Positions 1 to 64,000 of a stretch of 64,000 nucleotides of DNA are shown in pieces. The stretch is from Herpomyces periplanetae (lineage: Eukaryota > Ascomycota > Laboulbeniomycetes > Herpomycetales > Herpomycetaceae): positions 165,497 to 229,496 of the forward strand of contig WMKJ01000006.1 of NCBI GenBank assembly GCA_009733715.1, read 5' to 3'. Both the position numbers and the translations under genes were made by a program. The notes below the pieces were generated by a model that saw only the letters and a list, made by a program, of their open reading frames with translations, made no database searches and was not told the origin of the DNA. Numbering within the stretch: position 1 is the stretch's first letter; each line of letters starts with the position of its first letter.

Positions 1-1749
1 TACCCCTCACATACGCCCACATGCGGTAAGATGTGTCACTGCTTTTGTAATATAATGTGCGAACAGTGAGGTTCTCTGTACAGTGTAAATAGTCTAAGAG
101 TTTGACCGCAGTCTTCATATAATTGATCGTCAAGATATCGTACTACATTCTATGTTTTCTCGAATAACCAATGTGCAAATAAATTGATAACACTGAAAAA
201 TTATAACATTTATTCTGCTGAATTTCCCATGTATATATCATAGCAGATGAGATTATAGTAAATTAACCTCCAATTATTCGACACAGCGATCTCAAAGGAT
301 CGTGTAAAATAAAAGGTCCCACTTGTCCCAATTATTTGTGCCCCTGAGTAACAATATCGTTCATCTTGTAGTAATGACAGATGAACACACACACCATGAT
401 CATCACTGTACAATGAACTTACCTAATCCATCGATTCGAATTAACTCAGGCCTGTAGATTCGTATTGAGCTAACAATTCAGGTTGCACAGGGTGACGTGA
501 ATCAAGTTGGCTTAAATATCGTTGCCTACACTGATATAACTTAAAGTAAACTGCGAACAACGCGCGAGAATCTAGATAGTCTACTCTCTAAAAAAATAGC
601 ATTTCATCGTTCAAACTCCAACTGTGGAGAGAATTGGATGAGAAAATGCGCGTAAAACCGACATACCGGTAAGATTTAGTGAAACTCAATTCCATCACAT
701 TCATGAAACTTTCCCGCAGCCTACCTTGGAAACTCGCTTGTTTATAATACATAATAAGAGGTTAATACTGATTCATGCGTATTTTACCTTGAACTCAACG
801 TTACAAACCATCCGCGACAGGTTAAGTTGTACGCTCACTACACCCTGCTCGTTCCAATATGCACTGTGTACGACAAATCTGAAGTTTTGCAGGGCAATTT
901 GGTATATATTTGTTGGGCTAAAAGTAGTCGATAAGCCAAATTATTTATGTTAATGATGGTGTGAGGCACTGTATAGTGATGTTTCGTGTTTATCCGGTCA
1001 ACCTTGGTAGAAATTGCGCTCAAACCTCCATCCGTTGCGGCTACGTCATTCATCAGTTGGCACGCCTTAGGGTTCAATTGAACCGCTTTGAAATTTTTCT
1101 TTTATACAAACAAAATAAGTGACCCATTAAACTCGTGATTGGCCAAGTAAACACAATTGTATAAAGGGTCAGAAAAATCACAGGTGTCAATAATATCGAC
1201 TTTTGTCTACTCATGGCCTTCATTTTACAACACCATAAACAAACAATATAAAATGATCAACGTTTAATATTCGATAAATAACCTTTGTTACCCGTGCAAT
1301 AGCCAACTTATTCTACTAATATCGTAAACTGTAAAATAAGTATCTTGCAATAATATTCGCTATTCAGGATGCTTTTTGTTAGGTTACGATAAGAATAAGA
1401 TTGTAAACCTTTCCCCAAGAAATGAGTCGCATAGCGTATCGGGATTACTCTTGGATAGAAAACACGCAGCAGCCACCACGCCCAACTTCGACCACTTTAG
1501 CATAGCCAATTCAAAGAGAATTAAGCTACGCACGTAAAAAAGGCGTAATTTGAAACTAATTCAAGGAAACCGAAGTTTATCCGTCGGGGAAAACATGAAA
1601 CAATGTGTGATGCGCACCTTCCTTATCTGCGTACATACCACCTTCCTAAGTCAATCCTTGAGTACGGTTTCAGCCCTGTTAGGGATTGACTTTATTCACT
1701 TCCGTATGGTAGAATTTGGTTAGAGCAGTTTTGGAAAATCCGAATTGAT
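1..1749. other. Left-edge region without a recognised gene
   Basis: AT-rich sequence with only short open frames (under 80 codons), none with recognisable protein features or matching splice sites that I could join. There is a short palindrome at 1071-1084. It probably holds the 3' flank of SRP72 plus flanking sequence of a gene outside the window. I see no tRNA or other RNA gene here. Confidence 0.5.
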
Positions 1750-4010
1750 TTACATGGATTGAATGGCGCCTTGTGCAAGGATGTCACGTTTATCTTTTCT
1801 AGTGCCTTTGCGTTGATTTGTTGGTCCTTTGCGTTTCGACGCTTTACTTGATTTGGCGTCATGATTATAAGTACTCCGATCGCGTAAACGTACCCAACGT
1901 TCTTTATCTGGTGTAAAATTCTTTATAAACTCTTTCGGTAATCTCCGATTAGATATTTGGCGGTCAGTATGCTTATCATAAGTCTTCGTACCCTTTAACC
2001 CTGCATTCGTCCGTTTATGTATGGATGTGTCGTTACGAAGAAAATTTTCTTCGGCATCTCCTTTTGTAAACATGATATTACGATGGGAAGCTAACGGCGG
2101 AATACCTAACTCTTCTAATGCTTCCACATCAACTAACTGGGAAAATTTTACCCCATCACACGTTTGAAATTTCGCGTTCATTGGTAGCCCGAATTCCGAC
2201 ACATCATCACATTTTCGACTATTAATACCTCCCACATAATCGCAAAATGCTTCAGTGTTTACACTCAACTGGTCTGTTCTATTACCCAGCTCTACAAGGA
2301 TATCCCGAACAATTAACAAATCTTTTCCCCGCCATGTTTTCAAGAAGCTTATCGCCGCTTCGGTGAGCAAGCGTGTAGAACATCGCTGTAGCCCTAATCT
2401 TCCACGATTATGCCAGAAATTAACGTATAGCTTTAGCTCTCGTGCAGCTCTTCGTTCCATGCCTATATGACGATAAAAGTCAACGGCAAGTCCTGATAAT
2501 CCTGAGCAAAACCGGATTTCAAGTCGATCAACATTATGGGGTAAAATTTTGTCATAATTTTCAACGTTGTAAAGTAGGTCTTGAAGGTGTTGCCGTGCGG
2601 ACTCGGGTGAATTTCTTTGCAAGAGAAACTGAATTAAGAGTAAATTTAACGCTATATCAGTTGGCCGTTGATGTACAATTTTTTTCAGATAGTTAAGAGA
2701 AGTTCTGTACGATAGGCCTCTTTTTAAAATATGTGCCGCTGCATTAATTGTTGAAGTTGCGTTTACCAATGGGTCAATACTTAGGGGTGGATGTTGTGAT
2801 AAAAATTTGCTGGAACTGCGCAATACTCCGGAATACTTGCCAGCTTCCAAACTTGACACATAACAGTTATACTGCAGTAAAAGGTTCTGATAGTGAAATG
2901 GCGCTTTGTCTTGAGGAAGTTTCATGATATCATTATACCTTAAAAATTGGGAAACAGGATTTACCTGGACCTTCGCTTCTGCCACATAGCGGTTAACCTG
3001 TGCAATTTGATGAACGGTCTGGTGAGATTTATCACAAATTTTATCAAGGGAAGAAACTGCAGAAGATATGTTAGTTGATACATCATTCAATGAATTGGCA
3101 CCTGGGACTAGTTCACAGTAGAGGTTTTGAGCACGAATTTGATAGAGTTCATGGGATTTTTCCGTTGCTGAAAGATAATTAGACGAAGAACATAATTCTT
3201 CAAGGTTCATATCGTTAGCATACATAAGAGGGCTAAGCATTAGAAAGGATTAGATGGCTTACCATCAGATTGCATCAAGGAAGTTTTGGCTTGATGATAA
3301 TCACCCTTGGACAAATACCAACAAGCGTAGTTGTAAGCTAATTCATGAGACAGGTTATCTAAATCGATAAAATCATCTTTTAAATCCATAAAATCCTGAG
3401 TACCGTTTAGCAGTAATTGAGCTTTAACAGCAGCAATGTTAACAAGAGTATCTTTTCGCTGATTGGACGATAAATTGGCAATGGGGTTGAACAAAAGGGA
3501 GGTATACGTATGCAGAGCATCACTAAACTTTTCAAGACGATAGAAAGTTTGTGCTAAAACGTGTGTAATGCACGGAGAAGTATAAACTTGTTGAATTGTA
3601 TTCTTAGCAAAGTCATGGGCAGATGTAAGTTGACCGGATTTATAGTAAGCGTAGGCTAGAGCAGAAGCCAGTGAAGACTTAACTGAAAGACTGGAATTTT
3701 GTAACCAAGATTGGCTTGTCAGTTTAGGAAGTAAAGGAACCAGAATATTAAGGGCAGGCTGAATTTGATCCGTGCGTATGAGAGCAACTCCTTGAATAAT
3801 TTTGATGGAATCGGCCAGAAGGGAATCTGAATATTCAATTAAGTCCCTGTTTGAAGTTTGAGATGATGAAGTTGAAATATTTTGAGGAGGGAGAAATTGT
3901 GAATTAAGGTCCGCACAAAGTGATAAAATTTCATGATCATCAATCTGTCCTGATTTAGCAAATTCACGCAATAAGTTTAATACACTGTTCCAAGATGTTG
4001 GCGGGGCCAT
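1750..4010 (-). CDS. SRP72: Signal recognition particle subunit SRP72
   Basis: Large SRP protein that binds SRP RNA and SRP68 during co-translational targeting to the ER. It reads as complement(join(1750..3197,3263..4010)). Two ORFs in different frames are joined by a 65-nt intron at 3198-3262 (donor GTAAGC, branch GCTAACG, acceptor GAAG), which restores frame. The N-terminal 230 residues or so are helical TPR-like repeats. The C-terminal tail carries the SRP72 RNA-binding signature, with a KERWVRLRDRS-type motif followed by a Lys/Arg-rich stretch. I chose the ATG at 4010 (MAPPTSW); the open frame extends to 4073 but without another ATG. It is divergent from PRO3 across a CACGTG-bearing promoter. 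Family identity is well supported by the tail; the TPR part is divergent. Confidence 0.88.
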
Positions 4011-4091
4011 AATTTTGGAATAAATTCGTACGTGATTGATTGAAGAGATGCTACATAAAACAAATTTATCCAAAAATCGTCAAACATCACA

Positions 4092-4110
4092 TCACGTGAA
4101 CACCCACGTG
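4092..4110. promoter_or_regulatory. Paired CACGTG sites in SRP72/PRO3 divergent promoter
   Basis: The palindrome TCACGTGA is at 4092-4099 and a second CACGTG at 4105-4110, 82-100 bp upstream of the SRP72 ATG in the roughly 450-bp intergenic region shared with PRO3. CACGTG is the core recognised by bHLH factors such as Cbf1. Binding here is inferred; the same motif recurs in most 5' intergenic regions of the window. Confidence 0.55.
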
Positions 4111-4458
4111 ACCCACTATAATTACGTAAGGACCGGAAGATGGGATATTTCGGGCCGACTATTTACCCGGGTATAAAAGGCGAAGAGGGAAATTTGGCGA
4201 TTTTAACTTGTAAATTTAACTTTTTAACGCGCAATTCATAAAATTTTATAGTTCAAGGGAAGATTTCACGGGGAGGATTTTAACGTGGTTAATGGGAATA
4301 TTTATTGTGTAATAGTACACGAACATATATTTATTCACACGCAAATTTATTCGGTTGGCCAAATCGTGGTAATTTATCTTAATAAAGTTCTACAGATTCA
4401 GCTCTATCGAAAAGTTACGCCCGCCAATTAACTGGTATTAACAAAATAACTAATTAAA

Positions 4459-5640
4459 ATGACAACTTCCAGCTATGGATCATCGAATTCAACGTTGGCA
4501 ATTGTAGGCTGTGGTAAATGATTTTACATTTCCCTACTCACTCTTGAATACCTACCTGGTTACGTTAACTCTACCTTGAATTCAGGAACTTTGGGTACGG
4601 CTATACTAGAAGGGATTCTAGATTCACTTACCCTTGCCAAAATTTCTAATAAAGCTGGTAGCTTTTCGGATACACATGGAAATTCAACTCCAACACGATC
4701 AGATGGATCTAATTTTCCGTTTACGCGATTCATAGCCTACGTTACTCGTCACCAATCGGCAAATCGCATACAAGCTGCCCTGGCACGGTTCACAGGAGAA
4801 AAGGCTGTTTCTTGTAGTACGCCCAATCCATATCAACGTTTAATATTAACACTTACTACGACATCACCACCTTGTGTCGTCTCCATAGTCGTGAACGACT
4901 TATCGTACGTTATCAATGATGCTGATACGATTATCTTAGCGTGTAAACCCAACATTTTACATCGTCTAGCCGAAACACCCGTCGCTCGTTCTAAATTGAA
5001 GAAATCTTTATCATCAACACCCTCCTCATACTCACATTATCCCGATTACCCCTTTGCGAGTCTTTTTCATGAAAAATTGGTGATAAGTTTACTTGCTAGT
5101 ACATCATTGAGTCAATTGCGCAAATGTTTTTTGGATAATACTTTTAACAATCCAAATGATGTTGCAATTATACGAGCTTTGCCAAACACAGCTTGTCGCG
5201 TTCGCCAGTCCATGACTCTTTTGGCATATGATGATACCGATGGATTTACCCAGCTGCAACATTGTAACATCGCTACTACGATATTTCGCCTTGTCGGGCA
5301 GGTCACCACGTTACCCGAAAAATTAATGCCAGCTGGAACGGCTCTTTCATCATCAGGTCCTGCATTTTGCGCTCTTTGGGCTGAAGCGTTAATTGATGGT
5401 GCACTTGCACAAGGTTTACCTCGGGATGTTGCAACTCAATTGGCCATTCAAACTATGCAAGGCGTCGTAAGCTTAATGCGTGAAACTGATACTCATCCTG
5501 CGATAATACGGAATCAAGTATGTACTCCGGCTGGGTGTACCGTTGTAGGATTAGCAGCACTCGAAGACGCTGCCGTTCGAGCTGCTGTTGCACGCGCTTT
5601 GCGTGATACGACAAAATTCTTGCTGGATTCTGCTAAATAG
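4459..5640 (+). CDS. PRO3: Pyrroline-5-carboxylate reductase
   Basis: Catalyses NAD(P)H-dependent reduction of pyrroline-5-carboxylate to proline. It reads as join(4459..4513,4586..5640), 369 residues. The first exon supplies the start of the Rossmann nucleotide-binding motif; the 72-nt intron (donor GTAAAT, acceptor TTCAG) falls inside the glycine-rich loop, and splicing gives AIVGCGTLGTAILEG. The family signature is near the C-terminus: SSSGPAFCALWAEAL, then a THPAIIRNQVCTPAG block that replaces the usual SPGGTT with TPAGCT. It is longer than the usual 270-290 residues because of Ser/Thr-rich insertions after the first beta strand and around residues 155-180. The catalytic/dimer domain looks complete. 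Confidence 0.92.
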
Positions 5641-5871
5641 GCTCGTCATAAGCTAGTGTATGCGCATTAACTTTACTTCCCAAGTTCATTCTCACTTAAC
5701 TCCCTCGTTTAACCATCATCATCTTTGAATACCAGTTTCGACAACTAGTAGTATATTAGTCGTGTACTCCAATCATGAATTGTCTTCGTAGGATGATTAA
5801 TTACTTGTACCATAATCATTATTCCCGTGCGCCGCTAAATACACTTCATACAGCTAGAAAATTTGTTGACG

Positions 5872-8116
5872 TTATTTATCACCTGTATATCCTTTATTTA
5901 AAAACCAGTAAAGCCATCCATCTTCCACGCCTGATCGTGTGAATCCGTTACCCGCCCCTCCATCAACGTGGGCGAAAAAGTTTAAAAAGGTTTTTTCCCG
6001 TTCATTTTCCGTAAAAATTTGACTGTAAATTTCCCGAATCGCAAATTCTCGCATCTTACCCGAGCAATCTGTGAAATCAATGGCATCAGGAAAATCTTTC
6101 GTTATTCCAATGGCATGTTGAGGCTTAAGTCTTCGTTTGTTGTAACTATCAAATACTGGACGTAGTAACAATAAACCTAGAGCCGGCGCTTTTGGAATAG
6201 TAAATATTCTTAATTGTGCACCACGTATGCATCCTGTAGCCATTTTTGAAGTAGCCTCTACACTTGGATTCTCACAATTAGGAAGTACAGTTGACTTTTC
6301 CAATGAAGTGGATAAACTACCGTCGCATATCGCTGTGATGGGATCAATTCTTTCAGGAGGCCCGAAGGAAGCATTGATTATACGCTTAAAATCAACGCCC
6401 ATCCGAACGATTTGTGCCGTCATAAAAACCATTTTTCGAATTTGATGCATCATAAAACTTTGTCCATGAATTTGTAAAGATATCCACTCCGTACCATCCT
6501 TCGACACTCCAGTTTCATCAAAGTTGTCTAGTTTTTCTTCGCAGTGTGTAGTAGAAGTTACGTTTGACGGGTCAGATGCGTTAGCAGACGTTGTTTCAAC
6601 TTCATCGCCTTTTGTGGACCACGCATATTGACGTAAAACTCGAAAGGATTTAATATGTCGTTTAGCCGATGAGTTATCAAATTTCTTGCGAACCGTGTAA
6701 TTGTGAAATCCATGCGTCCCGACAAACTGATCCAGTACACTTTGTATATACGATATTCGTTCATCAGATATTCGGTATGCGCATTGAGCTTTATAAACAG
6801 CTTCTCGAATTAGACGGATCGCTGCGTTAACTTTTGCATTTGCGTTTTGGTCCACTCCTTGATTGGCAAGTTGCGAGTGACGCTCTGAAATTGGATTGCT
6901 GCCCAACCCATCAATCCCCATGACATTACCATTATTGTTAGTGTCAGAATCTTCACCCTCGGAAGAATATTGATCTAAAGATTCGTTGCCGTTTAACACC
7001 GAATTACAACCATTACTATGGGTATTATTCGAACCCTTTTCGTAATTGAGAATGTTCATTACAGATTCATAAGTCGTACTGTCCAGAGTTGATAGGACTG
7101 GGTCAATTTCCCGTTGCTCAACTTGCACCCAAAAGTCCCAAAGGTCAGCCAACCTTTCACGATGACGTTGTTTCGCTGCTACATCATTGATGAGTGTTTG
7201 TTGTATTAGACGGCCTACAACAGAGTTCGGTTTAGGAGGTAAAAAGCAGTACGATGGGATTAAATATTCGTACCAACGCGAATCACATGCTTGATAAGCG
7301 CTGAAGCCACCCAGGGTGCGCATGACATGCCAAACACGTATTTGCTTGGGTAAATGTGAATTTATTTTTTCGACAATGTCGGGATCCTCAAGTATCAATT
7401 TAAGTGAAACAACATTGCCGACTGCGTGAACCCCTTTGTCTGTACGAGCACATCGCACCAGGGAGGATTTTTTTGGATCGTTCGCATTGGCCTTGGAAAT
7501 AGCTCCAGCTGAAACGAAAGCTGCAAATAAATCGCCTTCGATAGTACGTTGGTCAGGCATGATCTGTAATCCTTTGTAGCCATGTCCAGAGTATCCAAAA
7601 AGTACAGCAACTTTACGCTTTGGTCTCCGACATTCGGCAGCTATTTCTTCATTACTGAATTGTGGGATTCCCGCGTACTGTACGGGGGTTTTAACATTTT
7701 CTGCATCAACCGTTTGGACGCGCTCTTTCTGCGCTAATCGGATACGTTCTCGTTTATCTACATTGAGTCGACTAACATAGATGAGTATTGAATCTTTGAG
7801 TAGGGGGAAATTTAAGGTAAAAGTGATGTCCTCAGTTGGGAAATGGTTTAACGATTAAAAGGAATGGAAAGTCTCACAAATATTCAGATCGTCCGAGGTC
7901 TTTACGCATGTTTGGAACGCATACAGTCGTTGATTGCGCAGGAATATTATTCGTGATTGTACACTGCACTTTCGCATCATGTTGGTCGCCGGGATCATCG
8001 GCTCCCGAAGGGCTGCAAGCGACATTATCGTCATCGATAGACGTGTCGTTAGTACTACTAAACTTTCGCTTTCCGTTTAATTCATGACATCTATCGTGAT
8101 TATCAGATTCTATCAT
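5872..8116 (-). CDS. PUS1: tRNA pseudouridine synthase Pus1 (TruA family)
   Basis: Converts uridine to pseudouridine in tRNA (classically positions 26-28, 34-36 and others) and in some snRNA/mRNA. It reads as complement(join(5872..7771,7878..8116)), 712 residues, with a 106-nt intron (donor GTGAGA, acceptor GTTAG) whose phase matches. After an acidic N-terminal exon and a basic linker come the core start VLFGYSGHGYKGLQIMP and the catalytic motif CARTDKGVHA, with Asp at about residue 191. The HQIRKMV segment of the family is also present. A low-complexity Asn/Ser/Asp insertion (about residues 355-400) separates the two halves. The only N-terminal ATG is at 8116, but the frame stays open to a GTG at 8194. 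Confidence 0.92.
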
Positions 8117-8585
8117 TTCGCATTGTGCACTGCAGATGCACGTAGAGAAGAAAACGCGAGTAAAATTTGGCCAAATCAACACTAGACGAGGCACGTTACT
8201 GGAAATATTTCAACGCGCAGTAGAAGTCTGATTAAATATTGCCAACTAATTAAGATGGACAATATAAATTAATAGTAAGAAGAGATGCGATGCGATAAGG
8301 TGCGAAAGTGTAGTTTGTAATGCAAAATTTCATCGCATTTCAAGCATAGACTCTTTTGATTATGTAACGACGAGGAAAATTTTGGAGAAAAAAGGGTTTT
8401 GAATAACAAGAAAGAGAAAATGAAGGATAAGGAATGCAAGGGAAGGAAAGTTAAGCATGATGATCATCGCCATTGAGAGAAGTGGGTGTACTAATGGGGT
8501 AAAAGGAGAAATTTACTCTTCCCAACATTTATAATTACAACCTTACCAAGCCAGACATAGAGGAAGGAAAATTTATCGCATTTTG

Positions 8586-9191
8586 TCAGAGCGAGTCCTT
8601 GGGATTCCCATTGGGTTCATCAGTTAAACCAAAGGCATCACGCATACGCTGACATTCGCGCTGCTTAATGTGTACTAAATTATGTCTTTTTGATAGGTTT
8701 AGATCTCGATCCCCCGGTTTTTTATCGGAATCGACGGGGAGTGATTTAGCGGCTTCGGATTCAAGTTTTGCACGTAGTGCATTACATCTTTCTTCAATAG
8801 CTGCATCACTCAATTCTCTAATTGATAGCAACAGTCAATTTTATCATGTTTGAAATGGCTTACTGCATCAGTATAAAAATATCAAGGTTGAGGGTAGACA
8901 TGTCAATATCATGATAAGCTAAATATATACGTACCCATCATCTTCAAGCTGTACTTGAAGTTCGAAAACCTTATTCTCCAACTTTCTTCGACGTTCATGC
9001 TCAGCAATTTCAGGATCTATTTCCTTGTAGATACTCTTGCGAGCAACCACATTATCATCATTATACAAGTCATTTTGCCCACCGTAGATGTCAAGTTTTC
9101 GATCGGGATAACGTAAATGAGAAAGATTTCGTTGAACATAACCAGAAGTTCCACTTCCGCGAGGAGTAGGTAATCCCACGTTAGATGACAT
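8586..9191 (-). CDS. CWC21: Pre-mRNA splicing factor Cwc21/Cwf21
   Basis: A small spliceosomal protein that contacts Prp8 and Snu114 in the yeast B-act/C complexes, related to metazoan SRRM2. It reads as complement(join(8586..8817,8935..9191)), 162 residues. The N-terminus is typical of the family (GLPTPRGSGTSGYVQRNLS). The cwf21 helix spans the 117-nt intron: KLENKVFELQVQLEDDG, then ELSDAAIEERCNALR. The donor is GTACGT, the acceptor AATTAG, and phases match. The C-terminus is short and charged, without the long SR-rich tail of metazoan SRRM2. Confidence 0.9.
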
Positions 9192-9698
9192 TGTTATTTT
9201 AACAATTCCGAGGCTAAAGATGCAAGTGAAAAGGATATAATCCTGTGATAAAGCTCATTTCGCGTCAACACGAAACGAAATTTTGTCGTCAAACGCGCCG
9301 ATGCACTGCCACAATCATCACGTGCCACTGGTTATGAAGAATAGGAGCTTATGTAATACTATGTGGCGCAGCATGTTAATTGACGCGGCGGCAAAATTTT
9401 GGGATTGCGAAAAGGTAGAAGGATTTTGGGAGGACGGAAAGAAAAAGTACAACGAAATGATAATTTAAATGCATTGGAATCAAGGGTAGTAAGTCAATTG
9501 ATGGGAATAGATGACAAAGGAATAAAATTGCATGGGTGTGATTGAAAGTTGATATCTTACCGTTAAAACAGAATCATCACGACCGGCTAACTCATCGTAG
9601 GGCAGATAAACGTAGAGAACAAGTGCATGTTCGTGACAGAAGCCTATACGTTAATGAGCAGATGATTTAGGAGATGTGTATGAATATAGTTTAATATA

Positions 9699-10804
9699 CT
9701 AACACGCAATAACTCGACCACCGAGCCGACCAACGCTCATAACTTTACTCCAGTCTCGACCGTCAATGGTAACAGTAGCCCATCCTTGACTCTCTAAACC
9801 CTGAGAATCACCCAATAATTTCATACGAGTACTCGGATGCTGGGCTAATGCTTCTTCCCCACCGTCAATCGCAGAAGGATCTAACTCTGGATTAACAAGA
9901 CCTGTCCATACGCTTTGGATTTCCACAGCATCAGATTGTGCGCGTAATCGTAGACATCCGTGCATGTTGGCGGCAAGCTCAAGACGATAATGAGATGATA
10001 TGGATGTGCAAACTTTAGCAGTGGCAGTATTAGCACTAACGGAAGAATTCATTCCACTAGCTAATCGGGTAAAACGATCAGAAACAGCCTTAAGCTGGGC
10101 TAATGAGGGTAGGATAATATGCACATCAGGATCGGGGCATCTAGGCTCGTGTAGACCTATTACAGCACTGGGTGCTAATACACGTACAGGTACATCCTGA
10201 GTTATAGTAGTTTCACTGGTAGTGGTAACTTTTAAATCTACTGTATCAGTTGAATCAACATCAAAGGTAGTAGGAGGATCAACATTACGATGTAAAGTTG
10301 GAGCATCGAAGATATCTTCAGCAGCGCGTACGGCAGCGGAAGTTGATAAAGCGGATATGCCACTTTTAGATATGATTGTATTTCGATGAATGGATAAAGA
10401 GAGTAAGGGGCGCTCGAATTTTTTGGTTAACCGAATTGAAACGGTATGGGCAGGTAAAGCCGAACGGATAGCCTTGACAAACGGAGCGAGAGGAACTTCC
10501 AAGTTAATAGCATTATCAGCGTTGGATTGCACCATGTAATCGTCACCGAATATTGAATCTATGGCTACAACAGCCCAAACTTGAGTTCCTTGCTCAGGCA
10601 TGATAGTGAAGCGTACGTTATCCTCGCCCAAGCGAATCCAGGCGATGGGACCTAGAGAAGCTAACGATGAAACCAATTCTTTCACCGGGTGGATAAGGTT
10701 AACGTGCACACTTACAAACTGACACACAAGGGTTAACATGGATGGACAAAGTTTAACGTACTATTTAGCATGGAAACGTTAGAAATTTGAGATCTGAAGC
10801 GCAT
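9699..10804 (-). CDS. HUS1: Checkpoint clamp subunit Hus1
   Basis: A PCNA-like subunit of the Rad9-Rad1-Hus1 DNA damage checkpoint clamp. It reads as complement(join(9699..10678,10762..10804)), 340 residues. The 14-codon first exon (MRFRSQISNVSMLN) is joined by an 83-nt intron (donor GTACGT, branch CGTTAAC, acceptor GAAAG); the spliced N-terminus has the spacing seen in other Hus1 proteins up to PIAWIRL. The region EQGTQVWAVVAIDSIF, then DNAINLEVPLAPFVKAI, is characteristic of Hus1. A Thr/Val-rich loop in the middle is low in similarity. It is divergent from DBP8 with only 192 bp between the start codons. Confidence 0.87.
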
Positions 10805-10996
10805 TTTCTCCAAAAGGGTATTTTCATATACTTTGGGAATGATTGATAAAAGAGTTGGTGCGTGTGAATAAAGTTGACATTCGAGAGATTTTCCTTTTTG
10901 CGTAATATGTCGGAAGAAGAGGAGAATATCCGGTTTGGTAGGGAATAATACACAAACTATGATACAGATACTAAGCGACAAGAGTTAGGAAGTGAA

Positions 10997-12421
10997 ATGG
11001 AAAAGTTAACGAGAATCAAGCGGAAGAGTGGTGATACTGGCAAGTCTGACAAAAGTCTAGGACGACACGGTACAAGTCGTGTTAGTGAAAGGGAGGAATT
11101 AAGGGAAAGTGTGGGAAAGATGAAACGGAGATTTGAAGATGTAGGCGTAAGCTCATGGCTTTGCGCAGCATTGCGCCGCATGGAAATTCAGCAACCGACG
11201 GCAATTCAAGCAGCATGTATACCTGAGATATTAATGGGAAAAAATTGTGTAGGCGGATCACGAACAGGATCGGGCAAAACGTTAACGTTTGCGGTACCCG
11301 TGCTACAAAAATGGTCGGAAGATCCGCACGTTATATTTTGCGTGGTATTAACGCCAGCGCGCGAGTTAGCTGCACAAATTTACGAACAGTTTTTAGCGGT
11401 GGCATCAGGACAAGATGTTAGAATTTGCTTGATAACGGGTGGAGGAGATTTGCGGGATCAAGGGTTAGAATTATCACGTCAACCGCACATTGTCGTAGCT
11501 ACACCGGGACGATTAGCGGAACATGTGGATAATTCAACGGGGAATGATACTTTGCTGGCGGGATTACGACGAGTTCACTTTCTTGTACTGGATGAAGCGG
11601 ATCGTTTACTGGCACCGACAAAATCGGGTAGTTTGTTGAGTGATGTTAATACATGCTTAAATGCATTACCCGGAGCGGATCAAAGGCAAACGTTACTCTT
11701 TACCGCAACGTTAACAAATTCTATACGGGATTTGGCTACATCATCTGCTCCTACGAATAAAGCATCACGACCTACATACGTGTACGATCCGGATGGTCAT
11801 GATAAAGTGTTACCGGATAGTCTTGAGCAATATTATCAACTTGTAACGATAACACATCGAGAATGTTACTTACATGTACTATTGAGTACACCTATTAACG
11901 TTAATAGATCAGTTATCGTTTTCTGTAATCGAACACGAACGGCAACGTTACTGGAGCATATATTGCGGACGTTAAATTATCGTGTGACAGCACTACATTC
12001 AGGCTTACGACAGAAGCAAAGATTGGACAATTTGGTACACTTTCGGGCAGGACGAGCTCGAGTACTTATAGCAACAGATGTAGCAGCACGAGGGTTGGAT
12101 ATACCAAATGTTGAAATGGTATTGAATTATGATGTACCTAGAGATCCACACGATTATATTCATCGAGTCGGTAGGACGGCTCGCGCTGGTAGAATTGGAC
12201 AAAGTGTCACATTGGTTGGACAACGGGATGTTGATTTAATATTTGCTATTGAGCAAAGAGTTAAAAGAAAGTTAACTGAGTATAGGGAGGACCGGGTTAA
12301 TATTGATGATGAAGTTATACAACGGGCACTTAAACCGGTGACGACAGCTAAAAGGGAAGTTTTGTTGAATATAGAGCAAGGTTTTGACGTTACGGGAAGA
12401 CGAAAACGAATGGTACGATGA
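10997..12421 (+). CDS. DBP8: DEAD-box ATP-dependent RNA helicase Dbp8
   Basis: A nucleolar helicase of the DBP8/DDX49 group, required for 18S rRNA maturation in yeast (with cofactor Esf2). A single exon of 474 residues. Helicase motifs in order: Q motif with PTAIQAACIP, motif I SRTGSGKT, Ia PARELA, II DEAD, III TAT (in LLFTATLT, replacing the usual SAT), IV VIVFCNRT, V ATDVAARGLD and VI HRVGRTARAG. The N-terminus is a short basic extension of about 40 residues. It is complete and apparently functional. The shared promoter with HUS1 is short. Confidence 0.93.
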   Translation: MEKLTRIKRKSGDTGKSDKSLGRHGTSRVSEREELRESVGKMKRRFEDVGVSSWLCAALRRMEIQQPTAIQAACIPEILMGKNCVGGSRTGSGKTLTFAVPVLQKWSEDPHVIFCVVLTPARELAAQIYEQFLAVASGQDVRICLITGGGDLRDQGLELSRQPHIVVATPGRLAEHVDNSTGNDTLLAGLRRVHFLVLDEADRLLAPTKSGSLLSDVNTCLNALPGADQRQTLLFTATLTNSIRDLATSSAPTNKASRPTYVYDPDGHDKVLPDSLEQYYQLVTITHRECYLHVLLSTPINVNRSVIVFCNRTRTATLLEHILRTLNYRVTALHSGLRQKQRLDNLVHFRAGRARVLIATDVAARGLDIPNVEMVLNYDVPRDPHDYIHRVGRTARAGRIGQSVTLVGQRDVDLIFAIEQRVKRKLTEYREDRVNIDDEVIQRALKPVTTAKREVLLNIEQGFDVTGRRKRMVR

Positions 12422-12980
12422 AGATGAGTTTGTTAATGGAATGAAAATGAGGTGAAAGTAAATTATGTAGTATAGTATAGGCGGCGGCGGAGGCAATATC
12501 TACATATACGCTAGACAATTACAAAATCGGGGGCTTAGTAGCTACAAAGATTAGTATAGGGAGGGAATAATAACGAAAATTGGCCAGATTCAAGGGCAAA
12601 ACAGTAGAACTAGGGTGAACGGGAATTGTGTACGCATAATACGTACACGGCAGCATAGATGATGAAATGCCATGAAAGCGAATCAACGATCGGCAAAAAA
12701 GAGACAGCATAATGAAAGACTTTGATCATGGAAAAGGTCAATAAAAGAGTTGGTTAATCGAGCCAATGATATAATTAATATTAGTTCAATAAGATCCGAA
12801 GAAGATTTTTACCATAGGCCAGAATTTGCCGAAGGCGAGGGTATGAGTGTTTTTCCAAACACTCGTCAAGACCAGGTGGCAGAATATATCATGACTATCT
12901 AGATAATTTAAAAATAGCAGACAAGAAAAGGTTGCACAGACGTAGAAGGGAAAAGAGGAAAACATCAGGGTTACTGGAGA
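12422..12980. other. 3' intergenic region between DBP8 and KEX1
   Basis: Convergent 3' flanks of DBP8 and KEX1, 559 bp. Only small open frames without recognisable features are present; the composition is purine-rich on the plus strand. I see no RNA gene or repeat. Confidence 0.5.
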
Positions 12981-15131
12981 CTAAACATCATGGTTGGCGT
13001 GGCGAAACATGGTTAACTCGGACTCGTCGGGAGGAGGATAAGAACGAAAAGCCGAAGACCTCGGGGTCAATGAACGAGTTCGTAATTGGAATATCGCGCG
13101 AAAGACCGACTTGGAAAGTTTGGATATTGAGCTCGACATGGAATTAGAAGTTGTAGAATATTTGTTAGGATGGGCAGCCGAACTTGACGCAGGACGCTCA
13201 GACCTAGTAAAAGAAGATCGAGAATGATGAGAATGGGAATTAGACACATGAGGAGATAGCATATCATAATCATCAAGTGGTACAGGAGGTACATTCCGAG
13301 GAGAAGATTGCCGAAAACGATGGAACAGGCGAGTTTTCTTCACGAACCAAAGGACAATGACAAATATAATAATCAAGAAAAACAGCTCGACTAACCGGTT
13401 TGATAAGAAGTACACATTACCACTATCACTCGATTGATCGTTGGAAGATTCAATGTTCGGAAGACTTGATACAGGCGTAGTTGTGGAGAGAGGTGAATGA
13501 TCTTGCTCAGTATCATCATCGACGGGGGTAGCGGGAGCGGGTGCAGGAGGAATAATAACGGATGGAGAATCGGATTTAATAGATTCAAAAGATCTTGGAG
13601 GAGGTTTGGTTGGAACAGGTTTGTCAGAAGGAAAAAAGGGATTTCCGTTCAAAGTTGAAAAACGATAATTATCGGGAACGTCGGAAAGTTTGACGTTCAT
13701 AAATCGATATATAACATCACGAATCTGGGCTGGGTAATTATAAGATACCATATGAGAAGCATTATAAACGAGAGCATATGATAAATTGCGGGATTCTTGA
13801 ATATAACCGGCCGGTAAACCATTGAATTGCCATGTCATACGAGGAGCTTCAACACCAGGCTCAATTTGTAGACCTTTAATACCTCCATTATCCAAGTTCT
13901 GGATAGCATCTTCAACACCTTTTGCGTTACAAACGAAGTCTTGATCACCTTCAAATATAAGTACACGAACTTTCCTGAGTAGTTCGTGCAAAAATAATCC
14001 CGAAGATTCGGAACGCAGACCTTTAAGTTTATTATAAACTTGACCATTACATTCTACCCATCCCGTGGAACCTGGATAGTCAACGTTTAAAGCTTCTTTA
14101 ACATCTTTTCGACGTAAATACGATGTTATATGAGCAGTTTCGGGAGGCCAGTTTGCTCCACATGAAGGGTAAGAAGAACGAACACGAATATCATAAGTAA
14201 TAAAACATCTTCCATCGTAGTCAAGGGTAGCTTTGAGAACGTCAACCATAGCTTGTTCACAAATGTCAATGAAAATTGAATCTCGATCTTCGCCTTCTAA
14301 TTCTTTTAGGCACTGATAACGGGTGTGTTCCAACATTTCGGTGACATTTTCTAAATTTGGTACTAATTTTCGTTCATAAGCAAAGGGCACATAGGAAGCA
14401 TATTGTTCGGGTGAAGAAATCCAAGGGTTTCCCAAAGCTAAACCTTTAAGATTCCATTGTTGAGATGCATCGACTTTTTCATTTCTACGTAGTACAGCAC
14501 GACCAAAGTGAGGAACGTATTGTCCACCAAAAGATTCCCCGGTAATGTAAAGTTCATCATTCAAACGTTCAGGGAAAATTTGGTACCATTGTTCCATAAA
14601 TTTTACCAGATAATCCGCAACCTCATATAATTCTGTAAGTAATTTATCCGATTCAGCATAACTGAATCCTGTTCCAATTGGGCTGTCTATATAGAGAAGG
14701 TTAGCAAATTCGGCCCAAGACCCTTCATTTCTAACTAAGTTTATGTCGGAATTAACACGATAATGTCCATTTTCCATTAGAGCTCCATCTTCAGAGCTAC
14801 AACCTGGCCCGCCGTTAAGCCAAATTATGGTACGAGGAGCATCCGAAGGGTATAATGATTTTATGTGCCAGAAAAACATGCTGGCGTTAATATTTTCATT
14901 AACCGGGATATTTCCCGCAAACATTTCCGGTCTGGGATCATCTGCAGTAGAAGGAGGTTGACTTGGTAATTCTTTGACGCGATATTCTTCTGAACTTTTG
15001 AGATTTGGGGAACCCAACACGTTTAACGATGAGAAGAATAAGGTAAAAATCCCGTAGAATATTAATAAGTATAAATTTCTGCGAATAAATCCCATTGTAA
15101 ATTTAGGATACATCACCCCCGCTACCACCAT
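12981..15131 (-). CDS. KEX1: Kex1-type serine carboxypeptidase
   Basis: A peptidase S10 enzyme of the late Golgi that trims C-terminal Lys/Arg from Kex2-processed precursors. 716 residues. There is a hydrophobic signal segment at about residues 18-40, the oxyanion/N-terminal motif WLNGGPGCSS at 104-113, the catalytic Ser200 in TGESFGGQY, the catalytic Asp in EGDQDFVCN and the catalytic His in YNASHMV. A single transmembrane helix (LFFLIIIFVIVLWFV) near residue 590 is followed by a cytosolic tail of about 115 residues. The soluble vacuolar carboxypeptidase Y lacks this C-terminal anchor, which is why I call Kex1. A Pro/Thr/Ser-rich stalk precedes the helix. Confidence 0.93.
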   Translation of the reverse strand: MVVAGVMYPKFTMGFIRRNLYLLIFYGIFTLFFSSLNVLGSPNLKSSEEYRVKELPSQPPSTADDPRPEMFAGNIPVNENINASMFFWHIKSLYPSDAPRTIIWLNGGPGCSSEDGALMENGHYRVNSDINLVRNEGSWAEFANLLYIDSPIGTGFSYAESDKLLTELYEVADYLVKFMEQWYQIFPERLNDELYITGESFGGQYVPHFGRAVLRRNEKVDASQQWNLKGLALGNPWISSPEQYASYVPFAYERKLVPNLENVTEMLEHTRYQCLKELEGEDRDSIFIDICEQAMVDVLKATLDYDGRCFITYDIRVRSSYPSCGANWPPETAHITSYLRRKDVKEALNVDYPGSTGWVECNGQVYNKLKGLRSESSGLFLHELLRKVRVLIFEGDQDFVCNAKGVEDAIQNLDNGGIKGLQIEPGVEAPRMTWQFNGLPAGYIQESRNLSYALVYNASHMVSYNYPAQIRDVIYRFMNVKLSDVPDNYRFSTLNGNPFFPSDKPVPTKPPPRSFESIKSDSPSVIIPPAPAPATPVDDDTEQDHSPLSTTTPVSSLPNIESSNDQSSDSGNVYFLSNRLVELFFLIIIFVIVLWFVKKTRLFHRFRQSSPRNVPPVPLDDYDMLSPHVSNSHSHHSRSSFTRSERPASSSAAHPNKYSTTSNSMSSSISKLSKSVFRAIFQLRTRSLTPRSSAFRSYPPPDESELTMFRHANHDV

Positions 15132-15305
15132 AATGTGAGATTCTTCCTCTATTGGAATTATCCTAACGGGTAAAACATGAAATTAAGAGGAGAAGGATAA
15201 AAGTTGCGAGGAACATTAAAAAAATCCTTCCATTGTGCCGAATTTAAACTTTTTCCGTCCCCCTTTCCCCGACACTCTTAACCAAAAAAGGAAGTCACTT
15301 CAACC

Positions 15306-15311
15306 CACGTG
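15306..15311. promoter_or_regulatory. CACGTG site between KEX1 and NDUFA2
   Basis: CACGTG 175 bp upstream of the KEX1 start and about 390 bp upstream of the NDUFA2 start, in their shared 5' region. Assigned only because the motif recurs across the window's promoters. Confidence 0.4.
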
Positions 15312-15697
15312 ATATTCCTAATCAGGAAGTTACTGCGGAGATAGGATGAGACAAAAGACTGGGAGTGCCTGTTTTGGAAGGAACACATGCGCTTAAGACC
15401 AGACGAGATTACCAAAACCAGTCTGCACCTTCCGTGATTTCTGGTGTTACTTTTCGGCCAAGATTTGGAAATTTTTTACGATTTTGCCAAAATCAATCTT
15501 TTTAGTGCAGCTTTTCCAGTTAAACTGATTAAATTTATCTTTTATCCACGTTGTCGTCACATTTGCGCACAGACAATATTTTGCTTATTTTCTTTTTGAT
15601 TTCTCATGCCCATAACTGCATACTATCAAAAAGATTAAATCAAGTACACTTTACCGTTGGGGAATTTGCTCTCCCTTATTATCGTCATCTCGTAACA

Positions 15698-16213
15698 ATG
15701 GTATCATCGAAATTTCGCTTTTCTCCTACAATAAAAGAGTTAAGATTCCACGTATGTCAATCAAATCTTTCATCCGCCGGCACCAGGTCAGTTTGAATTT
15801 TTATTTTTTTTGTCCATCTTCTCATCTTCAAAGCCCCTCTTAACCACCATCTTTCCTGTTCTCTTAGGCACTTCTTAATTCAACATTATCAAGCCATGAA
15901 AACTTCCAATCCACATTTTCCAATTTTAATTAGAGAAGCTTCAAACATTAAACCAATTCTCTACGTTCGTTATGGTATGTGTGCTTTTCTCTATTTTATC
16001 CCAATGAATCCTTTCTAGTCTGCTAACCCTTCATTTTGTCGCAGAATTTGGTCGCGAAAAATCCTTTCCTCTTTCCGGTAAGTTATACTTTTTATACTCT
16101 TTCGTCTTCTTCCTTTATTCTCACATCAATCTATAGATCTAGATTCCTCTCGTATATCTGATATCATCACCTCTCTAACCATTTCTTCCCCCAATTCTTC
16201 CCCCAATTGCTAA
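15698..16213 (+). CDS. NDUFA2: Complex I accessory subunit NDUFA2 (B8, thioredoxin-like)
   Basis: An accessory subunit of mitochondrial NADH:ubiquinone oxidoreductase. No single open frame shows it; I assembled it as join(15698..15786,15868..15974,16045..16077,16137..16213), 101 residues, with all phases agreeing. Recognisable blocks are KELRFHVCQSNLSSAGTR, then HFLIQHYQAMKTSNPHFPIL, then IREASNIKPILYVRYEFGRE and SFPLS, matching the NDUFA2 pattern of helix, PILIRE strand and ARYxFGxE. Donors are GTCAGT, GTATGT and GTAAGT. The fourth exon could start 6 nt later (acceptor at 16142). Its last 39 coding bases overlap the LYS2 3' coding end on the other strand. Presence of this gene implies a functional complex I. 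Confidence 0.88.
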
Positions 16214-19200
16214 AATTTTCTCTTTTATACTCAACCTTTTTTCATCACTATACTGCTCTTCTTCATACATTTTCATGGGTAATTCATTCAAGTATCCCAT
16301 ACTTCTTAAATATTTTATCATCTTCTCCATGCTTGTCATACTCCATCCTTTATCCTCATCCCGATAATTGGCTTTAACCTTAACAATCTCATCCTCTATC
16401 ATCCCCGTGTTTTGACTATTCACTTTAACTGTATCCCAAGCTTCCTCTCTTTCATTCAATATAATATCAATTAGTGGTAGAACAGCAAACTCTTCTTTTT
16501 TCTCTCCAGTCTCTCCCTTAAATTCCCTTGTATTATTCAATTTCACATACTCTTTAACCCTTCTCTTCCATTCTTCATAACTAACTTGAGGTACCTGATA
16601 CCCAAATTCTTCCAAACTTCCCAAATAATCCGTAAACTTTAATCCAACTTTACCATTATTTCCATTAATCTGCCCAACTATCATGCCATGCTTTTGCCCT
16701 TTTGGTCTCCAATCATCATATATACTCCCCCAAACCATCACTTGAGCTACTCGTGTTACAGGCACCATATCAATTCCACTCTTAATATCCGGTCGGCATT
16801 TAACCTGTATGCATCCTTTTAACATACGTACTAAAAAATCATCCAATACGCATATTCCCGTCCTCATATCACCCATAATATAACCCGCTCTGATTATTAT
16901 CCCATTCAACCCTCTGGCTCCAGCCACTCTTAATAGCTTTTCACTAACCCATTTACTTTGCCCGTAACCTGTACTTATAATATTATCCTTACAACTTCCA
17001 TCACTCCCACTTAAATCGTCCTCTTCCATCACCATGGTCAATTTATCTTGTTCTTGAATCATGTTGTTCAAAGTTCCATATCTTTGACGATAATATTCAC
17101 TCTCTAGCACACTAGTCGAACTCATAAATCCTAGTCGTTTAACTTTCCCAATTTCACATAACTTTATACACCATACTGTACTCATAACGTTGCAATTCCT
17201 TAGTTCATCATAACTTTTGGTCCAATGAACTTCCGCCCCATTATGAATTATTACGTCCACTTCCTTCGCCATCATTTCCCAATCTTCCTCCTTCATCCCC
17301 AACCTATCTTTCCCAAGGTCCCCTTGTATACATTTCACTCGTTCTGCTTTCTTAACATCCCATATCCCGTAAACTTTACCCGTATTTTCTATGCGCTCCT
17401 TCATTTCTTCTCCACCTTCAATTCCACGAATCAAACAAAAAACCCTATGTACCATGGCCTTACTGTCGTTTAAAAGTGCCTCTAATATAAAACTTCCGAC
17501 AAATCCGGTTGCCCCCGTTAGCAAGACTGTTAAACCTTGCCAATTATTTAACCCATCATCGCCATTCTCCCTGAATGATTCCGCTAACGACTTCATTAAT
17601 TCTATCGCATCATTCTTGTATCTACTTTGCCATTCAATTTCTTCATCACTTACTCCACTTCCTCCGCCTAATTTATTATCAACCCTGGCGGCCAATTCCT
17701 TCACGCTTTTCGCTCGGCTGATATCTAATATTCCAATTTCTACTTTCAATTTATCTCGTATTTCATAAAGCATTCTTGCTACTAGTATACTATGTCCGCC
17801 CAACTCCATAAAATCGTCATTAAGGCCTATTCCTGATTCTGGTATATCAAGAATTTCCCCCCAAATCTTTCGTATAGCTTTTTCACTCTCTGAAAATTTT
17901 GAATCATCCGTTTTCATTTGACTTCTACTCTCAGCCAATTCTGCCTTTGTTGGTCTGGGCAATTTGGCTTTATCAATCTTTCCATTAGGATTAAGCGGCA
18001 TTCGTTTCATTGGTATTATCACTCTTGGAACTGCGTAATCAGGAACTCTGGTCTTCATATATTGTCGAATATCCTGAAGGATAGGTTTAAATTGCTTTAG
18101 CCTTTCCTTTAAATTGTCTTGTGCCTCATCACTTTCTTCACTAAGCTTCATACTTTCCGCCCTCAAATTATTCCATACTTTCATCTCAGGTACCACGTAA
18201 CTTATCAGATACGGTTCCTCGTTATCACTGCATAACAAAATAGTAACATTTTCTCGTATTATGGAATGCGATGCTAATTGTGTATCAATGTCCCCCAATT
18301 CAATGCGAAACCCTCTAATTTTAACTTGATTATCAACTCGACCTATACATTCTACATTTCCATCTGCCCGACGTTTTCCCAAATCACCCGACCTGTACAT
18401 ACGATCTCGCGGACCTTTGTAAAATTGTCTCCATGGTTCAATTTCCTTCTGACGTGTCAGTTTAGCTTCATCTTCCCGCTTCCACCTATTAACATCAGCC
18501 CCCATAAACCAGTTTTCCACAAACTTTTCCTGCGTCAGTTCATCCAACCCCAAATACCCTTCAGCTAATCCTCCCGCGCGAATAAAAATTTCTCCTACTT
18601 CATCCACATTGCACAATTTATTATGATCATCCCGACTAACTATCAGTAATTGTACATCTTTCATTCCTTTACCAGCCGGTATAACATTATCGCAAGTATC
18701 AAGAAACCCGGGATTTTCTTGTCTACTGGGAATTTCAAAGTAGCTAACTGCCCTCTGGGTTTCTGTTGATCCGTACATATTAACAATTCGTACGTTTGGC
18801 GCAAATTTTTGTAATCGCATACAATCTCTCTTCGTAAGTAGATCTCCCACGAGAAATGCATGATGTAAATCCGTAAACTCCACGTTTTCAGAACCGCCAA
18901 TCATTAATTGTGCCATGGCCGGTGTAAGATGTGAAACGTTGGCTTTTTCACGTTTCATCCAAGCTGCTAACTTTTCAAATTCAAGATCATCCTGAGCAGG
19001 TATCAAAATTTTCGCTCCAAGAAACAGCGGCGTAAAAATATCCCGTTGTATTGGATCATGAGCTATTCCCGATAACATGGTAAAATTATCATCGCTTGTT
19101 AAATGAAATCTTTCCTTCATCCAATCAAAATAATAAGTAAGTGAAAAATGCCGACCTAGAACTCCCTTAGGTACACCTTCCGATCCAGATGTAAAGCTTA

Positions 19201-19810
19201 GTGTTGGGTTAGAATCCGGTCCTACGATAACACCGGGAAAACTATTTCCTTTCACTTGATCATCATGTGTGAATACCTCAGTTCCATTGTCCATCTTTCC
19301 ACCAATAAGTTTTCCATCATCGAGTAGTCTAAGCCCTGGGATGTAAACTTTTAACTTTAACCTGTCCTTCACATACTCCCCCACTGTAGGCGCAAGTGAG
19401 CCGATTACTTGGCTTGTTTGATCAATACATATTAAGCCACGCGGCTGCGCAACTTTCATATAAACTATTTGTCTTTCAGCCGGGTAAGCTGGATCAAGTA
19501 CAGAGAAAGTTGCCCCCGTCATCAAAACCCCCATTATACTAACCACCAAGTCTACCCCACGGTAGGCGAATATCATCACCACGTCACCTCGAGTTATTCC
19601 TGTATTCATTAATTTGTTTGCTAGAACACATGATGCTTTAAAAATTTGGGAATAGCTGAATTCCCTACGTGGTTTATTTGCTCCTTGTGTTTCTATTACA
19701 CAAATTCGGTTTCCATTAGCTTGAGCATTACTGGCGAAAATATCTTGTATTGCACCTCGAAATGCCGACCAGTGTAAATCAATTGTCGGGTCTGGTAATA
19801 TTTCATTCAT
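16175..19810 (-). CDS. LYS2: Alpha-aminoadipate reductase Lys2, short N-terminus
   Basis: An NRPS-like enzyme of the fungal lysine pathway that adenylates alpha-aminoadipate, loads it on a carrier domain and reduces it to the semialdehyde. A single exon of 1211 residues. The adenylation domain (about 20-540) has LSFTSGSEGVPKGVLG near residue 200. The carrier domain has GGHSILVARM near 672, the phosphopantetheine-attachment Ser. The reductase domain starts at TGATGFVGS near 766, with a YGQSKWVSE Tyr-Lys pair near 950. Yeast and fission yeast enzymes are about 1390-1420 residues; this ATG aligns with about residue 225-230 of them (LPDPT then the HDIF-type segment). An in-frame stop lies just upstream, so the N-terminal region is absent here or in a distant unseen exon. 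Confidence 0.94.
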   Translation of the reverse strand: MNEILPDPTIDLHWSAFRGAIQDIFASNAQANGNRICVIETQGANKPRREFSYSQIFKASCVLANKLMNTGITRGDVVMIFAYRGVDLVVSIMGVLMTGATFSVLDPAYPAERQIVYMKVAQPRGLICIDQTSQVIGSLAPTVGEYVKDRLKLKVYIPGLRLLDDGKLIGGKMDNGTEVFTHDDQVKGNSFPGVIVGPDSNPTLSFTSGSEGVPKGVLGRHFSLTYYFDWMKERFHLTSDDNFTMLSGIAHDPIQRDIFTPLFLGAKILIPAQDDLEFEKLAAWMKREKANVSHLTPAMAQLMIGGSENVEFTDLHHAFLVGDLLTKRDCMRLQKFAPNVRIVNMYGSTETQRAVSYFEIPSRQENPGFLDTCDNVIPAGKGMKDVQLLIVSRDDHNKLCNVDEVGEIFIRAGGLAEGYLGLDELTQEKFVENWFMGADVNRWKREDEAKLTRQKEIEPWRQFYKGPRDRMYRSGDLGKRRADGNVECIGRVDNQVKIRGFRIELGDIDTQLASHSIIRENVTILLCSDNEEPYLISYVVPEMKVWNNLRAESMKLSEESDEAQDNLKERLKQFKPILQDIRQYMKTRVPDYAVPRVIIPMKRMPLNPNGKIDKAKLPRPTKAELAESRSQMKTDDSKFSESEKAIRKIWGEILDIPESGIGLNDDFMELGGHSILVARMLYEIRDKLKVEIGILDISRAKSVKELAARVDNKLGGGSGVSDEEIEWQSRYKNDAIELMKSLAESFRENGDDGLNNWQGLTVLLTGATGFVGSFILEALLNDSKAMVHRVFCLIRGIEGGEEMKERIENTGKVYGIWDVKKAERVKCIQGDLGKDRLGMKEEDWEMMAKEVDVIIHNGAEVHWTKSYDELRNCNVMSTVWCIKLCEIGKVKRLGFMSSTSVLESEYYRQRYGTLNNMIQEQDKLTMVMEEDDLSGSDGSCKDNIISTGYGQSKWVSEKLLRVAGARGLNGIIIRAGYIMGDMRTGICVLDDFLVRMLKGCIQVKCRPDIKSGIDMVPVTRVAQVMVWGSIYDDWRPKGQKHGMIVGQINGNNGKVGLKFTDYLGSLEEFGYQVPQVSYEEWKRRVKEYVKLNNTREFKGETGEKKEEFAVLPLIDIILNEREEAWDTVKVNSQNTGMIEDEIVKVKANYRDEDKGWSMTSMEKMIKYLRSMGYLNELPMKMYEEEQYSDEKRLSIKEKILAIGGRIGGRNG

Positions 19811-21621
19811 CCTTTCACCCGTTAAAAGTCAGCTGTTGAATTTTTCCTTCACCTTTTTCCTTGAGATAATTAAAATAGCGCCTTTGTTAACTTCGATAAA
19901 AATGATCTTAAATTTCACCTTTGCATTTCTCTGCTTAAAACTGTATTTTTCGAAAAATTTGTTAATTTGTATACCCGGGTCAATTATTTTCCGCCACCGC
20001 TCCCACTCTACAAAGCTTTTAAGTCTCGATCAAATGCTAAAAAGCTCAATTCTTTGTGGTATTTGTCCTCAAGATAAATGGATAAAATACGATAACCTTT
20101 GTGAATTCATCTCTAAACTCGAAGGTGTTAAAATGGATTGTATATTGCTACATCATCATAACCAATTCGATGGTCTTGAATGAGAAAACCCTATTTCTGC
20201 TTAGTTTTATGCATTGATCCGAGTAAGATTAATATAAAAAATCGGAGTTGTGCATTTAAGCATCATGATGATTTGATATTATGATGTTAAATGATCGTGG
20301 AGACCAAAAAATGTTAATTTTTTTCACCATGAAACTTCATCAAGCCAACTCATTGTGCGGTAAATTTCCAGCGGATATAGTATGGGTATGTAATTCCACC
20401 CTTAAAAGTTTATCATAGATTAACATCAAGGATATATTGTTCGAATAATTAATACCGTAGGAATGAAGCTATTTTTGTTAGGAATTTTAGATGGAATATA
20501 TTTTGATGAATTACATGCATATTATGTTAACTACCACCGTGGAAGATGATCTTCATATATTTGACCAATTGTTTACTTTTCTGTGAAGTTATCGTCCCCT
20601 TTTCATATTGTAAGTATAAAATCCCACCTTTTTCATCTGCGGATGCCCCCTTAGGCCAGGTTAATCTTATCATGAAATAAATTACTGAGCGAAAAAATCC
20701 TCTTGTATTATTGCGTGCATGCATGTACATGTGTATGTTTAAGATTTATTTTATAAAGTTTGTTTGAGTGACAGAAGATAAATGTGTTTTGTTAATTGGC
20801 TGGAAAGAATTGATGATATTTAACAAAATTTTATCTACAGAGTTAACTATTACCGAGTACAGCAACAGGATAAATTCCGTGAAATTGATAGTAAATGGAT
20901 ACACGTAGCATTTACACCAAACATCAGAGTTTATTATAAGTTTCGCGATCGCGGATACTCATTGAAATATTTAATCGGAAGTACCTCGCATACTGGTTTA
21001 ATATAATATTTAATGCAGTGGAGTAGGCTATACGCATGAACACACACCGTTTAATAAGTTCATAATCTCATTCTCTTTTGATACAGGGAAAACCACCACT
21101 TAATATACCCAAAATCATTCTCATCCACGAACATCACAGGGCTATTTACCATAAAGAGTAAAATCCGACGAAGCATTGTCAAATCACGTGACGGCGGGGA
21201 AGGGGTCGGATGAGCGCGGACGAATCTGAAGATGATAAACGATTAAGTTGATTTGAGAGTGAAGAAGTGAAATCGTGAGAGAGTCCGTGTGCGTGTGGGT
21301 GTGTGTATACGTGTGGGTGTGTGTGTACATTTGCATGGGCATCTACGCAGGTTAAAGTTAAAGTACGCTTGACATATTCTGTCATCAGTATCTTTATGCC
21401 AATGATCAACAAAACAAAATTCTAATCATAACTATACTAATGAAGCAGTGACATGCACTTGATTTTCAAGGATATTTAATAAATTAGACGGGGTGAACGA
21501 TACAATATTCTTCAAGGGATAGAATTGAGGAACAAACGATAATTTACCCGGCAAGAAATGATTTATTTGACCAGGAGATACAGGAGATATCATTTTCCAT
21601 GCGGGTTGATTGACCGTCAAA
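19811..21621. other. Gene-poor region between LYS2 and SAF4 5' ends
   Basis: Divergent 5' flanks of LYS2 and SAF4, 1.8 kb. It contains a CACGTG palindrome (TCACGTGA, 21184-21191), a GT-rich repeat (21286-21327) and several short open frames. One at 19836-20183 (+) and one at 21432-21620 (-) are open but unrecognised and unsupported by splice structure. The spacing is unusually long for this compact window, so an undetected small gene is possible. Confidence 0.45.
21286..21327. repeat. GT-rich simple repeat
   Basis: Alternating GT with GTGGGT interruptions upstream of SAF4. It reads as CA-rich on the minus strand and creates a spurious His/Thr-rich open frame. Confidence 0.8.
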
Positions 21622-22737
21622 ATGCAAGGTTTTAATATGGGGCGCTACTATGCGCCCGAGGGAAATGAACATGTAAAACCCAAGACAAACGGGCGCAAAA
21701 CAAAGGGGCCTAGCAAACAGTTAACCGTACGATTTGAAGTACCATTTTCCATTTGGTGTGAGCAATGTGAGCCGGCAGAGTTAATCAGTCAAGGTGTACG
21801 GTTCAACGCCGAAAAAAAACGTGTAGGATTTTATTATACTACACCGATATGGAGTTTTCGATTCCGGCACATTTTGTGTGGGGGATGGATTGAAATTCGC
21901 ACTGACCCTCGTAATACTCAGTATATTGTACATTCGGGTGCAAAGCGAAAAGATGAGGGACAATGGAAAGTTCACATGGAACGAGTTGAAAGATACGGCG
22001 ACATGTTAACCAATGAAGAGCGAGAACGAAGGAGAAATGATGCTTTTGCTGCCTTGGAAGGCAAGAAATTCAGTGAAACTCAAGCCCTCGGTGAACTCGA
22101 ACAAGTGGAACGTATATACAAAGCTCGAGAGCGCGATTGGGTTGATACTTATACTGTAAATCAACGTGCTAGAAAGTACTTTCGACTTGAACGAAAAGTA
22201 AGAGAGGTAGATGTCAAGGCAAAGTTGGATCTACAAAATCGGTTAGGCTGGTCTGGTGAAATCGTCAATTTAACGGAAGAGGACAATCAAATAATTGAAA
22301 AAATTCAATTTGAAAAGCATGAATCACCTTTGTCCAATCTAAGGGGTCCTAGAGAAATAGCCAGTAGTGGAATCGGTTCATCGAGTACGCGAGATTTAAG
22401 GATATTGACCCAATCTCTACAAGATAGTGGAATACGTTACCATCAGAGAGTGTTACGCAAGGATATACATGTGTCAACCGATCCGTTTCTCAAGGCAAAA
22501 TTATTCACGGGAACGAGTAAAATGATGACTCCGATAATTCCAGATGTAAAGTTTCCGCGAGATGATGGGCAATTGGGTCCGAGTTTGCGCTCCAGATCAA
22601 ATTGCCCGAACCATCAACAAATGTCGCATGGTGATGGGACTTCCAGGCAATCAATTTCCTCCGTGAAACCTGGGACGGCTAGTCAAAGCGTTCCAGGTTT
22701 ATTAGGCCTTGTTAATTATGGATCTGATGATGATTGA
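21622..22737 (+). CDS. CWC16/Saf4-family splicing factor (CCDC130-like)
   Basis: Yju2/CCDC94/CCDC130-type spliceosome-associated protein. 371 residues from the ATG at 21622. The N-terminus MQGFNMGRYYAPEG is the Saf4/CCDC130 type, distinct from the Yju2 type. The conserved core reads FSIWCEQCEP, then GVRFNAEKKRVGFYYTTPIW, then GGWIEIRTDPRNTQYIV. The first CxxC zinc pair is present, but the second pair, normally CHLC, is R-H-I-L-C here, so one Cys is replaced or displaced, with His available. A charged helical region follows (about 120-200), then a low-complexity tail. Saf4 or a close paralogue is the likely assignment. Confidence 0.85.
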   Translation: MQGFNMGRYYAPEGNEHVKPKTNGRKTKGPSKQLTVRFEVPFSIWCEQCEPAELISQGVRFNAEKKRVGFYYTTPIWSFRFRHILCGGWIEIRTDPRNTQYIVHSGAKRKDEGQWKVHMERVERYGDMLTNEERERRRNDAFAALEGKKFSETQALGELEQVERIYKARERDWVDTYTVNQRARKYFRLERKVREVDVKAKLDLQNRLGWSGEIVNLTEEDNQIIEKIQFEKHESPLSNLRGPREIASSGIGSSSTRDLRILTQSLQDSGIRYHQRVLRKDIHVSTDPFLKAKLFTGTSKMMTPIIPDVKFPRDDGQLGPSLRSRSNCPNHQQMSHGDGTSRQSISSVKPGTASQSVPGLLGLVNYGSDDD

Positions 22738-22767
22738 AGTGTATTAAGTGTATAGGTAGGTATAAGA

Positions 22768-22810
22768 ATGGAATGGACTGGACTGGACGGAACGAGACGG
22801 GACGGGATAA
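22768..22810. repeat. Imperfect GGAC(T/G) pentanucleotide repeat
   Basis: Degenerate pentamers of the type GGACT/GGACG/AGACG lie about 30 bp after the SAF4 stop codon, continuing as looser GGACA/AGATC units to about 22860. They resemble a decayed minisatellite. Confidence 0.6.
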
Positions 22811-22955
22811 AGCTGCAGGACAGGACACCACAAGATCGGACAAGATCAGACGGGTTGACCGGGGATGGCTAAACGGGCCAATATCCGGCAGATCACGAAT
22901 AAGCTAAATTGAAGGATAACTAGCACCAAGTCAAGTCGAGTTGTATTGCGACTCT

Positions 22956-22982
22956 GCATTGCATTGCATCGCATCGCATTGC
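22956..22982. repeat. GCATT/GCATC pentanucleotide repeat
   Basis: Five tandem pentamers (GCATT, GCATT, GCATC, GCATC, GCATT) lie just upstream of the unrecognised gene that starts near 23016. Confidence 0.8.
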
Positions 22983-23015
22983 TCTATCCCACCCGGCGCA
23001 AATAAATATATATTG

Positions 23016-24152
23016 ATGAATGCTTCTCTCTTAACTTCGTTATTTTGCTTCCTCAACTGGATTGTTTCCAATTCTTCAGTTCAAATGACAATGCTTTCGG
23101 TAAGCTTATTATCTCAAATACTTCATTAATCTTTCAAAATTCCCCAAACCGTTAACTCTTGTGACAATCCTACAGATCAGAGCCATGCGAGTCTACGTAC
23201 GCTTCAAATTAAGTTTACCCGTAAACTTACGTCGCACGTTAACTCAAAGGGAATTTGGAATCTTGTGTTGCTTAATGCAACAATGTCGCTATCACATACC
23301 ATATCGTTATCGTAGTGCACACGACCTTGCCTGGAATTACGTTAAACTGCGCAGCCAACAGCGTACAAAATTATCAATGATGGAATTATTGTATCGATCT
23401 TGCTGGATGCACGATACAAAAATCGTAAATGAAAAGTACGCACACGCGCACATGTACGCATTCTAGTTTTCATGGTCGGGTTAACTAATTGTCAACTTAT
23501 TTTTACCTACAGTGACCCCATCAAAAAATCTTCACGTTTAACGTACGATGATACTAATATAATCGCTCAATGTCAAGCTGCCTGGATTATCACTTGGACA
23601 AAGTGTGAAGCTGCTGTTCTGCGAACGGAAAAAATAGCTCTGTGTAACTCGATTCTACGAGTATTAAATCATCGTGAGAATTCCCATCCACGAGCAATTC
23701 TCACTCACCTTCATGATTATCCCCAATTCCTCTCTTTACACTTCCCGTTAACCTATTCCATGTACGTTAAAGCTAGTTCAGCTGTCCCTCATATCGTGAG
23801 CTCGACCACTCTATTTACTTCTCTCATTCCAAATGAACCCATTAAAAGAGCTCGTGCACGAGCTTCCGCCGTTGATGCTGCAATCACCAACCAATCCGCT
23901 CACAATCACGCTCGCCTTAAATTTCGGTACATGGCAATGATTCGTGAATTTTGGGAAATGGCTTTAGGTCAGGCTGCTTACGGTCGACAACCACTAAAGA
24001 ATTCCAATGAACTACGTTTTCTCTGGGCATGTGTCCGGGCTGCTGTGTGGTGGGAAGACTTGGAAGAAATTCGCCTGTGTCACGAAGGATTTGAACATAT
24101 TCTACGCAATATCACAAACTCGGAACCAGTTTTAAACGTACACTTTGGCTAA
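23016..24152 (+). CDS. Unrecognised three-exon protein
   Basis: I do not recognise this family. The model join(23016..23099,23176..23435,23513..24152) gives 327 residues. Both introns have good signals (GTAAGC to CTACAG, 76 nt; GTACGC with TTAAC branch to CTACAG, 77 nt) and matching phases, so the gene is very likely real. The start could instead be the Met codons at 23085 or 23091, giving MLSIRAMRVYVRFKLS. The protein is basic, rich in Arg, Trp and Tyr, mostly helical in character, with no signal peptide or transmembrane helix. A short Arg/Ala-rich stretch (KRARARASAVDAA) lies in the last exon. The basic, aromatic-rich N-terminus vaguely recalls LYR-motif mitochondrial proteins, but I cannot show that. 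Confidence 0.6.
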
Positions 24153-24201
24153 CTATTCCTTTCATGGTATATGATATCTCGAACACGGATCGTTTCAAGG
24201 C

Positions 24202-25572
24202 TCAAAATCGTGCTGTCACTTGCTCCAATGTGTCTTGAAGTGCCCATCCGCTACGAGTCTTGCGACTTAAAACTCGATTAACTTGATCAAGTGTAAAACC
24301 TCGCGCTTCCGTTGCAGGATTATACTCAAACAAACTGGCCTTACAAACTTCCCCATCCGATAACACTGGTGCACTCATTAAATCTGCCCGTTTATAAACC
24401 GTACAAACTGCTGCACCTCCGAGTCCAAGATTATGCTGTAGACAAACTTTTGTCAAAGGAACTGCTCGATTATTCGCCCATCCACGCAAATGCCATACTA
24501 ATTCTGCGCATTGTGCTATTCCCGTGGCTCCTAATGGATGTCCTTTGGAAATAAGTCCACCTGAAGGATTAACTACTAGGCGTCCGCCGTACGTTATATC
24601 ACCACGTCGCACCATTTCTGCTGCCCTGCCGCGTTCACAGAATCCCAGTGCATCTAATGTCACCATTTCATTAGTACTAAAACAATCGTGCAATTCGCAT
24701 ACAGCAATATCTGCATGTTTAACCCCTGCTTCTCGCATGGCTTCATCACATGCTTGTTTCGTCATATCATATCCGATCAGGTCAATACTACTCTTAGAAA
24801 AGAGTGAAGGACTATCCGTTTTTAATGATTGACCTGCTATTAAAACCGCCTGACTTCGCAGATGAGAATTTTTAGCAAGGAACGCTTCACTTACGATAAC
24901 CGCCGCCGCTCCTCCGTCCGATGTGGGACAGCATTGTAACTTGGTCAATGGATAATGTACAACTGGTGATTCCATAATTTGCGCTAATGTATACTCGTCG
25001 CGAAATTGAGAATAAGGATTATTTATACTATGCTTATGATTGATCCGTGCAATTTCCCCAAAATCTTCTGCCGTTGCTCCGTACTTTTCAATATATTCTA
25101 TTCCTGCATTCCCAAACAGTTGTGCTGCCATCGGCGCTTTAGTGAACCCGCGTGTTTCACTCATAATTTTCGTGCTAGGCATCAGTGGATTCGTCCGATC
25201 CGTATAAAATGATTGAAGGCTTCCACGAAACATTTTTTCAAACCCTACCACCAATACACAGTTAGCAGCCCCGTGCGTAACCATTGAACGTGCCATGTTT
25301 AATCCCGTTGACCCCGTCGAACAGTTATTATTAACATTATAAATGGGAATTTGTGTCATTCCAAACTGATAAAATACCCGCTGTCCACATGTCGAGTCTC
25401 CATAACAGTAACATGCCACACCATGATCTACGTCATCGTAGTTGATTTGTGCATCGAGCATTGCCTTAACTCCAGCTTCAAATCCCAACTCCGTATAATC
25501 AACCTTGCCTCGTGGTTTAATAAACTTCGTTAAACCAACCCCCAGCACGTAGCAAGCTTGCTTGTTCGACAT
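24202..25572 (-). CDS. SCP-x-like thiolase (acetyl-CoA acyltransferase superfamily)
   Basis: Thiolase of the sterol-carrier-protein-x type, which cleaves 3-oxoacyl-CoA (branched or sterol side-chain type in animals). A single exon of 456 residues. The nucleophile motif NNNCSTGSTGL gives Cys84. Downstream are the C-terminal active-site signatures CELHDCFSTNE (His) and NPSGGLISKGHPLGATG. It lacks the fused C-terminal SCP2 lipid-transfer domain of animal SCP-x. The C-terminus ends Ala-Arg-Phe, close to but not a canonical PTS1, so peroxisomal location is plausible only. Confidence 0.88.
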   Translation of the reverse strand: MSNKQACYVLGVGLTKFIKPRGKVDYTELGFEAGVKAMLDAQINYDDVDHGVACYCYGDSTCGQRVFYQFGMTQIPIYNVNNNCSTGSTGLNMARSMVTHGAANCVLVVGFEKMFRGSLQSFYTDRTNPLMPSTKIMSETRGFTKAPMAAQLFGNAGIEYIEKYGATAEDFGEIARINHKHSINNPYSQFRDEYTLAQIMESPVVHYPLTKLQCCPTSDGGAAAVIVSEAFLAKNSHLRSQAVLIAGQSLKTDSPSLFSKSSIDLIGYDMTKQACDEAMREAGVKHADIAVCELHDCFSTNEMVTLDALGFCERGRAAEMVRRGDITYGGRLVVNPSGGLISKGHPLGATGIAQCAELVWHLRGWANNRAVPLTKVCLQHNLGLGGAAVCTVYKRADLMSAPVLSDGEVCKASLFEYNPATEARGFTLDQVNRVLSRKTRSGWALQDTLEQVTARF

Positions 25573-25788
25573 GGTTATTTTGTGATTATTTATTGAATTT
25601 TCAGTTTATCATTCACCTGGTAGTCGTGAATATAGTTCATCAACTTATATTCTTCATCGTTGCAATCATTCCTCAGAAGTACCCTAACCCGACTGATCTA
25701 TTTGATCGGGCCGAGTTTAAACTAACCCATTTACCGAACTCCATTCTTCCCAGCTCCTTCAACTAATACAACTACTTAATTTTCGACG

Positions 25789-27945
25789 CTAGTCTTGTGC
25801 CGTGTCTTGTCCTATTCCCCAAATATCATTCCACCAATCATCCGGTCCCAATTCCAACGGTCCCTTAAACCGGCCAAACCGATACTCCCTCATCCCATTT
25901 GCTGGCAAATAAATCCATTCACGTACACAGCCTGGTACATGTCGTTTATCCTGGCTAACCACAATTAAAGCTTGTCGATCCGTTAGTCCTGTAAATTTCA
26001 CCCGTCCCATATCAGCTAGTAAACTCTTTTTAACTAATGGTCTAGCTGAGGGTAATCCTTTGGCTTGCTTAAATGTATGAACCATCTGTTCTCCCTGAGC
26101 TAGATATAGCATACATTTGTCTCGTGATCTATCATCCATACCGCCGAATACTTCATCCAGTATAATTAGATCTGGTGCATGCACAATGGCACGTAGAAAC
26201 ATAACAATTCGTTGGGCTGAAAATGAAAGATCCCCCAGTGCAACTTCATCTGCCCACCCTACATTGCTATCACACGCCTCAGCTCGTTCTATTTCGTTAA
26301 TCGTACGCTTTGCGTATGAATGTTGTCCCACGGGACAATATTTATCTATATCTTGCCAATTTTTAGCAACTCTTTCATTATACGCTGGATTCAACTCTGC
26401 TGCAAACCAGTTTAACGTAGCGTCAACTCGATTGTCGATTTCACTTGTAAGCCGAGGTTTTTCGTACACTGTACCCGACCACGCTGATTCAATTACTCGT
26501 CTAACGCAAAATTCCTTCGGGAAGAATGAATGGTACTCCGGTGAAAAATAGCCAATACGCTCGTGTAATTCATGAATCGGTATACCCAATTGTCCGTTCT
26601 CCGGTAGCCTACACCGACCAAATACCCGAATTCCCGTTGAGTACGCCTGCGGATGGTCTGATCTAATTAATGATAATAATGTAGTTTTACCCGACCCATT
26701 TGTGCCAAACACACCCCATCGGTCCCCACGACGTATTGTCCATTCAATTCCCTTTTCTCCCCCTCCTAAAACAACCCTGTCTCCGTACCTAATGTGTACT
26801 CCTTTCATTTCAACTAATTTTTCCCCAGTGACTGGATTTTTCGTTGCCCCATCCATTTCAATGCCATCTAGACTAATCCGTGTCTTGCTCTGTTTCGGTG
26901 ATGCTGTTTCTGCTTCCCATAAATCCTTCCAACGTTTTTCCAAACTTTTAATATCGCAATTTCGCGCTATCGCTTCACGTTGCACGCTTATATACTGAGA
27001 TACCTCTTCTTTTCTACCTTGTCGCATCAAGGTATACTGGGAGCTTAACAAGACTACATGTGTGATCCAATCTGGTGTAAAGTCATTCAGGCAAGATCCA
27101 AATATGCAACTCACATCAGCTCGTTTTGAGATCCATTCCTTTAACACCTGGCTTACCACTTGACAGGTTAATGGATCCAATCCGTCAAACGGTCGATCCA
27201 ATAGTATTAACTTTGGTTCGCGAAGTAGTGCTTTCGCAATTCGAGCTCGACGCATTTGTCCATGGCTTAAATTACACGTAAAGGAATCTAGTAAGTGTCG
27301 AATTCCTAATTGTCGAGTTAAATCTTGCATGGCCTCATCTCGTGTCACTGACGTTGATTCATCATCCCGTATATCCCGCGCTGGATTCAATTGAACACTA
27401 CCCGTCAAATAATCACGAACGCAAAAGTCAGTGGCATCCCGGAATGACTCGTAACGTGCACCTAAATGTCCTCCACGCAAGTGGAATCCAGCCTGTCGAA
27501 GGGCTTGTCCTGCGGATAAATCAGCGCCCACATATTGAATGTAAGAGTTTAGATTCAACGAAATATTGGAATGTTGATTACAACTGACGCCACGCAATTC
27601 GTTAAGATAAGGATACGTTAGACTATCCATAGGTATACACGTCAGTTGTCCCCGCAAGGCGTGCAAAAATTCAGTGGTAACACGAGAGCTTGTGCACACG
27701 GCATTCCATACTTCTTCAAGTGCACCAGAATTGTTACGTGGCCATCGTGTTACTGAGAAATTTAAATTTTTAAATATATTTTGGATCGATCCGACTTCGT
27801 CATGTACAAATGACGAATTTGTTGTGCGTACTAATACCTTACCAACTCTTGGAGAATTTCCATGAATCGGTCCTGCCGAACTGAATTTGCGGCTTAATAA
27901 ATGTTTTGCGAAACCAATGCCTCGTAACATTTTATCAACTTTCAT
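25789..27945 (-). CDS. Twin ABC ATPase, mitochondrial type, degenerate first site
   Basis: A soluble protein with two ABC ATPase domains and no membrane segments, resembling yeast YDR061W and fission-yeast mitochondrial ABC ATPases; function unknown in the family. 718 residues from the ATG at 27945; the start MLRGIGFAKHLLSRKFSSAG (ATG at 27930) looks like a mitochondrial presequence. Domain 1 has the signature LSHGQMRRARIAKALL and Walker B LILLDRPFDGLD, but where Walker A is expected it reads CTSSRVTTEFL, without the GxxGxGK core. Domain 2 has an intact Walker A (GTNGSGKTTLL), signature LSFSAQR and Walker B LIILDEVFGGMDD. One nucleotide site is probably non-catalytic. The upstream frame is open to a TTG at 27993. 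Confidence 0.85.
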   Translation of the reverse strand: MKVDKMLRGIGFAKHLLSRKFSSAGPIHGNSPRVGKVLVRTTNSSFVHDEVGSIQNIFKNLNFSVTRWPRNNSGALEEVWNAVCTSSRVTTEFLHALRGQLTCIPMDSLTYPYLNELRGVSCNQHSNISLNLNSYIQYVGADLSAGQALRQAGFHLRGGHLGARYESFRDATDFCVRDYLTGSVQLNPARDIRDDESTSVTRDEAMQDLTRQLGIRHLLDSFTCNLSHGQMRRARIAKALLREPKLILLDRPFDGLDPLTCQVVSQVLKEWISKRADVSCIFGSCLNDFTPDWITHVVLLSSQYTLMRQGRKEEVSQYISVQREAIARNCDIKSLEKRWKDLWEAETASPKQSKTRISLDGIEMDGATKNPVTGEKLVEMKGVHIRYGDRVVLGGGEKGIEWTIRRGDRWGVFGTNGSGKTTLLSLIRSDHPQAYSTGIRVFGRCRLPENGQLGIPIHELHERIGYFSPEYHSFFPKEFCVRRVIESAWSGTVYEKPRLTSEIDNRVDATLNWFAAELNPAYNERVAKNWQDIDKYCPVGQHSYAKRTINEIERAEACDSNVGWADEVALGDLSFSAQRIVMFLRAIVHAPDLIILDEVFGGMDDRSRDKCMLYLAQGEQMVHTFKQAKGLPSARPLVKKSLLADMGRVKFTGLTDRQALIVVSQDKRHVPGCVREWIYLPANGMREYRFGRFKGPLELGPDDWWNDIWGIGQDTAQD

Positions 27946-27993
27946 GTAATATCTGTTGTTTGACTTAATTTTCCAATTGTCATGACCACTCAA

Positions 27994-29092
27994 TACATTT
28001 GATAAATTAAACTAATCACTATATCCCATTATACGAAACTCAATAGATTTAAAATTTTCAATGATATCGACTCATTTACTCAAAACTATTAAAATGTTAT
28101 GGTATGAATTGAAATTACTTAAAGCTGATAATTAACATACCATATTTCACAGCGAGAGATAAAAAAATGTTAAATTTTTTAAATTTCCGTTAAACTTTAA
28201 TGAGAATATTACATGTACTGCGTGCCAAAGCGTTGCGCCTACGTGCCACTTCTGTACGTCACGAGCACGCATTACATAATCCAATGTGGTTTCCGGCGGG
28301 AAATTATCGGGTAAAAATGTCATGTGACTGGAAAATACTCTTGCAGAATTTATCAAACGGACCTGAAATTTTAAGAAAATTTTCCGTTTGGGGGAATTAA
28401 AGATACATATGAAGAGATTGTTTGCGCAAATATTGGGTTGGCCATAGTAATTAGTAATGTACTTGGGTCCTTTTTTCTAGAAATAGATACATTTGAGTAT
28501 CAGTAGAAGTAGAAAGCTCCTTTATTAGGTGAGGTAGTGCTTTTTATGTTCTATTACATATTTTGTTTGACAGGACAACTATTTCGTACGATGAGCTCAT
28601 GCTTGAAGCAAATCAGTAGAAGCTAAAATGGAGTAAAAATTTTCAAAATTGGGGAGTGCATCAGGGTAATTTTTTAAGCTTTATATACTTTTGATATATA
28701 TTCCATGAGAGCGTATATCACGAAAGTTAGGGTAAATTTTTGATGACTAATAAACCCAATTGTGTTATCTACAGCTTCAGTTTCAAGTCGAGTTGTAGCT
28801 ATCTGAAAAAACGAGCCTTGAGTATAGTGTACTTTTGGCTAATATGTATAAATTAATACTGAGCAACGAAATTATAGACTAGGCCTGATTTTTAAAATTA
28901 TCTGGATGTATATTGGCAAGTTTGGAACGAACTACACATATAATTTAACTGTATAGTTTCCTATATCTCATAGCCCAATTTTGAGAGAGCATTTCTCCAA
29001 GGAATTCTTTAAGGTTAACTTGATATTTCCGTCGAATTGTCTGCTAATCACATCTCCTATATAAAGTAGTACTTCTCGGACGAATCCCGATA
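27994..29092. other. Gene-poor AT-rich region before the tRNA
   Basis: 1.1 kb of AT-rich sequence with no open frame over 70 codons and no splice-linked exons that I could recognise. It lies between the 5' end of the ABC gene and the tRNA-Ile gene. I see no other RNA gene, but small nucleolar RNAs cannot be excluded by eye. Confidence 0.5.
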
Positions 29093-29195
29093 GGTCCCAT
29101 AGATCAGTTGGTTAGATCATCGTACTAATAGTTTGCCCGGGGAGGGTATACTCTTGGCTATGCGGGGGTCGGCGGTTCGAGCCCGCCTGGGACCA
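29093..29195 (+). tRNA. tRNA-Ile (anticodon AAT) with a 29-nt intron
   Basis: The acceptor arm GGTCCCA pairs perfectly with TGGGACC, followed by discriminator A at 29195. The D-arm is GATC/GATC around AGTTGGTTA. The anticodon loop CTAATA has AAT at 29127-29129. The T-arm is GGCGG-TTCGAGC-CCGCC. The anticodon stem (TCGTA with TGCGG, including G-U pairs) closes only if 29131-29159 is removed, an intron at the canonical site after position 37. A34 would be edited to inosine. CCA is not encoded beyond the fortuitous A. Other cloverleaf positions (T8, A26) agree. Confidence 0.9.
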
Positions 29196-29204
29196 TGTTC
29201 TTGA

Positions 29205-29210
29205 TTTTTT
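29205..29210 (+). terminator. RNA polymerase III terminator of tRNA-Ile
   Basis: Run of six T residues starting 10 nt after the mature tRNA end, the usual Pol III stop signal. Confidence 0.8.
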
Positions 29211-29359
29211 GCCCGATCGCATTCCGCCGGGCCGTTGCTTCACAGTCTTATGGTGGGCTGGATTCAAGGGGTAGTAAAAAGGCAAGTTTGGTTTTTGAAC
29301 TCATCTCGATTAATTAACCAGTTAAAAAACCTTGTGGAAAACTATTTTCATCTGCAATC

Positions 29360-31155
29360 ATGAGCTCTGGTTCTTCTGACGTAAATTCGGCCATGGAGTT
29401 TAATGTTATTGGCACCTGTTCAGTAAGTTTTAATAGCCACGTTTTTTTTGGAGAAAAAATTATCTTCAAGGTAACTCCAGTAGTATGTATTAACCAAGCA
29501 ATACAATACGACATGTATAGACAAGTAAAGCTCGAGCTTGCACAATGAAATTACCCCACGGAATTGTTGATTTACCAGCTTTTATGCCGGTAGCTACTCA
29601 AGGATGTATGAAGGGTTTACTCCCTGACCAACTCGGGGACATTGGGTACCGATTATGCTTAAATAACACCTACCATTTGTACGGTTGTTCCATATTTCCC
29701 TTTTTTCAAGTATAGAATTAATTATCATATTAAATACATTGGAGATTTAATAATTTCAAGTGGTACATAGAGGATTAAAACCTGGACAACATGTTCTAAA
29801 TACGTTGAAAGGAGCTCGAAACTTCCAGTCTTGGCCATATAATTTGTTAACAGGTATATTTTAAAAATTTATATTCAATTATACAGCAATACAAGTCGAC
29901 TGATTTATGCTAACTCAACTTGGTAGACAGCGGTGGGTAAGTTTTACAAAGCAATAATTATGATAAATGGAACAATAGCAGAATTTAACGGCCAACAGTT
30001 TTCAGATTGTTTCACTATCCAAAATCGCAAAAGTCACGGAAGAAGGTGTTCACTTTCAAAGTATTCACGATGGATCACCAATGTAAGCGCCGCGGAACAC
30101 TGACAGATTATATTATAACTTACTTTTTCTTCATAGGTTTTTAACACCGGAAAAATCGATTTCTCTACAAAATAGTATAGGTGCTGACATTATTATGCAA
30201 TTGGATGACGTTATTGAAACTACTTCTCCAGATGCTGCTAGAATTAAAGAAGCCATGTACCGTTCAATTCGATGGTTGGATCGTTGCATACAAGCACATA
30301 CTAAACAAAAATCTCAGAATCTTTTTTGTATTGTTCAAGGTGGACTCGACCTGAAATTACGTCGGGAATGTTGCCATGAAATGATCAAGCGAGATTTACC
30401 TGGAATTGCTATCGGAGGTTTATCTGGCGGTGAAGAAAAAGACTCTTATTGCAATGTGTACGACTTTCATCATTTATTAATTCGGTAGCCAATGGTAAAT
30501 CATTGGTTAAACCTGCGCTAATCTGAAAAGGTACAAACATGAATTGTGTTAACTGTTAAACTTATCTGCCGTTTTATCAACAGTGTTTTGACCTGTACAA
30601 ATCTATTACCGACTACAAAGCCACGATATGTTATGGGTGTAGTAAGTAGTTAAATTATCAAGAATTAACTTTGCGCAGAGCTGGCTGATGAATGTTTTGA
30701 AGGGATATCCCGAGGATTTGGTTGTGTCAGTTGCACTGGGTGCAGATATGTTTGATTGTGTATGGCCAACTCGAACGGCTAGATTTGGCAACGCCATCAC
30801 TAAAACCGGAATTATCAACTTGCGAAATGCTATGTACAATAATGATTTATCCCCTATTGAACCAGGTTGTCGCTGTGTATGCTGCTTGCCGACCAAGCAG
30901 ACAAAAAGGCCCATTTCTCGAGCCTTACTTCATTATTTAATTGGCAAAGAATCCGTGGCCGCTCATCTTCTGGCAACCCACAATTTACACTATATGTTCA
31001 CTCTTATGAGCGAAATGCGAGCCGCAATATGTGAAGACAAATTTCCTGAATTTGTAAAACACTTCTTTAGGGTTAGGTATTCTCAACCAGATGATGTTTT
31101 CCCCGACTGGGCCGTTAAAGCGTTAAATCATGTGGGTATTGATCTGACCAATTGA
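29360..31155 (+). CDS. QTRT1: Queuine tRNA-ribosyltransferase catalytic subunit
   Basis: Exchanges G34 for queuine in GUN-anticodon tRNAs (His, Asn, Asp, Tyr). I assembled eight exons: join(29360..29422,29521..29678,29771..29853,29927..29936,29999..30082,30137..30457,30584..30641,30703..31155), 409 residues, all phases consistent. Landmarks: [18 protein letters not shown], the catalytic base Asp in L-T-D-S-G-G-F-Q (Asp codon split by the exon 3/4 junction), [32 protein letters not shown], the nucleophile Asp in [13 protein letters not shown], and a zinc site CRCVCC with a downstream His. A 9-residue insertion lengthens the zinc loop. Exon 4 is only 10 nt. Absent from S. cerevisiae but present in many fungi. 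The start is 165 bp after the tRNA-Ile gene. Confidence 0.93.
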
Positions 31156-31333
31156 ACTACAATGGTTCATTGTTGTTAATGCAAACAAACAGATGCCCAA
31201 CAATGACCGACAAAACGTTGATCGAATTTATTCCACGACATGACCCTCATTTTAAAAGTTAAAAGTACAAGTGTGGAAGTTTGAATGAAATGTTTGATCG
31301 GCATGAAAGTTGATATTCACTGTACACGCTGAG

Positions 31334-32437
31334 CTAAAATTGATAAGAAATCCATTCCCAAACACAAGACAGAGATTTATTAGCAATACTTGAACTAGCA
31401 TAGGTAATGGTAACTGGAAACTTTTCAGTTTGCGCGGTATTATCCGAATTTTCTACTTTGTTGTCAGCGTAGAAAAGGGGCGCAAGTAAACTGCTCGTTA
31501 AAAGACCATTTTTGTCTGCATTTTTAGCAGAGAATTCACCTTCGTCTGACATCCGGTCAATTAAACCAGTGGACAAATCGGATTCGGAAATTTGAGAATA
31601 AAAGCTCTCATCTACTTTTCCCACAGTCTCGATATCACGTTGATATGCTGTCCATAAATTTTTCACATCACTGCGCAATAAATTGACAACTTGAGTCTCA
31701 GATATAGCCGTGAAAAGATCACTCTTATTAGCCAAGATGAGGAGTGGAATGGAAGAATTTCTTGAGACAGATTTCCGAAACAATTTCAATAAAAGATTCG
31801 TTATCCAAACTAAAGACCAAGGATTAAATGCACGAGAATGATTGTGCCGATTGCTAATTAAAAGTAGAATATCAAGTAAATATTTGACAGCCTGCTCTCG
31901 TGATTCATCTTTAGAATCCATAGTAGCAGCATTTATCACAAAAATTATACCGAAGAAAGAGTTTTGATCAGTTAAGAGTTGATTCAATGATTCAAGGGCA
32001 ACATTGCGCAATTTCGGATGTCCAGGTGTATCCGTCAGTGTAACTTCCTGACGATCAAGTAGAGAAGTGTTAACAGAATCATACTGAGAGGATTTTGCAA
32101 TGAAATTTTTTGGTAAAGGAACATTTATTGAAAATGCGGTTTGTGAGGTGTGTGTAGCATGAGCCTTTCCCGAAGCAAGCTTAATTGAATGTAGAGTTAG
32201 CTTTGTCGCAAAGTTTTAATCGACCAAATTTACCAGTGAGAGTAGAGTCGTTTTTCCCGAGCCATTTGGCCCAATAATCAGAAATTGAGGTAAATGCTTT
32301 GACGGTTTTACATGATAAAGTAGAATGTGAATAATCAAGGGCACGCAAAATGTAATGATTAGTGTAATGATAATTGTGGAAATTTTTGGGGAAAGACCAC
32401 GGGTAAGCCAACCATCAGGGTCGTTCCAATTCATCAT
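31334..32437 (-). CDS. SRP102: SRP receptor beta subunit (membrane GTPase)
   Basis: ER membrane GTPase that anchors the SRP receptor. It reads as complement(join(31334..32179,32234..32437)), 349 residues. Exon 1 has one transmembrane helix (about residues 19-42, IIITLIITFCVPLIIHILL) and the G1 P-loop IIGPNGSGKTTLL. A 54-nt intron (donor GTAAAT, branch GCTAACT, acceptor TTAAG) joins in phase to exon 2, which has the G3 motif DTPGHP, and G4 ILANKSD. The P-loop in related SRPRB proteins is GLCDSGKT-like. A Ser/Asp-rich insertion lies after the G4 motif. It is divergent from ELP3 and convergent with QTRT1. Confidence 0.9.
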
Positions 32438-32860
32438 ATAAATTTCCCTTTAAACTATTTTTTTATTTAAATGTGAAAAAACTAGTTTTAAAGTTCAAAT
32501 GTTATTTTTTACATTTTACACTCGTCCGCTAGAAATTTCGAATTTAAAAAAATCCAGTCACGGAACATCGATAATCCAGTACCAACAGCTGCCCGGACTT
32601 TTAATATTCCGCACACCCAAGCCACACCATCCACAGACTAGTAACGTGGCTGTGCAATGTGGCACCGAGGTTTATGTGGCTGGTGTCGAATTTTGGCGAA
32701 AATTTTATTGGACCGTGAAAATACTGGTTGTGGTGTCTTGTATCTTGCTTTTCTTTTACAGTAGTCATTTACACATTTATGTGTCGATTGAATATTATTT
32801 TCCAATGATTTATAGGTAGTTAAAATTATTGTTTTAGTGCCTCTTATTCTATTCGGAATA

Positions 32861-34591
32861 ATGTCGTTTACGGAAACAGATACTGCAAAATCGCCGGTTA
32901 CTTCACCTGAAAATGAACGTTATGTGCGAGCTTGTGCAGATATTGCAAGCGCATTAATAGATGATCATATCGCACAGGTCAAGGGAGTAAAAGCGCGTCA
33001 AAATCTTAATTTAAATTATTTACGAGGCCAAATTTCTAAAAAATATGCTTTAACTTCTCAGCCTCCACTAACGGCTATTATTGCCGCTATACCAGAGCAC
33101 TACAAAAAGTACATCCTGCCTCGTTTAATTGCTAAACCCATAAGAACTTCTTCCGGAATTGCTGTAGTCGCAGTAATGTGTAAACCGCATCGCTGCCCTC
33201 ATATTTCCTTTACAGGAAATATCTGCGTGTATTGTCCGGGCGGTCCGGATTCTGATTTTGAATATTCAACACAGTCTTACACAGGCTACGAACCAACTTC
33301 CATGCGCGCCATTCGTGCTCGTTACGACCCGTTTGAACAGGCTCGAGGTCGAGTCGAGCAAATTAGATCATTGGGTCATAATGTCGATAAAATTGAATAT
33401 ATTATCATGGGTGGCACATTTATGTCACTACCGGAATCTTATCGTGAAGAATTCATCGCCCAGCTTCACAATGCACTAAGCGGATATAACACACGAGACG
33501 TTGACGAGGCTGTTGCTGCGGGTGAACTTAGTAATATTAAGTGTATCGGTATCACCATTGAAACTCGACCTGATTACTGTTTAGAACACCATCTAAGTGC
33601 TATGCTTAGATACGGCTGTACCCGCTTAGAAATTGGTGTACAATCTTTGTATGAAGACGTGGCACGAGATACCAATCGTGGTCATACCGTACAGGCAGTT
33701 GTTGATACGTTTAAATTAGCCAAAGATGCAGGGTTCAAAGTAGTTAGTCATATGATGCCAGATCTTCCCAACGTGGGTTTGGAACGTGATTTGGAACAGT
33801 TTCGAGAATACTTTGAAAACCCAGATTTTCGTACTGATGGACTTAAAATTTATCCTACATTGGTAATTCGTGGTACCGGACTATACGAGTTATGGCGTAC
33901 TAAACGTTATCATAGCTACCCTCCTAACACACTAGTAGATTTAGTTGCGAGAATATTAGCCTTGGTTCCTCCATGGACACGGATTTACAGGGTTCAAAGA
34001 GATATTCCTATGCCATTAGTATCATCTGGTGTCGAAAATGGAAATTTGCGGGAATTAGCGTTGGCACGAATGAAAGATTTAAATTTGAAATGCCGGGACG
34101 TTCGGACTCGAGAAGTTGGCATTAACGAGATAAAACATCGCATTAGACCTAATGATGTGGAATTGGTTCGGCGTGATTATGTAGCAAACGGCGGCTGGGA
34201 GACATTTCTTGCCTATGAAGATCCTAAACAGGATATCCTGATAGGTATGCTGCGTTTGCGCAAATGCTCACCAGAGACAACCTTTCGCCCTGAGCTCACA
34301 TCACAACCGACGAGTCTAGTACGTGAACTTCACGTCTACGGGCTCGCGGTACCAATTCATTCTCGTGATCCGCTTAAGTTTCAACATCAAGGCTACGGAA
34401 CATTACTTATGGAAAAAGCTGAAGAAATAGCCAAGTGCGAACATCATAGCGATAAAATAACCGTCATTTCAGGTGTGGGCGTTCGAAGTTATTATGCAAA
34501 ACTTGGATACTGGCTAGACGGTCCATACATGAGTAAATGGTTACGGGACGGCGCATCCGGTTCACAATGTCAAGAAAAAGACCTAGGTTAA
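32861..34591 (+). CDS. ELP3: Elongator catalytic subunit Elp3
   Basis: Radical-SAM acetyl-CoA enzyme that initiates mcm5/ncm5 modification of wobble uridine as part of the Elongator complex. 576 residues from the ATG at 32861. Radical SAM cysteines lie in [17 protein letters not shown] near residue 115, and the family-typical [20 protein letters not shown] follows. The C-terminal GNAT domain (about 400-565) includes VRELHVYG and the acetyl-CoA loop [14 protein letters not shown]. Similarity to other Elp3 proteins is very high along the whole length. An upstream in-frame GTG at 32837 is not needed. Confidence 0.97.
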
Positions 34592-34824
34592 CACACTCCA
34601 AGGAAGAAGTTGCGCGAATTGCACATATTATAGCGATGAAGAGTAATGGATATTGACTGCTTGATCATTTATCAAATCATAAATTTACCGGATACTCGAG
34701 CCCGTGCAAGTAAATAAATTAGCCCAATATACACGGGTGGGGTAGCTTCGTTAAAGTTCATGCGTTTAACGGCTCTTAACAAACACATCGACAAGTTTAA
34801 CAGATGTTGATTCGACATTTAATA

Positions 34825-35683
34825 TTATGCTTCAGATTCAACAGACGCTAGTACTGGAGATTGCATGCGTAAGTCTGGCATAGGAGCGATTCCAACTGGG
34901 TTAGGATGAGGAATTTTTGATCTGTTCGAGCTACTTAAACTTCGTGAAATGACATGATCACGCAGTAATTTTAATATCTCAGAATCCGCCCATCTGGTGG
35001 GAACAGGCCGATAAGCCGGCTTGAATTTTCCAACTGTGTTGGACCATTCTTCAGGAAACTTGTCAATTTTGGCATTTGGATGAGTAGGTTTGCTCAAATT
35101 TGACTTTGATTCCATGCTATTTGGCACTAAATCGCTATTGATCTGCTTGGGATCGAAAGACTTTTGGGTTACCCAATAATAAATGTCCCAGTCATTCTCA
35201 TGGAGAAATTCGTCATATTGGAGTAGTAACCTGGTTGACATGCGATATATATGCGCATCGACAAAATTGGATAGAAGAAGTTCACTTTCCGCAATGCCGC
35301 GTTTACGACTCTGATCTGTAATTAATTGGTATAAAATTTATAAATGGGGCTGTAAAAGTAGAACCGAAAAAAAAGGTATGATGAACAGATGTTGGATAAC
35401 ATAGGTGTGAACGCGTTACTTTGCTCTAGTCTAATCTAAAATGAAGGGCTATACAGTGAATAAAAACTGGAAACATACATATTAATCGCGCGCGTAGTGT
35501 TGATACATCTTCATCAAATCGTTTAAGTGGCTCAATTTCAATATCGTTTCCATCAATTAAGCCAACCCCAATTTCAGAAGCATGTAAACGTGATCGTATA
35601 TTCATGGCAGGCTTAGAATACGAACAAGTTCGGGGTAGATTACCCCGAACTGAAATAGTACGAATAAACGTTGATGGTAACAT
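34825..35683 (-). CDS. SDH5: Succinate dehydrogenase assembly factor Sdh5/SDHAF2
   Basis: Promotes covalent flavinylation of SdhA in the mitochondrial matrix. It reads as complement(join(34825..35315,35479..35683)), 231 residues, with a 163-nt intron (donor GTATGT, acceptor TTACAG) in matching phase. Exon 1 is a mitochondrial presequence-like leader. The core reads RLIYQSRKRGIAESELLLS, then QYDEFLHENDWDIYYWV, matching the SdhE/Sdh5 fold including the RGxxE motif needed for flavinylation. The C-terminal extension has KPAYRPVPTRWADSEILKLL, a segment I associate with filamentous ascomycete Sdh5 proteins. It is divergent from the region at 35.7 kb with a CACGTG at 35861. Confidence 0.88.
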
Positions 35684-37244
35684 TAATTATAATCTATGTA
35701 GATAGGCTACTTTGAAGAAAAATTTATCTTGACCATGAAATAGATATAGTCTAACATTAAACCATAAAATCATTACGGCAATTTCGTTTGCTCAGTGCAG
35801 CAATGACGCGGAAAATTTCATCGCCAAATTTATCTGGCAACACCAGCCACATCTAGTAGTCACGTGACCCAATGGCAATATGGATGAGCTAGCCCAGGTA
35901 AGTAAGAATATAATGATGAATGTGAACTTTAATTTGTATAACATGAGTTGTATGCTTTATTTGATACCCTTGAATCTTGCATCCCGCCTCTTACATCTCC
36001 CTTTATTTTTTGGTTAATAGTGTGATAATTGGTCAACTCGAGTCTCGGGTACTTGAGAAATAACTTACCCGCACTATAAGCTCACTAATTTATAAAAGAT
36101 TATAAATTTCCGCAAATTTTGTTGAGAGCTTCACCATTTTGGTCACCCACCTGACCTTATCCAATCATCTCTTTTTAATTACTAATATCTAACTTCTCAA
36201 CAAATTTGTTTTTAGTCACTCTTGGTCTAGACCCAATTAGTCAGCATCAATTTTTTCTATTTAAGCAATCCCTCGGTCCGCGTTTTAAACGAAGCCTTTT
36301 TTCCGATTTCTCACGAACTTTTTTCTCGACGTGGTTGATATGTTGATGGGACGGTCGTGGGCTGTCGGTTACGGTCGCTGCATTTGAAAGTTGGTTGATA
36401 ATTTTACTTGGGTAAGTTTACTTTTGTCTATTCGTGTGCTATTCCCTTTGTGCGTGCGGTGTTTTTTACTTAATGATGAAACATTTTTTTCCATTCGCAG
36501 TTTTCACAATAGCTATCGCTTGAACCCAATCTTAGATAGCGTTGATTGCAGGTTCTTCCTTGGATGTCTGAAAATTTTGCACCATTGCTCTAGTTGTGTT
36601 TTCATTCTCGCTCCTTAAGCTTCATTAACCCCTCGCTAACCTTTTGTCTTGACAAGTTTGCGGACGTGCATGCCACTCGGATATGTTTCTGTTGTGTGTG
36701 CGTTTGTGTGCTTGCATTGGTATAGTGATGTGCTGCTGAATTGCCGAAAAATCCATTCCACTTGTACTTCTCTTGGACAATTGGCGTTAGTATTATGTAG
36801 TGTAATAATAATTTATCAAATTTGTTCGCGTGAAAGATGATGTGCTTAAGTAGTTTTGATATGTAATCGGCCCGTAAATTCTGCATATGGATTGGGCGGG
36901 GCAAAGCCTGGTGTGGTGTATCAACTTCAAGTGCCGCAGCTGATTTAATGTGCGTTCTTGATGCGTTTTTGCTATGGTGTTCGGTTTGGTTGCTAGGCGG
37001 ATGTTGCCTGATGGAATGCACCTCATTCTCGTAGTATCTCGTGCTCTGCAATGCAATAATTGGAAAGTATCGCGCTCCGGTTGCAGATAGTTGACAATAC
37101 TCTGGTTTGACTTGCCGACTTGGGATTTTACGGTGATTATCCTATCTTGCACAAAATTATATTTTCCACCGGTTTAATTGGGAATAGTTACAACATCTTT
37201 CGGTTCGGGAGGTTTATCAAATCAAATCAGCTCCAATAGTCGTG
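35684..37244. other. Long leader/promoter region with possible 5' UTR introns
   Basis: 1.56 kb between SDH5 and the next coding start. CACGTG is at 35861-35866. ATG GAT GAG CTA GCC CAG at 35881 is followed at once by a consensus donor GTAAGT. Another donor GTAAGT near 36412 has an acceptor ATTCGCAG ending at 36500. I could not join these into a recognisable coding sequence, so they may be 5' UTR exons of the gene at 37245. The short minus-strand frames (36602-37152) look spurious. Confidence 0.4.
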
Positions 37245-39242
37245 ATGGGTTCGACACCTTATTATGGGAATATGTATGTGCATGTGAATTCTAAAGATGC
37301 AGACGACTTCTCCGTTGGATCCGTTCGTCCAGTTACAACTCAGTTACCAATGTCATTCGACAAATTCATACCCGGATCTGCTGTACATACTGGTGAGGCA
37401 GTTAACTTTGAGGAGGCCCGACGAGATCGAGGAATTGATTCTTGTATTATATCGGCGTCACCGTATTCACCGCTAACGGATCAAATCCGTGAAAATTCAT
37501 CGAGCATGACACCTTTGGACCCCTCTTTGTTCAATGTTCATGCGAATGACGTTCAGGGAGATCGGTTTCCTGATGTTCCCTCATCTCTTAGGTCATTAAG
37601 CAATGAGCAAACTTCGCCTCTACAAATTCCAGCTGTAACTACCACGACTTACCTCGACCCTTTATCAACATGGGCTATTTCACCAACAAACTTACCCAAT
37701 ATATCACCCGTGTTTGCATCTCAATATCCCATTGGACCAGCGGTTCAGGAAAACCTACAGTCTGCTGAACCCGTTGCCCAAAACGGAGGTTATGATAATG
37801 GGACAAGTACAACAGACGTTGCAACATTGGCAGCAAAAAGTTTCGTGGATGGTCTACGGCAAGTGGCAGCTAAGGTTAACGAGGTGTTTAATTCTACACC
37901 GGCTGAGATTTCCCTAACCCTTCCGGTAGGCTGGAAAGATTCGTGGGTCAAACTTATCGAAGATTTGGCAGATCGAATTTCTCGGGTTAATACCACCATC
38001 ACATCAAGTTTACCGTGTGATCAACAGGCAAATATTGACTTAGTGGGACAAGTTTCCGTACCTGAACCAGCAATCTGCAATCAAACATTGATGCGGGCTA
38101 ATGATAATGAAATTTTGAATACTGCCAATATTAAAAATGGAAAGCGGACGACTCGAGGTGGCAAACCACCAACAGTTAGAAGAAGGGCTAAATCGTCACC
38201 AAAGAAAGCAACGAAAGCTGTGGACAATTTATCTAATGAAATACCTGATGTATTGCCACTCAGTGGAGCTCTAAGGGATTATAAAAATGACATGGGAATA
38301 ACTTATACGAATGGCGGTACAAATGAAGTTTATTCACAACCCAGGACCGTTAATCCAAAGTGTTTGGATGCCCAAGTTTTTGAACCGGAGTACTATGTAT
38401 CACAGGGATTGTATGAGCCTTTTTACGGTAGTATGGGCGGATTTGACGAACTAGACATGGAAGATAGTGGCAGTCGTACGCAAATGCAACATGTACAAAC
38501 AGAGCCCGAGATTGGGCTTTCCAATAGGTCTCGAGCAAGCTCCCAGGCAGCAAATACCGATACATTGTTCGCCAATTATATCCAAAATTTTTCCGAGGAT
38601 GCTACGACGTTTACCGACGATCCATTTACATCATTAAATGAGTCTAATTCACATACGACTACAGAAATTTATCGTACACCACGTCGATCACGAAGGCACG
38701 GAACTAAAGATTCTTTTGGATCGGACACACAAGAAGTTTTACCAATACCATCGCCGTCATGTGCTCTATTATCATCGCCGGCTAAAGCATACAAGAGTCG
38801 CAGACGACAAATTGATACAGCACCCAATAGAACAAATAGTTCTACAGTGTTAAAGGGCACGATAAAGTGTGGGGAAGCTGGGAAACGAGGAAAACGGTGT
38901 AATAACTGTGATGAGATGAGTGCAAAGTTTCATGATGATGCGGTGAACAATACTGCTCGGTCTGTAGAGACGTTTAGTGAAGAAGGAAAGCCTATAGCTG
39001 GAGTTGTTAAACGTCGATCTCAGAAGCTAAGGGGAAATAGGGTGGAAGAAAGTTTGACAAGTGCACTTGGGGATTGTTCCAAGGAAAAAGTGGTGAAGAC
39101 GAAGCGATCTCGCAAAAAAACTAAGGCGGCATCTGACGGGAATTCATTGGAATTTGTTAATTATTCACCACTAGAACTTAAGGCGAAGAAGACGCCGGGT
39201 CGCAAGAGTCGTCAAGTAGACGCGGTTCAATTAAACTTGTAA
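37245..39242 (+). CDS. Unrecognised basic, low-complexity nuclear-type protein
   Basis: Single long open frame, 665 residues from the ATG at 37245. I do not recognise a catalytic domain. It is Ser/Thr/Asn-rich in the N-terminal half with a possible helical segment at about 190-250. Clusters of basic residues follow: KRTTRGGKPPTVRRRAKSSP near 300 resembles an AT-hook/NLS, RTPRRSRRH lies near 485, and KTKRSRKKTKAA is near the C-terminus. A CxxC (RGKRCNNCDEM) occurs near 570. It could be a chromatin or transcription protein; that is inference from composition only. The 3' end overlaps the coilin-like gene on the other strand by 65 bp. Confidence 0.6.
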   Translation: MGSTPYYGNMYVHVNSKDADDFSVGSVRPVTTQLPMSFDKFIPGSAVHTGEAVNFEEARRDRGIDSCIISASPYSPLTDQIRENSSSMTPLDPSLFNVHANDVQGDRFPDVPSSLRSLSNEQTSPLQIPAVTTTTYLDPLSTWAISPTNLPNISPVFASQYPIGPAVQENLQSAEPVAQNGGYDNGTSTTDVATLAAKSFVDGLRQVAAKVNEVFNSTPAEISLTLPVGWKDSWVKLIEDLADRISRVNTTITSSLPCDQQANIDLVGQVSVPEPAICNQTLMRANDNEILNTANIKNGKRTTRGGKPPTVRRRAKSSPKKATKAVDNLSNEIPDVLPLSGALRDYKNDMGITYTNGGTNEVYSQPRTVNPKCLDAQVFEPEYYVSQGLYEPFYGSMGGFDELDMEDSGSRTQMQHVQTEPEIGLSNRSRASSQAANTDTLFANYIQNFSEDATTFTDDPFTSLNESNSHTTTEIYRTPRRSRRHGTKDSFGSDTQEVLPIPSPSCALLSSPAKAYKSRRRQIDTAPNRTNSSTVLKGTIKCGEAGKRGKRCNNCDEMSAKFHDDAVNNTARSVETFSEEGKPIAGVVKRRSQKLRGNRVEESLTSALGDCSKEKVVKTKRSRKKTKAASDGNSLEFVNYSPLELKAKKTPGRKSRQVDAVQLNL

Positions 39243-41405
39243 AGGGAAGCTGTCTCAAGCCCTCGTCCGGTTCCGCTTCATGCTCGTCGTCACTATCTTC
39301 AAATCCTGCCATTTCGAATTTTTGGTAAATCCTTCGACCTTGCGCATCCAAGCGTTTAACACGAGGTACTGGTATACTGGACGGAGCGAGGCGTAAAGTT
39401 AAATTAACCATGGTTTGACGTGAATTCACAAGATTAGAATCAGCAGAATCATTATTACTTGATTCAACATTTGAAAAGGGTGTTTCGACACTTTCGACAC
39501 GAGCACTACGAAAGTTTGAGACTTCTGGCGCCCAATTGGTGGTTTCATTACACACAAGTTCCTTGTACGCAATTACAATTCCGGGCTTGATTAGTTCAAG
39601 GGTTAATCTAGGTCGATCGTTAACATCATTGGGCACATTGGGAATTGGCTGGATATGATTTTTGGAGGGGATTTGGTCGGGAACAACAGCGTTGTTTTGG
39701 GTATCATGATTCGAATGATTGGGAGAATCTTCACGTATTGACAAATTCCATCCGTCGGTCTTGGGATAAGTGGGACAGTATACCTTTATATTCTCGGTAG
39801 CACATTCAACAACATCAATTATGAGTTTCTTTCGCCAGTCTGGGATTCCGGAGGTTTCATTGTTCAGGCTTGTGGTTGTTTTATTAGATTGATACGGGAT
39901 TGATTGGACAACTAACCTCGAATTACGGAGGTACGGAGTTAGCAAAAAGGTTTATGATAATATTGAACATAGAAACAGCATATATTTCATTATACTTTTA
40001 AAGCTTTGATGACAATCGTACCATTATCAGTGACACTTTTGCCTACCTTGAAATGCTTCCGAGGGCAAATATCACCATCGTAATCATCATCAGCGGGACG
40101 TTTAATGGGATTCGCACTATTTTTTGCTTTGAATCTGCCTGTCGATCCGACGATATCATTACTGGTTTTGATATCGTAGTCAAGTAAATCTTGTCGAGTA
40201 GCATTGGCGGGAAGTTTACCCAAACTTTTTAGCTTGGCCAAACGTAAATTTAATCGTCGACGTGCATTTCGTCTTTGGGTTAATGTAAGGCCGGCTGAAC
40301 GATCCCTCTCGGAGGGCCGAACGGGAAATTTTGAAGACGTAGGCATAGGCTTTTGAAAGCTTTTTCCAGAGGATTCATCAGATGAGGATTCCGAATCGGG
40401 ATCTGAGTTACTGGAGCTACTTTGACTTGAACTTTGATGAGAATCTGAATCTGAATCTGTACGGGAAAGAGAATGTGAATTAGATGCAGTGCTTGAGCTA
40501 GTGCCCGAGTTAGTATCGGAATCTGAATTCGATCCACCATTTGATGTTGATGCCGATGTTGCTTGTATCGTGAGACCTGATGATACATGGTGGGGTGAAA
40601 GTTTTGTATTGTTCTGTATTCCTCGTGAAGTTTGTAACGTAGATGGACTATTTGGTGTTGATACAGATGTATTAATTGACTTTCCCGATACAATTGAATG
40701 ATCTGAACGATTACGAGATTTATTTCGTGATGTACAAGCAGGATGCAATTTTGAGGGTAATTTAAAATCAGGATCATCAGACTCATCGGAATCGTTAAAG
40801 CGAACACATGATGACCGCTTACTTTCACGTTCGGGCAAACTAGATGTTTCATGATGATTTAGCATGGTAGAATTGGCATTGGGGGGCCAATTATCATAAT
40901 CCAGATATCCAGATGTTTGTTTACGGGATAACAGAGCAGAAGAATCGTAAGACTGTGTAGGACAATTTTCCAGTAAATTTATATCGTATGAATCGAGACG
41001 GGATTTTGTACGAGAAGGAATGTTAATTGCCGGGCGTAAACCGTAGCGAAGGGCATGCCGCCCGAAAGGAACTCCATCGACTAAGTGAACACCATTAGTG
41101 GAAATTTGATGGCGAAAAGATAAAACGCGAGCCCGAAGTTCATGTTTAGTGAGGGGACGAATTAAAACACAATCGTCGGGAGAGAGTATATCAGAAAGTG
41201 GGGTAAAGTGTAAGCATTCATGGCCTTGCACTTCGACTACATAATCTTCCAGGCCCCAATCGGAGGATTCAAGAGGAATAACTTCGTTAACACGTTCTAA
41301 AAATTCCGCAATGGTGCAAGAGTCGGATGAATCCTCTTTATCTATTGACCATAGTAAACGAAGTGGTGGTAATAAATGACGTCGTACACAAAGCTTAACG
41401 CGCAT
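39178..41405 (-). CDS. Coilin-like protein (fungal ubiquitin-like N-terminal domain)
   Basis: Proposed model complement(join(39178..39911,40022..41405)), 705 residues; a 110-nt intron with donor GTACGA, branch GCTAACT and acceptor GTTAG gives matching phases. The N-terminus MRVKLCVRRHLLPPLRLLWS, then VNEVIPLESSDWGLEDYVVE and DCVLIRPL resembles the ubiquitin-like domain of coilin-like fungal proteins. The middle is very Ser/Asp/Asn-rich with Arg-containing patches, as in coilin. The last exon begins near IPDWRKKLIIDVVEC, which may be the start of the C-terminal atypical Tudor-like region. Coilin scaffolds Cajal bodies; it is absent from common yeasts. The donor choice is my weakest point: a GTAGGC donor nearby is out of phase. 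Confidence 0.62.
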
Positions 41406-41807
41406 ATTACCGAAAAACTTCCCACACGATGACCAGCAAGAGGTTATGAATCAAGATAATATGACCAAGGGGAAAAAAGTGTATTACTTTGTCATGAATG
41501 AAGTACATCCAAACCAAACATTGAATTCATTAACACAAATTTGCATTTTTTCTCGCGAGATTTTCGTTTGGCGAAAATATTTCCGACTCGGCATAGAAGC
41601 TTAATAATCCGGAATTCACGTGAATCAAAGAAGAACACCGAGGTTTTGCCGGTGGGGGGAAAGCGTCCATAAGAGTGAGCTGATGAGGTGGTTTTGGCAC
41701 TTATAGAATACGCGTGGTTTTGAGAGGAGTGGGAAAACGTACAGACTTGTAGACGGATAATTTATACAGCATTTGGAGAAAAGAATCTCCACAAAAATTA
41801 TTTTATT

Positions 41808-42995
41808 ATGAAGAGCTTTGGAGTAGCATTTAAAGACCCAGGAAAACTTCGGGTCGGTAATAGTGGTATATACTATGACCTTGAAAAGATTGAAATCGAG
41901 CGATCTGAATTAAAAGATAGTGAGGTTGCTGTCAAAATTTTATCAGCTGCGTTAAACCACCGGGATTTATATATTCGTAGCAATTTACATCCTAGTGGTA
42001 GACCCGGAATACCAATACTATCGGACGGATGTGGTATAGTAATTAAAACAGGAGATTGTGCAGGTGCAAAGGCTTTACTTCATAAACGTGTAGTTGTAGT
42101 TCCAGTTCTAGGATGGCAAGAGGCACCAGAAGGGCCGGAGGATTTGGAACACAGTTATGGAGTTGTTGGGGGATCAGCTGCATGCTCATATGGAACGTTG
42201 ATGGATACACTAATTCTACCGTATGACGCAGTTGAACTTGCACCGGATCATCTAAACGACGCTGAAGCAGCAGCTATTCCATTAGCTGGTTTGACAGCAT
42301 GGAGAGCATTAAATTTTAAATCGAGTAACTTTGTTAAGGGAAGAAATATACTTATTACTGGAATTGGGGGAGGTGTTGCATTGTTTTGCTTACAATTTGC
42401 CCTTACTCAAGGCTGTCGAGTATTCGTGACAAGTGGAAGTGAAGAAAAATTAAAAAAAGCTAAAGATCTAGGTGCATATTTCGGGGTTAACTATCATAAT
42501 TCAGATTGGCATAAACAACTTATTGATGTATTACCAGATCAACGAAAATTCATCGATGCTGTAATCGATGGTGCAGGTGGTGATATTGTTTCACGATGTG
42601 TACCTTTACTTAAAGTATAAAATTTTGTAAATTCGTCTAGCTTGCAATGATTTTCCCGGCAAAATAACGCTAACTTATTCCACTGAATTTAGCCAGGCGG
42701 AATAATTGTTAGCTACGGAATGACTCTTGGACCACGAATAGATTATTCCATGTTAGCTGTTGTCAAAAATATTGAATTACGAGGTTCAACTATGGGATCC
42801 AAACATGAATTTTCCCAAATGTTACAATTTGTCCGTAACAACAGCCTTCACCCCGTTATATCTCGTATCTGTGAAACCGATCTAGACAATTTTCAATCCT
42901 TGAACCTCCTCTTCGACGAAATGAAATCCCATCAACAATTTGGCAAACTTGTCCTGCGGATCCAACGCCCCTTCCCAGACCAGATGCAGATGTGA
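41808..42995 (+). CDS. MDR-superfamily oxidoreductase (quinone-reductase-like)
   Basis: It reads as join(41808..42614,42693..42995), 369 residues, with a 78-nt intron (donor GTATAA, branch CGCTAACT, acceptor TTTAG), phase 0. Medium-chain dehydrogenase/reductase fold: the GroES-like N-terminal half has AALNHRDLYIR, then LSDGCGIVI; the Rossmann half has the nucleotide motif ITGIGGGVALFCLQFA and then KPGGIIVSYGM. The usual catalytic-zinc GHE motif is replaced by SDG, so it is probably a zinc-free NADPH-dependent quinone/enone reductase. The substrate cannot be inferred. Confidence 0.85.
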
Positions 42996-43270
42996 AGTCG
43001 CTCCTTCCCCTCCGCGTGCTTCTAGAAGTTTGGTGCTTCCATACTGTTTCGCGTGAATTAGATGGTGACGGAGATTTTCGGAGAATTTTGTCCTTTTGAC
43101 TCATGCTTGCATGCGCATATGTATGTACTCATTCACGTTTACTTGATTCTACGCTTGTTTAACCTTTTCTTGTGGAAGCAATAATATCATCTCCCATTCC
43201 CGTGCCCAGACTATCGACAAATCATAACATCGTCCACAATTTATCCTTCTCTCTACATTCCGCGGGAATC

Positions 43271-44071
43271 ATGCGAAGACATTCCCATCTTTTACTGCGT
43301 GGAACTTTTCGCCCTCGGGTGTCTTCATCAAAGTTGCGCCTAAATTTCTTATTACTCTCCATATTATGCATATTTTGGCTTTTAATCTTCTTCCTCTACA
43401 TCTTATACAAACCTCCCCGCTTCGTCATAAATTATTTTCGGCACAAGTGGCCAGATGTACTGTGGCAAGTTGATACAGATCAACGCGTTGTTGCGTTAAC
43501 CATTGATGATGCCCCGTCCCGCTTTACATTAGATATCATGAATCTGTTAAATGGACATTCAACAAACGCTACATTCTTTCTCATCGGTGGTCAAATTACA
43601 GGCCGTGAAAGTATACTTCAATCTCTAGTATTAAACGGTCACGAACTAGCCAACCATGCAATGCACGATGAACCATCAACTTCTTTAACATCGACTACAC
43701 TTGTTGAACAAATTAACCGAGTTGAAGAAATGATAACTTCCGTTTACGCCTCCGTTAATAAGCCATTACCTCCACGCTACTTTCGCCCTGGTTCTGGGTT
43801 TTTTACGCTAGAAATGCGTCAGATTCTTCGTAGGCTAAATTATCGCTTAGTCCTCGGAAGTATTTATCCTCATGATCCTTTAATTCATTCATCCCGTATC
43901 AATGCTCGGCATATATTAAGTATGCTACGTCCTGGTGCCATTATTATCTGTCATGATCGTCGAAATTGGACTGTTCCTATGTTGCATAAAATTCTCCCCG
44001 AAATTCACTCCAGAGGTTATCAAGTCGTCACGCTAACCCGATTAATCGAGTTAGCTTCAACTCCTGCCTAA
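43271..44071 (+). CDS. Membrane-anchored polysaccharide (chitin-type) deacetylase
   Basis: A NodB-homology carbohydrate esterase family 4 protein. 266 residues from the ATG at 43271. A short basic cytosolic N-terminus is followed by one transmembrane segment (LLLSILCIFWLLIFFLYIL) at about residues 26-46, a type II anchor. NodB motifs: TIDDAPS (motif 1, DD kept, GP changed to AP), NHAMHD (metal-binding His pair), RYFRPGSGFF (motif 3) and IIICHD (motif 5). Metal ligands therefore look intact. It probably deacetylates chitin oligomers or polymers at the cell surface or in the secretory path; substrate unproven. Confidence 0.87.
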   Translation: MRRHSHLLLRGTFRPRVSSSKLRLNFLLLSILCIFWLLIFFLYILYKPPRFVINYFRHKWPDVLWQVDTDQRVVALTIDDAPSRFTLDIMNLLNGHSTNATFFLIGGQITGRESILQSLVLNGHELANHAMHDEPSTSLTSTTLVEQINRVEEMITSVYASVNKPLPPRYFRPGSGFFTLEMRQILRRLNYRLVLGSIYPHDPLIHSSRINARHILSMLRPGAIIICHDRRNWTVPMLHKILPEIHSRGYQVVTLTRLIELASTPA

Positions 44072-44287
44072 CTTTTCCTATTATTTTCTCTCCCCATGCG
44101 CTGCACGATCATTTGCTTAGCACGCTTAACCTTCTTTACGAGCATTTCCCCCTCTTCCGGGTCAACTTAATTCCGGTTCCCTCCGAATTTTGTTCCCTTT
44201 TATCCTTTTGAAACTAATTAACCCGAATTCTCCACCTCTATTTTACCTTTTCCATTACTTACGGTTATACTCTTTTAATCCTTTAAA

Positions 44288-45151
44288 ATGTCCTACAATG
44301 ATTCTCTTTCGTCGTGTTTACCTCTTGACATTGAACAATGCTTTTGCCCATTTTTGCAATTACTAACTTCGGCATGCATTTCCAAGTTATCATCTCCACC
44401 AGAGGAAATATTACCGTTTTTATCTCCAATTTTGTCCTGCCGATTTCGTTTTGCTTCAATAAATGTTTTTGATCAATTAGAAGATGCTACTCAATCCCTC
44501 AATCTAATTTCGCATCATGCCCCATCTACTGATCAACGTTGGGTTAATATGTTAACATGGGATAATGATACACGCGAATCCCTTTTTCGTATACTCTGTC
44601 AGATTGGACCAATCATTAATTCCACAAATGTGGAATTGGATAAATTTCTATTAAAAGTTACTTACACTCGACCTGATTCAGAGTCCCCTTTGGCTAGAGT
44701 AACTCTAGCTAAACCTTACTCTCTATCATTCATATTTCATTGTTCACATCAACATCAACTTCCTTATCCCTGGAAATTATTAAACATAATAACAGATACT
44801 TCCCTAACCGCCATGTCAACTCCTTCTCCCGGATCATCCACACCTTTAAATCATTGGTTCACTACAATTCCTTCATCAACAAATCCTCCCCAATCTTCTC
44901 AAGATTCTTCAATTCTCCCTTCCCAAACTTCTTCCCCTTCTGATCACTACTGGTCACGTTACCCAGACTCATCCCGTGATCCGTCCCCACCGCCACTTTC
45001 ACTCGTTTCGCCTGCCCTTCGCCACGCCTTCTTGGCTGTGCTGGATCGCATTTGTCGCGATGCCGATTCTCAAAATATTTCTCGCGAGACTGTTGCAGTT
45101 ATTGTTCGTGAAATGCTCGATAATTATTTCTTAAATCCAACACCTCTATAG
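44288..45151 (+). CDS. Unrecognised Ser/Pro-rich protein
   Basis: Open frame of 287 residues beginning at an ATG with good context. No family recognised. The N-terminal 160 residues look folded and partly helical; the middle is Ser/Pro/Thr-rich and includes a DHYWSRYPDSSRDPSP stretch; the last 50 residues form a predicted helix (ALRHAFLAVLDRICRDA). The plus-strand base composition is pyrimidine-rich, as in its neighbour upstream. No signal peptide or membrane segment. Confidence 0.55.
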   Translation: MSYNDSLSSCLPLDIEQCFCPFLQLLTSACISKLSSPPEEILPFLSPILSCRFRFASINVFDQLEDATQSLNLISHHAPSTDQRWVNMLTWDNDTRESLFRILCQIGPIINSTNVELDKFLLKVTYTRPDSESPLARVTLAKPYSLSFIFHCSHQHQLPYPWKLLNIITDTSLTAMSTPSPGSSTPLNHWFTTIPSSTNPPQSSQDSSILPSQTSSPSDHYWSRYPDSSRDPSPPPLSLVSPALRHAFLAVLDRICRDADSQNISRETVAVIVREMLDNYFLNPTPL

Positions 45152-45280
45152 TCTGGGTAAGTTTAGCCTCACTTACTCGTCATTGTATTCTCAAGTGGTT
45201 GTAAAATGAAATAAATTAATGCTATACCTTGTTAACCTAGCTAATTTAACTAACTTTACACTATCCGCCGATGATGTACT

Positions 45281-46170
45281 TTACTTTCCATTATTATTGT
45301 GTTTTTTGGGACGCCGCCGCTTAGCAGACCCTGCTGATACATCATTATCATGTTTGGGCGTATCTGATTGTTTGGGTTTGGCTGTATTCTCGTTAATTTG
45401 GTCCGTTATAATTACAGATGATCCGCTTGCTCCAGCTAATAATGGTGAAACATCATCATTACTCGCATTTAGTGGCAAATGATCATTACTAGACGTTGAC
45501 TTAAATCGTGGATCAAAGTCGACGATAAACGGAATTGACGATGCAATCCACCTTTGTAATGGTAGCGCGACAAAACATCCATCATCCGTGAACCATTGGG
45601 AAAATGGTGCTGAAATGTTCAATATTGTCGTTGTCCCAGCCAATGCGTCTCGTACCTTATCATCACCTTCACGCTTGGCCTTTGATTGTTCCTTGTGTGA
45701 CAATTTCGAAACTACGGTTACACTGAGTCGATAAATTGGTTCATGAGCCCGGCAGTGCGATGAAATGGTAATCTATAGAGATGTATAAAACACTTGACTT
45801 AGCCGTATTGTTCTTTGGTTAATGTACGCGTGTACATCTATATTCCACACCTGTTCCACCGTTTCAGACTCACTTGTATACCATCTCGCTGTCCTGAATA
45901 CATTACGCCACGCTCGACAAACCACGTCCACAGCTTCAAAATCCCGTTCAAGCCAAAGTAAACTGCTACAGCAATGGGTAGCCAAGGTGCATTTTTTGTC
46001 GGCCAGTTGGCTTTCCAATCCGCGTAAAATGTCAATGCCCCAACGAGTATCATAGCTCCCGTAATACTTAACCGTACATCACCCAACCAGTGACTCTGGT
46101 TGAATTTTAACGAATTTAAGTAATTCGGGACGGCTTCATCCGTGACCGCTTTCAAATCTGTATCCCACAT
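45281..46170 (-). CDS. SPC2: Signal peptidase complex subunit Spc2/SPCS2 (Spc25)
   Basis: Non-catalytic subunit linking signal peptidase to the Sec61 translocon. It reads as complement(join(45281..45772,45874..46170)), 262 residues, with a 101-nt intron (donor GTGAGT, acceptor TATAG), phase 0. Two closely spaced transmembrane segments lie in exon 1 (SITGAMILVGALTFYADW and WLPIAVAVYFGLNGILKLWTW), followed by the characteristic VERGVMY segment and an exon 2 beta-rich domain (ITISSHCRAHEPIYRLSVTV) with SAPFSQWFTDDG. The C-terminus is an added acidic/basic tail ending RRRPKKHNNNGK. Usual family length is about 180-230. Confidence 0.87.
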
Positions 46171-46301
46171 CCCAGTCCACAATCCCTCTCACTCGGGTTC
46201 ACGCAATTCGTTAATTCAATTCTAAACTGGTTCAAACACACACCTTTGAACGTAAACGTTCATAAACACATTTGAATCATAGACACATGTACACCCTCCT
46301 G

Positions 46302-46318
46302 CCCACACACACACACAG
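46302..46318. repeat. CA dinucleotide repeat
   Basis: Short (CA)n tract in the intergenic region between the SPC2 5' end and the SUA5 3' end; the rest of 46171-46558 shows no gene. Confidence 0.8.
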
Positions 46319-46558
46319 ACTTACTCATACCCACGATGTTAACAGACCTATTACTGAGTAAACACAAACTTTATTCGAGGGCGCCATTTTGCCCGTATCG
46401 TTAAATCAACAAACTCAACTGTCCTTCACCAGAACAAAGTACAAACTGAAAAGTCAATGGTAAGTTGCCCCTCGAAAATTTTCCCGCATCTCGACGCGTC
46501 TCCATTTTACTTTGCTGCTGACTCATTCCCCGGAGTCACGGGGTGTGCGCCGGAGGTT

Positions 46559-48049
46559 TTAATGATCCATTTCCGCAGCCTTTCGCAAACGATTCATTAC
46601 AGATGAAGCAAGGGAATTTTCATCTCTTGTATCAATACCTTCGATTAGTATAACGTCAACTTTCACATCATCCATACTTCTTAATGATGCAAATATTCCT
46701 CGAGCTATCGTACTTGGATTGTCCCCAAGTCCTATATCCCATATTTCTATACGTGTTGAATCATCTGGGCGTAATTTAATACTACCTACACGTGTAGGGG
46801 TATACTCTTCAGCTAACGGATCGGATCTTGTAACACTTTCATCCAGTGTACAATTATCTTGGGAATTGGAATTACCGCACGTTGAACCCTTAGACATTAT
46901 TTTATCGTGATTTTCCCGTGAATGGTCCAATATTATTCCCTCCAGGTTAACACCCACGGTCCAACGTTTAGTACGTATAAACCCTATACGTTTAATGGTA
47001 CCCAAACTTTGTAAAAGGGTTAATGTAGGTTTGGCTTTTGTATACTTTTCATAAAGTATTACCCTCGCTTTAGGTGCATAGTGTTTATACTTCATTCCCG
47101 GTGCGCGTGGTGTACTATTAAGCACACTATCCTGTTGATCAATGGAATAATCTTTCCGTTTAAATGCCATACGCACATTTTCCCATCCTGGACATTCTCT
47201 TAACGCGCCAATTGAAACACCTCCCGGTCGCAAGACTATTGGCCCATCTTCGGATAATCCATCGACAATTGTAGATTCAACGCCAACCTCACACATTCCT
47301 CCACTGTCCAAAATAATATTGATTTTTCCTCTTAAATCTTTCATTACATGGTCAGCTTGTGTTGGACTGGGTTGAGTTGACGCATTAGCTGATGGTGCAG
47401 CTAACGGTCGTTCGCATAACTTTAACAAAAGTAAACTTAAATGAGATGATGGCATTCGTGCGCCAAATGTATTCAGTCCTGCTGTTGCTACATGTGATAA
47501 CTTTTGTACGGGACTTTTGGGTAAAGGTAAGATAATCGTTAGCGGTCCCGGCCAAAATCTTCGTATTACCGTATGGTATATGCTCGGGATTACATCCTCT
47601 TGTGTATTACGCTGATCTTTTGACTCCAATAACCCGCGTAATTGATTTAAATTGTGAACGTGGATTATCAGTGGATTATCACTCGGGCGTCCTTTGACCC
47701 TAAAAATTCCCTGGACTGCTTCATCACGTGTAGCATCAGCGCCTAATCCGTATACCGTTTCTGTTGGAAATGCAACTGGTGTATTGTCCGTGCGCAACTG
47801 GTTTGCTGCACGCAATAAATTAGCGTAATCCTGCGTCTCCGTAAACCATTCCACATGCCAATCATCCAACATCGCCGCTGTACCCGCTGCCATTATCCGC
47901 CCCACCATCGGCGCCCGTACGTGTAGTACCTCCGTTCTAATATCTTCATTAGTCTTAACTCTGCTCCGTTCACTTTCATCTTTTATTAAATTCGCCATTA
48001 TACTAAATCGTTTGCTAGTGCAAACCCTAACCAAACTCCAAACCTTCAT
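46559..48049 (-). CDS. SUA5: Threonylcarbamoyl-AMP synthase Sua5
   Basis: Makes threonylcarbamoyl-AMP from Thr, bicarbonate and ATP, the first step of t6A37 formation in ANN-decoding tRNAs. A single exon of 496 residues. The YrdC-like domain (about 70-285) shows PVAFPTETVYGLGADA, KGRPSDNPLIIHV and APSANAST. The Sua5 domain follows at about 330-490, after the SPGMKYKHYAP-type linker seen here as RAPGMKYKHYAPKA. The N-terminus MKVWSLVRVCTSKRFS looks like a mitochondrial presequence, and a second Met (residue 18, position 47998) could start a cytosolic form, as alternative starts do in yeast. It is divergent from RPC19. Confidence 0.94.
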   Translation of the reverse strand: MKVWSLVRVCTSKRFSIMANLIKDESERSRVKTNEDIRTEVLHVRAPMVGRIMAAGTAAMLDDWHVEWFTETQDYANLLRAANQLRTDNTPVAFPTETVYGLGADATRDEAVQGIFRVKGRPSDNPLIIHVHNLNQLRGLLESKDQRNTQEDVIPSIYHTVIRRFWPGPLTIILPLPKSPVQKLSHVATAGLNTFGARMPSSHLSLLLLKLCERPLAAPSANASTQPSPTQADHVMKDLRGKINIILDSGGMCEVGVESTIVDGLSEDGPIVLRPGGVSIGALRECPGWENVRMAFKRKDYSIDQQDSVLNSTPRAPGMKYKHYAPKARVILYEKYTKAKPTLTLLQSLGTIKRIGFIRTKRWTVGVNLEGIILDHSRENHDKIMSKGSTCGNSNSQDNCTLDESVTRSDPLAEEYTPTRVGSIKLRPDDSTRIEIWDIGLGDNPSTIARGIFASLRSMDDVKVDVILIEGIDTRDENSLASSVMNRLRKAAEMDH

Positions 48050-48114
48050 CAAGCATACATACTAACTTTAATCATTCAAACTTTCGTCGCTTTTGAGCTT
48101 CCATTCGTTCTTCT

Positions 48115-48144
48115 CACGTGAGTATCCGTCATACCTATCACGTG
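48115..48144. promoter_or_regulatory. Two CACGTG sites in SUA5/RPC19 divergent promoter
   Basis: TCACGTGA at 48114-48121 and TCACGTGA at 48138-48145, 66-95 bp upstream of the SUA5 ATG and 133-163 bp upstream of the RPC19 ATG. The sites lie 24 bp apart, about two helical turns. Confidence 0.55.
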
Positions 48145-48277
48145 ACATCTCAACTTTTGTCGCAGTGCACTAACGGTGTGGTGAAATCTAAATTTTACAA
48201 CACATATTTTTTGGGGAGTTTTATTTGTATGTGGAGGAGGAGCTTGGATAAAGTAAACGGAGCAAAGCGAATTGACC

Positions 48278-49080
48278 ATGGCAAAAAGATACGGTGTTGC
48301 AAGTGATCAAGCAGATGATGTGAGCGATGAAGAAATTGCTGATACTGGTGTACCTGATAATGATACACTGGATTATGAAGTAGAGGATGAGAAGCATGAA
48401 GAGATTAATGATGCCATGGAGATAGATTCGTCCGTTAACGTTGAAGATTCTCAATCTAATAATCTAAATGATTCTTCACAGCTAAATAAAGATAAACCGA
48501 ACGAGACGGATTATACCAATGTACGTGATATGTGTTGGCTATTACTGACCAATTCACTAATTTGATGTTAAACGTAGGAGAATAATTATTTCGAAACTGA
48601 TGGAGAATTTGACTCACCTAAGATTCACATGCTTCCTGGCGATCAACCAGACGCTGTATCGTTCGAAATTCGACACGAAGATCATACCTTGGGAAATGCG
48701 CTACGTTGGATGATCATGCAAGAGTATGTGCGGTATACGCAAATATTGCCAGCATTATCGACTATAACTTACACATAACTATTACAGTCCTAACGTTGAA
48801 TTTTGCGGCTATGCTATACCGCACCCCGCTGAAGCCAAGTTAAACTTGCGCATTCAAACATACGGTAGGCTTGCACATACACACATCGTCACATTGGCAT
48901 GCTAGCCCGTTAATCCGTAGCACGGCTAACTTAACTATATACACAGATAATATTCTTGCACGAGACGTTCTAATTAAGGGTTTGGATAACTTGATGGATC
49001 TTTGCGACGTAGTTATCGACAAATTTACCGCTGGAAAACACCGATACGAAGACCGATCAACCGCAGCTACTACGTCTTAG
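48278..49080 (+). CDS. RPC19: RNA polymerase I/III subunit Rpc19 (AC19)
   Basis: Rpb11-like subunit shared by RNA polymerases I and III. It reads as join(48278..48520,48578..48723,48788..48864,48947..49080), 199 residues, all phases consistent (introns 57, 64 and 82 nt). After an acidic N-terminal extension of about 85 residues the dimerisation fold reads [18 protein letters not shown], then [19 protein letters not shown], then [16 protein letters not shown]. The HTLGN motif is diagnostic of Rpb11/Rpc19 and the CGY.IPHP block of Rpc19. Confidence 0.95.
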
Positions 49081-49167
49081 TAATTACCGGGTTAATTTCG
49101 CCCCTAAATGTCCATTGTGATTAAAAACTGCCCGATTTAATCGTTAACTGGCAAAAATATGGAATGC

Positions 49168-49795
49168 TTAAGTTACCTGAAGAAAAGCTTGAATGAAGTT
49201 TCGCGGTAACTTCTGTCCAACTTCCTCATCGTCAAAGTACTTGAGAATATGACAATACTGCTTCCAATAATTCATTGTTTCCTATTCCCCGCACGTACAC
49301 TCGCATGCACATAATTAGAGTTAACGTTTATCAAGCTCAGAACTATACACATTAACATAACTGCGAGCTCAAAAAATCTCTAAAATCAATACTGTACCTG
49401 AAATTCCCGATCCGAATGCGCTAGTAGTGTGTCTACTACTTGCAAATCCGCCACGTAACGCTTCATTTCAAATTCTCGTCTTATACGATGGCGAATCTTA
49501 TAAATGGGAAACGGTAACGTGTACATAGATTGAATTTCGGGGGCCTAAATATATCGTTAATATGCTCTTCATCTACAATTATTTAATAATTAACATTCAG
49601 ACTTAGTTTGTAAAGACTTACTGCACGTAACCATCTTCTATACGCATGGAAAACCCGTTTTTTCGCGTCATCCCAGCTCGTAGCTATACTCGCGTAAAAT
49701 ATCACAGTAAATATTATTTTTCTAAATGTAAATCAATTAAAATTCATCTACTCACACGATCTTGTTACCCGTGCTAAGTACGTCGGGTTAATCAT
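49168..49795 (-). CDS. NDUFA6: Complex I LYR-motif subunit NDUFA6 (B14)
   Basis: Accessory subunit of complex I that binds the mitochondrial acyl carrier protein. Assembled as complement(join(49168..49281,49398..49544,49622..49683,49756..49795)), 120 residues. Blocks: DDAKKRVFHAYRRWLRA (LYR-type helix, here AYR), then APEIQSMYTLPFPIYKIRHR, then ADLQVVDTLLAHSDREFQ, then ETMNYWKQYCHILKYFDDEE. The order matches NDUFA6 throughout. The exon 1/2 junction is ambiguous by a few bases (donor at 49755 or 49757, acceptor at 49684 or 49689, both in phase). A CACGTG pair lies 85-102 bp upstream of the ATG. Confidence 0.85.
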
Positions 49796-49879
49796 ATTGA
49801 TAAAAAACTAGTCCTTGACATTGACAAACTACTCAAACAAAACTTCAAAAATTTTCACCTGCCGTTTATCCACACACAT

Positions 49880-49897
49880 CACGTGAGAACACACGTG
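49880..49897. promoter_or_regulatory. CACGTG pair upstream of NDUFA6
   Basis: CACGTG at 49880-49885 (in TCACGTGA) and 49892-49897, spaced 12 bp centre to centre, just upstream of the NDUFA6 5' end. Confidence 0.5.
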
Positions 49898-49960
49898 TTC
49901 ATTTCTATGACGTCATAAACGAGGGTCCTCTGACTAATCTTCGCATAGCGGTGCGGCACT

Positions 49961-50353
49961 TCACGTGCTTGACTGGTAAGGGGGCGGTGGCAACGGCGGA
50001 CGCTCACTAAGTTCATCGTGAAAATTTAATGATGAACCCTTGGTAAAATTGTAAATGTTGGTGTATGAATTATATTTACATATACCATCATGATCAGTTC
50101 GTCCCGTAAAATATTGTCCATCGTGAAGGCAACGTCGGGTTACGCTAAGTGGGTAATATGATTTACATACTTGACACTGCCAATATGCCAACTTTGATCG
50201 CCATTTTGCTAAATTATGCAGTGACGCATCTCCAGCGTAAAAATTGGTTGGCGATAAAGGTAATGATCCTGTAAATCTTCTGTATCGGAATTCCGTCATA
50301 CCGTTGGAAAAAACAGACGTAGGTCTTGAAGCATTCCGAGTTATTTGTGACAT
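49961..50353 (-). CDS. Unrecognised small CxxC protein
   Basis: 130 residues from the ATG at 50353. Central segment LAYWQCQVCKSYYPLSVTRR then CLHDGQYF suggests a small treble-clef-like zinc site with at least three Cys plus His, similar in layout to fungal proteins with a WQC.LC...RRCL.DGH pattern that I cannot name. The C-terminus is a proline-rich tail (RPPLPPPPYQSS). Codon use is normal for the window. It may be a complete single-exon gene; a 5' exon cannot be excluded. Confidence 0.5.
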   Translation of the reverse strand: MSQITRNASRPTSVFSNGMTEFRYRRFTGSLPLSPTNFYAGDASLHNLAKWRSKLAYWQCQVCKSYYPLSVTRRCLHDGQYFTGRTDHDGICKYNSYTNIYNFTKGSSLNFHDELSERPPLPPPPYQSST

Positions 50354-51076
50354 TGACACTGATATTCTGCTAATGTTAACGTGGGCGTGTTTGATGTATA
50401 AGAGTTCTCATGCTGGAACTTACTAAATATTTCCAAAATTAACAGTTATTAACATAGATTCATCAATTGAAACATTCAAGCAAAGCCAAAAATTGAATGA
50501 CAGAAGTAATCTGGTCAACTTGGCATGTATTTATACAATTCCATAACGCACCTATCACGTTTATTCGTGAACATATAAAATCGTGGTGAAACTTGAGTAA
50601 GATGCACTGAGTTTTACAAGCAAAATTATCAAGATGTGCAAATACGATATAACCACACATTCATGATTCCATTTTATACTAAGGAAGACACTGTGTATTA
50701 AAACGCACCATGTCTCTTATCATTGTATAACGGTGCACTTTTACACTATACACATCAATTAACGTTCACTCATTCAGTGAACACCATTCCAAAATCAAAT
50801 GGAACACAAATTCAGACTGAAAGAATGTACGTTAAATGAATTTCCAACTGGGTGAGACATATCAAGTTAGTTAAGACTGTAATATAAAAGGAAACTTGCT
50901 CAGGTGAGTCGTGTTCACTACACCGAACGTGTATATCTTGCCGTACGTCCAGTACAATTAACGGATAGTAAAAGGTGTAAATTGACAGTTAGTACAACGT
51001 ATAATGCAAAAGGTTTAGACGGGTAAATGGAAAGGCCAACAAAGTTGCCCCAGGAAGGGAATGGCCCAAAGCCCAA
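50354..51076. other. Intergenic region, no gene recognised
   Basis: AT-rich, 720 bp, upstream of the CxxC gene and downstream of OST3. It holds only short open frames of no recognisable character. Confidence 0.5.
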
Positions 51077-52243
51077 TCAAAAGGGTGGAAATAAAAAAGG
51101 ATACCCGGAACTTTTACGAGAGAAAAAAGAGACGAGCAATGAATGAGCAAGATAGATAGCTATGGTGACGATTATGAGGTATACGTTTGAATTAGATGAT
51201 GCAGATGCATTCAGATTCGCGCGACAGAGGTATAGGAAAGCCATGGACAATAAGGCGTCTAGAAACATCACAATTAGTGAGGAGATGGAAGCGTTTTCAA
51301 GAAAAGGAATACTGACACAGGATAGAAATAATCTGAGATTCAATGCCAATTTGATTTTGAAACCCCGATGATATATAAACGAGTTCGTTCTTGTTGTTAA
51401 CTGTCATGTAAGGAACTTTCCGGATAACAGAAAACATGAAACCACCGATGAAGATCAAGATCATAAAGTATGTTAAAAATTTCCATAAAGTATTACTTCT
51501 GACCATGGTGATAAAATGCGATCGGAAGAAGATTGTCAAGGCGACACATAAACCGATTGACACAGCAAACGGGATCATACCAATTGGCTTAACCACGCGA
51601 GCATGAATAGGATGTTGGGAATTGGGAATGGCTTCTGATATAATTTGAGCCAATTTTGCAGCTGTATTAATTCTGTTGTAATGACTTAGTATAATGAGAC
51701 AAATAAAACAACCATATCGAAGACAACGTTAACAAAACCACTTGGCTTACCGGTCGGACAGGTCAATTCTGAAGGGAGTTATGTCAGGCGATTTCATAGG
51801 CCCTTCGGTAGCCGGAAACACGACTACATTAGGCACAGTGCTCACTTGTAACTAAAACCAATTTAACCTTAGCAAATTGTAGTATATGAATAGGATATTG
51901 CACACACTTTTTGAAAAATTTCTTCTCCGCGTTTGCGACGGAGAACGGCAAATACAATTCTGGAAAGGCTTTTTGGATCTGTTTCCCTCCAAGACTTGAC
52001 CATTGATTTCCACACCCCATTAATCTGAACACAAGTTTTACATGTTGAACTGTTATCATCTTCCGTAAACAGCACAACAAACGTATAATCTCTCATGCGT
52101 GACGAAATTTGTACAAATTCTCTCGAAGTGATATCGAGGGGAGAAGGTAAAGATGAAAGTGTTTTGAAAGAACCATCACCAATATAAATACCCTTAACCA
52201 CAAACGTTAATATAAACGTGAACAAAATATAAAGTGAAAACAT
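51077..52243 (-). CDS. OST3: Oligosaccharyltransferase subunit Ost3/Ost6
   Basis: Thioredoxin-fold subunit of the N-glycosylation oligosaccharyltransferase in the ER membrane. Assembled as complement(join(51077..51258,51317..51672,51751..51851,51908..52243)), 324 residues, with all three intron phases agreeing (58, 78 and 56 nt). There is a signal peptide at the N-terminus, then a lumenal thioredoxin-like domain with the redox motif C-K-T-C near residue 67, the strand LQVSTVPNVVVFPA, and four C-terminal transmembrane segments. The third begins GIESQIISILYALLSMAFLY, created exactly by the last splice. The C-terminus ends SSGYPFLFPPF, like the SGYPxxF end of the family. Confidence 0.9.
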
Positions 52244-52568
52244 TCTCAAGAAAAGAGAAAATGTCGATAGAAACGTGTTTAATTCAAAAAAGGTTCAAAT
52301 TTCATAAAAATCTTACCGAAAAAATGCCAATCACGAAATCGAGATTACATAATACACTTGCCACATTGCACTGCCACTAAACCAGCCACAATGTAAAAGC
52401 CACAGAACGGATGACCCTCGCGTGACGGTTGCCCGGCCAATATTTGTATGCAAACAAAGTTCAGCTCAGAAGAAATGTGTATAGAAAAACTGGGATTTGG
52501 ACCTACGAGGAGGAAATTGAAGGGAAAAGTTTGCCGGATTACACTTGTTTAATTAATTTTTTTTAAAG

Positions 52569-54353
52569 ATGCGCAAAATGAATAGTTCTGGAGATTTTGC
52601 GACGGATTCTTTGAGTGGCGCGTTGGAGACAGCACGACAAGAATTGGATTATTCAAATAAATCATGGAGTGTAGAATGCATAGTGAAGGATGAGGAAATA
52701 CGGCAGCTTGCCATGAAACGATTGGTACTAAAACAAATAAATGATGATTTGATAGAGCAATCACAAAAAAATAATCGACAGCACGATAGGCTTACAAATA
52801 AATTGTCGGCAGTACAAGATGAGGTGGAACATCTGAGTATGGCTACCGAACAACTTGAATATGAGAATAGAAAGCTGAAGCAGGAAAATGATATCTTGCG
52901 TACGGAAATAAGTGCCCTACAGAGTTTATCATCCGATACATCGAAAGTTGTTGGGGAGAAATTAGCGTTGGAGCGTGAAATATCTAAGCTGAAACCGGAG
53001 GTCGACCATTGGAGAGCTCAAGCTAGTGATACAGAGAAACTCTGGCATGAAAAGTTAACGCTAGAGGAACAAATTAGCAAGTTAAAGGGTGAACTAACGG
53101 GTAAAACACAGTTGTTAAGTGAAAAGTCCGAGGAAGTTGAGTGTAGGCATGCTGAGCTTCGAAAGGTCCAAGATGAATTGGCTACGGAAAAACGGAAATT
53201 CGATGAAGTTGAGACTTTGAACAGAAAAATCTGTGAAGACCGTGAGGCCGATGAAAAGTTAAAACAACAACTCCAAAAGGAACTCCAAGAAGAACGCCTA
53301 TCACATGAAAAAGTAAAGCATGAGCTTGCGGAGCTGCGTAACAATGCACTTAAAAGAGATACTAGCGAAACCGAAATTGGACAACGAGTCTGTCGATTAG
53401 AGGAGGATTTGGAAAGTGAAAGGAAAAATCGTGAGAAAGCAGAAGAAGAATTAGCCCTAGCAAAGGTCACATGGGAAAGTAAAAAAGAGGCCCTCGAAGA
53501 AAAGCTCGGGGCATTTCGAACCAAGTTACGCACAACCAAGGATAAGTTAAAGGATACACAAAAAAGTCTGGATGATGAACGCGAGAAAGCCGCAGCTGTC
53601 TCAAAGGATAAGGAAAAGCAGCTTAAACGCAAGCGGGCGACTGCTAATATGGAAGACACTGCTGATATTACCATGGGTACACCGGGTATGGAACAAGCCA
53701 GCAAACGTTGTAAACGGTTAACGAGCGCGAATGTGGGGGATAAGTCAACATTTTCAATTACTCCGTTTCTTGCGCGCGTCAGTAACATCAATGGTAATGA
53801 AGAGGCCGATGTGTGCTTGATCAAACCACTGGCCGAAACAACATGTTCCAAGATAAATTCAACAGCTCAAGATGGTAAAATTAGTCAATTAGGAAGTCCA
53901 AATCCTGAGTGTAACGATGAAAATAATGAGAACACGGATCAACGGCCTCTTGATTCGAAGAAAGCCCGACTTATTCCAAAATTGAAGCCAAGTGTCGCAA
54001 AGCCTATGAAATCTACGCGGAAGTCTCTATTAACTTTTAATTCATTTCTTCAAGAATCACCACAACTACCGACATTGGTGCGACCCAGTCGACGTAATGC
54101 GAAAGCAGCTCGTTCAGTTAAGACCTTGTTTGACGATGATAATGGAGACGATGCGAGAAACGGCCAAGATGGTGATAATTCGAGTTTACCTTCTAAGCCA
54201 ATTCCAGGAAGGGGACTGTTACTTGGAAAAGGTTTTCGCAGCTCCATCATCCTACAAAAGTCAACCCGAGCAAATGTTATAACGGCTAGTGATGGCTTTC
54301 AATTTTCGCCGTTGAAACGCAATAAACGCAATGCTGGTGTCTCAAATGTATAA
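52569..54353 (+). CDS. Coiled-coil protein with basic C-terminal tail
   Basis: 594 residues, one exon. Residues about 20-355 are nearly continuous heptad-rich coiled coil (Glu/Lys/Leu-rich). The last 240 residues are unstructured and basic, with short motifs KSLLTFNSFLQESPQLP near 480 and GRGLLLGKGF near 545 and a C-terminal SPLKRNKRN. The layout resembles kinetochore, spindle-pole or SMC-associated proteins, but no diagnostic motif lets me name it. It is divergent from OST3 across about 325 bp that lacks CACGTG but has GCGTGACG and TGCCAC elements. Confidence 0.6.
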   Translation: MRKMNSSGDFATDSLSGALETARQELDYSNKSWSVECIVKDEEIRQLAMKRLVLKQINDDLIEQSQKNNRQHDRLTNKLSAVQDEVEHLSMATEQLEYENRKLKQENDILRTEISALQSLSSDTSKVVGEKLALEREISKLKPEVDHWRAQASDTEKLWHEKLTLEEQISKLKGELTGKTQLLSEKSEEVECRHAELRKVQDELATEKRKFDEVETLNRKICEDREADEKLKQQLQKELQEERLSHEKVKHELAELRNNALKRDTSETEIGQRVCRLEEDLESERKNREKAEEELALAKVTWESKKEALEEKLGAFRTKLRTTKDKLKDTQKSLDDEREKAAAVSKDKEKQLKRKRATANMEDTADITMGTPGMEQASKRCKRLTSANVGDKSTFSITPFLARVSNINGNEEADVCLIKPLAETTCSKINSTAQDGKISQLGSPNPECNDENNENTDQRPLDSKKARLIPKLKPSVAKPMKSTRKSLLTFNSFLQESPQLPTLVRPSRRNAKAARSVKTLFDDDNGDDARNGQDGDNSSLPSKPIPGRGLLLGKGFRSSIILQKSTRANVITASDGFQFSPLKRNKRNAGVSNV

Positions 54354-54418
54354 CCGATTGCAGATGGCCTTGTCAACCTGCTTAAATAAAAACTCTCTAT
54401 TTTTATGCTTATTGCAAA

Positions 54419-55619
54419 TCAGTTTAGTTCGCGCAACACTTCGTCCCGTGTAATTGTGCTAACTCGCTTCAATGCGACAAAATAAGCTTCTCGTGATTCC
54501 TAAAAGTATATGCGTGTGTTTATTTAGCATTGACTCAAAATTCGTACGATCAAATAGCCCCTGCTTATTGGGACTCGACACAACTTACACTTCGACTGGA
54601 CGAAGGTTTTTCACGATGAACCCGTGTAAATAGCTTGCGCAATCGGGATTCGACAAGCTTTTCTTCTACACCCTGGTAGAATTTGCACACAAAATGGCCA
54701 CCGGGACGTACATTATCGTAACAAAATGTTAGGGCAGCCATGCAAAGATCCTAAAGTGGTGAATTAATGGAAGAGTCAATACGATAATGTATTTTGGTAA
54801 TATACTGACCATACTGCAGGCATGATCACGAAAGGGATTACCGCTCGTGTTTATCATCCTATTATACGGGTCACTAATACTGTTCGAATAAAAACCGTCG
54901 GTTTGTAACCAAGGTGCGGACATATCACTTAACACAATATCGACTAATCGGCCAGTCGAGCGATCTACACATGCACTAGACTCGATTGCTTGCTTTGATT
55001 GGTCGAAAATGGTTGTAGAGCTTGTTGATGACCGGAATCGGCCTCTATCACGACTTTCAAGGTACGCTCGAACTTCAGCTTGTACATGAGGTGATAGCAT
55101 GTCACCTTGTATACTTGAAACTCCACGCGGTGGTTGCACAGGAAGCACATCTACACCAATTACTCTACCACCAGGTGAGGTACAGGATACGGCAACTTGA
55201 GACCATGAGCCAGGCGCAAAACCCTGATTAACGTTATTGATGTACAAATCGAACAATGGTTTGAACTTATACAAAACTTGCATACTTAACTTACCAAATC
55301 GACCACCGTAAGACCAGGCTTGAACAATTTGTATTTTTCATTTAGCTAGCCCTATGCCTTAGCCCTGCACAAAGTACAGCACAACACCCTGTGATGTGGA
55401 ATTACTTACTTGTAATAATTTAAAAGCAGCTCGACCTTTTAATCCTTCTACTTTTGCTTTACGCGTATAAAAATCTTTTGATTGGCGATCTTTCCATCGT
55501 TGAGAAGAAGCCGAAGTAGCGTAACTCGTTAAACAGGGAGAAGGTGTAAAACATGATTTTAACACGAAAGAGCCAATGGATTGAAGGGTAAAATTTTTGT
55601 TACTCTGCATTAACAACAT
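54419..55619 (-). CDS. MRM2: Mitochondrial rRNA 2'-O-methyltransferase Mrm2 (FtsJ family)
   Basis: Methylates a conserved uridine (Um) of the A-loop of the mitochondrial large-subunit rRNA. Assembled as complement(join(54419..54499,54589..54750,54810..55223,55295..55345,55410..55619)), 305 residues, all junctions phase 0. The N-terminus starting MLLMQSNKNFTLQSIGSF is presequence-like. The RrmJ/FtsJ K-D-K-E tetrad is visible: Lys in GRAAFKLLQ, Asp in VLSDMSAPW, Lys in FVCKFYQG and Glu in ESREAYFVALKR. The SAM-binding segment is GLTVVDLGFAPGSWSQVA. An insertion of about 40 residues with Ser/Arg (residues about 155-195) sits before the catalytic Asp. The paralogue Trm7/Spb1 has different flanks. 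Confidence 0.92.
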
Positions 55620-55741
55620 TTTTAAATTAAAAAATTTAAACGATAAACAAGTATAGCCTACATTCTTAATTCTTTGAAAACATGAGAAACCACAAAACTT
55701 GAACGTCGCGATATTTTTCACTCACTGCGCGTGGTGGTTAT

Positions 55742-55768
55742 CACGTGAGGGGGCTCGTGGGTCACGTG
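55742..55768. promoter_or_regulatory. CACGTG pair upstream of MRM2
   Basis: TCACGTGA at 55741-55748 and TCACGTGG at 55762-55769, spaced 21 bp, about 120-150 bp upstream of the MRM2 ATG. An ACGCGCG element follows near 55791. Confidence 0.5.
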
Positions 55769-56163
55769 GTTGAATTGGAGAATTTTAACGCGCGAAAAAT
55801 GTTTTCTGTTGAAGAGATTTTCAAAGATTCTGAGTTAACAAGTATAGTGAATCATTGGTTTGGTTTATTACTGTAAAGGTAGTATGGGTATTAAAAGGGA
55901 TTTTTGAATAGTGATTTTATGGTTTAAGTTGGAAAATTGTATTGGGAAGAAATGGGTGTGGAGCATTATCGCAATCACGTTGGGATAATTCCATGTTTAT
56001 GAATTGAAAAACTCAACATTTGAGGTGAGGAGTGGTGAAAGTGTAGGTGAGATGATCAATTAATCGAGGCAGGCTGATTCGACGGGCTGCTATAAAGAAA
56101 GAAAGATGCAAGCAGATGTCGAGGAAGTTTGTAACGACACGGGAACGGAGGGTTCAACAAACA

Positions 56164-56268
56164 GATATACACACACACACACATATATATATATATACAT
56201 ACACACACGTACGTATACGCATATACACATACCTACATCCACATATACATATACACACACACGCACTT
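56164..56268. repeat. CA/TA microsatellite
   Basis: A (CA)n tract, then (TA)n, then interrupted TACACA/CACATA units for about 100 bp between the MRM2 5' end and the next gene. It produces spurious Thr/His/Tyr-rich frames. Confidence 0.85.
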
Positions 56269-56514
56269 AAACCTGCACCTACGCCTACACCCACATATAC
56301 ATACATACGCAGTGTTGCGGCAGTATAGTTCTGCTTCGGTTTGGCACGCGGCAGCAATGATACTTAGCATGCTCTCGTTCGTGTGCGTAATCGTTGATTT
56401 ATACGTCGGATTGTTGTGTTAATTGTATTAATCGGGAATATTTTTATCCCATACTTCACCGCCCTGACCGTTTTTGGGGTAATTTTGCCTCGGGTGTATG
56501 CATTTCTGGAGAGG

Positions 56515-57573
56515 ATGGCGCGCAAATACATGAGTTTGGGTTTAAAGTCCCTTCGTTCACGTCCAACCAACTCATCACACGATTCTTTACATCGTCTTGA
56601 GCCAGCTCATCCCAAATATTTGCCGTTAATCTCATCCTTCTCACCATCGAAGATTTACCTTTTGCACTTGGACTTGCATCCAGTTTCTTATAAAATATTT
56701 ATCTTTTTAATGACGTTCATGGTGAATCTTATAGCGTTAATTTTACTAGCATGGAGAATGTACACAGTTTTACCTATTTATTACGCACTACTTTGTGCAT
56801 CGGTTGGATTACCAGGATATGAAAATTATACTTATGATGCATCAATATCTTCATGGAGCGAGATTTGCAAGATAACAATTAGTCGAACATCTCTGTTACT
56901 TATGGATTCTATTATAATGCAAACGCTATGGAAATGGCCACGGTGTTTTTTCTTTGGTCGAAAAAATGGACACCTATGTAATCCTTTATTATGGCGAATA
57001 TTTTTGGGATTTTCGTCAAAAGAGCTGGTAGTGCGAATGTCAAGATCATTACGACCGGATGAAATATTAAGATACTCTTCAAGTTTAGAGGATAGTTATT
57101 TATACAAATCTTGCATCTTACCCAATATGCTAAGAAGTTTCTTCAAGCGGAAAACAGGTCATTTAATGGAAACAAGAGATTTTGAACTGGATTACTTTTC
57201 AATTATTCAAGGAACAAGACTAATTGAACAAAGTATAATCAGCTGGGCTGATGTGAACATGATAATGGTGTTCTGGTTACGGTCCGATACGTCTATTGGA
57301 ACAGGACACTGGGTAGTATGGAGAATATTGCCACCGGACATAATGGATGAAAAATTGAAGCATCTAGAAACCCAGTTACGTCGCATTGGAAAAGTTGATT
57401 TGTTTTATAGCTGGATAGAGATTTTGCAGTATGAAGATTTTCAAAATCGAATCAGCCTATCGCAAAAACGTCGCAACGCGGAAGTGAAAATCCAAAAAAT
57501 CTTCTGCGAAAATCACGTGGACTACGACCGGTTCCTCGACACCTGTCGGCGAGACTATTATCCGGGCACATGA
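56515..57573 (+). CDS. Unrecognised integral membrane protein
   Basis: 352 residues from the first ATG; the open frame extends back to 56416 with a hydrophobic stretch but only a GTG, so an upstream exon is likely. Two strong transmembrane segments (KIFIFLMTFMVNLIALILLAW and LPIYYALLCASVGLPGY) are followed by a largely soluble C-terminal domain with charged helices. The pattern resembles a family of uncharacterised fungal membrane proteins, but I cannot give it a name or role. It converges on DPM1, with only 28 bp between stop codons. Confidence 0.55.
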   Translation: MARKYMSLGLKSLRSRPTNSSHDSLHRLEPAHPKYLPLISSFSPSKIYLLHLDLHPVSYKIFIFLMTFMVNLIALILLAWRMYTVLPIYYALLCASVGLPGYENYTYDASISSWSEICKITISRTSLLLMDSIIMQTLWKWPRCFFFGRKNGHLCNPLLWRIFLGFSSKELVVRMSRSLRPDEILRYSSSLEDSYLYKSCILPNMLRSFFKRKTGHLMETRDFELDYFSIIQGTRLIEQSIISWADVNMIMVFWLRSDTSIGTGHWVVWRILPPDIMDEKLKHLETQLRRIGKVDLFYSWIEILQYEDFQNRISLSQKRRNAEVKIQKIFCENHVDYDRFLDTCRRDYYPGT

Positions 57574-57601
57574 CAACACCCTGTGGCGCACGGACTGCGC
57601 C

Positions 57602-58471
<870 letters not shown>

Positions 58472-58590
58472 TTATCCCAATACAATTTTTTCACTTTACG
58501 TGTATATTTAATTGTCAACTTGTTAATTCAACCATCTCCACCCCATTCTCATGCTCATTAAATCTTGATCGTACGAAATACATCCCGAAC

Positions 58591-58629
58591 CACTGCCACT
58601 CACGTGACAGAATCACGTGAGTGGCAGTG
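58591..58629. promoter_or_regulatory. Perfect palindrome with two CACGTG cores, DPM1/SR140 promoter
   Basis: Two perfectly complementary 17-bp arms (58591-58607 and 58613-58629) separated by 5 bp. Each arm combines CACTGCCAC with TCACGTGA. It lies 165-203 bp upstream of the DPM1 ATG and 256-294 bp upstream of the SR140 ATG. Two bHLH sites 13 bp apart centre to centre, or a hairpin/cruciform, are possible readings. Confidence 0.6.
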
Positions 58630-58795
58630 CAGACTTTTTCCGTACACGTGCCGCCCAATGTGGACGCGACATAATAACTGGATGACGATTGATAAGAATA
58701 TTTAAATTCAGTTCTATGGTTTAACTTAATCGTTGTTCGTGAACGACCAAACCATTAAATGTGTTTGTACGCGTGCGTGCACTCACTTTGTTAAC

Positions 58796-58825
58796 AGTGA
58801 GTGAGTGAGTGAGTGTGTGTGTGTG
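58796..58825. repeat. GTGA/GT microsatellite
   Basis: (GTGA)n followed by (GT)n immediately upstream of the SR140 coding start. Confidence 0.8.
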
Positions 58826-58884
58826 GACGAACAAATTTGGTTCTTGGATCGTGCGAAATTTGCTTTATGATAATAGTGTTGAGC

Positions 58885-61530
58885 ATGGATGAGGAATTTC
58901 CTGCTAATCCGGATTATACGCAAATAGCGTGGAAATTGAAAGCTCCTAAGCGTCAGTCAGGTTACGAAAAATTAAAGGCAGAGGCCGAAGCTAAGCGAAC
59001 GCGAGAGGAAGCCGAAACCGCAGCTGTATTTAAAGACTTTCTTCGAAGTTTTGGTGATACGGGGATTGATTCAGAAACTTCCTACCATGCTACAGACTCT
59101 CATTTGCCTACGGCAGCTTCAGTTAGCTCGTCTACATCTTCCATACCAGTTGCTTCATCGTCAAGATGCCGATCACGGAAGATAGGCCTTACTCCCCCTT
59201 CTTTTAGACCTGTTATTAGTGAAGCTTCAAAGCGGCATTTTACGCTTGGTTCACGAAAGAACTTGCCCTCAGTTGATATTGATAGAAGAGACAGAAATTT
59301 TCTCCCCCGTGCACCCACTGATCCAAGCCTATTCGGTCGAAAGCGCACGGTTGACGGCTCCTTAATACGTCGTGCTCATGAGTATGGTCATAAACCTTCT
59401 CTAAATCCTGTTAGCGTATTATCTGCTTTACAGAATACGGATAATGACACAAATTTTGATCCCAATGACCCGGATTCTGCTCCTAACGATGATAAATTAG
59501 CCAAGCTAACTGGCCATGGTGATAGTTCACCCACGGAACCTAACGTTGCTAAGGTTATCCTGAAACTATCCAATTTACCACCATGCCTTAGTCTTAGTGG
59601 CGTTAAAGAATTACTGCAAGGTCGCATTAACTTTCATTCGGTTTGCTTTGAGCCTTCCATGACACCGGGTCGGACTAATACTTATTCAAATTTTTCAATG
59701 TCGCGCACTAACTATGCAGAGCGTCGTAGTAATACAGCTTACGCAATAATTAATCCAGAAACTTCATCCAGTGAAATTGATTCAGTAATTTCAGCAATTC
59801 AAGGAACTTATTTAGGCTTAGGCTACACGTTAAGCATTAGTCGACACCTATCAACAGGTCTAGCAATGGCTAATGCACCGCTTAACTCTGTTGTGGCTAA
59901 TTTACCGTTTGGCGCTAGACCTATGAATAATTCACGATCCCGAATTTCAGGACGAGGATCAATTCACAAAAAGGGATTCGGTAGCGTTTTCCATTATGAT
60001 AAATTTACGGCCAATCGCCCACAATCCAACTATACTTCACTTGTACACGTTAGTGTACCGGAAGATATACGAGAAATTATTATGATTCACAAAACTGTTG
60101 AAGCAGTGACAAAGTACGGAGCGGAATTCGAAGCGTTGCTGATGGCTCGGCCCAAAATTCAAAATGATCCCCGATGGGCATGGCTTTGGGATGCACGATC
60201 TGCAAGTGGAGTATACTATCGATGGAGATTGTGGTGTTTAGCATGGGGCATGGAACATCGGGTTAGGAAAGGACAGACTTATGCGATTTTTGATAATGGT
60301 AGCGCTTGGGTAGCACCAGAATCTTCGAATAAATATGAGTATGTTACGGCCATAGAAGAGTTTGTTAGTGATGGGGATTATGATTCATCAAATGATGAGT
60401 TTTCCGACGATGGAGGTACGGGTGGTGGAGGTGGAGGTGGTAGCAGTAGCAATATATATGGACCTCATTCACGATCATATCGGTATGATGATCCTGGACC
60501 AGAAGTTCGAGTTACATATTTAAATCCGTTGAACAAGGCAAAACTTACGTTCATGTTAACGAGATTACCGTCTAGCATAGCGACGCTTCGTAAAGTGGAT
60601 ATAGCACGCATAACAGCATTCGCAATATCTCATGTTCAAAGTGGGGCGGAGGAAATTGTGCGGTGTATACTTTTAAACGTTGAAAAGCCATTTAATCAGT
60701 GTGCAGCAAAGCGGATGTATACGGAGAATTGGGGGGAAGAGGCAACGGCAAAGACAATGAGTATGACGACGCATACTAAATGGGAGGGAGAAACGACGGG
60801 AGGAGGTGAAGCGACGTTACGCAATTCGAACGTTTCTTCGTCTCAGTTAGTAGGACTTTACGTAGTATCGGATATACTAGCAGCGTCCAGTGCATGTGGA
60901 GTAACGGGAGCATGGCGATACCGAAATTTATTCGAAACGGGATTACGGGCTCACGCAACATTTGAAAAATTAGGACGCCTAGACAAGGAATACCAGTGGG
61001 GACGTTTAAAAGCACAAAAATGGCGACGCAGTATTGATGAACTATTACGATTATGGGAGACCTGGTCTACCTTTACAACGGAAGGTCACGAATATATGGT
61101 GACGGCGTTTACGGGTGCAACTCGTAGTTCGTCTCACAGAACCGATTTACATACGGGCGCGGGTATTGTTGGATCAGAATCCGGGGACACTGAATGTGCG
61201 CGTGCTCGCGAGAATGTATGCCAGACATTTTCACGCTGGAAACCCGTGAGTATGCACGCATGTGACGATGATATCGCCACGGACGGCAATTCGGATTCTG
61301 AAGTTTCTAACCCTTCACCATCCTGTACCTCGAACCGGGAACCCGGCTCTCCCTCAAAGGTTTCAACCCGTGGAACGTCTCCTTCACATCCTGTTCTTGA
61401 TAGCGTACGGCTTCCCGATGATCCGGAATCAGGAAACTCGTCACCTCCTCCTGCTAAACCACACCCTCGACCCCCTCGTCCCCGCGCCGTCGACATGTTT
61501 GCCGCTTCCTCTGACGAAGATAACGATTGA
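58885..61530 (+). CDS. U2 snRNP-associated protein SR140/U2SURP-like
   Basis: Splicing factor of the U2 snRNP/17S complex; domain order matches SR140: RRM, SURP, then CID. 881 residues from the ATG at 58885 (MDEEFPANPDYTQ). The RRM lies at about 218-322 (VILKLSNLPPCLSL). The SURP module at about 388-470 reads VPEDIREIIMIHKTVEAV then NDPRWAWLWD. A poly-Gly stretch lies near 510. The CID at about 550-740 reads LNPLNKAKLTFMLTRLPSSI then LYVVSDILAAS. The last 140 residues are Ser/Pro-rich. An upstream in-frame region to 58813 is not needed for the family. A yeast homologue is absent. Confidence 0.88.
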   Translation: MDEEFPANPDYTQIAWKLKAPKRQSGYEKLKAEAEAKRTREEAETAAVFKDFLRSFGDTGIDSETSYHATDSHLPTAASVSSSTSSIPVASSSRCRSRKIGLTPPSFRPVISEASKRHFTLGSRKNLPSVDIDRRDRNFLPRAPTDPSLFGRKRTVDGSLIRRAHEYGHKPSLNPVSVLSALQNTDNDTNFDPNDPDSAPNDDKLAKLTGHGDSSPTEPNVAKVILKLSNLPPCLSLSGVKELLQGRINFHSVCFEPSMTPGRTNTYSNFSMSRTNYAERRSNTAYAIINPETSSSEIDSVISAIQGTYLGLGYTLSISRHLSTGLAMANAPLNSVVANLPFGARPMNNSRSRISGRGSIHKKGFGSVFHYDKFTANRPQSNYTSLVHVSVPEDIREIIMIHKTVEAVTKYGAEFEALLMARPKIQNDPRWAWLWDARSASGVYYRWRLWCLAWGMEHRVRKGQTYAIFDNGSAWVAPESSNKYEYVTAIEEFVSDGDYDSSNDEFSDDGGTGGGGGGGSSSNIYGPHSRSYRYDDPGPEVRVTYLNPLNKAKLTFMLTRLPSSIATLRKVDIARITAFAISHVQSGAEEIVRCILLNVEKPFNQCAAKRMYTENWGEEATAKTMSMTTHTKWEGETTGGGEATLRNSNVSSSQLVGLYVVSDILAASSACGVTGAWRYRNLFETGLRAHATFEKLGRLDKEYQWGRLKAQKWRRSIDELLRLWETWSTFTTEGHEYMVTAFTGATRSSSHRTDLHTGAGIVGSESGDTECARARENVCQTFSRWKPVSMHACDDDIATDGNSDSEVSNPSPSCTSNREPGSPSKVSTRGTSPSHPVLDSVRLPDDPESGNSSPPPAKPHPRPPRPRAVDMFAASSDEDND

Positions 61531-61800
61531 TAATATACGCGTGCCGACTTCTTCAGCTATCTTTCCCTGCTGATCCCTCCCGCGTCATTCCCCCTGCCCA
61601 CTAAACGGGTCTAGCGGTGAGGGAGAGGGCATTTTACAAACCCCAATCGGTAAAGTTACCATAGCGTGAAAACAAGAAACCAAACTTTTATTCGTGCGGA
61701 GGAAATTACAACTAGAAATACGTACTTCCAGTATACCCATGTCTGTGCAATTTTAGAAGGGTTAAAATAAGTCAACGCGTATCAATCAAACGAAACAAAT

Positions 61801-63945
61801 CTACATAAATGGACATGAAGGTGGATGATGATGATGAGGTCGATGCTTGGGAGGAAGGGGTGGCGGCGGTGGCGGTGGCGGTGGCGGTGCGGCAGGAGAG
61901 GCAGAATCATCATCGGAGGGCGATGAGTCATCGGTGGACGAAGTGCTGGACGAAGAAGACGACTCAGCCACGTCGAGAGCAGCGGTGTATGCCAAGTACC
62001 ACGTGAGAGAAGCACCGCCATCGAGGTGGGCGGGGGCGAAGTCGGACTTGGCAAAGTAGGAGTAGGCGGAGTGTGGCTGGACCAGGGCAAGGTTGGCGTA
62101 GATGAGGCCTTGCCATCCGCCTTCAATTTTATCGACGCGATGATCGTTAAAATAAGTATTCCATTCTTCTTCAACGAACTTTTTGCGTCGGATCAAAGCG
62201 GTACACGGGTTGATGGGAATCATGTGAATACCCTGGATGTACTCGATGTTTTCACCAAAATATGTAGCATGATCAATTTTATTCTCAAATAGGATGCCTG
62301 TAACTTTATTGGCGATGATCTCGGGAGGTTGAACTTTATTATCACTTGTCATTAAAAAGTAGGAATTGAAAGTTCTGGCTTGAATTGCGAGCATTAAATC
62401 ACCTCTTCTTTCCATGCATATATCACGGGTTACTTTACCCCACATTTTGATAGCGTAGGATGCAAAGGAATCTTCACTTGTACTCTCTTCATCTTTACCA
62501 TCGGCACTTTCAAATAGTCCTTTGGCCCAACTATGGCCATGATACCAATCAAATGACCGAGAGAAGGGAAACTGATTATCCGTTACTGAATTAGCATAAT
62601 CTTTCACCAGCGTATTTACCCATCTGGTATTGCGAGAATTATTCTCATGTAGCCATTCCTTGTCAATATATCCGATAAGGGCAGCTGTGAATACAAAATA
62701 CGAATAGTGAAAATGGTGATCATTGTACCAGGAGTTACCAAAATCTGCTCCACAATCACCTTTGATTCCTGCCGTAGATATTGCTCCTTTCCACGTTTCA
62801 TCGTAAGTAAGTGGATTCTGCTGCGTGTTATTCACAAATTCACTGTAAGCGTCTTTCAGCTTACTTAAACCTTGCTGGGTTAATTGGTCATCGTGCAGAA
62901 CATCGTGAGTTACGTATAATATCATGGCAAATTTCGCCATAGCTTTCCCACTAAAGTACATACTATCAAGGCATGCTTGACAGCGCACATCCTGTGTTAA
63001 CTCTTGAGCCGCAACCTTCCCGATCAATTTAATTGTAGAGTATGGTAGCTTTGAAACTGATCCTGATCCCGGAGTCCACGGTGCGAAATCCATGTCTTCG
63101 GGTAACTCCTCACACAAATTCCATTTGTTGGATTGAACTGCTGTTGCCAAGCCCTTGGTAGTGGTCTGTAAGCAAAGTGGACGTCGAACGCATTCCTGAG
63201 TGTCTGAATCAAATGAGCATAAATGATGATTCAAAGCGAACATTAATAAGGGATTATCACCCGTAACATCCCATTCCAGAGTATACGTACAACTCAACTT
63301 CGAAACGTTGGCCGAAAGATTACAAGATGTCGCAAAACTACCGCTGGATCCATCATAAATATCTTCACATTCACTACTTGAATCGGATAATTTGCACACC
63401 TGAATTAATCCCGAATAATTTGGTGGTCCATGAACGGTAGTGGGATTAACTAAATTGAGTGACCCTGGAGCGGGTGGTGGTGTTAGGTAGATGAGCCATG
63501 TATGATTATCTTCGAGAAGCGCATAGCATTTTAACGTTCTTCCGTTATTTATGATACGTCCGGGTGTAAAAGTGCGAAAGAATACTGATGACTGAAAAAG
63601 TGGTGTAGCAAATGAGTAAATGGCCGAAACAAAACCCATTCCTTGTAAAATGGGAAATGTAATACAGGGTGATGGAGAATTCGGATTGGCTGAAAGGTTA
63701 ACGTTCACGCTAAACGCCGTTGGAGAATCCAGGAATAAGCGAGCGGACGGTGTCAACTCTTGAGCAGATAGGATAATTGACTGAATGCCAATGGGATTAA
63801 TAAAGTATTGATGAGCTCCCGTACGCTTGACAGGTCCCAAAGCAATCTGGTAGCGATCAATGTGAGAAACACTCAATCCCCAACTTTGGGCATTACCTTG
63901 CCCCTTTGCCCATGATAAGGAGTACAAGTGAAGATTCCTTTGCAT
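61801..63945 (-). CDS. Endo-1,3-beta-glucanase, GH81 family, 5' end disrupted
   Basis: Eng1/Eng2-type glucanase acting on cell-wall beta-1,3-glucan in septum separation or sporulation. The open frame of 714 codons contains the family core: KGQGNAQSWGLSVSHIDRY near the N-terminus, GADFGNSWYNDHHFHYSYF, SFDWYHGHSWAKGL and DGKDEESTSEDSFASYAIKM. The tail is poly-Pro/His (PPPPPPPPPPLPPKHRPHHH), GGT-rich on the plus strand. The first nine codons (63945 to about 63920) are not genuine: from 63920 to the window end the sequence is the inverted copy of 62405-62485. The true N-terminus (signal peptide, start) is therefore missing. Annotate as 5' partial. Confidence 0.9.
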   Translation of the reverse strand: MQRNLHLYSLSWAKGQGNAQSWGLSVSHIDRYQIALGPVKRTGAHQYFINPIGIQSIILSAQELTPSARLFLDSPTAFSVNVNLSANPNSPSPCITFPILQGMGFVSAIYSFATPLFQSSVFFRTFTPGRIINNGRTLKCYALLEDNHTWLIYLTPPPAPGSLNLVNPTTVHGPPNYSGLIQVCKLSDSSSECEDIYDGSSGSFATSCNLSANVSKLSCTYTLEWDVTGDNPLLMFALNHHLCSFDSDTQECVRRPLCLQTTTKGLATAVQSNKWNLCEELPEDMDFAPWTPGSGSVSKLPYSTIKLIGKVAAQELTQDVRCQACLDSMYFSGKAMAKFAMILYVTHDVLHDDQLTQQGLSKLKDAYSEFVNNTQQNPLTYDETWKGAISTAGIKGDCGADFGNSWYNDHHFHYSYFVFTAALIGYIDKEWLHENNSRNTRWVNTLVKDYANSVTDNQFPFSRSFDWYHGHSWAKGLFESADGKDEESTSEDSFASYAIKMWGKVTRDICMERRGDLMLAIQARTFNSYFLMTSDNKVQPPEIIANKVTGILFENKIDHATYFGENIEYIQGIHMIPINPCTALIRRKKFVEEEWNTYFNDHRVDKIEGGWQGLIYANLALVQPHSAYSYFAKSDFAPAHLDGGASLTWYLAYTAALDVAESSSSSSTSSTDDSSPSDDDSASPAAPPPPPPPPPPLPPKHRPHHHHPPSCPFM
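62405..62485. repeat. Inverted repeat arm 1, inside GH81
   Basis: 81-bp segment whose reverse complement forms the last 81 bases of the window (63920-64000). It encodes catalytic-region residues of GH81 on the minus strand (TSEDSFASYAIKMWGKVT and flanks). The match is perfect and ends at the sequence GTACTC. Confidence 0.95.
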
Positions 63946-64000
63946 CCTACGCTATCAAAATGTGGGGTAAAGTAACCCGTGATATATGCATGGAAAGAAG
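63920..64000. repeat. Inverted repeat arm 2, window edge
   Basis: Perfect reverse complement of 62405-62485, continuing past the edge. On the plus strand it encodes the same GH81 catalytic segment, so a second, oppositely oriented copy of the gene begins here. The junction bears short shared bases. Confidence 0.95.

What the first reader, a model, noticed from the sequence alone, without database searches (positions are those of the whole stretch)
62405..64000. Perfect 81-bp inverted duplication of the GH81 gene at the window edge
63920-64000 is the exact reverse complement of 62405-62485. The minus-strand GH81 gene loses its true N-terminus at this junction, and the plus strand begins to repeat the gene's own catalytic segment. 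Perfect identity over coding sequence points to a very recent event, either a real inverted duplication/fold-back or, more likely, a chimeric join such as those made during multiple-displacement amplification of single cells.
Basis: partly seen in the sequence, partly recalled or inferred. Interest (0 to 1): 0.75.

Follow-up and report, generated by a model that had tools for sequence, protein, structure and literature searches.

The report
Amplification artefact at a contig end
The last 81 bases of this fungal contig are a backward copy of a stretch from 1.5 kb inside it, most likely a fold-back join made while tiny amounts of DNA were being amplified, so the glucanase gene it cuts short is probably intact in the living fungus.

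Summary
Window 63920-64000 is the exact reverse complement of 62405-62485 (81/81, 1434 bases between the arms), and a minus-strand GH81 glucanase gene loses its N-terminus there. The window edge is also the end of the contig (C186, 229,496 bases), so nothing lies beyond it. I searched 78 other contig ends of the same assembly. Eight of them, in 7 of 40 other contigs, carry a similar terminal inverted copy. Six have arms of 39-116 bases and loops of 1.1-5.8 kb; the other two are both ends of C138, which has 3,814-base inverted arms. In 264 kb sampled, exact inverted repeats of at least 20 bases (low-complexity aside) were three terminal ones and one tight hairpin. At least three contig ends carry Illumina adapter letters. 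Conserved residues suggest that the junction sits on about five shared bases. These features match published chimeras of multiple displacement amplification (MDA): inverted, under 10 kb apart, primed on short complementary stretches. I conclude it is a technical fold-back (about 0.94), most likely from MDA (about 0.88). Reads would settle it and were not available. The GH81 gene otherwise looks ordinary.

The parts
62405..62485 (-). inner (native) arm of the inverted repeat, inside the GH81 gene; encodes residues 487-514 of the ORF
   Evidence: continuous GH81 reading frame and alignment to 17 homologues across it
63920..64000 (+). terminal copy: exact reverse complement of 62405-62485, running to the last base of the contig; read as chimeric sequence
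63919..63920 (.). junction; about 5 bases of shared sequence (63920-63924, TACTC on the minus strand) inferred from conserved Tyr-Ser
   Evidence: inference from protein conservation; native DNA beyond 63919 was not found in the assembly
61801..63945 (-). GH81 endo-beta-1,3-glucanase ORF, truncated at its N-terminus; the ATG at 63945 and residues 1-8 come from the chimeric arm

Best explanation
A technical fold-back chimera at a contig end, most likely made during whole-genome amplification by MDA. Proposed steps: a growing strand copying the GH81 region was displaced after about base 63924 (after GAGTA). Its 3' end re-annealed to the same short sequence on a nearby single strand of opposite polarity at 62485, and the polymerase copied that strand towards 62405. 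Reads crossing this join extended the contig 81 bases past the junction. The true sequence beyond 63919 was not assembled there, so no competing path exposed the join and the contig stopped. Shown: the inverted copy, its position at the contig end, the recurrence at other contig ends, and that a search of the assembly did not find the missing GH81 N-terminus. Inferred: the use of MDA, the priming step, and low depth beyond the junction.
For: Exact 81-base inverted copy touching the last contig base. The same form at other ends: C37 start (86 exact, 98 of 99; loop about 1.6 kb), C58 start (40; loop 3025), C82 start (60 exact, 114 of 116; loop 4420), C106 start (39; loop 1068), C146 end (71 of 72; loop 5796), C170 end (69; loop 1888). 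Both ends of C138 also match each other: a 13,387-base contig with 3,814-base identical inverted arms. That is 8 of 78 other ends searched. Control: in 264 kb, apart from the terminal cases, one 21-base tight hairpin, low-complexity matches set aside. Direct same-contig copies of the searched ends appeared only in tandem or simple repeats (C43, C174). Illumina adapter letters at C58 end, C62 start and C75 start. Junction: residues 8 and 9 keep Tyr (17 of 17 homologues) and Ser (16 of 17), while residues 7 and 5 depart from Pro (17 of 17) and Thr (17 of 17); 0.40% of window 5-mers would keep Tyr-Ser. One GH81 gene found, with residues 1-71 of the homologue matched nowhere. Published MDA chimeras: 406 of 475 inverted, 337 of 406 inversions under 10 kb, most primed on 2-21 complementary bases (PMC1855051).
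Against: No reads, depth or library description were available, so MDA is not shown. Arm lengths vary (39-116 bases, and 3,814 in C138), so no single assembler k-mer length explains them; why this arm stops at 81 is not explained. The shared TACTC rests on protein conservation, not on native DNA, and His at residue 6 also agrees with 15 of 17 homologues although it lies beyond the five shared bases, so the exact point of the switch is uncertain. C138 could be a real palindrome or element. A real inverted duplication at this one place would give the same letters.
Confidence: 0.88

Rival explanations
1. A real, recent fold-back inverted duplication or palindrome in the chromosome: the arm continues as a second copy of the region, and the assembler stopped because both arms collapse into one.
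For: Perfect identity and a contig stop are what a collapsed recent palindrome would give. C138 shows long identical inverted arms.
Against: It would have to recur in 7 of 40 other sampled contigs, at their ends, with no comparable internal case in the 264 kb control. By my reasoning, collapse predicts one constant overlap (the k-mer length), but terminal arms are 39, 40, 69, 72, 81, 86-99 and about 116 bases. It would interrupt the only GH81 gene found.
Confidence: 0.05
2. A technical fold-back of another origin: library preparation, PCR template switching or mis-assembly, without MDA.
For: Adapter letters left on contig ends show untrimmed short-read data. Cross-contig shared ends of 77 bases (C31/C174), 99 bases (C46/C54) and 73 bases (C122/C119) suggest assembly-graph ends.
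Against: Loops of 1.1-5.8 kb joined in inverted orientation, with no non-tandem direct ones seen, fit the published MDA mechanism (PMC1855051). I recall no library-preparation step that gives kilobase loops so often (recalled, not searched).
Confidence: 0.06
3. A natural chromosome or linear-element end with a terminal inverted repeat.
For: The copy ends at the last base of the contig.
Against: It interrupts a conserved coding sequence, the other arm is 1.4 kb inside, and (TTAGGG)4 occurs once in the assembly, at C200:12242-12265, not here. Other telomere units were not searched.
Confidence: 0.01

Closest known systems
Inverted chimeras of multiple displacement amplification (Lasken and Stockwell 2007, PMC1855051; abstract, Results and Discussion read)
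   Different: Seen here only as assembled contig ends, not as reads; the amplification method is inferred.
Artificial palindromes in long reads after whole-genome amplification (PMC6218980; abstract and outline only)
   Same: Inverted self-copies created by amplification that disturb assembly.
   Different: That paper concerns long reads; this assembly carries short-read adapter letters.
GH81 endo-beta-1,3-glucanase of filamentous ascomycetes (best hit: Eremomyces bilateralis protein, 60% identity)
   Same: Both Pfam GH81 domains, with conserved residues throughout.
   Different: N-terminus replaced by residues from the inverted arm; a Ser-, Pro- and His-rich tail at the C-terminus of the ORF.

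Membership tests
MDA inverted chimera | second segment inverted relative to the first | tested here: met
MDA inverted chimera | joined segments usually less than 10 kb apart | tested here: met
   1434 bases here; 1.1-5.8 kb at six other ends
MDA inverted chimera | 3' end primed on 2-21 complementary bases at the junction | tested here: inconclusive
   about 5 bases (TACTC) inferred from conserved Tyr-Ser; native DNA not in the assembly
MDA inverted chimera | recurs at unrelated places in the same amplified sample, inverted far more often than direct | tested here: met
   8 of 78 other ends inverted; direct same-contig matches only in tandem or simple repeats
MDA inverted chimera | sample was amplified with phi29 polymerase; junction reads a minority | not testable with these tools
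   no reads or library record
real chromosomal inverted duplication | arm continues beyond the junction as a second copy of the region | tested here: inconclusive
   contig ends 81 bases in; a search with 62300-64000 found only that stretch itself and its two arms
GH81 glucanase | Pfam PF03639 and PF17652 above the curated cut-off | tested here: met
   280.8 and 519.7 bits against a cut-off of 25.6; N-terminal domain begins at profile position 36

The most novel reading that the evidence does not exclude
The fold-back is real DNA: this ascomycete carries a fresh inverted duplication that breaks its only GH81 glucanase, one of many microhomology-primed inversions spread over the genome.
Probability: 0.04. 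Interest if true: 0.45.

Novelty: not a real feature. Interest (0 to 1): 0.08.

Why it matters
Mainly as a warning. In the sample of this assembly about one contig end in ten (8 of 78) carries an inverted self-copy, and one sampled contig (C138) folds back over most of what was read. Genes that meet contig ends here can look truncated, rearranged or given false starts, and this GH81 gene should not be called a pseudogene or a rearrangement on this evidence.

Tried and rejected
Constant k-mer overlap: I considered that 81 might be the assembler's k-mer length. Terminal arms of 39-116 bases reject a single value, and the ends shared with other contigs are 77, 99 and 73 bases.

Missing N-terminus on another contig: a search of the assembly with homologue P0001 found only C186 (homologue residues 72-718) and the 25-residue echo in the inverted arm.

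Telomere at the contig end: not found, for (TTAGGG)4 only.

Source organism and paper: five paper searches gave general papers; I could tie none of those listed to this assembly. Two protein searches gave best hits at 60% and 45% identity, in fungi that I know as filamentous ascomycetes (recalled taxonomy).

Homopolymer ends: I first took the poly-C runs at the right-hand ends of C28 and C130 for Illumina dark-cycle poly-G. Their orientation does not fit that, so they are not counted as evidence.

Not counted as a fold-back: the C49 start has an inverted match 15 kb inside at 76% identity, but similar matches on C125, C76 and C108 (75-78%) point to a dispersed repeat.

I recounted and mended: the C75 adapter length, the C37 and C82 loops, the poly-C coordinates, which passages of the fungal papers I had seen, and the summary odds, which now agree with the confidence fields; those fields are unchanged.

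Full report
WHAT IS THERE. The window holds an exact inverted repeat, 62405-62485 against 63920-64000, 81 of 81 bases with 1434 bases between the arms. It is the only exact inverted repeat of 25 bases or more in the 64 kb, and chance is negligible. The window ends where its contig ends: it is C186:165497-229496 of a 13.79-Mb, 220-contig assembly, and C186 is 229,496 bases long. So the inverted copy runs to the last base of its contig, and the contig holds nothing beyond it to extend into.

THE GENE. The minus-strand ORF 61801-63945 (714 aa) matches both GH81 domains and solved GH81 endo-beta-1,3-glucanases. The best listed relatives are fungal, the closest at 60% identity. Residues 1-8 and two bases of codon 9 are written by the inverted arm. 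The match to the GH81 N-terminal domain starts at profile position 36, and the stretch corresponding to residues 1-71 of the closest homologue is missing. A search of the assembly with that homologue found one GH81 gene, this one, plus the 25-residue echo in the inverted arm. The inner arm encodes residues 487-514, a conserved stretch.

THE JUNCTION. In an alignment with 17 homologues that I chose from the 120 listed, residue 8 is Tyr in 17 of 17 and residue 9 is Ser in 16 of 17, as in the window, although the inverted arm supplies five of those six bases. Just beyond, the window has Leu where 17 of 17 have Pro, and Leu where 17 of 17 have Thr. Residue 6 (His) agrees with 15 of 17, which blurs the boundary. 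508 of 127,992 window 5-mers (0.40%) would keep Tyr-Ser. The simplest reading is that native and chimeric sequence share about five bases (TACTC) at the join and then part. This is inferred from protein conservation, because the native DNA was not found in the assembly.

OTHER CONTIG ENDS. I fetched 80 other ends: 40 left and 39 right ends of 40 other contigs, and the left end of C186. I searched 78 of them, 100 bases each, against the whole assembly. The poly-C ends of C28 and C130 were left out, and the C55 right end was not fetched. Eight of 78 ends, in 7 of 40 other contigs, have an inverted copy of their terminal bases on the same contig at 98-100% identity: C37 start, C58 start, C82 start, C106 start, C146 end, C170 end, and both ends of C138. 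The six short ones have arms of 39 to 116 bases and loops of about 1.1 to 5.8 kb. C138 is 3,814 bases, then about 5.8 kb (mostly not read), then the same 3,814 bases inverted: the form this artefact would take if the assembler walked right round it. Direct copies on the same contig were seen only in tandem or simple repeats (C43, C174). A 76% inverted match of the C49 start belongs to a dispersed repeat and is not counted. As a control, in 264 kb (20 contig starts of 10 kb, and the window) the exact inverted repeats of at least 20 bases, low-complexity ones set aside, were the terminal cases C37, C58 and C186 and one internal 21-base hairpin with a 2-base loop.

OTHER TECHNICAL MARKS. Illumina adapter letters (recognised from memory) stand at the C58 right end (17 bases), the C62 start (15) and the C75 start (12). 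Contig ends share 77 bases (C31 with C174), 99 bases (C46 with C54) and 73 bases (C122 with C119) with other contigs at 100%. These suggest that many contig ends in this assembly are technical stops.

WHAT MADE IT. Lasken and Stockwell (PMC1855051; abstract, Results and Discussion read) found, in MDA of one E. coli cell, that 406 of 475 chimeras were inverted and 337 of 406 inversions joined segments under 10 kb apart, that most were primed on 2-21 complementary bases, and that there was about one junction per 22 kb. Orientation, distance, recurrence and probable microhomology agree here. A contig end is where such a join can survive assembly, because no true path competes with it (inference). 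Uncultured fungi have been assembled from single cells with SPAdes (PMC6784888, passages) and single fungal cells have been amplified by MDA (PMC10470594, passages). I could not show that this assembly is of that kind.

RIVALS. A real inverted duplication cannot be excluded from letters alone, but it would need similar accidents at about one sampled contig end in ten. By my reasoning, collapse of real palindromes would give a constant overlap, which is not seen. Non-MDA library artefacts remain possible but fit kilobase loops poorly.

VERDICT. The feature is most likely a technical fold-back from MDA, not a feature of the organism.

Noticed in passing
G000:C138:1-13387 (L100, L101, L103, L104): Contig of 3,814 bases, about 5.8 kb (mostly not read), then the same 3,814 bases inverted with no mismatch; read here as a fully traversed fold-back. 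A real palindrome or linear element was not excluded.
   Followed up: partly
G000:C37 start, C58 start, C82 start, C106 start, C146 end, C170 end: Terminal inverted copies of 39-116 bases with loops of 1.1-5.8 kb, the same kind of feature as the finding.
   Followed up: yes
G000:C58:170437-170453, C62:1-15, C75:1-12: Illumina adapter letters left at contig ends.
   Followed up: partly
G000:C28:29225-29304 and C130:14589-14687: Long poly-C runs at the right-hand ends of two contigs; the orientation is not that expected of dark-cycle poly-G. The sequence just before the C130 run is 85% like the terminal sequence of C138, which has a shorter C run at the same place.
   Followed up: partly
G000:C174:82937-83105, C31:16100-16199 and C31:28711-28787: The end of C174 matches two separate places in C31, one direct (100 bases) and one inverted at the C31 end (77 bases), which suggests another fold-back, spanning perhaps 12.6 kb, and a second doubtful join in C31.
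   Followed up: partly
G000:C22:1-10000, C46:1-10000 (L012, L020): Two contigs start with 10 kb at 28.5% and 29.8% GC and no ORF of 200 aa, against 34-46% GC in the other 18 starts; AT-rich regions or a second organism.
   Followed up: no
window 61801-61974: The GH81 ORF ends in a Ser/Asp-, poly-proline- and His-rich tail beyond the conserved domain, not seen in the 17 homologues aligned; it may be read-through into an intron or a real extension.
   Followed up: no
window 12981-15131: Kex1-like serine carboxypeptidase ORF, 38-46% identical to the 120 listed relatives, so the organism appears divergent.
   Followed up: no
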